A DNA stretch of 36,850 bases. Source: Corallococcus terminator (GTDB taxonomy: Bacteria > Myxococcota > Myxococcia > Myxococcales > Myxococcaceae). Below the pieces are notes generated by a model. The model searched no databases. It was not told where the DNA came from and saw nothing but the letters and a program-made list of their open reading frames with translations. Shown here piece after piece: positions 1 through 36,850 of the stretch. Where the stretch lies: the NCBI RefSeq assembly GCF_003611635.1, contig NZ_RAVZ01000056.1, positions 1-36,850 of the forward strand. The letters are read 5' to 3'. The position numbers and the translations under genes are program-made. How positions within the stretch are numbered: the stretch's first letter is position 1; every line of letters starts with the position of its first letter.

Positions 1-120
1 GATTATCACAGCGGGGGGCCCGGGGCACGGCTTCGCCCGGCTCCCCGTCTTGCTGCTCCCATACGCTGAGTGATGTCGGGCGCGGTCATGCCAATGGCGC
101 CTGGGCCTTCAACACGGAGA

Positions 121-150
121 CCGCCGCCGCTCCGTAGGGCGCGGCGGCGG
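121..150 (-). terminator. Perfect 10-bp inverted repeat downstream of the alpha-2-macroglobulin gene
   Basis: CCGCCGCCGC (121-130) and GCGGCGGCGG (141-150) are perfect inverted repeats around a 10-nt loop. They lie 22 nt beyond the stop codon of the minus-strand gene that ends at 173. No U-tract follows on the minus strand, so termination is inferred from position and stem strength only. In the rest of 1-172 I see no gene I can support; short frames there look random. Confidence 0.4.
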
Positions 151-172
151 CCTTCCACGTGGCTGGCGGTGG

Positions 173-3100
173 CTACGGCTTCGGGGCGATGGAGACCTTC
201 ACGCCCTGGGTCCACGTCTTGTGCTCGTCCGCGTAGTACAGGTACGCGCGGCTGGCCGGGCCCGTGTACGTGCCGGGCACCGCGGCCACCAGGGACAGCG
301 GCACGTTGATGCGCTTGTTGGGCTCCATGCCGCGCCAGTACAGGACCACGTCGCGCCCGAGCACCTCGTACGCATCCACCACCTGCCGCTTCACCAGCTC
401 CTTGAGCTGGTCGTGCCGCACCTCCAGCCCGCCCGGCACGCCGAAGATGGCCACCGCCGTGGGCAGCCGCTGGCCCGTGCGGTTGGCAATCACCACCCGC
501 GCTTCGGTGGGCTCGCCCTCGGTGAGCTCCGTCTTCGCCAGCGTCGCCTCCAGCGTCACCTGCGTGTCCTTCGAACTGGCCGGCATCAGCGCGCTGTAGG
601 TGACCTCCACCGAGTACGGCAGCTCCGCGCCGCCCTCCATCCGCAGCTCCACGCGGCGCTCGCCCGCTCCGAGCAGCGCGCTCACGTCGGGCAGCTTGAG
701 GGCCTCCTGCGTGGTGCCGTCGAAGCGCATGGGCTCGCCCACCGGACGGCCCTCCACGTAGACGCGCACCAGGCCTGGGATGAGCTTCGACGCTCTCGCC
801 TTGTCGTAGGCGATGATGGCGCGCAGCGCGAGCACCGTGCTCTGCGTCGCCCCGTAGCGGCCACCGTCGCTGGACTCCGCGAGGAACTTCATCGCCCGCT
901 CCACGTTGCTCACGTGGGAGGGGTCGCGCATCCACGCCAGCGTCGCCAGCGCGGTGGTCTCGATGTTCAGCGTCTCCCCGGAACTGCCCACGATGGACTG
1001 CGTCGCGCCGCCCACCACGCCGTCCTTGGCCTGCAGGGACGCGAGCCGGCCCATCAGCGACCGGGACTCGGCGGTGTCACCCGCGAGCGCCATCACGTTG
1101 GCCGCCAGCGCCACCACGTAGCTGTTGGTGCTCTTCGCCGCCGCGGCCTTCACCGTGGCGACCTCCTGTGACAACTGCTTCGCCTGCGAGGCCGGATTGC
1201 TCGCGCTCTCCAGCAGCGTCCAGAGGATGTATGCGTTCGACGTGTCCGCGTCCTCCACCCACACGTGCAGCGCGCGGCGCTTGCGATTGAAGCCGCCCTG
1301 TCCGTCCCGCTGCTGGAGGAGCCACTCGCGCGTGCGCTCCAGCATCGCGGTGTCCACCTCGCGCACCTGACGCATGTCCGTGAAGTGCAGCAGGCCGAAC
1401 GCGGTCAGCGCCTCGTGGCCTGGGTTCTGCCCGAACCACTCGTAGCCCTTCTCCGACGTCTCGTAGCCCACCAGCCGCTGGTAGCCGCGCTCCAGCTTCT
1501 CCTTCGCGCTCGCCACCAGCTCCGGGTTCACGCCGGTGTGCGTCTGGAAGTACTGCTGCGCCATCGTCATCGGGTACGTGGTGGAGCTGGTCTGCTCGAA
1601 GCAGCCGGAGGGCTCCTGGATGAGGCGCGCCAGCGACTCGGTCATGTTGGCCAGCGGGCCGGGGTACAGGGCGATGGACGTCCGCACGCTGCCGGGCACC
1701 ACGCTTTCGGGGAGCACCACCCGGTGCACCACCGGCTCCTTGGAGGACAGCAGCCCGCCGAAGGACACGCGGCCCGGGAAGCCCCGGGGCTTGATGGACA
1801 GCGTGCGGGTGACGACGTCCGTGTACTCGCCCGCGCTCGCGGTGAGCTTCACGTCCACCGGCTTCGCGTCCTGGCCAATCTCCAGCGAGAAGAGCTGCCG
1901 GGCCCGCGCCTGTGAGGCCAGGTCCTGCGTGCCTCCGCCCGTCACCTTCACGTCGCCCTTCAGCTCCACCTTCACCCCCGCGCCCGAAAGCCTCCCTTCC
2001 GTCCCGTTCACCAGCGCCACCGGCAGCCGCACCACGTCCCCCGACGTCACCTCCAGGGGCAGCTTGGGCTCCGCGTAGAACGGCTGCACCGACTCCAGTT
2101 CCGCCACCGCCGAGCCGAGCGCTCCGTCACCACCCACCGCTCCCGCGAACGCCTTGAACGTCGTGACCGAGTCGCTCATCGCGAAGGACACCATCACCTC
2201 GCCGGTGCGGGCATCCGTGCGCACGCCTGCGTTCCAGTAGAGCGTCTCCGCGAAGTCGACCCGGTCCCCCGCCTTGCGGTTGGGGCGCAGCGTGTGCGCG
2301 AACTCGCGGAAGTAGACCGTCGGTCTCCGGAGGACCCTCCTCCTGTCATCGAAGTTGATGTCCCGCTTGGCGCGGGCCTTGTCCATCATCGGCGCTTCCT
2401 CCTCCGCCATCGCCTCGGGCGCGACCGCTTGGAGGGCCGCCGGGGCCATGGGCGCCGGAGCCACGACCACGGGCGCCGCGGGCTCCCGGGCCGGGGGCGC
2501 CGCAGCCGGGGCGGCGGCCTTGGCCAATTCGGGCATCACACCTCCCATGGCGGCTCCTTCGCCAGCGACCCCTTCGTCCTCGTCCATGACTTCCCGATCC
2601 ATCATCGGCTGCACGATCCCGCCCTTCGCGGCGGCGGCGGAGGCGACCCGACCGCCCCTGTTGCTGGCCGGCCGGGGCCTCTGGACGGGCTCCTGCGGCC
2701 AGCGCACCGCGAGCACGCGCATCGCCGCGTCACCATGCCGGGCGAGGAAGCCCTGTGTGTCGGTCAGCGCGAAGCGCCGCCAGCCCTGCGTCCCCAGCAG
2801 CAGGTCCACCGCCAGCTTCGACTTGGGATTCTTCGCGTCGAGGTAGAGCTGCGCATCCGCCAGCTCCTTCACCTCGGGCTCCAGCAGCACCATGACCGGG
2901 AGCTGCGGGGCCTGGTCGCGCTTCTCCTGGAGCTCCAGCACCGCGTCATCCGTGACGGTGAGCATCACCAGCGCGGAGACCGGCTTGCCGTCGCGCGTCG
3001 TCCGGGCCGTGAGCTGCACCGGGCCGCCGGGCACGTAGCGCGTGCGGTCCGCCTTCAGCTCGACCTTCACCTCCTTCGAGGGCTGGCGGAACACCAGCCG

Positions 3101-4357
3101 CTCCGCGACAGGCCGCCCGTCGTGGTCCCACACCGTGGCGACGAGCACGCCGTCCGCCTCGCCCGGGTCCAGCGTCACCGGCCCGCCCTTCGAGTCCCCG
3201 AGCACCACCGAGGCGACGCGCACCTCGCGCTGGCTCAGCGTCACCGTCGCCCGGCCCACGCCGGTCAGTCCCACCGCGAGCTGCACCAGCTTGCCGGCGG
3301 GCACCACGTCCTCGCGCACGCGGATGACGGCGCCCCTCGGCTTCACCTCCGGCAGCGGGAAGCTCTTCTGGATGCCGGACGGAGCGTCGATGCGCAGCGC
3401 GTACCGCACCCCCTCCTGCGGGGTCAGCTCGAAGCGGCCACGGCCCTCATGCTCCGAGCGCACGCGGGCCACCACCTTGCCGGAGCCCACCTCCACCACC
3501 CGGCCCGCCAGGTCCGCCGGCTTGCGCGCGGGCGTGCGCGCCTCGAAGTAGACGCGCGACGTGAGCCCCGCCACCAGCTCGCCGCCCTCCGGGTACACGG
3601 CCAGATCCAGCGTCTGGAGGAGGATGGGAATCGTCTTCGCCGCCGACTCCACCACGCCCCCGTCCTCGATGGTGAAGGCCAGCGTGCCCTCACCGCGCTC
3701 CATGGCCGCGGGCAGCGGGAAGCTCACCGTGCAGCGCCCCTTGCCGTCCACCGTGCACGGCACCTTCGCCGCGGTGGCGCCGTCGACGAGCGCGGTGGCC
3801 GTCACCTTCGCGCCCTCGGGCACGCCGCCCTCCGCGCGCTTCACGTCCAGCGTGGCGGTGACGGTGTCGCCCGGCCCGTAGCCGTCCCGGAGGAACTCAA
3901 TCTGCGACTTGAGCCGGGGGGCCCGGTAGGCGCGCACGTCGAACTTCCGCTCCGCGGGGGCCGCGCCCGACCACGGGTAGGTGACGCGCAGGGTGTACTC
4001 GCCGCCGGCCTGACCGGCGGGGATGGGCCAGGCGTATCCCCAGACGGCGTCCGCCGTGGACAGCGTGGTGGTGGTGACGACGTCGCCCCGGGGCCCCCGC
4101 ACCTCCAACTGCGCCTGGAGCGAGCCCGCGTACGGCTTGCGGCTCAGGGCCTCCAGCATCAGGCCCCGTGCCAGCACCTGCTCCCCGGGCCGGTAGAGCG
4201 GCTTGTCGGTGGTGACATGGGTCAGGTAGCGGTCCGCGCCGCCCAGGGAGCGGGTGGTGGCCCGGGCCGCGAGGACGCGGGGCGCCAGCAGTACGAGGGG
4301 GGTGGCGAACCCCAGGGTCAGGAGCACGTGCAGGGCACGAGGGACGTGGAAGGACAT
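173..4357 (-). CDS. Alpha-2-macroglobulin family protein (thioester protease trap)
   Basis: The product is about 1394 aa. Bacterial alpha-2-macroglobulins are thought to trap attacking proteases: cleavage of a bait region exposes a Cys-Gln thioester that binds the protease covalently. The thioester motif GCFEQ is intact at about residues 918-922 (Cys919, Gln922), preceded by PS. An A2M-domain signature (ETLYWNAGVRTD) lies near residue 700. Several MG/MG2-type beta domains (TTDKPLYRPGEQV) precede it, and an alpha-helical thioester domain follows. A hydrophobic N-terminal segment ending in VLA-A looks like a signal peptide. It has no cysteine, so this is probably a periplasmic or secreted protein, not a lipoprotein like E. 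coli YfhM. Residues about 556-675 are low complexity (Pro/Ala/Met/Glu) and probably contain the bait region. The start chosen is ATG 4357; an in-frame TTG at 4369 is possible, and neither has a clear ribosome binding site. No penicillin-binding protein 1C partner is visible alongside. Confidence 0.93.
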   Translation of the reverse strand: MSFHVPRALHVLLTLGFATPLVLLAPRVLAARATTRSLGGADRYLTHVTTDKPLYRPGEQVLARGLMLEALSRKPYAGSLQAQLEVRGPRGDVVTTTTLSTADAVWGYAWPIPAGQAGGEYTLRVTYPWSGAAPAERKFDVRAYRAPRLKSQIEFLRDGYGPGDTVTATLDVKRAEGGVPEGAKVTATALVDGATAAKVPCTVDGKGRCTVSFPLPAAMERGEGTLAFTIEDGGVVESAAKTIPILLQTLDLAVYPEGGELVAGLTSRVYFEARTPARKPADLAGRVVEVGSGKVVARVRSEHEGRGRFELTPQEGVRYALRIDAPSGIQKSFPLPEVKPRGAVIRVREDVVPAGKLVQLAVGLTGVGRATVTLSQREVRVASVVLGDSKGGPVTLDPGEADGVLVATVWDHDGRPVAERLVFRQPSKEVKVELKADRTRYVPGGPVQLTARTTRDGKPVSALVMLTVTDDAVLELQEKRDQAPQLPVMVLLEPEVKELADAQLYLDAKNPKSKLAVDLLLGTQGWRRFALTDTQGFLARHGDAAMRVLAVRWPQEPVQRPRPASNRGGRVASAAAAKGGIVQPMMDREVMDEDEGVAGEGAAMGGVMPELAKAAAPAAAPPAREPAAPVVVAPAPMAPAALQAVAPEAMAEEEAPMMDKARAKRDINFDDRRRVLRRPTVYFREFAHTLRPNRKAGDRVDFAETLYWNAGVRTDARTGEVMVSFAMSDSVTTFKAFAGAVGGDGALGSAVAELESVQPFYAEPKLPLEVTSGDVVRLPVALVNGTEGRLSGAGVKVELKGDVKVTGGGTQDLASQARARQLFSLEIGQDAKPVDVKLTASAGEYTDVVTRTLSIKPRGFPGRVSFGGLLSSKEPVVHRVVLPESVVPGSVRTSIALYPGPLANMTESLARLIQEPSGCFEQTSSTTYPMTMAQQYFQTHTGVNPELVASAKEKLERGYQRLVGYETSEKGYEWFGQNPGHEALTAFGLLHFTDMRQVREVDTAMLERTREWLLQQRDGQGGFNRKRRALHVWVEDADTSNAYILWTLLESASNPASQAKQLSQEVATVKAAAAKSTNSYVVALAANVMALAGDTAESRSLMGRLASLQAKDGVVGGATQSIVGSSGETLNIETTALATLAWMRDPSHVSNVERAMKFLAESSDGGRYGATQSTVLALRAIIAYDKARASKLIPGLVRVYVEGRPVGEPMRFDGTTQEALKLPDVSALLGAGERRVELRMEGGAELPYSVEVTYSALMPASSKDTQVTLEATLAKTELTEGEPTEARVVIANRTGQRLPTAVAIFGVPGGLEVRHDQLKELVKRQVVDAYEVLGRDVVLYWRGMEPNKRINVPLSLVAAVPGTYTGPASRAYLYYADEHKTWTQGVKVSIAPKP

Positions 4358-4381
4358 GGGGCCATTCAACGGGCAGGAGCG

Positions 4382-4394
4382 CTAGAAGTTCTAG
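4382..4394. promoter_or_regulatory. 13-bp palindrome upstream of the alpha-2-macroglobulin gene
   Basis: CTAGAA-G-TTCTAG is a perfect palindrome 25 nt upstream of ATG 4357, within the 250-bp gap between two divergent genes. Its position would suit an operator or a promoter-proximal site. No regulator is identified, and chance occurrence is possible. Confidence 0.25.
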
Positions 4395-4606
4395 TGGCCC
4401 CCCGGCGACCAGACGCGCCGCGGCAGGCCGGCCCGGATTGCACGCCGCCCCGTCACCCTCGACCCAGGGGGTGGACGGCTCGGCGAGCGCGCCACTGAAC
4501 AGCGCCAGGTCCGGTCATCCGGAACGCGGACTGAGACTGTCATTGGCTTGTAGGCTCAAGGGGCGCGACGCGATGGTGCGTTTCGCCTTGTCCCCAGGAG
4601 TCTCCC

Positions 4607-4960
4607 ATGTCGCTCTTGCGTCGGTTGTTGTCCTTCAGCGCGGTCATGTTGCTTGGCGTCGCGCCCGTGGCTTCCGCCGAGGCCCCGAACGCGAGCTACG
4701 AGGACGCCTCTCACGCGTCCACGCTGGGCCCCCTCTGTCATGAGAGCCTTTGCGACACGAACCAGGACTGCCGGAACGCGTGCCCCGGTGCGCTCACGGC
4801 GACCTGCGTCCAGTCCAGTTGCCAGTTCACCTACAGCACCGGTGGGGGCGGAGGCCCCGGCGGTCCCCTGTGCTCGGAACAGTTCTGCTCCGACGACGCG
4901 GAGTGCGACTGCAACGGCCGACGGGGCTTCTGTGGCACGGACTGGACCTGCCACTACTGA
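4607..4960 (+). CDS. Small secreted cysteine-rich protein with two six-cysteine modules
   Basis: This 117-aa protein starts with a clear Sec signal peptide (MSLLRRLL..., hydrophobic core, cleavage near ASA-EA). AGGAG sits about 8 nt before the ATG. The mature part has 12 cysteines in two tandem modules, each beginning GPLC and spaced C-x4-C-x5-C-x(1 or 3)-C-x(6 or 7)-C-x4-C. The modules are joined by a Gly-rich linker (about 11 residues, GGGGG-P-GG). Even cysteine number and regular spacing suggest disulfide-bonded knot-like folds outside the cytoplasm. I do not recognise the family. Toxin, inhibitor and adhesive roles are all open, and nothing in the neighbours decides among them. The gene is a single unit, divergent from the alpha-2-macroglobulin gene and followed by a strong hairpin. 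Confidence 0.8.
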   Translation: MSLLRRLLSFSAVMLLGVAPVASAEAPNASYEDASHASTLGPLCHESLCDTNQDCRNACPGALTATCVQSSCQFTYSTGGGGGPGGPLCSEQFCSDDAECDCNGRRGFCGTDWTCHY

Positions 4961-4976
4961 CCGCCCGGTCTGGAAT

Positions 4977-5024
4977 GGGACCATGCCTGCCGCGGGCAGT
5001 TACCACCGCGGGGGCATGGTTCCC
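4977..5024. terminator. Long hairpin between convergent genes
   Basis: GGGA-CCATGCC-TG-CCGCGG (4977-4995) pairs with CCGCGG-G-GGCATGG-T-TCCC (5006-5024) around a 10-nt loop, with small bulges. It lies between the stop of the cysteine-rich gene (4960) and the end of the opposing DinB-like gene (5045), so it probably serves as a bidirectional terminator. There is no long T-run on either side. Confidence 0.6.
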
Positions 5025-5044
5025 CCCGCTGGTTTCGTCCTCAC

Positions 5045-5569
5045 TCAGCGGGCGCTGACGGCGTAGAGAAAGCGTGCGTAGCCGAGTTCGGCGGCGCTCT
5101 TGGTGAGCTCGACAGTGGCCCAGGCGATGACGTCTCCGAACGGACGGTCCTGGAAGGGCCAGCGTGTTCGCAGCGGTGAGCGCAGGTCTTCGTCCGTGAG
5201 CCTTTCGAGGAGGGTCTGCCATTGGCCCTGGAGCCGGCCAATCCACTCGCGGACGGCGTCGGCATCGCCGGGCCACGGCACGCTCTCGCGGGTGAGGGTC
5301 CCTTCGCCGAAGGAGTGGTCGAGCACCATGGACCACCAGAAGCCGAGGTGCCACGTCAGCCACGCGAGGCTGGAGGGCCCGAGGTCATAGCCTTCGTGCT
5401 CGGGCCAGTCGGCGCGCCACGTCCCGTCCGGAAGCGGCTGCACGTGCAAGCCCTTGTGGGCAGGGCGCCACAGGCACTCCTCGGTCGTCAGCCCATCGAG
5501 GTGGTAACGGGTGAGGGCCCACGCTGTTTCAAACTGTCGGAGCAGGTAGCCACGGGCTTCGTCGGACAT
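5045..5569 (-). CDS. DinB-family (DinB_2-like) protein
   Basis: The 174-aa product has the four-helix layout of the DinB/YfiT-like superfamily: an N-terminal helix (YLLRQFETAWALTRYHLDGL), the LWRPA segment, an LAWLTWHLGFWW helix (His74) and a C-terminal helix with ELTKSAAELGYARFLY. Family members are often metal-binding and include thiol-dependent transferases and DNA-damage-induced proteins; function is unknown for most. The C-terminal HxxxH seen in metal-binding DinB proteins is not visible here, so the metal site may be incomplete. It is monocistronic, convergent with the cysteine-rich gene, with ATG at 5569 and no strong ribosome binding site. Confidence 0.8.
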   Translation of the reverse strand: MSDEARGYLLRQFETAWALTRYHLDGLTTEECLWRPAHKGLHVQPLPDGTWRADWPEHEGYDLGPSSLAWLTWHLGFWWSMVLDHSFGEGTLTRESVPWPGDADAVREWIGRLQGQWQTLLERLTDEDLRSPLRTRWPFQDRPFGDVIAWATVELTKSAAELGYARFLYAVSAR

Positions 5570-5685
5570 GGGAGCAACCCTGGGGGCAGGTTCAACGCAG
5601 GACTGCGCTTTCTACACGAACTCCGACTTGAGCCCCATCGCGCCAATGCCGCGTCAGCCGTGCAAACCGTGCTGCCGCCTCGCTG

Positions 5686-7017
5686 TCAGCGGAGCTCCTC
5701 TTCCAGGAGATCCCAACGGGCATCCACCCAGTCGTGGATGTATTTCACCTCGTCCTCGAAGCTGTTGATGTCCGTGCGCTGGTTCCAGAGCGGGAACTGG
5801 CGATAGGCCTCGCCCCAGTGGGCTTCATCCTTCCGGGCCGCGCGCTCGACCTCGGCGGCATAGGTGTCGATGAGCCCCTGGACGACGTCCCGGTGAAGCG
5901 AGGTGAGGAGCAGCGTGTGGAATCGCTCGCGGAGGGGCTGACGGATGGCTGGATCCTCCATCATCCGGGTCCAGATGAGGTTCTGCTCCGGGAAGATGTC
6001 CATCGGCCATGGGGCCCGCCTCGTGGTGTCCCAGTTCTGTCCGAAGCTGGCATCCAGGTCCCAGGGGATGTATCGCCATCGCGCCGCCGCTCCTTGCGCA
6101 CGGAAGTGGTAGGCGTTCTTCGCCACGGAGTCGGACAGGGCCGCCAGGTGGGCCAGCATCCACCAGCCCTCATAGTCCTCCACGCGCATCCAGGCGCCTC
6201 GCTCCGCGCGGAAGCGTTCCGGAGGGGTGTCCGCCACGAAGGCGGTGAACTGCTCGATGCTGGCGTAGGCCCCATCTCCCGTCTCGGGCTCGCCCTCCTT
6301 CTTCTCATGGTCCTGATGCAGCGAAAGCTTGGGCCTGTCGAACGCATCCTGCCGGGAGAAGTTGGCGCCTGGGCCCACGGCCTTGAAGAGCTCACCCCTG
6401 GCGTCCATCCCCTGCGCCGCGAGCGAGTGACGGTCGACGTGGTCCGCCACCGTGAAGAGTCCGTGATAGCGCCCGTCCAGATAGACGACAGCGCTGAAGG
6501 TCTTCACCTGGAGGTGTTCGGAAGACATGCGGCTCCACAGGGTGAAGCCGAGTCGGGCGCGGATGTATGAATTGTCATTGAAGGGGCTGATCAACACCAG
6601 CTTGCGCCGGTCCGAGAAGCCGCCCGCGAGCAAGGGCTCGTCAAAGGTCTGCCCATCGAGGAAGTGGAGCGTGAAGCTGCGCTTGGGGAAGGCCTTCGAC
6701 GTCGCCCCTCGATGTCTGGCCCGGGCGACGTGGCAGCGCCCGCGATAGAAGACGCGCGCCGCCTGGTAGCCGTCGTCGTCTGGCAGCGAATCCGCCACGT
6801 AGAGGTGGAGCACCGGCAGCCCATCCTCTTCGACGTAGCCGCGCGGATCCTCACCCTGGACGGGCGCGTCCGCTTCGAGTGCGGCGCCTGGGGTCTCTGT
6901 GCACTCGGGAACGGCGGTCCGCCCCGGGCTCTGGGGCAGGCAGGCTGGCGCGGCCGCTCCCAGCGCGAGCACCAGGCCCATGGCCACGCGCAAGGACCCA
7001 TGCCTCGCTTGCCCCAT
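5686..7017 (-). CDS. CotH kinase family protein, predicted secreted/lipoprotein
   Basis: The product is 443 aa from ATG 7017, which is preceded by GGAGGAGGG at good spacing. The longer frame upstream is low-complexity Arg/Pro and unlikely to be coding. An N-terminal hydrophobic segment ends in APAC, a weak lipobox, so it is exported and possibly lipid-anchored. CotH hallmarks are visible: a beta-strand region LHLYVAD, RHRGATSKAFPKRSFTLHF, a domain with SYIRARLGFTLWSRM, YLDGRYHGLFTVADHVDR, and the catalytic-type motif YIPWDLDASFGQNW. CotH proteins are atypical protein kinases, first known from Bacillus spore coats. The usual Glu in GLYxLxExxD reads as Asp here (GLFTVADHVD). Substrate is unknown, although a role in coat or surface phosphorylation in a spore-forming myxobacterium is conceivable. 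Confidence 0.85.
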   Translation of the reverse strand: MGQARHGSLRVAMGLVLALGAAAPACLPQSPGRTAVPECTETPGAALEADAPVQGEDPRGYVEEDGLPVLHLYVADSLPDDDGYQAARVFYRGRCHVARARHRGATSKAFPKRSFTLHFLDGQTFDEPLLAGGFSDRRKLVLISPFNDNSYIRARLGFTLWSRMSSEHLQVKTFSAVVYLDGRYHGLFTVADHVDRHSLAAQGMDARGELFKAVGPGANFSRQDAFDRPKLSLHQDHEKKEGEPETGDGAYASIEQFTAFVADTPPERFRAERGAWMRVEDYEGWWMLAHLAALSDSVAKNAYHFRAQGAAARWRYIPWDLDASFGQNWDTTRRAPWPMDIFPEQNLIWTRMMEDPAIRQPLRERFHTLLLTSLHRDVVQGLIDTYAAEVERAARKDEAHWGEAYRQFPLWNQRTDINSFEDEVKYIHDWVDARWDLLEEELR

Positions 7018-7370
7018 CGACCCTCCTCCGCGCCCGCGCCTCGCAGCCAGCCACGTCTTCGCCCCAGCACCGATTCCCCGGTGGCGCCCGCCCTGCCTCC
7101 AGGAGCGACGCTTTCGTCGCCCATCCGTCACCTCGCGGCCAGGGGCGGCGGGAGTCCGAGGCCCGGTCCGCCGCGCGGCCGGTGCAGCAGGCGCATCACT
7201 GCCGGGGGAAGGTGAACAGCCGCCCCGTCGCTGCCAAGGGCGTCCTTGGGGGCAGGTCGAGCGACGGCGCTGGTGGAGGAGGTGAGCGCTTCCGCACTTC
7301 GCCCCCGAATATCCTTCCATCCGACAGGGCCTGGATGTGCCATCACGCAGTCTTCCTGGAGAGCCACGTC
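7018..7370. other. Intergenic region between divergent CotH-type and lipoprotein genes
   Basis: This 353-nt gap must hold the promoters of both flanking genes. I see no credible gene in it; the open frames are Arg/Pro/Gly low complexity. One small perfect inverted repeat, GCGACG-CTTT-CGTCGC (7105-7120), lies about 90 nt upstream of the CotH-type start. No convincing -35/-10 pair was recognised. Confidence 0.5.
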
Positions 7371-7853
7371 ATGCGAATCCGAACCCTTCTTCCCTTGTGC
7401 TTCACCGGGCTGCTGGCCTGCGCCACGCCCTCTCGTTCCACCGACACCGCGGCGGCCGCGCAGAATGACAGCACGCCGGTGCAGCCCTGCCCGACACCCC
7501 CTCCGGGAAACCCCGGGGACGTGCTCATCACCGCCAACGCGGAGGGCAAGGTCCACTTCAGCACCACGACCGTGCAGGTGCAGGCCGGACAGACCGTGAC
7601 CTTCGTGTCCCAGGTGCAGCAGGACCGGTGCATCGGCGTGTCGGGCGAGTCGCTCTTCAAGGAGGGCTCGCAGAACCCGTTGCTGGTGCCTGCCTGCCAG
7701 AGCGCTTCGTGGACGTTGCGTGGCAAGGATCCCCAGGGGAGCCACAAGCTGTGGTCCTGCCCGATGAGCGACTGCTCGAAGTGCAATGAGCCCCAGGGCA
7801 TCACCGAGACCATCAATGGCACCCTGGAAGTCACGGGGCGCGGCGAGAACTAG
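7371..7853 (+). CDS. Cysteine-rich lipoprotein, possibly cupredoxin-like
   Basis: This 160-aa product starts MRIRTLL and carries a good lipobox, LLAC (Cys17), so it should be an outer-surface or periplasmic lipoprotein. After a Thr/Pro linker it reads HFSTTTVQVQAGQTVTFVSQ, a strand pattern typical of cupredoxin-like beta-sandwiches. Where blue copper proteins have ligand histidines, this one shows cysteines: DRC (Cys87), PAC (Cys109) and SCPMSDCSKC (Cys130, 135, 138). Disulfides or an unusual metal site are possible, but the fold assignment is inference from pattern only. GGAG lies about 10 nt before the ATG. A hairpin with a T-rich tail follows the stop. Confidence 0.75.
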   Translation: MRIRTLLPLCFTGLLACATPSRSTDTAAAAQNDSTPVQPCPTPPPGNPGDVLITANAEGKVHFSTTTVQVQAGQTVTFVSQVQQDRCIGVSGESLFKEGSQNPLLVPACQSASWTLRGKDPQGSHKLWSCPMSDCSKCNEPQGITETINGTLEVTGRGEN

Positions 7854-7868
7854 CGGCGCCGGGAGAGG

Positions 7869-7910
7869 GAGCGGTGCCGGTCCTGGGGGACCGTGTGCCG
7901 CTCTCTTTCC
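7869..7910 (+). terminator. Rho-independent-type terminator
   Basis: GAGCGG (7869-7874) and CGGTCC (7878-7883) pair with GGACCG (7888-7893) and CCGCTC (7898-7903) around a TGGG loop and a small internal loop. A pyrimidine tail, TCTTTCC, follows. It lies 16 nt after the lipoprotein stop codon. Confidence 0.65.
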
Positions 7911-8033
7911 AAGGGTAACTTCAGACAAGTCAAGTTCAAAGTCAAAGGGCAGGCCAGAGCTTCAGGGTTTGAAGTTGTTGAGAGATTTTGGAAAGCCAGT
8001 CTTGAGTGATTGGGGATGCAATAGTAGTTAGAC

Positions 8034-9104
8034 ATGCGCCGGGCCGGGCTCTGTCTGGTGAAGGTCCGGCGTGGAACCCCAATCGCTACGGGAGCATTGA
8101 AATTGTTCAACAAGGCAATGGCTGTCGCGCTGTTCCTGGCCCCCTTCTTCCCCAGTGAAGCCCGTGATGGCATCAGTCCGGGCGGCGATGCGATGGCGGA
8201 CGTGAACGCGGACGGGCGCGCCGATTTCATCTGGTATGAGTCGGCCGGCACCCTCCGTGTCGCGCTTTCCAATGGTTCGACCTTCTCGACATCTTCGACG
8301 TGGAGTTCCACGGCCTTTCCCACGGCCTACGGTGTCTGGTTCGCGGATGTGACGGGAGATGGCCGCGCTGACGCAATCGCTGTTCGGGAGTACCTGGATG
8401 GCGGTGCCATTCGCGTCATTGTCAGGCGCTCGAATGGCTCCTCCTTCCTTCCCGAGGAGGAGTGGTATTCGGAGGTCGGCTGGAGTGGCTGGACGCGCTT
8501 CGACTTCAAGGACGTGTCGGGGGATGGAAAGGCAGACTTCATCCTGAACCCCAACATCGTGGGTGGCAGCGGAATCTCGGTCGCGACCTCCAGCGGCACG
8601 GGGTTCAATACCCGAACGGCCTGGACCAGCGTCGACTTCGTCGCGGAGCGGCACATCTACTACGAGGATGTGACGGGGGACGGCATCGCGGACGCCATTG
8701 CCCACAACACGAACAGCATCCTCGTCCGGCCGTCGACGGGAAGTGCCTTCGGGACGGCTTCGACGTGGCTCTCGGTGGGGTTCAATGGCACCAAGGGCGT
8801 CTGGTTCCAGGATGTCACGGGGGATGGAAAGGCCGACGTCATCGTCGAGAACACGGATGGTGTGCAGGTCCGGGCGTCGAGCGGCACGGCCTTCCTCGGA
8901 AGCGGGTATTGGGCTTCGTCCCTGGGCGGGAATCTCCCGACCTGGGTCGCGGATGTGACGGGCGATGGAGAGGCCGACATCGTGTACCGGTACTACGCGG
9001 TGAGCGGTGTCTGCCCGCCGTTCTGCCCTCCGGTGACGACCCAGTGGGGACGGGTGCGTTATTCCGATGGCTCGACGTTCCTGTCCGCCACCACCTGGTA
9101 TTGA
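8034..9104 (+). CDS. Secreted FG-GAP/VCBS-repeat protein
   Basis: The frame encodes up to 356 aa with six copies of a calcium-binding repeat of the form D-V-x-x-D-G-x-A-D (for example DVTGDGRADAI, DVSGDGKADFI, DVTGDGEADIV), spaced roughly 45-55 residues. This is the signature of VCBS/FG-GAP beta-propeller blades. Such proteins are extracellular and often bind carbohydrate or surfaces. A signal peptide (KLFNKAMAVALFLAPFF) starts about 22 residues in, so the real start may be TTG 8097, GTG 8058 or ATG 8118 and not ATG 8034; none has an ideal ribosome binding site. The 130 nt upstream are distinctly AT-richer than the surroundings, as expected for a promoter region. The gene ends 7 nt from the opposing kinase gene. 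Confidence 0.82.
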   Translation: MRRAGLCLVKVRRGTPIATGALKLFNKAMAVALFLAPFFPSEARDGISPGGDAMADVNADGRADFIWYESAGTLRVALSNGSTFSTSSTWSSTAFPTAYGVWFADVTGDGRADAIAVREYLDGGAIRVIVRRSNGSSFLPEEEWYSEVGWSGWTRFDFKDVSGDGKADFILNPNIVGGSGISVATSSGTGFNTRTAWTSVDFVAERHIYYEDVTGDGIADAIAHNTNSILVRPSTGSAFGTASTWLSVGFNGTKGVWFQDVTGDGKADVIVENTDGVQVRASSGTAFLGSGYWASSLGGNLPTWVADVTGDGEADIVYRYYAVSGVCPPFCPPVTTQWGRVRYSDGSTFLSATTWY

Positions 9105-9111
9105 TGGCGCC

Positions 9112-12100
9112 CTAATCCGGCGGAAGGCGCGCGAGGACGCGGCGCAGGTCCTCGCGCAGTCGGTTCGCGTCCTTCCATCCGGGGCGCGCGGTGAGCACCG
9201 CTTCGGTGAGTGACAGTCCCTGCTGGAGTTGCTTCCGCGCGTCCTGTCCGGGGGCCTCCCGCCACGTGGCCCGGTCCCGGAGGAAGGCGCCATAGGCCAG
9301 GCGCTGCTCCAGGTTCGTGGGCTCCAGGTCCAGGGCCTTCTGGAAGGAGTCCGCCGCGAGCTGGAAGCCTTCGTCGGACGTCGAGCTCCGGGATGCCTTC
9401 CAGCGCGCGTCCACCGCCTGGGTCTCTCCCAGCCAGCGCCACGCCTGCGCGAGGGACCGGTTGATTTCCAGCGCCTTCGTCAGCGCCTCCGTGGCGCGTG
9501 CGGTGTCAGGCCCGGGATTCCCGCCGCGCTTCAGCGCGAACGCGGCCAGCGTCTGGTGCACCTGCCCCAGGTTGGCCCAGGGCTGCGCGAGCCCGGGCAG
9601 CAGCGCGGTCGCCTTCTGGAGCGCGGCCTGCGCTTGCTTCGCGCTCGCGGTGGGGTCTTCTCCTCGCGCCAACCTCCAGGTGGCGCGCCAGGCGCGGACC
9701 TCGCCCAGGTTGTTGTGCGCGAAGCCCACGGTGGGGGCGGTGGTGATGGCCTGGGTGAAGGCTTGCTCCGCTTCGTCCAGCAGCGGCTCCGGCGCGTCGC
9801 CCCTGTCCCAGGCTTCGCGCGCCTGGTCGAGCAGGACGGTGCCCACGCCGTTCAGGAGCGGCGGCAGTCGCGGGTTGATGGCGACGGCCTTCCGGTAGCA
9901 CTCCAGCGCCCTTGCGAGCCCGGGGCCCGCGTCGCCGCCGTGGTCGCGCACGCGCAGCGCGAGCGTGCGGTGGACGTCCGCCAGGTAGAACCACGTCACG
10001 ACATGGCCGGGGTCCAGTTGGCTCGCGTGCTCCAGCGACGACCGGGCTTCCTCCAGGTCCTTGTCCGGCTCCAGGGCTTGGGGATGGTTCGCGCGGTTCA
10101 CGTACGCGGTGCCCAGGTTGATCCACGCCTCCAGCCGCTGGCCGTCCCGCTTCCGCGCTTCCCGGAAGGCGTCGATGGCCTTCCCCCGGAAGGGCAGTGA
10201 GTCCCCGCCGCGTCCGTCCTCGGAGTCCGCCCACACCTTGAACACGAGGCCCAGGTCCAGGTGGAAGTCGTAGTCACGCGCGGACTCGGGGATGGTGTCG
10301 AAGGCGGCCACCGCGGCGTGCAGTTGCTCGCGGGGATCCTCGCCCCGGCCCTGCCGGTAGCGGGCCCACTGCCACCAGCCCATCGCCAGCGCATGGCGCG
10401 CTTCCACCTTGTCGGGCGCGAGCTTCAGCGCCTCCTTCGCCGCGTCCAGGGTGCGGGTGAGCAGCGGTTCCACCTCGCCCCCGCTGCTGACGCGCACCTG
10501 GGCGAGCCGGCGGTGGAGGCGTGCTTCGAGCACCCATGTGTCCGCTTCGTCCGGCGCCGCCACCCGCGCGCGCCACACGGCCTCCATGCCTTGCGTGTAC
10601 GCGGGCTGCACGTCGCCCTGGCCGGAGAGCTCCAGCAGCAGGGCCTCCTGTTCCAGCTCCGCCCGCGCGCGGTGCACGGCGGACACGCTGCGTCCGATGT
10701 CGGCCGCCGTGTCGTAGGCATGGCGGCCGGCGTCCAGGTCGTTCCGGGCCTGGTCGCGCTCGCTCGCCAGGGCGTGGCGCACGGCGCGGGCGAGCAGGAT
10801 GTCGCCCCGGAGCAGCGCGGCTTCATGGAACCACGGCAGGCGCGTGCCCAGTGCGTCCAGCGACTTCAGGGCTTCGTCGAAGCGGTCTTCGTAGAAGGCC
10901 CGGAGCGCGTCGGCGTATTCGGGCGCGGGTACCTCCGCGCCCTGGCCCTGCTTCAGGAATGCCAGTGCCGGGTCGCGCGAGCGCGCCTGGGCCTCCTTCC
11001 GCTTCGCCTCGCGTTGAGAGGCGTCCGGGATCCGGTCCGCCTCCAGCCGTTCGCGCTGATACCGATGCCCCAGCACCAGCGCGAGCGCGTACGCCACGCG
11101 GGGCTCGTGGTTCCCCGCGGCCCAGGCCGCCTCCAGGTGCTGGAGCGCCGCCGCGTCGTCTCCCAGCGCGAGGAACCCGCGTCCCAGCGCGTAGTGGCCC
11201 GGTCCGTCCGCCACGGTGCCGGCCTCTCGCATGGAGGCTTCGATGTCGCGCATGCGGGAGCGCATGGCCTCGCGGTCCGGCCGCGTGTCGTGCAGGGGTG
11301 CCTGTCCGGAGTAGCGGGCCTGGGCCTCGATGCGCTCCACGCCTTCGGTGAAGCGCCGGGTCAGGGCTTCGCGCCGGGAGACTTCCCTCCGCGCCATCAC
11401 GCCCTGGCCCGCGGCGCCCGCCGCCGCGAGTCCGACGATGCTGGCCACCGCGACCGCGCGCCGGTGCCGGGCCACCCACTTTCGGACGCGATACGCGGGG
11501 CCGGTGCGCGCGAGCACCCGTTCGCCGTCGAGGAACCGCTCCAGGTCGTCCGCCAGCGCTCGCGCGGAGTCGTAGCGACGGGCGCGGTCCTTCTCCAGGC
11601 ACTTGAGGACGATGGCCTCCAGGTCGGCGGGAACCTCTGGGGCCAGCTCGCGCGGCGGGCGGGGCTCATGCGTGGCGATGCGGCTGAACACCTCCAGGCC
11701 ATTGGCACCGGGCACGGGGGCCTGGCCGGTGAGCAGGTGGTACAGCGTGGCGCCCAGGCTGTAGAGGTCCGCGCGTCGGTCCAGGCGGGTGACTTCGCCC
11801 CGGGCCTGTTCGGGGGCCATGTACTGGGGCGTGCCCATCACCGTGCCGGTGGCGGTGAAGCCTTCGCTCCCGGTCCAGTCGCGCGCCAGACCGAAGTCCA
11901 TGACGTAGGGGCGCAGGGCGCCGTCCTCCGCGCGCTCCACCAGGATGTTGGAGGGCTTGAGGTCGCGGTGGATGAGCCCCGCCTGGTGGGCCGCGTGCAC
12001 GCCCAGCGCGGCGTCGCGCAGCACCAGCGCCTTCTGCTCCACGGACAGCAGACCGGACAGGGCCTGCAGCGGCTGGCCCGCGACGTACTGCATGGCGATG

Positions 12101-12708
12101 TACGCGCGGCCCTGGACTTCGCCGACCTCGTACACGCGGCAGACGCGCTCGTGGTCCACGCGGGCCTGGGCCCGTGCTTCGGCGACGAAGCGTCGTGACA
12201 GCTCCGGGTCTTCGTCGCGCACGAACTTCAGCGCCACGTCGCGGTGCAGTCGTACGTCGTGCGCCAGGAACACGCGCCCCATGCCGCCCTGTCCGAGGAA
12301 GCGCACGGGGCGGTAGCGTTCCCAGTACGGCACCGGGAACGCGGGGCCGTCCACGCTCGTGGGCGGAGCACCGCCCGGAGGCAGGGTGTCGTCGGGGCCG
12401 GACCCTGCGCCCTCGGGAGACAAGGGGGCCGGGGCGGACTGTTTACGATCGCTGTCGGCCCTGTCCTCGCGCGGCTCGGCCGACGCGGGGGACTCCGCCT
12501 CCATGACCTCTTCCGAGGCCGCATTCGCCACGAGCTCCCGGCGCAGCGCCACGAGCGAATCGACGGAGAGCCGTCCGCGCTCCACGAGGACCTGGAGCGG
12601 TGCGACACCGCGCCGCGCGGCCTCTTCGCGCAGGGCCTCCACGTCCTCACGCGAGAGCAGTCCCTCGGCCAGGGCGAGCTTCAGCTCCGCTTCGTTCTTC
12701 TCATGCAC
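9112..12708 (-). CDS. Membrane-anchored Ser/Thr protein kinase with C-terminal TPR repeats
   Basis: The product is 1198 aa from GTG 12708 (V/M-H-E-K-N-E). Residues 1-55 are a charged helical domain often seen before myxobacterial kinases. A Pro/Ser linker follows, then a full Hanks-type kinase: glycine loop GQGGMGRV near 140, VALKF lysine near 158, HRDLKPSN (Asp249), DFG (Asp271), and MAPEQARG. A single transmembrane helix sits at about 416-437 (AVAVASIVGLAAAG). The rest, about 700 residues, is helical TPR-like repeats that probably bind protein partners. All catalytic residues are present, so the kinase should be active. The frame remains open further upstream to 12903, but that part overlaps the divergent hydrolase gene and lacks the domain pattern. 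It is convergent with the VCBS gene, with stops 7 nt apart. Confidence 0.93.
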   Translation of the reverse strand: MHEKNEAELKLALAEGLLSREDVEALREEAARRGVAPLQVLVERGRLSVDSLVALRRELVANAASEEVMEAESPASAEPREDRADSDRKQSAPAPLSPEGAGSGPDDTLPPGGAPPTSVDGPAFPVPYWERYRPVRFLGQGGMGRVFLAHDVRLHRDVALKFVRDEDPELSRRFVAEARAQARVDHERVCRVYEVGEVQGRAYIAMQYVAGQPLQALSGLLSVEQKALVLRDAALGVHAAHQAGLIHRDLKPSNILVERAEDGALRPYVMDFGLARDWTGSEGFTATGTVMGTPQYMAPEQARGEVTRLDRRADLYSLGATLYHLLTGQAPVPGANGLEVFSRIATHEPRPPRELAPEVPADLEAIVLKCLEKDRARRYDSARALADDLERFLDGERVLARTGPAYRVRKWVARHRRAVAVASIVGLAAAGAAGQGVMARREVSRREALTRRFTEGVERIEAQARYSGQAPLHDTRPDREAMRSRMRDIEASMREAGTVADGPGHYALGRGFLALGDDAAALQHLEAAWAAGNHEPRVAYALALVLGHRYQRERLEADRIPDASQREAKRKEAQARSRDPALAFLKQGQGAEVPAPEYADALRAFYEDRFDEALKSLDALGTRLPWFHEAALLRGDILLARAVRHALASERDQARNDLDAGRHAYDTAADIGRSVSAVHRARAELEQEALLLELSGQGDVQPAYTQGMEAVWRARVAAPDEADTWVLEARLHRRLAQVRVSSGGEVEPLLTRTLDAAKEALKLAPDKVEARHALAMGWWQWARYRQGRGEDPREQLHAAVAAFDTIPESARDYDFHLDLGLVFKVWADSEDGRGGDSLPFRGKAIDAFREARKRDGQRLEAWINLGTAYVNRANHPQALEPDKDLEEARSSLEHASQLDPGHVVTWFYLADVHRTLALRVRDHGGDAGPGLARALECYRKAVAINPRLPPLLNGVGTVLLDQAREAWDRGDAPEPLLDEAEQAFTQAITTAPTVGFAHNNLGEVRAWRATWRLARGEDPTASAKQAQAALQKATALLPGLAQPWANLGQVHQTLAAFALKRGGNPGPDTARATEALTKALEINRSLAQAWRWLGETQAVDARWKASRSSTSDEGFQLAADSFQKALDLEPTNLEQRLAYGAFLRDRATWREAPGQDARKQLQQGLSLTEAVLTARPGWKDANRLREDLRRVLARLPPD

Positions 12709-12833
12709 GCGAAGAGGCCCCCATGGGAAGGGCAGCGTACTGGAGGGACCTGTCGCTGCGCATCCCACGCGAGGACACATGCTGGACGCGCCACGGCTTG
12801 CGGCGGCGGGCCGCCCGTTCCCAAGATGGGCGC

Positions 12834-13640
12834 ATGAGTTCCATGTGGGTCCTGGAAACGCCGCAGCCACCGCCCGACGCGCGCATCGCCTACGGTGAGG
12901 CACCGCAGCAGTTCACCGAGCTGCGCAAGCCCAAGGGCAAGGGCCCCCACCCGGTGGTGCTCTTCGTCCACGGCGGTTTCTGGCGCGCGGAGTACGGCCT
13001 GGAGCACGCGGGCCACCTGTGCGCGGACCTGGCGAAGCGCGGCTTCGCGACGTGGAGCGTGGAGTACCGGCGCGTGGGCCACGATGGAGGAGGCTTCCCC
13101 GGCACGCTGGAGGACGTCGCCTCCGCGGCGGATCATCTGGTGGACGCCGCGCCCTCGCTGGGCCTGGACCTGACGCGCGTGGTGGCGATGGGCCACTCGG
13201 CCGGCGGTCATCTGGCGATGTGGCTGGCCGCCCGCCACCGGCTCACCGCGCGTCAGCCGCTCTACCGCGACGCACCCCTCAAGCTGAAGGGCGTGGTGTC
13301 CCTGGCGGGCGTGGTGGACCTCGCAAGGGGCGCCGAGCTGAACCTGGGCAATGGCATCGTGAAGACCTTCATGGGCGGCACGCCGGAGCAGGTCCCCGAA
13401 CGCTACGCCGTCGCGTCGCCCGCCGCCCTCCAGCCACTGAAGCTGCCGCAGGTGCTGCTGCACGGCACGGAGGACGACACCGTGCCCCTCACGGTGAGCG
13501 AGGGCTTCCACGCCCGGGGCGTCCAGCAGAAGGATCCGGTGCACCTCGTGCCGCTGAAGGGCGCGGGCCACTTCGAGCTCATTGATCCACGCTCCAAGGA
13601 GTGGCCCCGCGTGGTGCAGGCCGTGCGGACCCTGCGCTGA
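12834..13640 (+). CDS. Alpha/beta hydrolase (esterase/acylhydrolase type)
   Basis: The 268-aa product has the alpha/beta hydrolase layout: an oxyanion-hole motif HGGFW, nucleophile elbow GHSAGG (Ser122), acid in GTEDD (Asp214, or the adjacent Asp215) and a C-terminal His in GAGHFEL (His246). The HGGxW motif and length resemble the BD-FAE/kynurenine-formamidase-like esterases; the substrate cannot be told. No signal peptide is seen, so it is likely cytoplasmic. ATG 12834 was chosen because homology-like sequence begins right after it; MSSM allows ATG 12843 as an alternative. It is transcribed divergently from the kinase across about 125 nt and precedes the CqsA-like gene by 114 nt. Confidence 0.88.
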   Translation: MSSMWVLETPQPPPDARIAYGEAPQQFTELRKPKGKGPHPVVLFVHGGFWRAEYGLEHAGHLCADLAKRGFATWSVEYRRVGHDGGGFPGTLEDVASAADHLVDAAPSLGLDLTRVVAMGHSAGGHLAMWLAARHRLTARQPLYRDAPLKLKGVVSLAGVVDLARGAELNLGNGIVKTFMGGTPEQVPERYAVASPAALQPLKLPQVLLHGTEDDTVPLTVSEGFHARGVQQKDPVHLVPLKGAGHFELIDPRSKEWPRVVQAVRTLR

Positions 13641-13754
13641 GCGCCTGCCACGGCCGGTACCGCGCGGGGCAGTGCATCGCCAGTCTCCCCGGAGAGGGGG
13701 CTGCGAGCGGTTCCGTGCCGGCTGTCCGCGCGAAACCGCTGATGGAGGCCGAAC

Positions 13755-14996
13755 ATGCTGGAGCCGCACACCGGGAGCGACCCGAACCCCCTGCCTCATC
13801 CCGCCGAGCCGGAGTTCCTCCAGGCGCGACAGGCCGCGCACGAGGAGCGGACGAAGCGCTGGCGCAGCTCCCGTCACATCCTGTCCAGCATCGCGCCCGG
13901 ACCGGACGCCATCATGATCAACGGCAACGACTACCTGGGACTGGCGCGCCACCCCCGGTTGGTCGAAGCCGAGGTGGAGGCCCTGCGGCGTGATGGCCAG
14001 GGCGTCCTGGTGTCGGGCGTCTTCCTGCATGGGAAGGAGCCCCAGCCCGCGCTGGAAGAGCGTCTGGCGGACTTCCTCCGGGCGGAGACCACCGTGCTGT
14101 GCCAGTCCGGCTACAACGCCAACGTCGGGCTGCTGATGTGCATCGCGGACAAGGACGTGCCCGTCTACACGGACCGCCGGGCGCACATGTCGCTCTGGGA
14201 CGGCATCCGGGGCGCGGGGGCCACGGCGGTGCCCTTCCGCCACAACGACGTGGCGCACCTGAAGGAACAGATTCGCGCCCACGGGCCGGGCGTCATCGTG
14301 GTGGACTCCGTCTACAGCTCCGACGGCAGCGTCTGTCCCCTCACGCAGGTGGCGGACCTGGCCGCCCAGGAGGGCTGTGTCCTCGTCGTAGACGAGTCGC
14401 ATTCGCTGGGCACGCATGGTCCGCGCGGCGCCGGGATGGTGGTGGAGCTGGGCCTGTTGGACCGGGTGCACTTCCGCACCGCCAGCCTGGGCAAGGCCTT
14501 CGTGTCGCGCTCGGGCCTCATCACCTGCACGAAGCGCTTCGCGCCCTACTTCAAGATGCGCTCCGGGCCCGCCGTCTTCAGCGTGACGCTGGTGCCCCAG
14601 GACATCGCGGGGCTGGACGTGGCGCTGACCCTGGTCCAGGAGGGCGACGTGCGCCGCGCCCGCCTCCACGCGAACGCCCGCTTCCTGCGCCATGAGCTGG
14701 CGTCGATGGGCTACGACCTGCACGGCTGCGCCTCGCAGATCATCTCCCTGGAGTCCGGGCTGGAGCCACGCACGGTCACCTTCCGGGACGCGCTGCAGAA
14801 GCGGGGCATCTTCGGCTCCGTGTTCTGCGCACCGGCCACGTCGCCCGACCGCGCGCTCATCCGCTTCTCCATGCACAGCCGACTGACGGCCGAACAGCTC
14901 GTCCGCATCGTGCGCGCCTGCCGCGACATCCGCGAGGAGGTGGACGCGGACCACTGGGGCCTGCCGCCGCGCCCACCGCCCGCGCACCCCTCGTGA
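13755..14996 (+). CDS. cqsA: CqsA-like alpha-hydroxyketone autoinducer synthase (PLP-dependent)
   Basis: The 413-aa protein belongs to the alpha-oxoamine synthase group of PLP enzymes, which condense an acyl-thioester with an amino acid or SAM-type donor. PLP residues are present: NDYLGL, CQSGYNANVGL, AHMSLW (ring-stacking His), DESHSLGTHGP (Asp213, His216) and the Schiff-base lysine in TASLGKAF (Lys247). Several stretches, notably AHMSLW, PFRHNDV, VDSVYS, DESHSLGTHGP, VHFRTASL and GIFGSVFCAPAT, match my memory of Vibrio CqsA, the CAI-1 synthase, better than BioF, Kbl or HemA. No CqsS/CqsR receptor gene is nearby. GGAGG lies 6 nt before the ATG. The first 30 residues (Pro-rich) and the last 20 are lineage extensions. 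BioF-like activity remains possible. Confidence 0.85.
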   Translation: MLEPHTGSDPNPLPHPAEPEFLQARQAAHEERTKRWRSSRHILSSIAPGPDAIMINGNDYLGLARHPRLVEAEVEALRRDGQGVLVSGVFLHGKEPQPALEERLADFLRAETTVLCQSGYNANVGLLMCIADKDVPVYTDRRAHMSLWDGIRGAGATAVPFRHNDVAHLKEQIRAHGPGVIVVDSVYSSDGSVCPLTQVADLAAQEGCVLVVDESHSLGTHGPRGAGMVVELGLLDRVHFRTASLGKAFVSRSGLITCTKRFAPYFKMRSGPAVFSVTLVPQDIAGLDVALTLVQEGDVRRARLHANARFLRHELASMGYDLHGCASQIISLESGLEPRTVTFRDALQKRGIFGSVFCAPATSPDRALIRFSMHSRLTAEQLVRIVRACRDIREEVDADHWGLPPRPPPAHPS

Positions 14997-15014
14997 CAGC
15001 AGCCAGCCAGCCGA

Positions 15015-15056
15015 GCCCCCCGTGTCCCGCCTGATGCCCAGACGGGGCACAGGGGC
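15015..15056 (+). terminator. Hairpin after the CqsA-like gene
   Basis: GCCCC (15015-15019) plus GTGTCCCG (15022-15029) pair with CGGGGCAC (15043-15050) plus GGGGC (15052-15056), with one U-G wobble and a small internal loop. It lies 18 nt after the stop codon and is followed by CTTCC. It suggests that the next gene is transcribed separately. Confidence 0.5.
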
Positions 15057-15059
15057 CTT

Positions 15060-15071
15060 CCGTCCGGACGG
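15060..15071. promoter_or_regulatory. 12-bp perfect palindrome upstream of the DUF1206 gene
   Basis: CCGTCCGGACGG lies 57 nt before the ATG at 15129, just beyond the terminator-like hairpin. It could be an operator half-site pair. No regulator is known, and in DNA this GC-rich the chance level is appreciable. Confidence 0.2.
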
Positions 15072-15128
15072 GCCTTCGGATGCGCACCCTGTCCTCGGTC
15101 CCGACTCGGGGACGGGAGGAGCGTTCGC

Positions 15129-15977
15129 ATGGCGACGATGGACGTGATGCGCGGGCCAGGGATGGAGCGGCTGTCGCGTGGGGCGAAGGAGGCCGCGAAC
15201 CACCCGTGGGCGAAGAAGCTGGGGCGGATGGGCTACGCGGCGAAGGGCGCCGTCTACGCCATCATCGGGGTGCTCGCGCTGAAGCTGGCGGCGGGCGAGG
15301 GCGGTCGCGCCACGGACAGCCATGGAGCGGTGAGCACCGTGGCGCAGGGGCCCTTCGGCATCGTGCTGCTGTCGGTGCTGGTGGTGGGCCTGCTGGGCTT
15401 CGTCGTCTGGCGCTTCGCCCAGGCGTTCGCGGACACCGAGGACAAGGGCTCCGACGCCAAGGGCATCGCCACGCGCGCCATGTACTTCCTCAGCGGCGCC
15501 ATCTACGCGTCGCTGGCCCTGTTCGCGCTGAAGACCGTGGTGGGCGCTTCACAGGGCCGGAGCAAGGGGACGCAGGGCTGGACGGCGACGCTGATGGAGC
15601 AGCCCTTCGGCCGCGTCCTGGTGGCGCTCGTGGGCCTGGGCATCATCGGCTTCGCGGTGAAGCAGTTCCACAAGGCGTGGCAGGGCAAGTTCCTGGAGAA
15701 GCTCACGCTCACCGGCCTCGCGGCCCAGCAGCGTCACTGGGTGGAGCGGGTGTCGCGCTTCGGCATCGCCGCGCGCGGCGTGGTGTTCTCCGTCATCGGC
15801 ATCTTCCTGGTCCGCTCCGCCGTGGACGCGAACCCGGGAGAGGCCAAGGGCCTGGGAGAGGCCCTGGCCGTCGTCGCCCGCCAACCCGCGGGCGACGTGC
15901 TCCTGGGGGTGGTGGCGGCGGGCCTGGTGGCCTACGCCGCCTACCTGTTCCTCCAGGCGCGCTACCGGGAACTCTAG
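15129..15977 (+). CDS. DUF1206 membrane protein
   Basis: The 282-aa product is built of three tandem units. Each has a short basic amphipathic entry (LGRMGYAAKGAVYAIIG, GIATRAMYFLSGAIY, VSRFGIAARGVVFSVIG), a first transmembrane helix, a loop with a conserved small G/Q-P-FG element, and a second transmembrane helix. That gives six helices and is the hallmark of DUF1206, whose function is unknown. GGAGGA lies 8 nt before the ATG. The stop codon overlaps the stop of the opposing glutamine synthetase gene by 4 nt (CTAG at 15974-15977), leaving no room for a terminator between them. Confidence 0.9.
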   Translation: MATMDVMRGPGMERLSRGAKEAANHPWAKKLGRMGYAAKGAVYAIIGVLALKLAAGEGGRATDSHGAVSTVAQGPFGIVLLSVLVVGLLGFVVWRFAQAFADTEDKGSDAKGIATRAMYFLSGAIYASLALFALKTVVGASQGRSKGTQGWTATLMEQPFGRVLVALVGLGIIGFAVKQFHKAWQGKFLEKLTLTGLAAQQRHWVERVSRFGIAARGVVFSVIGIFLVRSAVDANPGEAKGLGEALAVVARQPAGDVLLGVVAAGLVAYAAYLFLQARYREL

Positions 15978-17413
15978 AAGAGGTTCCAGAGGTACTGGTT
16001 CGTCACCTCGTGATGGAACTGGATCTCCGCTTCCTTCACGCGGGTGCCCAACTGCTTGGGGCAGCGGTCCGCGGAGCCGACCTTCAGCTCCGCGTACTTG
16101 CCCTGCACCGCCTCACCCAGCGTCTGGGCGATGAACTGGCTGCCCTTGAAGAAGCGGATCGCGTCGTAGATGTTGTCCGGCAGGAAGCGCGTGCGGCTGC
16201 GCTTGGTCTCCGCGTCCTCCTGCGGCTGCGGACCCTCCAGGCCGGTCTTCATCAGCGTGTAGAGCACCATGTACGGGTTGGCGTCCGGCGCCACCGAACG
16301 ACACTCGACGCGCGCGCTGCGCTCATTGCCAAACGGGATGCGCACCATGGCGCCGCGGTTGTTCGCGGAGGCCTTGATCTGGTTGGGCGCCTCGTAGTGC
16401 GGATCCAACCGGCGGTACGAGTTCACGCTGGAGTTGAGCACGAGGCAGATGTCGTTCGCGTTGGTGAGGATGCGATCGATGAACTCCCACCCCATCTGCG
16501 ACAGCCCGTCCTGGCCCGCCTTGTCGTGGAACAGGTTCTTGTTGTTCTTCGACAGCGACATGTTGATGTGCATGCCGTTGCCATTCACCCCGGTGACGGG
16601 CTTGGGCAGGAAGCTGGCGGTGAGGCCCAACTGCGCGGCCACCTGACGGCAGAGCAGCTTGTAGAGCTGGATCTGATCCGCGGCGATGATCGCCTCGCTG
16701 TACGAGAAGTTCATCTCGAACTGGCTGGGCGCGACCTCCGGGTGGTCCTTCTCGTTCTGGAAGCCCATGGCGCGCTGCGCTTCGGCGGCCTTGTCGATGA
16801 AGGTGCGCAGCGCGTCGCCCGGCAGCGCGTGGTAGTAGCCGCCGATGGAGATGAACTCGAACTTGCCTTCCTCGTGGTAGTGGCGCTCGGCGTCACGGCT
16901 CTTGAAGAGGAAGCCTTCGATTTCCGGCGCCGCGTGGAACACGGTGCCGTCCTTCTGGAACAGGGCGTCGGTGGCGCGCTTGAGCTGCCCGCGCATGTCC
17001 GAGTGGTACGGCGTGCCGTCGCGCTCCAGCACTTCGCTGAACGCCAGCACCTTGCCGGGCCCGAAGATGTCCGAGGGCAGCCAGTAGAACGCGCCCCAGT
17101 CGATGTTCAGGCGCAGGTCGCTCTCCGCCTGCGCGGAGAAGCCGCGGATGGAGGAGCCGTCGAAGGTGAGGTTGTCCGCGCTCTTGAGCAGGAACTTCTT
17201 GTCGTAGTCCAGCATGTGCAGCCGACCTTCCAGGTCGGTGAAGCACACGGTGATGGCCTTGATGCGCTTCTCGTCGGTCAGGTACTTGATGCGCTCGTCG
17301 CGCATCTTCTCCGGCGACACGCGCTGGATGCGCTGTTCCTTCACCCGGAGGTTGAGCTCCTCCAGCTCGTCGTAGGGAATCTCAAGGAAGTCCCGCAGCG
17401 GCTTCTGCTCCAT
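15974..17413 (-). CDS. Glutamine synthetase (type I-like)
   Basis: The 479-aa product should condense glutamate and ammonia with ATP, or act on a related amine. Start ATG 17413 has GGAGG 7 nt upstream. The beta-grasp region ends in FDGSSIRGF. The catalytic barrel shows the E-x-E-type metal ligand region (APEIEGF), NGNGMHINMSL (ATP/glutamate His), NSYRRLDPHYEAP, NNRGAMVRIP and VECR. The length fits type I enzymes (about 470 aa). LPDNIYDAI near the C-terminus aligns with the NLYDLPPE adenylylation loop of E. coli GlnA, so Tyr416 could be a modification site; this is inference. The sequence differs enough from classical GlnA that it may be a second, divergent GS of the genome. It is monocistronic, with a 242-nt AT-richer upstream region. 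Confidence 0.93.
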   Translation of the reverse strand: MEQKPLRDFLEIPYDELEELNLRVKEQRIQRVSPEKMRDERIKYLTDEKRIKAITVCFTDLEGRLHMLDYDKKFLLKSADNLTFDGSSIRGFSAQAESDLRLNIDWGAFYWLPSDIFGPGKVLAFSEVLERDGTPYHSDMRGQLKRATDALFQKDGTVFHAAPEIEGFLFKSRDAERHYHEEGKFEFISIGGYYHALPGDALRTFIDKAAEAQRAMGFQNEKDHPEVAPSQFEMNFSYSEAIIAADQIQLYKLLCRQVAAQLGLTASFLPKPVTGVNGNGMHINMSLSKNNKNLFHDKAGQDGLSQMGWEFIDRILTNANDICLVLNSSVNSYRRLDPHYEAPNQIKASANNRGAMVRIPFGNERSARVECRSVAPDANPYMVLYTLMKTGLEGPQPQEDAETKRSRTRFLPDNIYDAIRFFKGSQFIAQTLGEAVQGKYAELKVGSADRCPKQLGTRVKEAEIQFHHEVTNQYLWNLF

Positions 17414-17560
17414 GTCCGTGCCTCCAGGCTGCGTCCCCCCACCGGGTTCCCGGCGAAGGGACATCAAAATCTCGCGCGCAGGTATTTACATTCCGCGCCT
17501 CGAAATCAAGCCTAAATTCTGCGGACTGAAGGTTAAAGGCTGTGTCGGGACTGCCACGAA

Positions 17561-17580
17561 CGTCCCTACGTCAAGGGACG
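17561..17580. terminator. Hairpin in the gap between the C39-like and GS genes
   Basis: CGTCCCT (17561-17567) and AGGGACG (17574-17580) form a 7-bp stem with a 6-nt loop. It lies 76 nt downstream of the C39-like gene stop and 148 nt upstream of the GS start, on the same strand. It could terminate the upstream transcript or serve as an operator. No T-run follows. The neighbouring 17460-17540 stretch is AT-richer and probably holds the GS promoter. Confidence 0.35.
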
Positions 17581-17655
17581 GGGGGCCTGACGCCCCGGCC
17601 AGTGGACACTGCGCGCCGCGATGCGTCGTCCCCGTGTCCTCCCTCGGACGCGCGG

Positions 17656-18918
17656 CTAGGGCAGCGGTTCCATCCCCTGCGGAGGCAGGACGGTGCCAGC
17701 GGGCCAGAGCACGTACGCGGCCCCCCGGGAGTGCTGCCAGGCACGCCACAGTTCGGCGCGCCGGTACGTGGTGCCGGTGGTTTCGTTGGAGGAGAAAGCA
17801 GGATCATTGACGACGACATCGCCGTCGGCGGTGAAGCCCTTCACGACGATGAGGTGGCCGTCGGTGCGGCGGGAGGCGCCTCCGGAGAGCTCTCCGGGCT
17901 CATACGCGATGCTGATGCTCACGGGGATGCCGGCGGCGATGAGGCGCTCCACGGGGGCGAAGGAGTCGAAGCGGGCGACGAGTCCGTGCAGCGCGCCCTG
18001 GGACATGCTGGCGGCGTAGGCGGTGTTGAAGCTCCAGTTGCCGGTGCCCTTGTAGACCCAGTCGTAGGTGTGGGCGGCGGCGGTGGGCACGGGGTGCTCC
18101 AGGTCCGCGCGGCCCAGCTTCCGGCTCCAGTAGCCGAGCAGCATGGTGGTGGACGTGGGGGAGCACCAGACCTCGCCGCCATCGGGGTAGATCATCTGCG
18201 AGTAGCCGGGCACCTCCAGCACGGTGCCCCACGCGGTGCGGTCCGCGGTGGCGTCCTCGGGCTTGCGGCGCGTGTCGGTGACGGCGGCGGCCAGTGAGCG
18301 CAGGCGCGGGCTTGCATCCGGACGTTCGGAGAAGAGGAACACGGTGACGCGCAGGGCGTCCGCGCGGCGCTTGAGGTTGAGCGTGTCGGTGAGCACGTTG
18401 CCGTCCGCGTCCCCCTGTCCGTCCACGCTGTGGCGCGCGACGGTGTCCGCGTCGAAGGCCCAGACGCCCAGTTCGTAGTCCTTCGTCCAGGTGCCCTCGA
18501 TGCGCGCGGCGACGGTGAGCTTCACCCACGTGCCCGGAGGTGTCTGCGCGTCGAAGGACGGCACCATGCTGTCGAAGCCGCCGGGGACGGCCTGGACTTC
18601 GGAGGTGGCGGTGCCGAAGCGGAAGGTGCCGCCGTTGTAGAAGCTGCCGCCGTCCAGCCAGCCGCCCGCGGGGAACGGGTCGCTGCCTTGCTTCGCGGTG
18701 GTGTCCAACTCCAGCGCGCCGTCCGGTGCGACGCGGGTGCCATCGCGGGTGAAGCGCGCCAGGTCGCCCGTCGCCGCGCCGCGCTGCCACAGGCGGGCGG
18801 GAGAACCCGCTTCCGGCGTCGGTGGGGCGTCCGGGGACGGGGACGAGGGCGAGGAGGCACAGGCCCAGACGAACGAGGCCAACAGGACGGCGGAGAAGAC
18901 GCGAGCGCGGGCGTTCAC
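17656..18918 (-). CDS. C39-like peptidase family lipoprotein
   Basis: The 420-aa product starts with GTG 18918 and has a lipoprotein signal peptide ending FVWAC, followed by a Ser/Pro linker. Residues about 45-215 are a beta-rich domain with no family I recognise. From about 228 on lies a papain-fold C39_2-like domain: GGEVWCSPTSTTMLLGYW (nucleophile Cys252), DGHLIVVKGF (His355) and VVVNDPAF (Asn371/Asp372). The triad is therefore intact. Members of this group cleave peptides outside the cytoplasm, and the double domain suggests a surface-tethered protease with its own binding module. No ABC transporter is adjacent, so it is not a classical bacteriocin-exporter protease. Monocistronic. Confidence 0.85.
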   Translation of the reverse strand: MNARARVFSAVLLASFVWACASSPSSPSPDAPPTPEAGSPARLWQRGAATGDLARFTRDGTRVAPDGALELDTTAKQGSDPFPAGGWLDGGSFYNGGTFRFGTATSEVQAVPGGFDSMVPSFDAQTPPGTWVKLTVAARIEGTWTKDYELGVWAFDADTVARHSVDGQGDADGNVLTDTLNLKRRADALRVTVFLFSERPDASPRLRSLAAAVTDTRRKPEDATADRTAWGTVLEVPGYSQMIYPDGGEVWCSPTSTTMLLGYWSRKLGRADLEHPVPTAAAHTYDWVYKGTGNWSFNTAYAASMSQGALHGLVARFDSFAPVERLIAAGIPVSISIAYEPGELSGGASRRTDGHLIVVKGFTADGDVVVNDPAFSSNETTGTTYRRAELWRAWQHSRGAAYVLWPAGTVLPPQGMEPLP

Positions 18919-18995
18919 ACCCGCGATTCTCTCAAACGCGCGTGGGGGCTCACAAGGTGGAAACCAGGAAAGTCCGGTGGCGTACGAGTGTGCGT

Positions 18996-19012
18996 CCGAC
19001 GTGCGGCGTCGG
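18996..19012 (-). terminator. Short hairpin after the ankyrin gene
   Basis: CCGACG (18996-19001) and CGTCGG (19007-19012) form a 6-bp stem with a 5-nt loop, starting 7 nt beyond the stop of the minus-strand ankyrin gene. There is no T-run, so the call rests on position. Confidence 0.35.
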
Positions 19013-19018
19013 CTTGCG

Positions 19019-20200
19019 TCATCGCTTGCGCGCGGGTTTCAGGTACTTGAGGAAGAGCGGGCGCAGCTTCGCGTATTTGGGGTCGTACTGGACGGCGGGA
19101 AAGATGCGCTCCGCGTTGGCGCCGGCTTCGAGCAGGAGCGGCAGCACGCGCACCCCGGGCTCGTCGAGGGCGAGGAAGAGGGGCATGACGCTTTCGGGGT
19201 GCTGGAGGTTCACGTCCATCCCGGTGAGGAGCAGCCGCTGCGTCGCCTCCCGGTGCCCGTGGAACACCGCTTCGTGCAAGGGCGCCCATTCGTAGGGCTT
19301 GTGGAACCCATCCAGTGGGGCGCCCGCGGCGATGAGCAGGTCCATCACCTTCACGTGGTTGTTCCGGGCCGCCAGATGGAGCGCGGTCGTCCCGGAACGG
19401 CGGAGCTTGGTCTTCACCCTGGCTCCGCCCTTGAGCAACCGCTTCACGCGTGCGGCGTTCCCGGACGCGGCGGCTTCGTGCAGCGGAGGGAGGACCGGTG
19501 GCGGCCTTGGCTTCTTCGGGGCGGGCAGTCCGTGGGGCTGGAGGATGGGACGCAGCAGGGTGTACTTCTCATCGTTGGCGATTTCGCGCAGCAGCGTCCG
19601 GGAGATGCGCGTGAGGCGGGCGCCCGCTGCCAGGAGCACCGGGACGACACCCTTCCAGGCTTCCTCGTGCAGCAGGGCGGTGCCGAGCGGGGTCATGCCG
19701 TGCTCGGCGGGCGTGTCCGCATCCATGCCCGCGCCGAGCAGCTTCTCGACGACCTTCGCGTGTCCATGGGCCACGGCGGAGTGGAGCGCCGTCCAACCGA
19801 ACCGACCGTGGGGCTGGCCCAGGGGCGCGCCCGCGGCCAGGAGCACCTTGACCACCGCGACGCGGCCATTCGCCGCGGCCATGTCGAGCGGGGTCGACCT
19901 CGCGTTGCGGAGCCTCGCGCCCACGTCCGCGCCCGAGGCGAGCAGCAGCTTCGCGGCTTCGAGCCGTCCGTTCATCGCAGCGTAGTGCAGCGCGGAGTAC
20001 CCGGTGACGGGGTCCCTCGCGTCCGCGTCCACGCCGCGCGCCAGCAGGGCTCGCAGCTTCTCGCAGTCCCCGCTGTCCGCCGCCGCCGACAGGCTTTGTT
20101 CGTCACCGCGAATCGAGAGGGATTTCGCCGGAGGCTTCCTTCGCGGGGTGGCCTTGCGTGACGTCGGAGGCTTCAAGGGCTTCTGCGTCTTCGCGGTCAT
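19019..20200 (-). CDS. Ankyrin-repeat protein built of two similar halves
   Basis: The 393-aa product starts at ATG 20200 with a Lys/Pro-rich basic tail of about 30 residues and no signal peptide. It then carries about nine ankyrin repeats (G-x-T/S-A/P-L-H-x-A-A-x-x-G-x...LLxxGA). The protein looks internally duplicated: each half ends with a degenerate repeat and a motif of the form D-x-K-Y-x-x-L-R-P, once near residues 211-222 and again near 376-388. A Pro-rich bridge (KKPRPPPVLPP) joins the halves. Ankyrin repeats bind proteins; the partner is unknown. It shares strand with, but is separated by hairpins from, the ferritin-like gene upstream. Confidence 0.88.
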   Translation of the reverse strand: MTAKTQKPLKPPTSRKATPRRKPPAKSLSIRGDEQSLSAAADSGDCEKLRALLARGVDADARDPVTGYSALHYAAMNGRLEAAKLLLASGADVGARLRNARSTPLDMAAANGRVAVVKVLLAAGAPLGQPHGRFGWTALHSAVAHGHAKVVEKLLGAGMDADTPAEHGMTPLGTALLHEEAWKGVVPVLLAAGARLTRISRTLLREIANDEKYTLLRPILQPHGLPAPKKPRPPPVLPPLHEAAASGNAARVKRLLKGGARVKTKLRRSGTTALHLAARNNHVKVMDLLIAAGAPLDGFHKPYEWAPLHEAVFHGHREATQRLLLTGMDVNLQHPESVMPLFLALDEPGVRVLPLLLEAGANAERIFPAVQYDPKYAKLRPLFLKYLKPARKR

Positions 20201-20230
20201 GGGGCCTGGGGGGCGTGGGTGCGCCGCACA

Positions 20231-20290
20231 TGCTTCCGGGCTTCTCTTCCCGGAAGCAAGCGCGCGCCTACGGAACGGTCCACCCGTTCC
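20231..20290 (-). terminator. Two consecutive hairpins after the first ferritin-like gene
   Basis: Reading on the minus strand, the first hairpin is GGAACGG/CCGTTCC (20272-20278 with 20284-20290, 5-nt loop). The second is a perfect 10-bp stem, TGCTTCCGGG/CCCGGAAGCA (20231-20240 with 20249-20258, 8-nt loop). They start 21 nt after the stop codon at 20311 and precede the ankyrin gene. Tandem terminator function is inferred from position and stem strength. Confidence 0.55.
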
Positions 20291-20310
20291 CCTTCGCTGA
20301 CCGGGGCCCG

Positions 20311-21627
20311 TCAGGCCCAGAGTTCCTGCTCCAGCGTGTCGAGCAGGCCGAGGGCGACCTCGGGCGTGGGCAGGCCCGCGGCGGTGACGAGTCCCGCGTC
20401 GAGCGGCACGGCGACCTCCGCGCGCAGCAATGCCACCGCCTGCCGCTGGGCCTCGCGCAGCGTGTTCCGCTCCGAGTCGGAGAGGCGCGGCCGGGCCCAC
20501 TGGTCGATGTCCCAGGAGAGGCCCGCGTGCCGCGTCTCATCCTCCGCGATGCGCACCATGGCTTCGCGCACCTCGGAGTCCTGCGCGTGCAGGGCCTGAT
20601 GGTGGGCCACCAGCGCGCCGTACGTCTCCCGCACGCAACCCTCCACGGCGTTGTCCAGGGCCACATCGAGGAGCGGGCGCAGGGGCAGGGAAGCGACGAC
20701 GGGACGCTGGGGCGTGGCGCCGAAGCGGCGGGCGATACGGCCCGTCACGTCGGTGTGCATCACTTCCTCCACGGCGCTGCGGCGGGCCGCGTCCTGGAGG
20801 TTCGCGTCGGCGCCGTGCAGGGCCAGCTCCTCGCGCAGGCGCAGGAAGGCGTGGACGGAAGCCGCCTCCAGGTGCGCGGCCTCCGCGAAGTAGTGCCCCA
20901 GCGCGTCCGTGCTTTCACAGGCGTCCGCGTCCTGGAGGCCCGCGGGACGCCGGCCGATGGAGCAGTTGCCGCTGCCCTTCTCCAGGGTGTGTTGCTGCTC
21001 CTCTGAGATGTCGCCGGAGGCGGACACCCTCAGCACGAGTTGCTTCAGGGATGAGCCCTCCCCGCAGGCGTATCCCTGGGTACCGATGACATTGAAACTC
21101 CCGTCCGCGTTCGACTTCACGGCACCCTGAACGATGTCGGAGCACCTCAGTGCATAGCCAGAGGCGAAGGTCAGGAGGGCGGCCTCCTGTTCGGTGTCGA
21201 TGGGGCCCAGCAGCGCCTTGAGGGACTCCAGCGTTGGATACGTTTTCACCTCGTCGCCGAGCGTCGTGACCAGGAAGTAGTCCGGGCAGAAGTCCACGCA
21301 GTACGAGCGAAGGCCCTGCTCGACCCGCAGCTCCGCCAGGGTGCTCTGACAGGCGGTGGCGTCGGTGGCGGTCGCGCAGGCCTGACCGGAAGAGGAGACG
21401 GGTTGGGACTCACTCGCTGGCGAGTCCCTATAGATGGAGCGGACCTGGACGAAGTCCGGCGCGAAGGACAGTGACAGGTCGCTGATGGCGGGAGAATTGT
21501 TGTCGCATTCCACGGGCGAGTAGCCAGTGAGGTTCGCGGAGGAGCCGCAGCCCGCGAGCACCAGTGGGGTGGCGAGCGAGGCGCGCAGGGCCCGCGAGAA
21601 GAGGTGGCGCAGTCGGTTGGCATTCAT
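20311..21627 (-). CDS. Ferritin-like di-iron domain lipoprotein (copy 1)
   Basis: The 438-aa product starts at ATG 21627 (a TTG at 21645 is also open) with a lipoprotein signal peptide ending LVLAGC. Residues about 25-225 form a cysteine-containing domain I do not recognise. Residues about 225-435 form a four-helix bundle with the di-iron ligand pattern E...ExxH...E...ExxH: HLEAASVHAFLRLREEL, EVMH (Glu288, His291), CVRETYGALVAHHQ and ETRH (Glu364, His367). This is a rubrerythrin/ferritin-like site, but placed on a surface lipoprotein, not in the cytoplasm. Oxidase, peroxide or metal-handling roles are possible. A paralog with the same layout lies directly upstream; the C-terminal bundles are nearly identical while the middle parts have diverged. 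Confidence 0.85.
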   Translation of the reverse strand: MNANRLRHLFSRALRASLATPLVLAGCGSSANLTGYSPVECDNNSPAISDLSLSFAPDFVQVRSIYRDSPASESQPVSSSGQACATATDATACQSTLAELRVEQGLRSYCVDFCPDYFLVTTLGDEVKTYPTLESLKALLGPIDTEQEAALLTFASGYALRCSDIVQGAVKSNADGSFNVIGTQGYACGEGSSLKQLVLRVSASGDISEEQQHTLEKGSGNCSIGRRPAGLQDADACESTDALGHYFAEAAHLEAASVHAFLRLREELALHGADANLQDAARRSAVEEVMHTDVTGRIARRFGATPQRPVVASLPLRPLLDVALDNAVEGCVRETYGALVAHHQALHAQDSEVREAMVRIAEDETRHAGLSWDIDQWARPRLSDSERNTLREAQRQAVALLRAEVAVPLDAGLVTAAGLPTPEVALGLLDTLEQELWA

Positions 21628-21669
21628 GGACGGACTCACGGTCAAGGAGGTCTTGGGGACGACAGCGAT

Positions 21670-21704
21670 GGGAAGGCCCGTCCTTCAACACCCGAGGCCT
21701 TCCC
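21670..21704 (-). terminator. 9-bp hairpin between the two ferritin-like genes
   Basis: GGGAAGGCC (21670-21678) and GGCCTTCCC (21696-21704) pair perfectly around a 17-nt loop, 30 nt after the stop of copy 2. The hairpin separates the two paralogs and may end or attenuate the upstream transcript. Confidence 0.45.
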
Positions 21705-21734
21705 CTTGGGTCATGGGGCAGCGCGATGTGCCCG

Positions 21735-23063
21735 TCAGGCCCAGAGTTCCTGCTCCAACGTGTCGAGCAGGCCGAGGGCGACCTCGGGCGTGGGCAGGCC
21801 CGCGGCGGTGACGAGGCCCGGGTCCAGCGCTACCGCGACTTCCGCGCGCAACGTCGCCACCGCCTGCCGCTGGGCTGCGCGCAGCGTGTTCCGCTCCGAG
21901 TCGGAGAGGCGCGGCCGGGCCCACTGGTCGATGTCCCAGGACAGGCCCGCGTGCCGCGTCTCATCCTCGGCGATGCGCACCATGGCTTCGCGCACCTCGG
22001 TGTCCTGCGCGTGCAGGGCCTGGTGGTGGGCCACCAGCGCGCCGTACGTCTCTCGCACGCAACCTTCCACGGCGTTGTCCAGCGCCACATCGAGGAACGG
22101 ACGCAGGGGCAGGGCGGTGACGACGGGGTGCTGGGGCGTGGCGCCGAAGCGACGCGCGATGCGGCCCGTCACGTCGGTGTGCATCACTTCATCCACGGCG
22201 CTGCGGCGGGCCGCGTCCTGGAGGTTCGCGTCGGCGCCGTGCAGGGCCAGCTCCTCACGCAGGCGCAGGAAGGCGTGGACGGAAGCCGCCTCCAGATGCG
22301 CGGCTTCCGCGAAGTAGTGCCCCAGCGCGTCCATGCTCTCGCAAGGGGGGGCGCCCTGGAGGCCCACGGGGCGCCGGCCGATGTTGCAATGGTCGCTGCC
22401 CTTCTCCAGGACATGGCGCTCGACCTCGCGCAGCTCCCCGGATGCGGACACCTCCAGCACGAGCTGATCCAACTGCGAATCCTTCACGCAGGTGTCGCCC
22501 TCGTAGGAAATGACGCTGAAGGTGCCGTTCGCGTTCTTCTTCACCGCGCCCTGTTCGAGCGTCGAGCAGTTCAGGGGGTGGCCCGAGGCATAGGCGAGGA
22601 GCGCGGCCTCCTGTTCGGTGTCGACAGTGCCCAGCAGGGACTTGAGGGCCTCCGGCGTCGGGTGTGTCTTCACCTCATCGCCGCGTGTGGTGACCAGGAA
22701 GGTGTGGGTAATGACATGGGGGCAGAAGCCCTGGCAGGTATCGGCGAAGCCCTCTGTGGTTGTCGCGTTCGCCAGGGCGGTCTGGCAGGCAGGGACGTCG
22801 GTGGCCGTCGCGCAGGGCTGGCCAGAGCTGGTGCGGGTATGGGCGTTCGTGGGGTCCGAGGGGCTGTTGGTGGAGCGAAGCTCGACGAAGTCCGGTGGGG
22901 GCGAAATCTTCAGGTCGCTGAGCGCGGGGACACCGTTGTCGCAGGCGATTTGCGAGTAGCCCTCCAGGTCCGCGGAGGAGCCGCAGCCCGCGAGCACCAG
23001 CGGGGTGGCGAGCGAGGTGCGCAAGGCCCGTGAGAAGAGGTGGCGCAGGCGAAGAGCGTTCAT
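21735..23063 (-). CDS. Ferritin-like di-iron domain lipoprotein (copy 2)
   Basis: This 442-aa paralog of the next gene has ATG 23063 with AGGAAGG 6 nt upstream. Its signal peptide (MNALRLRHLFSRALRTSLAT...LAGC) is almost the same as copy 1. The C-terminal ferritin-like bundle keeps all ligands: HLEAASVHAFL, EVMH, CVRETYG and ETRH. The middle domain (residues about 30-220) has diverged but keeps several cysteines and the motifs FLVTTxGDEVKT and DTEQEAALL. So the two copies share fold and location but may bind different things through the variable middle. Genes are tandem on the same strand with 106 nt between them. Confidence 0.85.
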   Translation of the reverse strand: MNALRLRHLFSRALRTSLATPLVLAGCGSSADLEGYSQIACDNGVPALSDLKISPPPDFVELRSTNSPSDPTNAHTRTSSGQPCATATDVPACQTALANATTTEGFADTCQGFCPHVITHTFLVTTRGDEVKTHPTPEALKSLLGTVDTEQEAALLAYASGHPLNCSTLEQGAVKKNANGTFSVISYEGDTCVKDSQLDQLVLEVSASGELREVERHVLEKGSDHCNIGRRPVGLQGAPPCESMDALGHYFAEAAHLEAASVHAFLRLREELALHGADANLQDAARRSAVDEVMHTDVTGRIARRFGATPQHPVVTALPLRPFLDVALDNAVEGCVRETYGALVAHHQALHAQDTEVREAMVRIAEDETRHAGLSWDIDQWARPRLSDSERNTLRAAQRQAVATLRAEVAVALDPGLVTAAGLPTPEVALGLLDTLEQELWA

Positions 23064-23228
23064 GGGCGGCCTTCCTGGAAAGAGGTGCCGGGCGCTACAG
23101 CAACAGCGATGCCAGCACTCCGTCACGAGGAGGCGCCCTTGCCGGTGCGACGCCGCGTGCGCGGAAAACCCAAGCAGGGCGACAGAATCCTGAGGGGGAC
23201 AGGGCGCCCCGGGTCCTTTGTCTGGCCA

Positions 23229-24038
23229 CTACCGGGCCGTCTTCCTGGCGACGGTCCGGGAGCGCTTCGGGGGCGGGGCTTGTCCCATGAGCGCGGACAG
23301 TCCATCCAGCACGCGTTCGAGCCCGAACCGGAAGGCGTGTTCGGGGTTGTAGGCGGCGCCATGGGCCTGGCCCGCGGCGGTGCCCACGCGGGAGGCGGTG
23401 GGGTAGCGCTCGGGGTCGGACATGCGCGCGAGCAGGGGCGCGTTCGCCTGCCACCACGTCGCGTCGCTCATCTGGGATTCGAGGCGCGCGGCGCGCATGT
23501 CCGACGCGGCCCGGGCACAGGATTCGACGAAGCCCAATACGAACGTCAGCGCGGCATCCTGCTCCACGTCGCCCAGGCCCGCGCCTTCGAGGGCCTGGAG
23601 TTCGTACTCGTATTTGGCCAACTGCCCCGGGCCCAGCGGCGGGCGCGTGGTGGACACATCCGCGAGCCACGCGTGCTTGGTGAACAGGGCGCGGTTGTCA
23701 TGGGCCACCGCCTCCAGGCGGGCCCTCCAGTCCCGCGTCTTCGGCTTGCGCCGGGCCATGCCCGCATAGAGGCCGTCGAGCATCAGGTCGATGAGCTCCG
23801 CCCGGCCGGGGACATAGGTGTAGAGCCCCATGGGCGCGATGCCGAGCTTCCCCGCCAGCGCCCGCATCGTCACCGCGTCCAGCCCTTCCGCGTCCGCCAA
23901 CTCCACCGCCGTGGCGACGACGGTGTCCACGGTGAGGCCTGGCTTCGGCCCACGTTGTCCCTTCAAGGGCGCGGCCTCCCGCCACAACAGCTCCAGCGTC
24001 CGTGTGGGGTCTCCCGCGCTGCTGCGATGCGATGCCAT
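23229..24038 (-). CDS. TetR-family transcriptional regulator
   Basis: The 269-aa product starts at ATG 24038. A basic lead (PLKGQRGPKPGLT) precedes a helix-turn-helix: TVVATAVELADAEGLDAVTMRALAGKLGIAPMGLYTYVPGRAELIDLMLD, which is the TetR N-terminal pattern. The C-terminal ligand domain resembles the TetR_C type found in tetracycline-class regulators, with an extra basic tail. The ligand is unknown. It is divergent from a VOC-family gene across 93 nt that contain a near-perfect palindrome, so it probably represses that gene and itself. Confidence 0.9.
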   Translation of the reverse strand: MASHRSSAGDPTRTLELLWREAAPLKGQRGPKPGLTVDTVVATAVELADAEGLDAVTMRALAGKLGIAPMGLYTYVPGRAELIDLMLDGLYAGMARRKPKTRDWRARLEAVAHDNRALFTKHAWLADVSTTRPPLGPGQLAKYEYELQALEGAGLGDVEQDAALTFVLGFVESCARAASDMRAARLESQMSDATWWQANAPLLARMSDPERYPTASRVGTAAGQAHGAAYNPEHAFRFGLERVLDGLSALMGQAPPPKRSRTVARKTAR

Positions 24039-24065
24039 GCGGAGGATTCTTCCAACGCCGCGACC

Positions 24066-24095
24066 TTGACGTGCAACTGCGTACGTCGTACGTAG
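24066..24095. promoter_or_regulatory. Putative promoter and TetR operator between the TetR and VOC genes
   Basis: A 19-bp palindrome with a single mismatched pair, CTGCGTACG-T-CGTACGTAG, lies at 24077-24095 midway between the two divergent starts. TTGACG at 24066-24071 could serve as a -35 for the VOC gene, with TACGTA (24089-24094, 17-nt spacing) as -10 inside the palindrome. This geometry, with an operator covering the promoter spacer and -10, is typical of TetR repression. The binding itself is inference. Confidence 0.7.
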
Positions 24096-24131
24096 ATTCG
24101 GCGGTCCGTCAAACCCTGCTGGAGGATGACC

Positions 24132-24527
24132 ATGCGAGTCACTGCTTCCGCCGTGTCCCTGAACGTCGATGACGTGGAGGCTTCCGCGTCCTTCCTGAAG
24201 CAACACTTCGGCTTCACGGAGGCGATGTCCGCGGACGGCTTCGTGTCGCTCGCGCGGCCGGACGTCGGCTTCAACGTCTGCTACCTGCGCACCGGCCTGA
24301 AGTCGCTCAAGCCCGAATCGCTGAAGACGCGCCGGGCGGAGGGGCTCATCGTCGCCTTCGTGGTCGACGACATCGACGCGGAGTACGCACGCATCCAGGC
24401 GGAGGGCGTGAAGGTGGTGACGCCCATCGAGACGGAGCCCTGGGGCGAGCGCTACTTCCAGGTCGCGGACGCGAATGGCGTCATCATCCAGTTGGTGCAG
24501 TGGATGCACGCGCCCGGCGCCGCCTGA
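24132..24527 (+). CDS. VOC-family (glyoxalase/bleomycin-resistance-like) protein
   Basis: The 131-aa protein has two beta-alpha-beta-beta-beta halves: SVSLNVDDVEASASFLKQHFGF first, and VAFVVDDIDAEYARIQAEGV...EPWGERYFQVADANGVIIQLVQW second. Members are metal-dependent lyases, dioxygenases or drug-binding resistance proteins; metal-ligand positions are partly non-canonical, so a binding role is as likely as catalysis. The start is ATG 24132, not 24126, because GGAGG ends directly before 24126 but 6 nt before 24132. It is probably controlled by the divergent TetR protein. A hairpin follows the stop. Confidence 0.85.
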   Translation: MRVTASAVSLNVDDVEASASFLKQHFGFTEAMSADGFVSLARPDVGFNVCYLRTGLKSLKPESLKTRRAEGLIVAFVVDDIDAEYARIQAEGVKVVTPIETEPWGERYFQVADANGVIIQLVQWMHAPGAA

Positions 24528-24547
24528 GTCGTCAGGACGTTGGCCGG

Positions 24548-24580
24548 TTCCTGCCGGGTGCCCGAGCCGCCCGGTAGGAA
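24548..24580 (+). terminator. 11-bp hairpin between the VOC gene and the MoxR operon
   Basis: TTCCTGCCGGG (24548-24558) pairs with CCCGGTAGGAA (24570-24580), with one G-U wobble and an 11-nt loop, 20 nt after the VOC stop. It argues that the MoxR operon downstream is not part of the TetR-controlled unit. Confidence 0.6.
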
Positions 24581-24629
24581 ATCCACCCGCCTTGCGACGA
24601 CGCACGAAGGCAGCCAGGACGTTTGCCGG

Positions 24630-25745
24630 ATGTCAGACGGAGTGGATAGCGTGCAGTCCATGCCGGACATCCGCCTGCCTGCCGAAGCGAAGTACAAGAA
24701 CGAGTTGGACGCCCTCGCGGCGCATGACGACAAGCCCCGCCCACCGGGTTGGGCGCTGTCGCCCCGCGCGGTGGAGATGTACATCCTGGGAAGTCCCAAG
24801 CCCGTGGGCGGCGTGACCATCACGCCCAAGTACGTGGGCGACCGGGGCATCGTGCAGGTGTGCATCGCGACGCTGGCGTCGGACCGGGCGCTGATGCTGG
24901 TGGGTGAGCCGGGCACCGCGAAGAGCTGGCTGTCGGAACACCTCTCCGCGGCCGTCAGCGGCACGTCTGGACTTGTCGTGCAGGGCACGGCGGGCACCAG
25001 CGAGGACCACATCAAGTACTCGTGGAACTACGCGCTGCTGCTCGCGCAGGGGCCGTCACCGGAAGCGCTGGTGCCGTCGCCCATCCTGCGGGCGATGCGC
25101 ACGGGCAAGTTCGCCCGCTTCGAGGAGGTGACGCGCACGTCGCCGGAGATTCAGGACTCGCTCATCTCCATCCTGTCGGAGAAGCAGGTGTCGGTGCCGG
25201 AGCTGGGGGAGATCACCAGCGCGCAGCGAGGCTTCAACCTCATCGCCACGGCGAACACGCGCGACCGGGGCGTCAACGAGATGAGCGCCGCGCTCAAGCG
25301 CCGCTTCAACTTCGTCACGGTGCCGGTGGTGGAGGACCTGGAGCAGGAGATTCAAATCGTCACCAAGCGCGAGGCGGAGCTGCGCACGGACTACCAGGTG
25401 GGCGTGCCCCCGCCGGAGGAGCTGTCGCGGGTGCTGCTGACGCTCTTCCAGGAGCTGCGCAAGGGCGTGACGAAGGACGGCAAGACGAAGGTGCGAACGC
25501 CGGGGGCGGTGCTGTCCACGGCGGAGGCCATCAGCGTGCTGTTCAACAGCGCCATCCTCGCGCAGCAGTTCGGCTCCGGCACGGTGACGTCGCAGGAGCT
25601 GGCGGCCTCGCTGGTGGGCGCGGTGGTGAAGGAGCAGGAAGACGACGTGAAGGCGCTGCGCGAGTACATGGAGACGGTGGCCAAGGGCCGGCCGGGTCCG
25701 TGGAAGGAACTGTACACCGCGAGCAAGAAGCTCCTGAGGGGCTGA
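24630..25745 (+). CDS. MoxR-type AAA+ ATPase (YehL-like), first gene of the MoxR-DUF5682-VWA-SWIM operon
   Basis: The 371-aa product couples ATP hydrolysis to remodelling of a partner. It carries Walker A GEPGTAKS (Lys98), a Walker B-like FEEV where the usual Asp-Glu reads Glu-Glu (165-166), sensor 1 in IATANTRDRG and an arginine finger region LKRRFN. The segment PKYVGDRGIVQVCIATLASDRALMLVG and VQGTAGTSEDHIKYSWNYA are typical of the group found next to DUF5682 and VWA genes. Start is uncertain: ATG 24630 (AGGA 10 nt upstream), GTG 24651 (GGAG 8 nt upstream) or ATG 24660. The stop overlaps the next ATG by 1 nt, so translation is likely coupled. The predicted partner is the VWA protein of the same operon. 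Confidence 0.9.
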   Translation: MSDGVDSVQSMPDIRLPAEAKYKNELDALAAHDDKPRPPGWALSPRAVEMYILGSPKPVGGVTITPKYVGDRGIVQVCIATLASDRALMLVGEPGTAKSWLSEHLSAAVSGTSGLVVQGTAGTSEDHIKYSWNYALLLAQGPSPEALVPSPILRAMRTGKFARFEEVTRTSPEIQDSLISILSEKQVSVPELGEITSAQRGFNLIATANTRDRGVNEMSAALKRRFNFVTVPVVEDLEQEIQIVTKREAELRTDYQVGVPPPEELSRVLLTLFQELRKGVTKDGKTKVRTPGAVLSTAEAISVLFNSAILAQQFGSGTVTSQELAASLVGAVVKEQEDDVKALREYMETVAKGRPGPWKELYTASKKLLRG

Positions 25746-28051
25746 TGGACTTCGCCCTGCTCTCCCGGGTGCAGCACTTCCCGGTGCGTCACCACTCGCC
25801 GCGCACCACCGCCGTGCTCCAGCGTTGGCTGGAGCGGGTGAAGCCCGAGGTCGTCCTCGTGGAGGGGCCCTGCGACGCCACGGGCATGGTGGACGTGCTG
25901 TGCGACGCGCAGACCCGGCCGCCCGTGGCCATCCTGGGCTACCGCACGGACGGCACGCCTTCATCCTCGCTGTGGCCCTTCGCCGCCTATTCGCCGGAGT
26001 ACCAGGCGCTCAAGTGGGCCCGGGCGAACGACGCGTGGGTGGAGTTCATCGACATCCCGGTGGGCGTCAGCCTTGCGCTGGACCGCGACGCGCCCGGTCT
26101 GGGACTGGAGGCCGAAGCGACGGAGGGAGGCCCGGCGGCTCCCGATGACACGGTGCCCCTGACGGACGCCTTCGCGCGCTCCCAGGGCTACCGCTCGTTC
26201 GAGGAGTTCTGGGAGGCGGCCTTCGAGGCGCCGGACTGGAGCCCGGAGCAGTTCCGGCCGGTGCTGCTGGCCTGGGCGGACGTCATCAACGCGGGTCCCC
26301 GGCAGGACTACCACCGCCAGCGCGACGCCTTCATGGCGCGCAAGGTGCTGGAGGTGTTGGCCAGCGGCGTGCCTCCGGAGAAGGTGGTGGTGGTGGCGGG
26401 CGCGGCGCACATCGCGGCCTTCCTGGCCAACGACGTGGATCCCGCGCTGGAGGAGAAGCTGCCGGCGGGCGTGCCCTGCGCGGTGACGGTGATTCCGTTC
26501 AGCTTCCCCCGGCTCGCGGAGCAGTTGGGCTACGGCGCGGGCAACCGGGCGCCGCAGTTCTACCAGAAGGCCCACGATGCCCACTGCGACTTCCGGCGGG
26601 CCACGCTGGAGGTGCTGCTGGACTTCGCCAGCCACCTGCGGATGCGCGGCTTCACCGCGTCGCTGTCGGACGTGCTGGAGGCGTACCGGCTTGCGGTGAT
26701 GCTGTCGGACCTGCGCGAGAAGAGCGCGCCCGGCCTGGATGAGCTGCGCGAGGCGACGGTGGCCACGCTGTGTCGGGGCGACGCGACGCACGTGGACGGC
26801 TTCCTGTGGAAGAGCGTCATCGGCCATCAGGTGGGGCAGGTGGCGAGCCGCATCGGACAGAACTCGTTGCAGGCGGAGTTCTGGCGCGAAGTGGGCGAGC
26901 GGAGGCTTCCGCGCACGGACAGCCCGGAGAGCTTCGCGCTGCGCCTCAACAACGACGTGGAGGTGGGCTCCTCCGTGTTCCTCCACCGGCTGCGCGTGGC
27001 GGGGATTCCCTACGCGACGCTGTCGGGTACGGGCTCGCGTTCACAGGCGGCGACGGAGGCGGGAGGCTACGCGGCGCTGACGCGGGTGCGCGAGTCCTGG
27101 CAGGCGCAGTGGACGCCGTCCACGGACGTGGCGCTGGTGGAGAAGATCGTCCTGGGCGATTCGCTGGAGGGCGTGACGACGCGCGTGCTCCAGGAGCGGC
27201 TGAACCTGGCCAAGACGACGGCCCAGGCGGCGGACGTGTTGCTGGAGTCCGTCATCACCGGCTGTCCCCAGACGGTGGCGTCCGCGCTCCGGGCCTGTGA
27301 CGCGCACGCGGCCACGGACGCGGACCTGCCCTCGCTGGCGTCGGCGGCGCGGGCGCTGTCGGGGCTGATGGCCTACGGCACCTCGCGGGCGCACTCGGAG
27401 GTGGGGGACGAGGCGGTGGCGTCGCTGGGTGAGAAGACCTTCGGCCGGGCGCTGTTGCGCGTGCGCGAGGCCAGCGTGTGCGACGCCGAAGCGGTGCCCA
27501 GGGTGCTGGAGGCGCTGCGCACGCTGCACGAGGTGGCGCTGTCCCAGCCGCGCGCGGACAAGGCGGGCTGGTACGTGGAGGCGCGGGGGCTGATGGAGAG
27601 CCACGCGGTGCACCCGGCGACGTCGGGGCTCGCGACGGGCCTGCTGTACCTGGCGCGGGAGCTGCCTGAGTCCGACGTGGCGCTGGAGGTGGGGCGCCGG
27701 CTGTCGCTGGCGGTGGAGCCGGCGGACGCGGCGGCGTACCTGGAGGGCTTCCTCCAGGTGAACGCGCTGGTGCTGGTGAAGAGCCGCGAGGTGGTGAAGG
27801 CGCTGGACGACTTCCTCTGCGGCGTGGAGCCGGAGCGCTTCGTGCAGACGTTGCCGGTGCTGCGGCGTGCGCTGGGCACGCTGGGGGCCACGGAGCGGCG
27901 CTACCTGATGGAGAACGTGATGGGCGCGCGGCAGTTGAAGGACAAGGGCCGCGCGGTGAAGGCCGTGCTGGAACAGAAGGACAAGGAGACGTTGAAGGAC
28001 ATGAGCGCGGAGCTGGGCAAGGCGCTCGATGACCTGGACGACCTGCTATGA
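25745..28051 (+). CDS. DUF5682 family protein (YehM-like), putative hydrolase of the MoxR operon
   Basis: The 768-aa product opens with FPVRHHSPR (His16, His17) followed by VVLVEGP (Glu40), then SPEYQAL, and a VVVVAGAAHIAAF strand-loop with His222. This set of invariant His/Glu near the ends of beta strands resembles the EreA/ChaN/TraB/TIKI superfamily of metal-dependent hydrolases; that link is inference from motif pattern. After residue 290 the protein is alpha-helical and repeat-like, and probably docks on partners. It overlaps the ATPase gene by 1 nt and the VWA gene by 4 nt (ATGA), consistent with a stoichiometric complex. The function is experimentally unknown as far as I am aware. Confidence 0.87.
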   Translation: MDFALLSRVQHFPVRHHSPRTTAVLQRWLERVKPEVVLVEGPCDATGMVDVLCDAQTRPPVAILGYRTDGTPSSSLWPFAAYSPEYQALKWARANDAWVEFIDIPVGVSLALDRDAPGLGLEAEATEGGPAAPDDTVPLTDAFARSQGYRSFEEFWEAAFEAPDWSPEQFRPVLLAWADVINAGPRQDYHRQRDAFMARKVLEVLASGVPPEKVVVVAGAAHIAAFLANDVDPALEEKLPAGVPCAVTVIPFSFPRLAEQLGYGAGNRAPQFYQKAHDAHCDFRRATLEVLLDFASHLRMRGFTASLSDVLEAYRLAVMLSDLREKSAPGLDELREATVATLCRGDATHVDGFLWKSVIGHQVGQVASRIGQNSLQAEFWREVGERRLPRTDSPESFALRLNNDVEVGSSVFLHRLRVAGIPYATLSGTGSRSQAATEAGGYAALTRVRESWQAQWTPSTDVALVEKIVLGDSLEGVTTRVLQERLNLAKTTAQAADVLLESVITGCPQTVASALRACDAHAATDADLPSLASAARALSGLMAYGTSRAHSEVGDEAVASLGEKTFGRALLRVREASVCDAEAVPRVLEALRTLHEVALSQPRADKAGWYVEARGLMESHAVHPATSGLATGLLYLARELPESDVALEVGRRLSLAVEPADAAAYLEGFLQVNALVLVKSREVVKALDDFLCGVEPERFVQTLPVLRRALGTLGATERRYLMENVMGARQLKDKGRAVKAVLEQKDKETLKDMSAELGKALDDLDDLL

Positions 28052-29262
28052 GCGTGGACCCCAAGGACCTGGAACCGAAGGACCGCGACGCGCTCCTGCG
28101 CTGGCGGCTGGCGCTGGGCCCGGAGGCGGAGAAGACGGGGTCGTGCCCGTCGCTGGGCGGGCTGGGCGGCGGCGCGACCGCGCTGGGCCTGGCGGACGGG
28201 GACCTGGAGGAGCTGGATGACACGCTCTCCTTCGTCTACGGCGAGCGGTCCGCGGGCCGGGGCGGCTCCAAGCCCTACCTGCCCAAGTGGCTGGGCTCGC
28301 TGCGCGACTTCTTCAAGGACGACGTCATCGCGCTGGTGCAGAAGGACGCCATCGAGCGCAAGGGCCTCACGCAGCTTCTCTTCGAGCCGGAGACGCTGCC
28401 GTTCCTGGACAAGAACGTGGAGCTGGTGACGACGCTCGTCAGCGCGCGCGGGCTCATCCCCGACCAGGCGAAGGACCTGGCGCGCGGCATCATCCGCGAG
28501 GTGGTGGAGGACCTGCGCAAGAAGCTGGAGTCCCCCCTGCGCACGGCGGTGCTGGGCGCGCTGCGCAGGGACAGGACGAGCCCCATCCCCATCGCGCGCA
28601 ACATCGACTGGCGGCGGACCATCCGCTCCAACCTGAAGGGCTGGGACGCGGAGAAGAAGCGGCTCATTCCGGAGCGCTTCTACTTCTGGCCCAACCAGCG
28701 CCGTCACCACGAGTGGGACGTGACGCTGGTGGTGGACCAGTCCGGCTCCATGGCGGAGAGCGTGGTGTACAGCTCCGTGATGGCGGCCATCTTCGCGTCA
28801 CTGGACGTGCTGCGCACCAGCCTGGTCCTGTTCGACACGGAGATCGCGGACATGACGCCGGTGCTGGCGGACCCCGTGGAGGTGCTCTTCTCCGCGCAAC
28901 TGGGCGGCGGCACGGACATCAACCGGGCGGTGGCCTACGCGCAGGAGCACTACGTGCGCCGGCCGGAGAAGACGCTCTTCATCCTCATCACCGACCTGTA
29001 CGAGGGCGGCAATGCGGAGGAACTGGTGGCGCGGCTGCGGCAGTTGGTGGACTCGCGCGCCCGGGTGTTGTGCCTGCTGGCGCTGTCGGACAGCGGCCGG
29101 CCCTCGTATGACCATGCGATGGCGGAGCAGCTCACCGCGCTGGGGATTCCGTGCTTCGGGTGCACGCCCAAGAAGCTGGTGGACGTGGTGGAGCGGGTGA
29201 TGCGCAACCAGGACCTGACGCCGCTCATCGCGTCCACGAACAAGGAGGACCGTCATGGCTGA
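28048..29262 (+). CDS. VWA-domain protein (YehP-like) of the MoxR operon
   Basis: This 404-aa cytoplasmic protein has a helical N-terminal half (with SVTYG-like FVYGERS and RTAVLGALRRDRTSP) and a C-terminal von Willebrand A domain. The metal-ion-dependent adhesion site is complete: DQSGS (Asp230, Ser232, Ser234), GGGTD (Thr289) and TDLYEGG (Asp316). VWA proteins encoded with MoxR ATPases act as adaptors that link the ATPase to its client. Overlaps at both ends (4 nt with DUF5682, 8 nt with the SWIM gene) place it in the same transcript. The ribosome binding site and start are within the upstream coding sequence. Confidence 0.92.
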   Translation: MSVDPKDLEPKDRDALLRWRLALGPEAEKTGSCPSLGGLGGGATALGLADGDLEELDDTLSFVYGERSAGRGGSKPYLPKWLGSLRDFFKDDVIALVQKDAIERKGLTQLLFEPETLPFLDKNVELVTTLVSARGLIPDQAKDLARGIIREVVEDLRKKLESPLRTAVLGALRRDRTSPIPIARNIDWRRTIRSNLKGWDAEKKRLIPERFYFWPNQRRHHEWDVTLVVDQSGSMAESVVYSSVMAAIFASLDVLRTSLVLFDTEIADMTPVLADPVEVLFSAQLGGGTDINRAVAYAQEHYVRRPEKTLFILITDLYEGGNAEELVARLRQLVDSRARVLCLLALSDSGRPSYDHAMAEQLTALGIPCFGCTPKKLVDVVERVMRNQDLTPLIASTNKEDRHG

Positions 29263-32131
29263 CGTGCGGCCCGTGATTGGAATGGGAGCGCTGCTGGAGA
29301 TCATCAGCGACAAGGCGGAACTGGCCAAGGGCGCGGAGATGTTCGACCGCAAGCTGCTCGCGAACCTGTCGCGCTATGAGAACCGGCTGTTCGCGGACGC
29401 GGCGGGCTCCGGGGCGACGCCCTACAAGGTCTCGCTGGTGTTCGGCGAGGCGCGCTCGGACGTGAAGGGACGCTGCTCGTGCATGGCGGCGCGCTCGCGC
29501 CCGTTCTGCAAGCACGCGGCGGCGCTGCTGGTTGCGTGGGCCCGCGCGCCGGACGCCTTCGTGACGGCGGAGTCGGCCCCGGTGGCGCCGGGCGGCACCG
29601 GCACGAAGAAGAGCGTGAAGAAGGGCAAGGCGGAGACCGGCGAGCTGATGAAGGCGGGCGTGGCGCAGGTGTCCACGCTGGTGCGGGAGCTGGGCCTGTC
29701 GGGCGTGGCGTCGCTGGGCGCGGAGCGGCCCGAACAGGTGCGCGCGCTGGGCGAGGCGCTCAGGGCCAACGGCCTGCGGCGGTTGTCCGCGCGGGCGGTG
29801 GAACTGGCGGGCCTGCTGGACGCGGCGGTGGCGCGCACGGGGACGTTCGAGGCCCCGGCGTTCACGGACCTGGTGGCGGACATGCTGCTCACGGCGCGCA
29901 AGGTGGAGAAGCACCTGGGCGGTGACGCGCTGGAGTCCCGCCACGTCGAGGAGCTGATTGGCAAGACGTGGACGAAGAAGGACCGCGCGCCGGTGACGGG
30001 GCTGACGCTGGTGGAGTACGCGTTCTCCTCGCGCGTCACGCCGGACCGGTTCCTCATCCGCGAGAGTCGCTTCGTGGACCTGGTGTCGGGCGGGCACTAC
30101 AGCGAGAAGCAGATCCTCCCCGCGATGCTCAAGACGGTGGTGCCCAAGAAGAGCCACGCGGGCTACGTGCTCCAGGGCGCGACGGGCGGGCAGTACCCGG
30201 GCTTCGCGCCGCACCGGCTGGACCTGGAGGAGTGGACGGGCGGTTCGCCAGTGGACCGCAAGCCCCTGGAGCGGTTGCTGGAGGTGGCGCTGCCGGACGT
30301 GAGCGCGGCGATGGCGGCCTTCCAGGAGCACCGCAAGGACGTGTTCGCGCCGGACCTGCTGCCGGTGGTGGTGCGGGTGGAGACGCTGCTGGCCAGCGGG
30401 TCCCGCTCGCAGTTCGTGGATGGCGCGGGCCGGGCGCTCTTCCTGCCCGCGGATGCTTCGCTGGAGGAGCCGCTGTCCGCGGCGCTGGAGGGCTCGAAGC
30501 TGCTGGCCGTGCTGGGCGACGTGGGCCTGGAAGCGGCGCTGCCCACGCTGTTCCCCCTGGCCGTGGTGGTGGAGACGCCGGAGGGCCTGGGATTGCGCGC
30601 GCTGGGCCGGGCGGAGGATGCGCCGGTGGTGTCCCGGCGGCGGGGACGGGTGCGGCCTCCGGTGACGCCCAGCGCCCTGCCTCGCAGCGGGTGGTCGGAG
30701 GCGGCCCGGGCGGCGGGGGCTTCGCGCGCGGCCATCGCGCTGGCGGAGGTGCGGGACGAGCTGGCGGACGCGTTCGCCAGCGGGCTCGCGGCGGTGGGGA
30801 CGCGGACGGTGGAGCCGCTGGTGGCGCGGCTGCGCGAGCTGGGCCTGGAGAAGCCGGGGGCGCTGCTGGAGGCGCTGGCGCAGCGGCCCGACCCGGGCGA
30901 GCGGCTGGACGACTTCATCAAGGTCTACCAGGTGCTGGGCATCGCGCTGGTGCGGCTGTCCGGCGCGGTGCAGGTGGAGGTCTCCGCGCTGGAGTCCGTG
31001 CCCACGCACCCGAGCATCCACGTGCAGCGCCCGGAAGTCGCGCTGTCACCGGGCGAGGCGATGGTGCGCCGGGCGCGCGGGGAGCTGACGCGCTACGAGG
31101 CAGCGGCGCACGCGGCGCGCTACTACGCCAGCCTGGGCGTGGACGCGCTGATGCGGGACTACTACCCGACGTGGAGCGACGGGGCGGCGAGCGCCTTCGT
31201 GGCACGCGTGGTGGCGACGCGAGGCGAGGCGGCGCTGGAGTCCGTGAAGGGCGCGCTGGCCGAACACCACAGCCGCATGGTGCGTCGCACGGCCCTGCGC
31301 ACCCTGGGCGCGATGGGAGGACCGCAGGCGAGGCGCGAGCTGGATGCGATGACCCGCGGTGGCCACGACGCGGGCCTGCGCCTCTTCGCGAAGGAGACCC
31401 TGGAGGATGTGCGCTCCCGGGAGTCGGGGGAGGCGGCGGTGGCGGAGTTGATGCGCATCCGCCGCGAGAAGGTGCAGCCGTTCGCGCAGGCGGCGCTGTC
31501 CGAGTCGACGAAGGAGGCGCGCGCGGCGGCGGTGAACACGCTGGCGGACCATGGCGCCGTGGCGATGCCCGTGCTGCGCCAGGTGTTGTACGGAGACCCC
31601 TCGCGCGAGGTGCGGCGGGACGCGGCGCAGGCGCTGGCGCGGATGGGGGACTCGGAGGTCATCGACCGGTTCGTCAACATGGTGCAGGCCCGCAGCGCGA
31701 ATGACGACGACGCGAAGACGGCCGTGTACGCGCTGGGCATGCTGGGGGATGTGCGGGGCGCGGAGGCCCTGCTCGCGGCGTTCGCGGACGGGTGGAAGCC
31801 CGGCGTCGTCGCGGAGTCCATGCGCACGTTGGGACTGGCGCTCCTTCAGCCCGCGCTGAACCTGGCGGAGTCGCGTCCGGAGGTGCTGGAGCGGCAGGCC
31901 CTGCGCGGCCTCTTCGAGACCTTCCCCACGGCTCCCCTGGCGAAGGAGCTGCTCGCGCGCGTGGAGGCGTCGCTCGGACATCCAGACCTCGTGGACCGGG
32001 CGGCCGTGTACCTGAAGCTGGCGGCCCAGAACGCGGCGGTCGGAAAGCAGGTGGCCGCGCGCCTCCTGGAGCTTCCCGCCGTGTCCGGGGACAAGGCCCT
32101 GGCCCGGCTGGCGAAGAAGGTCCTGGGGTGA
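29255..32131 (+). CDS. SWIM zinc-finger and HEAT-repeat protein (YehQ-like) of the MoxR operon
   Basis: The 958-aa product has an N-terminal SWIM zinc finger, Cys74-S-Cys76-x8-Cys85-K-His87, in the context GRCSCMAARSRPFCKHAAALLVAW. SWIM fingers bind DNA or proteins. A Thr/Lys linker and a large helical domain follow. From about residue 590 the sequence is regular alpha-alpha repeats of the HEAT/armadillo type (MVRRTALRTLGAMGG, VRRDAAQALARMGD, AKTAVYALGMLGD), a protein-binding scaffold. AAGGAGG lies 6 nt before the ATG inside the VWA gene, and the reading frames overlap by 8 nt. It is the last gene of the operon, followed by a hairpin. The combination suggests a substrate- or nucleic-acid-recognition subunit. 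Confidence 0.9.
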   Translation: MADVRPVIGMGALLEIISDKAELAKGAEMFDRKLLANLSRYENRLFADAAGSGATPYKVSLVFGEARSDVKGRCSCMAARSRPFCKHAAALLVAWARAPDAFVTAESAPVAPGGTGTKKSVKKGKAETGELMKAGVAQVSTLVRELGLSGVASLGAERPEQVRALGEALRANGLRRLSARAVELAGLLDAAVARTGTFEAPAFTDLVADMLLTARKVEKHLGGDALESRHVEELIGKTWTKKDRAPVTGLTLVEYAFSSRVTPDRFLIRESRFVDLVSGGHYSEKQILPAMLKTVVPKKSHAGYVLQGATGGQYPGFAPHRLDLEEWTGGSPVDRKPLERLLEVALPDVSAAMAAFQEHRKDVFAPDLLPVVVRVETLLASGSRSQFVDGAGRALFLPADASLEEPLSAALEGSKLLAVLGDVGLEAALPTLFPLAVVVETPEGLGLRALGRAEDAPVVSRRRGRVRPPVTPSALPRSGWSEAARAAGASRAAIALAEVRDELADAFASGLAAVGTRTVEPLVARLRELGLEKPGALLEALAQRPDPGERLDDFIKVYQVLGIALVRLSGAVQVEVSALESVPTHPSIHVQRPEVALSPGEAMVRRARGELTRYEAAAHAARYYASLGVDALMRDYYPTWSDGAASAFVARVVATRGEAALESVKGALAEHHSRMVRRTALRTLGAMGGPQARRELDAMTRGGHDAGLRLFAKETLEDVRSRESGEAAVAELMRIRREKVQPFAQAALSESTKEARAAAVNTLADHGAVAMPVLRQVLYGDPSREVRRDAAQALARMGDSEVIDRFVNMVQARSANDDDAKTAVYALGMLGDVRGAEALLAAFADGWKPGVVAESMRTLGLALLQPALNLAESRPEVLERQALRGLFETFPTAPLAKELLARVEASLGHPDLVDRAAVYLKLAAQNAAVGKQVAARLLELPAVSGDKALARLAKKVLG

Positions 32132-32138
32132 AGCCGGG

Positions 32139-32168
32139 GGCCCGCCGCCTTGCTCGTGGCGGTGGGCC
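32139..32168. terminator. Bidirectional hairpin after the MoxR operon
   Basis: GGCCCGCCGC (32139-32148) pairs with GCGGTGGGCC (32159-32168), with one G-U wobble and a 10-nt loop. It sits in the 62-nt space between the SWIM gene stop and the stop of the opposing Ntn hydrolase gene. Confidence 0.6.
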
Positions 32169-32193
32169 TTCGGGTGTCCTGGTGGTGCGCGGA

Positions 32194-33225
32194 TCAGCTC
32201 GACATGCTGGCGGTGAGGTCGATGCTGGTGGGCGTCGTCGGGACGGGGAACGGCTTGCCGGCGGACGTGCTGAAGTCCAGCGTGTTGAGGTTGACGGAGT
32301 ACACGCACGGGTTGCCGTAGAAGCGCACGGAGTAGGTCAGGCCCGTGAGGTCCTTCACGGTGGCCCACTGCGTGTAGTCGACGGCGTCCTTGCCCTGCTT
32401 GTCCACGGAGCGGCTGGTGCCCAGCGGGATGTCCACGGTGTTGAGGATGTGGAAGGCCAGCGTGGTGGCATCCCCGGAGGACGACAGCGGCTGGGCGTAC
32501 TGCTTGAGGTAGGTCGCGCGCACGAACCGCGCGGGAGGCGTCGAGTCACCCGGCAGGCCGCGCATGCCGCTGCCGTGGCCAGAGGGGGAGAACGACTGGA
32601 GGCCCAGCTCCGTGGGCTTCGCGTCCCAGGGGGACAGGTTCGCGTAGTTGCCCAGGTTCTCCAACTGCTGGGGGAACGGAGGGTTGTTGGTACAGACGCC
32701 GACGGGGTTGTCGTAGACGTTGAGCGTCCCGTGGGTGCACTCCACGACGATGCTGTTGCCGCCCGCGTCGTGGATGGGGAAGTGCAGGGGCAGCAACTTC
32801 GCGAGCAGGTCGCCTTCCCACACCTGCACGTTCCCGCTGCTCAGAGCCGCCTTCACGTCCGCGACGGTCGCGCAGGTGCCGAGCGCCCAGTTCACGAAGT
32901 CCACCAGCGCCAGGGCCTGCGCCGGCTGGGTGACGGACGGGTACGTGGAGCCCGGCAGCCACAGGGCGCCCACGCAGAGGCCCGCCGTGTTCATGCCATC
33001 CACGGTGATGGCGTCGGTGAGGGCGGTGAGGCCGACATACCCATACGTCGACGTCCACTTCAGGCCGGGCTTGAGGCCCGGGCCCTTCGACTGGAAGGAC
33101 TCGCCCTTGGCGTGGACCATGAGCTGGGATTTGAGGTCGACGCCGAACTCCATGCTGCGGCCGTTGACCGCGTAGTTCGTGGAGATGCGCGAGTCGGTGC
33201 CGGTGATCAGGAAGTCAGTGCACAT
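32194..33225 (-). CDS. Choloylglycine hydrolase / penicillin V acylase family Ntn hydrolase
   Basis: The 343-aa product is a linear-amide C-N hydrolase. The nucleophile must be an N-terminal Cys. Two nearby ATGs give MPMCTD or MCTD; GAGGA lies 6 nt before the second (33225) and touches the first, so MCTD is chosen. Removal of Met then exposes Cys. Supporting motifs are AVNGRSMEF (conserved Arg), NTAGLCVG, VVECTHGTLNVYDN, TNNPPFPQQL (conserved Asn) and HILNTVDIPLG. The Asp after GRxM is Glu here, common in the non-bile-salt branch. No signal peptide, so it is cytoplasmic. Substrates in the family include bile salts, penicillin V and N-acyl homoserine lactones; which applies is unknown. Confidence 0.9.
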   Translation of the reverse strand: MCTDFLITGTDSRISTNYAVNGRSMEFGVDLKSQLMVHAKGESFQSKGPGLKPGLKWTSTYGYVGLTALTDAITVDGMNTAGLCVGALWLPGSTYPSVTQPAQALALVDFVNWALGTCATVADVKAALSSGNVQVWEGDLLAKLLPLHFPIHDAGGNSIVVECTHGTLNVYDNPVGVCTNNPPFPQQLENLGNYANLSPWDAKPTELGLQSFSPSGHGSGMRGLPGDSTPPARFVRATYLKQYAQPLSSSGDATTLAFHILNTVDIPLGTSRSVDKQGKDAVDYTQWATVKDLTGLTYSVRFYGNPCVYSVNLNTLDFSTSAGKPFPVPTTPTSIDLTASMSS

Positions 33226-33568
33226 GGGCATTCCTCGGTCCGTGGAGGGCCGTTGCTCCCTGGAGGCTTGGAGTGTTCCACGGTGTCCGGACCCTTCTGC
33301 ATGCCGCGCACCATCACCCTGGGAACACCGATTCCCGATGAATTCCAGGGCATTGGCGAAAGGCGCCCCGTGCGGCGTTCCCGGCTGCGTCCCCGTGGAA
33401 GGCCGCCGCGTCCTGCTCCGACGCGGAAGCGGCTCGTGGGGGCCTTCCGGCTCGCTCGCCCGTCTGCTTTCTGACGAGAGGCTTGCGGGCTCAGGCCGGC
33501 TCGGGTGAATTCGGGTGGTGCGGTCCCATCGAGTGCGTGCCTCGCCCAGGGGGCGAAGCGGGGTGTTC
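33226..33568. other. Divergent intergenic region with a nested inverted repeat
   Basis: This 343-nt gap separates the Ntn hydrolase from the secreted-protein gene and should hold both promoters. It contains a nested structure: outer arms GGAAGGCC (33397-33404) and GGCCTTCC (33441-33448), and within them CCGCGTC (33406-33412) and GACGCGG (33420-33426) with a 7-nt loop. It could be an operator or a structured leader. No gene is supported here; the open frames are shadows. Confidence 0.5.
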
Positions 33569-34330
33569 ATGAAGGCGTCGAGGTCATCCACGGGTTGGAG
33601 GCGCACCTGTGCGGCGGTGCTGGTGGCGGGGAGCGTCTTCACGGCGACCGCGTGGGCCGGGCCGCCGCCTTCTTCGACAGAGAAGCGCTTCGCGAAGCGC
33701 TACCTCGTCATCCTCGCCGCGGAGCCGAAGCTGGGTCCCCAGGATGAACTCCAGGCGAAGATTTCCAAGCAGGCCGACCTGAAGACGGACTTCGCCCGCC
33801 TGTCCTCCACGGACTTCGCGGGCCTCAATCCCTGTCTCCAGATTTTCGTCGCCAACAGCTTCGCGTCGAAGGCGGAGGCGGAGGACTACGGCCGCAAGCT
33901 CCAGGCCCTGGGCGTCACCTCCTCCGTGCGGCAGTCGGGGGCGTATGCCAACGGGGACGCCGCCCGACAGAAGAAGTGCGCGGAGGTCTGGCAGGCCTTC
34001 TTCCGCTTCACGGCGAACCCCCACGCGGAAGATGGGACGGCCCCGACCTTCAATGCGACCGCCGTGCTGAAGCACGCGGACGGGAGCGAGGAGCTCCGCC
34101 CCCTCAAGGACCGGTTCGCCGACAGCGATGTGCCCCAGGGCACGCCGCAGGCATTCAGTGTCTGGTACGGCGGTGGGGGTTCGGACGTGAAGATGGTGCG
34201 CAAGGGCCAGGCGGTGGTCGTCCTCCAGCGCTACAAGGACGAGGGCATCCCCATCGCAAAGGAGAAGGACGTCGAGGTCGCCCGCTTCGCCCTTCCTTCC
34301 AATGTTCGCGTGAGCGGACTGGACAAGTAG
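33569..34330 (+). CDS. Secreted protein of unknown function
   Basis: The 253-aa product starts at ATG 33569 with a long Sec signal peptide (MKASRSS...LVAGSVFTATAWA-GP). The mature part begins KRYLVILAAEPKLGP and includes NPCLQIFVANSFASKAEAEDYGRKLQALGV, which looks like a SPOR-type or ferredoxin-like segment, although the match is loose. The rest carries no motif I can name. GGGG lies 5 nt before the start. It ends 8 nt before a methyltransferase gene, so the two are probably cotranscribed. Confidence 0.75.
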   Translation: MKASRSSTGWRRTCAAVLVAGSVFTATAWAGPPPSSTEKRFAKRYLVILAAEPKLGPQDELQAKISKQADLKTDFARLSSTDFAGLNPCLQIFVANSFASKAEAEDYGRKLQALGVTSSVRQSGAYANGDAARQKKCAEVWQAFFRFTANPHAEDGTAPTFNATAVLKHADGSEELRPLKDRFADSDVPQGTPQAFSVWYGGGGSDVKMVRKGQAVVVLQRYKDEGIPIAKEKDVEVARFALPSNVRVSGLDK

Positions 34331-34338
34331 CGACGAGG

Positions 34339-35103
34339 ATGACGGACCCCACGCCCCCAGCGCCCGGCCCTCGACGCGACGACTCGCTGGAGGACTTCGA
34401 GCTGCCGTTCTTCCAGTGGATCGCGATCCAGCTCCAGGGGCTGGTCATCGCCATCATCGTGCGCTCCACCGACCTGTTGCTCCTCTTATGGCGTCCCAGC
34501 CTGCTGCGGCCGTACCTGGGGCTCTGGTGGCAGCGCCTGCTGCTCACCCCCTACAGCGCGCGGCGCACCTTCGAGATGGTCCGGGCGCTCCAGTCCACCG
34601 GCCAGTCCTTCCGCGAGCTCATCTACGGGGAGACGCCGCTCTTGACGGCGCTGCTCTTCCTGCGGCGCGCGGGCGTGGGCTCCCGCAGCCGCGTGGTGGA
34701 CCTGGGCGCGGGGCGTGGGCGGGTGCTCATCGCCGCGCGGTGGCTGAGGGCCCAATCGCATGGCGTGGAGCTCATCGCGGACCACGTGAAGCGCGTCGCG
34801 CCCTGGCTCGAGCCCGCGGGCATCACCCTCACGGTGGGGGACATGACCCGCGAACCGCTGACGGACGCCACCCACATCTTCACCAACTGGGTGGCCTTCA
34901 CTCCGGAGACGAAGGCCCGGCTGGTGGCGCATCTGCGCACGTGCCAGCCCGGGACGCGCATCATCACGGTGACGCGTCCCATCCAGGCGGAGGGTTTCAT
35001 CGGACACAGTTACCGCTGGATGCTCTTCACCTGGGGGCCGGAGAAGGTCTGGATCCAGGAGTACCGCCCGGAAATTTCAATCCCAAGCGGAAACCAGGAG
35101 TGA
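34339..35103 (+). CDS. Membrane-tethered class I SAM-dependent methyltransferase
   Basis: The 254-aa product has a short charged N-terminus, one predicted transmembrane helix (WIAIQLQGLVIAIIVRSTDLLLLLW), then a methyltransferase fold. Motif I is VVDLGAGRGRV (Asp121), with the acidic ribose-binding motif GVELIADH and a FTNWVAFT loop in the motif IV position. Substrate unknown; the anchor suggests a membrane-associated substrate. The ATG is directly preceded by GAGG with no spacer, so translation may depend on coupling with the secreted protein gene 8 nt upstream. The stop overlaps an alternative start (ATG 35103) of the protease gene. Confidence 0.82.
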   Translation: MTDPTPPAPGPRRDDSLEDFELPFFQWIAIQLQGLVIAIIVRSTDLLLLLWRPSLLRPYLGLWWQRLLLTPYSARRTFEMVRALQSTGQSFRELIYGETPLLTALLFLRRAGVGSRSRVVDLGAGRGRVLIAARWLRAQSHGVELIADHVKRVAPWLEPAGITLTVGDMTREPLTDATHIFTNWVAFTPETKARLVAHLRTCQPGTRIITVTRPIQAEGFIGHSYRWMLFTWGPEKVWIQEYRPEISIPSGNQE

Positions 35104-35165
35104 TGTCAGACGGTGTTTCTAGGGTGCCTGCCTTCACCCGGAGTCACATCCGAAAGGCTGACACC

Positions 35166-36155
35166 ATGATGCAGCGTCTGTTGAAGTGCCGGGGTCTCCT
35201 CGCCTCCGCCGTGTTCGCCGTGCTGATGGGAGGCGTGACGGCCCAGGCGGAGTCGCCCGGAGCGAGCGGCTCGGCGGATCCCACGGACAACGGTGGGTCG
35301 CTGACGTTCGCGGCCCAGGCGGACATCGCGAGGGTGGTGGCGTACTGGACGCCGGAGCGCATGGCGGCGGCGGTGCCCGCGGATGTGCCGATGACGTCCG
35401 GCAAGGCGCCCATCAGCCTGCGGCGGGTGCCGGAGGACAAGCAGGTGGGGCGCGTGGATGGCGCGGAGCCGCGTGGGGGCGTGCCCATGATGGCGGCCGA
35501 CATCCATTCGATGAGCGGCCGGGTGTTCTACACGGGCGACCAGGGCGGGAACTATTCCTGTTCGGCCAGCACGGTGAACAGCAATGGCAAGCGGGTGGTC
35601 TTCACCGCGGGCCACTGCGTCCACGGTGGCGGTGCGGGGCGCGGCTGGCACACCAACTGGGTGTTCGTGCCCGCGTACCACGCGGGGTCTCCGTACGGCA
35701 CGTGGACGGCGTACCAGTTGTGGGCGAAGAACGGATGGATCAACAGCGCGGACCGCGCCTATGACGTGGCGGCGGCGGTGATGAACCCGCTCAACGGCGT
35801 GCGCATCGTGGACGCGGTGGGCGGCCAGGGCATCAAGTGGGGCATCGGCTACGGCCAGACCATCTACCAGTTCGGCTATCCCGCCTACGCTCCCTACAAC
35901 GGGTCGCAGTTGTACTACTGCTCGGGCGCCACGTGGAATGAGGGCGGCTTTCCCACCATCAGTTGTTCCATGACGGGCGGCGCCAGCGGCGGTCCCTGGC
36001 TGGAGAGCTATGGCCAGCAGTTCTGGGCGTACCTGTACTCGGTGAACAGTTGGCAGTTCTGGAACCCGGATCCGAGCCACGTCTACAAGTGGCAGGGCCC
36101 GTACTTCAGCTACGACACGGCCGGCAGCCTGTTCGACCTCGTCAAGGACATGTGA
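35166..36155 (+). CDS. Secreted trypsin-like serine protease
   Basis: The 329-aa product starts at ATG 35166 (AAGG 8 nt upstream) with a signal peptide ending TAQA-ES. An in-frame ATG at 35103, overlapping the methyltransferase stop, would add 21 residues and hide the signal, so it is less likely. A propeptide-like region (about 25-125) precedes an S1-fold domain with TAGHCVH (His150), YDVAAAVM (Asp200) and GGASGGPW (Ser274). The catalytic triad is complete. The motif style (TAGHC, GASGGPW) resembles glutamyl endopeptidase/V8-like enzymes and fits the predatory lifestyle expected of myxobacteria. It is probably the last gene of the run that starts with the secreted protein at 33569. Confidence 0.9.
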   Translation: MMQRLLKCRGLLASAVFAVLMGGVTAQAESPGASGSADPTDNGGSLTFAAQADIARVVAYWTPERMAAAVPADVPMTSGKAPISLRRVPEDKQVGRVDGAEPRGGVPMMAADIHSMSGRVFYTGDQGGNYSCSASTVNSNGKRVVFTAGHCVHGGGAGRGWHTNWVFVPAYHAGSPYGTWTAYQLWAKNGWINSADRAYDVAAAVMNPLNGVRIVDAVGGQGIKWGIGYGQTIYQFGYPAYAPYNGSQLYYCSGATWNEGGFPTISCSMTGGASGGPWLESYGQQFWAYLYSVNSWQFWNPDPSHVYKWQGPYFSYDTAGSLFDLVKDM

Positions 36156-36174
36156 CGGCCGGGTGGGCGGCGCT

Positions 36175-36850
36175 TCAGGTGCGCCAGTAGCGGCGCACCT
36201 GGGCGTCCGTCCGCTCTTCCTGCGCGAAGCGGAGCATCAAGGGCTCCGCCATGGCTTCGGGGATGCGCAGTTGGGCAAGCAGCGCGCGGACCTCGAACTT
36301 GCGCGTGAGTCCCAGCAGGGCCTCGCGCTCGGGCAGGGTGAGGTCCGGGTGCCAGCAGTCCACGATGAGCACCACGCGGCGCTCCTGGCCCCGGTTCCAC
36401 GTCTCGTGTTCGAACGAGTCGTGGAAGGCGAGCACGCGGCCCTGTTCCCAGTGCCGTGACTCGGTGCCCACGCGGATGCCGCAGCCCTCTGGAATCTTGA
36501 GCCCCAGGTGCAGCCGCATCCGGAAGCCGTCCCAACTGCAATGCGGCGTCAGCGTGGTGCCCGGCGCGTGTGAGGAGAAGAGCACGTCCGCCAGCGGGAA
36601 CGCCGTGCACTCGCCCTCCAGGGAGTGCACGGCCTGCGCGGTCTCCTCCATGGCGAGCTTCGGCCAGAGGAGGCGGTCCAGGCGCTCGCCCGAGAAGTAC
36701 ACGGGGTGGACGGACCAGCGGCCGGTGCCGACGATGCCAGAGTCGTAGTGCAGCAGGTCCGCGTTCTCCAGCCGGGAAAGGTCGCGCTGCACCGCCGCGA
36801 GGCAGCCTTCCAGCGCCTTGGCCACGGGCGGGGGCGGGTCGCGCCAGGGG
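36175..36850 (-). CDS. Aspartyl/asparaginyl beta-hydroxylase-like dioxygenase (partial, cut by window edge)
   Basis: The visible 225 residues run off the right edge; the frame continues with PWRDPPPP beyond the GTG at 36825, typical of this family, so the true start lies outside. The fold is the 2-oxoglutarate/Fe(II) type. A first metal-binding stretch TPHCSWDGFRMRLHLGL and a second AFHDSFEHETWN mark the AspH domain. Such enzymes hydroxylate Asp/Asn in proteins or free amino acids, sometimes in lipid or natural-product pathways. It is convergent with the protease gene, with stops 19 nt apart. Confidence 0.88.
   Translation of the reverse strand, partial: PWRDPPPPVAKALEGCLAAVQRDLSRLENADLLHYDSGIVGTGRWSVHPVYFSGERLDRLLWPKLAMEETAQAVHSLEGECTAFPLADVLFSSHAPGTTLTPHCSWDGFRMRLHLGLKIPEGCGIRVGTESRHWEQGRVLAFHDSFEHETWNRGQERRVVLIVDCWHPDLTLPEREALLGLTRKFEVRALLAQLRIPEAMAEPLMLRFAQEERTDAQVRRYWRT

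What the first reader, a model, noticed from the sequence alone, without database searches (positions are those of the whole stretch)
13755..14996. CqsA-like autoinducer synthase in a myxobacterium, without its receptor
The PLP enzyme matches Vibrio CqsA over several long motifs (AHMSLW, DESHSLGTHGP, VHFRTASLGKAF, GIFGSVFCAPAT) and not BioF or Kbl consensus, as far as I can recall. CAI-1-type alpha-hydroxyketone signalling is not a standard myxobacterial pathway. No CqsS-like histidine kinase or LuxU is in the window. It could be a real signal, a cue produced toward prey bacteria, or an enzyme for another ketone.
Basis: partly seen in the sequence, partly recalled or inferred. Interest (0 to 1): 0.75.

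Follow-up and report, generated by a model that had tools for sequence, protein, structure and literature searches.

The report
Solo CqsA signal synthase in myxobacterium
A predatory soil bacterium carries a single gene for making a quorum-sensing signal of the kind used by Vibrio and many betaproteobacteria, but no recognisable receptor for it, so the product may be aimed at other bacteria.

Summary
The ORF at 13755-14996 (+, 413 aa) is a CqsA/LqsA-type synthase: 515.6 bits against a curated cut-off of 428, while BioF, Kbl, ALAS and SPT models stay far below theirs. It keeps the PLP lysine and, with conservative changes, the published acyl pocket. It forms one clade with two Myxococcus-genus proteins (100/99). 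It is rare: 3 of 96 family and 3 of 195 phylum genomes. A 2020 survey reporting more than three CqsA homologues per Myxococcaceae genome (PMC7694542) was probably counting paralogues. No CqsS/LqsS sensor domain was found in the draft genome or in the two other carriers; three of three control genomes gave E 5.7e-53 or better. In 70 of the 80 closest loci from named genomes such a sensor lies near the synthase. The gene is a roughly 1.3-kb single-gene cassette missing from 15 of 15 congeners, 10 of which have the flanks essentially abutting. Most likely it makes a CAI-1/LAI-1-like ketone acting on other bacteria; product and target are untested. Closest precedent: the solo AHL synthase AgpI of Archangium.

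The parts
13755..14996 (+). cqsA-type alpha-hydroxyketone synthase gene, 413 aa; PLP lysine K247
   Evidence: NF005526 515.6 bits, cut-off 428; PDB best hit 3hqt; K247 aligns with V. cholerae K236
13744..13748 (+). Shine-Dalgarno-like GGAGG, 6 nt before the ATG
   Evidence: read by eye in the sequence printed
13641..14998 (.). extent of the single-gene cassette absent from congeners (left edge between 13640 and 13670, right edge between 14955 and 14999, depending on the congener)
   Evidence: matching DNA of 15 of 15 congeners stops and resumes at these edges
12600..13640 (+). upstream neighbour: alpha/beta hydrolase (BD-FAE) ORF, true start probably internal; matching DNA at this place in the congeners, so not part of the cassette
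   Evidence: PF20434 101.5 bits; flank match (tested from 13000) in 15 of 15 congeners
15129..15977 (+). downstream neighbour: DUF1206 protein; matching DNA at this place in the congeners, so not part of the cassette
   Evidence: PF06724 198.2 bits; flank match in 15 of 15 congeners

Best explanation
The gene encodes a working CqsA/LqsA-type synthase that joins SAM (or 2-aminobutyrate) to a medium-chain acyl-CoA on PLP. The aminoenone product then becomes an alpha-hydroxyketone of the CAI-1/LAI-1 type. It was probably gained as a single gene, without the sensor kinase (CqsS/LqsS) and regulator (LqsR) that normally lie beside it, by a Corallococcus-like myxobacterium. With no such receptor found in the genome, the ketone most likely acts outward, on proteobacteria that sense these ketones (prey or competitors), much as proposed for the solo AHL synthase AgpI. 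Shown: family membership, residues, failure to find the sensor domain with working controls, the empty sites, the distribution. Inferred: catalysis, exact product, direction of the gain, outward role.
For: Model cut-off met, and not met for BioF, Kbl, ALAS, SPT. Pocket H41, L43, F90, M268, V274, F275, C358, P360, A361 against V. cholerae H30, V32, F79, F257, I263, F264, C346, P348, A349, and K247 against K236 (pocket list from PMC3285556, passages; K236 from PMC3376566, passages). M at the 257 position is within the family's range: F 35, C 22, Y 13, S 7, M 6, V 1, G 1, W 1 of 86. Clade of three myxobacterial CqsA, 100/99. Sensor domain: 0 in the window's genome and the two other carriers, 3 of 3 controls found. 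LqsR: controls 1.8e-160 and 6.6e-154; the three myxobacteria give receiver-region matches only, best 3.2e-12. Purifying selection between the two Myxococcus-genus copies, dN/dS 0.10-0.22. Sensor near the synthase in 70 of the 80 closest loci, nearly all from proteobacteria by record title. Precedent: AgpI, functional in E. coli, no receptor found in its genome (PMC7862692, passages).
Against: No product has been measured. No constraint test is possible for the window copy itself: its nearest relatives are 56-58% identical. The genome is a draft of 863 contigs. A strongly diverged or non-homologous receptor would be missed. Absence from 15 of 15 congeners, and a likely lost copy in G027, show that the gene is dispensable. 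No specific link to prey has been shown. The neighbouring clade has one more solo case (P. fluorescens C2, L083), so a missing receptor is not peculiar to predators.
Confidence: 0.5

Rival explanations
1. The ketone is a private signal of the myxobacterium, sensed by a receptor unrelated to CqsS/LqsS, for example one of its many histidine kinases.
For: 153, 156 and 154 matches in the three carrier genomes in a full-length CqsS/LqsS search, so many other kinases are on hand. Coralinone, a pyrazinone from Corallococcus exiguus, is presented as a myxobacterial signalling molecule (PMC10979472 and PMC10979478, search listing only).
Against: No CqsS-type sensor domain at E up to 1 in any of the three carriers, nor near the synthase in L015 and L016. 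The gene is missing from 15 of 15 congeners, so no circuit shared by the genus depends on it.
Confidence: 0.2
2. The enzyme makes a ketone or aminoketone used as an ordinary metabolite or volatile, not as a signal.
For: Related alpha-oxoamine synthases make metabolites; the three myxobacterial proteins carry M, not the Vibrio F, at pocket position 257, so chain length may differ. Recalled, not from a call: myxobacteria emit C13 ketones.
Against: Family placement is with signal synthases. No biosynthetic partner sits in the cassette, which is one gene.
Confidence: 0.15
3. The gene is a silent or decaying passenger, gained with no present function.
For: 3 of 96 family genomes carry it; G027 keeps 39 of 44 bp matching the cqsA 3' end including the stop (0 of 1000 shuffles), fitting a former copy that was deleted; other cargo sits at the same site in 5 of 15 congeners.
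Against: Intact ORF, good Shine-Dalgarno, host-like GC3 0.93; conserved active site; purifying selection in the sister pair.
Confidence: 0.12
4. It is a mis-assigned BioF, Kbl or SPT.
For: Same superfamily; hits to these models at 95-242 bits.
Against: All below their cut-offs (399-670 bits), while CqsA is above its own. The genome has a separate BioF over its cut-off, an SPT-like gene and a PRK07505 gene.
Confidence: 0.02

Closest known systems
CqsA (Vibrio) and LqsA (Legionella) alpha-hydroxyketone synthases, NF005526
   Same: Over the family cut-off; V. cholerae CqsA identical at 164 of 378 aligned positions; PLP lysine and acyl pocket kept
   Different: No cqsS/lqsS or lqsR found with it or elsewhere in the genome
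Betaproteobacterial Lqs-type clusters; JqsA of Janthinobacterium (PMC3566124, passages) is the studied example but is not among the 80 loci
   Same: Best non-myxobacterial relatives in named genomes, up to 57% identity
   Different: They normally have a sensor near the synthase (70 of 80 loci) and an LqsR-like gene (8 of 8 loci looked at, all chosen among those with a sensor)
AgpI, solo AHL synthase of Archangium gephyra (PMC7862692, passages)
   Same: Myxobacterium with a proteobacterial-type autoinducer synthase, assumed to be acquired, with no cognate receptor found
   Different: LuxI family, unrelated enzyme and signal class
PMC7694542 survey (passages): 'more than three homologues' of CqsA in each Myxococcaceae genome
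   Same: Already proposed that myxobacteria make CAI-1
   Different: By the curated cut-off 3 of 96 family genomes have a CqsA, though 95 of 96 have some hit to the model; the window genome's other hits are SPT-like, BioF and PRK07505

Membership tests
CqsA/LqsA alpha-hydroxyketone synthase | Score over the curated equivalog cut-off (NF005526, 428 bits) | tested here: met
   515.6 bits
CqsA/LqsA alpha-hydroxyketone synthase | PLP-binding lysine (V. cholerae K236) | tested here: met
   K247
CqsA/LqsA alpha-hydroxyketone synthase | Acyl-chain pocket residues listed in PMC3285556 | tested here: met
   6 of 9 identical; V32L, F257M, I263V are hydrophobic changes seen in other members
CqsA/LqsA alpha-hydroxyketone synthase | Placement inside the CqsA clade, apart from other alpha-oxoamine synthases | tested here: met
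   The outgroup was the genome's own BioF, SPT-like and PRK07505 proteins, with long branches, so the root is weak; Kbl and HemA were only in the model comparison
CqsA/LqsA alpha-hydroxyketone synthase | Makes an aminoenone or alpha-hydroxyketone from acyl-CoA and SAM or 2-aminobutyrate | not testable with these tools
   needs an enzyme assay
CqsA/CqsS or LqsA/LqsS quorum-sensing system | CqsS/LqsS-type six-helix sensor kinase | tested here: not met
   0 matches at E up to 1 in the draft genome; 3 of 3 control genomes found
CqsA/CqsS or LqsA/LqsS quorum-sensing system | LqsR-type regulator (only in some clusters) | tested here: not met
   receiver-region matches only, best 3.2e-12, against 6.6e-154 or better in two controls
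CqsA/CqsS or LqsA/LqsS quorum-sensing system | LuxU/LuxO relay (Vibrio) | not tested
   no search made
BioF / Kbl / ALAS / SPT | Curated cut-offs of those models | tested here: not met
   241.7 of 426; 224.6 of 460; 166.7 of 339; 205.4 of 500

The most novel reading that the evidence does not exclude
A predatory myxobacterium has taken up a solo alpha-hydroxyketone synthase and uses its ketone to jam, lure or disarm prey that count their own numbers with Lqs/Cqs-type signals, a second case beside AHLs of predator-made prey signals.
Probability: 0.3. Interest if true: 0.8.

Novelty: new variant of a known kind. Interest (0 to 1): 0.5.

Why it matters
The paper searches (listings, open-licence library only) showed no described alpha-hydroxyketone synthase without its receptor in a myxobacterium, apart from the survey's general claim of CAI-1 production. 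It makes 'do predators produce prey quorum signals?' testable with one gene, a clean empty-site comparison in close relatives, and two sister genes at another locus in Myxococcus-genus species. It also argues that a published statement about CAI-1 in myxobacteria is too broad.

Tried and rejected
BioF/Kbl/SPT identity: rejected by cut-offs. A sensor near the gene in M. eversor (L016 10382-10702, E 0.025) looked possible; the printed ORF holds no sensor motif by eye and is counted as no sensor. Remnants of cqsA in sister species: only G027 passes (3' end 0 of 1000 shuffles, 5' end 1 of 1000, plain letter shuffles); G023 and G025 do not. So 'gain before the G027 split, then loss' rests on one case; an insertion that took local DNA as its 3' end, or old presence with many losses, is open. 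A promoter and terminator scan around the gene found nothing, but covers sigma-70 types only. A literature search for tridecan-4-one in myxobacteria found no paper; one for stigmolone or hydroxy ketones was off topic (listing).

The sensor model therefore covers 141 positions; the motif positions printed are wrong and were redone (the pocket letters there are right by residue); the tree was redone with clean rows, dropping 29 of 89 rows (26 CqsA rows close to others, and the three paralogues). The paralogues were scanned as the matched stretch only, so their scores may be low.

The 80 loci are the best 80 of 466 relatives. Of the ten without a sensor, seven have under 1.5 kb downstream of the synthase (L017, L034, L050, L053, L058, L060, L090), one has 3.8 kb (L041), and two have the full 10 kb on both sides (L024 = M. 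eversor, L083 = P. fluorescens C2).

Full report
What it is. The ORF at 13755-14996 (+) is an intact 413-codon gene with host-like codon-position GC (0.71/0.48/0.93). It scores 515.6 bits on NF005526, 'alpha-hydroxyketone-type quorum-sensing autoinducer synthase' (cut-off 428), and is under the cut-off of every other alpha-oxoamine synthase model it hits. The nearest solved structure by sequence is V. cholerae CqsA, E 2.3e-97, against 2.9e-47 for the next family. The PLP lysine is K247. Of nine acyl-pocket residues listed for V. cholerae CqsA (PMC3285556, passages), six are identical and three change to other hydrophobic residues (V32L, F257M, I263V). Among 86 CqsA rows these three letters also occur in other members. 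No structure could be predicted.

The genome's other relatives. Three further loci match: one SPT-like (L002, below every cut-off, partial sequence scanned), one BioF over its cut-off (L003), one PRK07505 over its cut-off (L004). Only the window gene passes the CqsA cut-off.

Who else has it. Over the cut-off: 3 of 96 family genomes (one search agrees by protein search) and 3 of 195 phylum genomes, the window's own genome counted in both. The phylum search asked for 400 genomes and examined 195. The three are the window's genome G000, G055 and G061. G055 is taken as Myxococcus eversor AB053B, because its contig has the same length (212053) as the named record L024. The window's genus is probably Corallococcus: a congener's single contig of 10,080,619 bases fits C. 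coralloides DSM 2259 as I recall it; no call names the genus. At E up to 0.001, 95 of 96 family genomes have one to eight hits to the same model. This probably explains the report of more than three CqsA homologues per genome in PMC7694542 (passages). I did not repeat that paper's BLAST or see its table. Seven plasmid-collection records also encode relatives at E up to 1e-60: five Vibrio, one Cupriavidus, one Tistrella.

Tree. In a careful tree of 60 CqsA rows the three myxobacterial proteins form one clade (100/99). It joins, with weaker support (84/88), a clade of two Cupriavidus, Burkholderiaceae PBA and P. fluorescens C2. A quick tree with the three paralogues as outgroup agrees (99; 81) but has long outgroup branches. 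The gene sits in different surroundings in the two genera: hydrolase and DUF1206 in the window; beside a TetR-like gene (by eye) in M. eversor, with the same gene and two genes in between in G061. The two Myxococcus-genus copies show purifying selection (dN/dS 0.22 by NG86, 0.10 by YN00). The window copy is too far from them for a useful estimate.

No receptor. I made a profile of the CqsS/LqsS N-terminal membrane domain from 29 sequences (A3). It finds nothing at E up to 1 in G000, G055, G061 and G198 (P. fluorescens C2), while three control genomes give 8.6e-56, 4.1e-55 and 5.7e-53, and one control shows a second, more distant protein at 1.3e-34. An LqsR profile (A4) gives 1.8e-160 and 6.6e-154 in two controls. 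In the three myxobacteria it matches about 60 to 118 residues around the receiver region, best 3.2e-12 in G000. Among the 80 closest loci from named genomes (of 466 relatives), 70 have the sensor near the synthase, within about 2 kb and usually 1.1-1.4 kb downstream on the opposite strand (60 of 70 downstream and opposite). Seven of the ten exceptions are cut short by contig ends.

A single-gene cassette. Against 15 congeners the DNA on both sides of cqsA is conserved (85-95% identity), but the stretch from 13640-13670 to 14955-14999 is missing in 15 of 15. In 10 of 15 the two sides abut or are separated by at most about 80 bp. In 5 of 15 other genes fill the gap: a Septu PtuA/PtuB pair in G017, LysR-type and efflux-type genes in G016, G019 and G030 (by likeness of the printed starts; Pfam run on G016 only), and NmrA plus TetR genes in G022. 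So the spot takes up and loses cargo. The closest relatives by flank tree are G023, G027 and G025 (100/97). G027 keeps 44 bp, 39 identical, matching the cqsA 3' end from tryptophan codon 401 to just past the stop (0 of 1000 shuffles), and a weaker match to the 5' side (1 of 1000). G023 and G025 show none above chance. A former copy deleted in G027 is the simplest reading, but it rests on one case.

How it most likely works. By established CqsA chemistry (PMC3376566, passages) the enzyme would join a medium-chain acyl-CoA to SAM. The aminoenone turns spontaneously into a diketone, and a dehydrogenase reduces that to the hydroxyketone. No reductase lies in the cassette; I did not search the genome for one. 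With no CqsS/LqsS-type sensor, the host should not respond through the known route, and the readiest targets are other bacteria that carry such sensors. This is inference. The nearest precedent is AgpI, a functional solo AHL synthase of the myxobacterium Archangium gephyra whose AHLs were not detected in pure culture (PMC7862692, passages).

Verdict. The finding is a new variant of a known kind: a true CqsA-family gene without its signalling partners, rare in myxobacteria and probably gained as one gene.

Noticed in passing
L143:1178-3351 (G017), same site as window 13641-14998: The intergenic spot that holds cqsA here carries a Septu PtuA/PtuB defence pair in one congener and other cargo in four more (G016, G019, G022, G030): a small insertion hot spot.
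   Followed up: partly
L150:268-5502 (G014) and L149:4021-9411 (G015): Two species of another family genus have a second-tier CqsA-like synthase (300-303 bits, below cut-off). In G014 it is followed by an SDR nearest to 3-ketodihydrosphingosine reductase (below that cut-off) and a large protein with a PigE-like aminotransferase part; a possible new aminoketone pathway.
   Followed up: partly
window 24540-32131: Run of MoxR-type AAA ATPase, DUF5682 protein, VWA/CoxE protein and HEAT-repeat protein genes on one strand; no strong hit to the defence library.
   Followed up: no
L083 (Pseudomonas fluorescens C2): Another CqsA over the cut-off (558.6 bits) with no sensor within 10 kb or in the genome, and no LqsR match at E up to 1e-5.
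   Followed up: partly
G195:C3:203676-204086 (Paraburkholderia fungorum genome, L148): A second CqsS/LqsS-type sensor domain in an 860-aa frame on another contig than the synthase cluster: a possible orphan ketone receptor.
   Followed up: no
L041 (Nitrococcus MAG): Synthase with 3.8 kb downstream yet no sensor found, unlike its close relatives L037 and L082.
   Followed up: no
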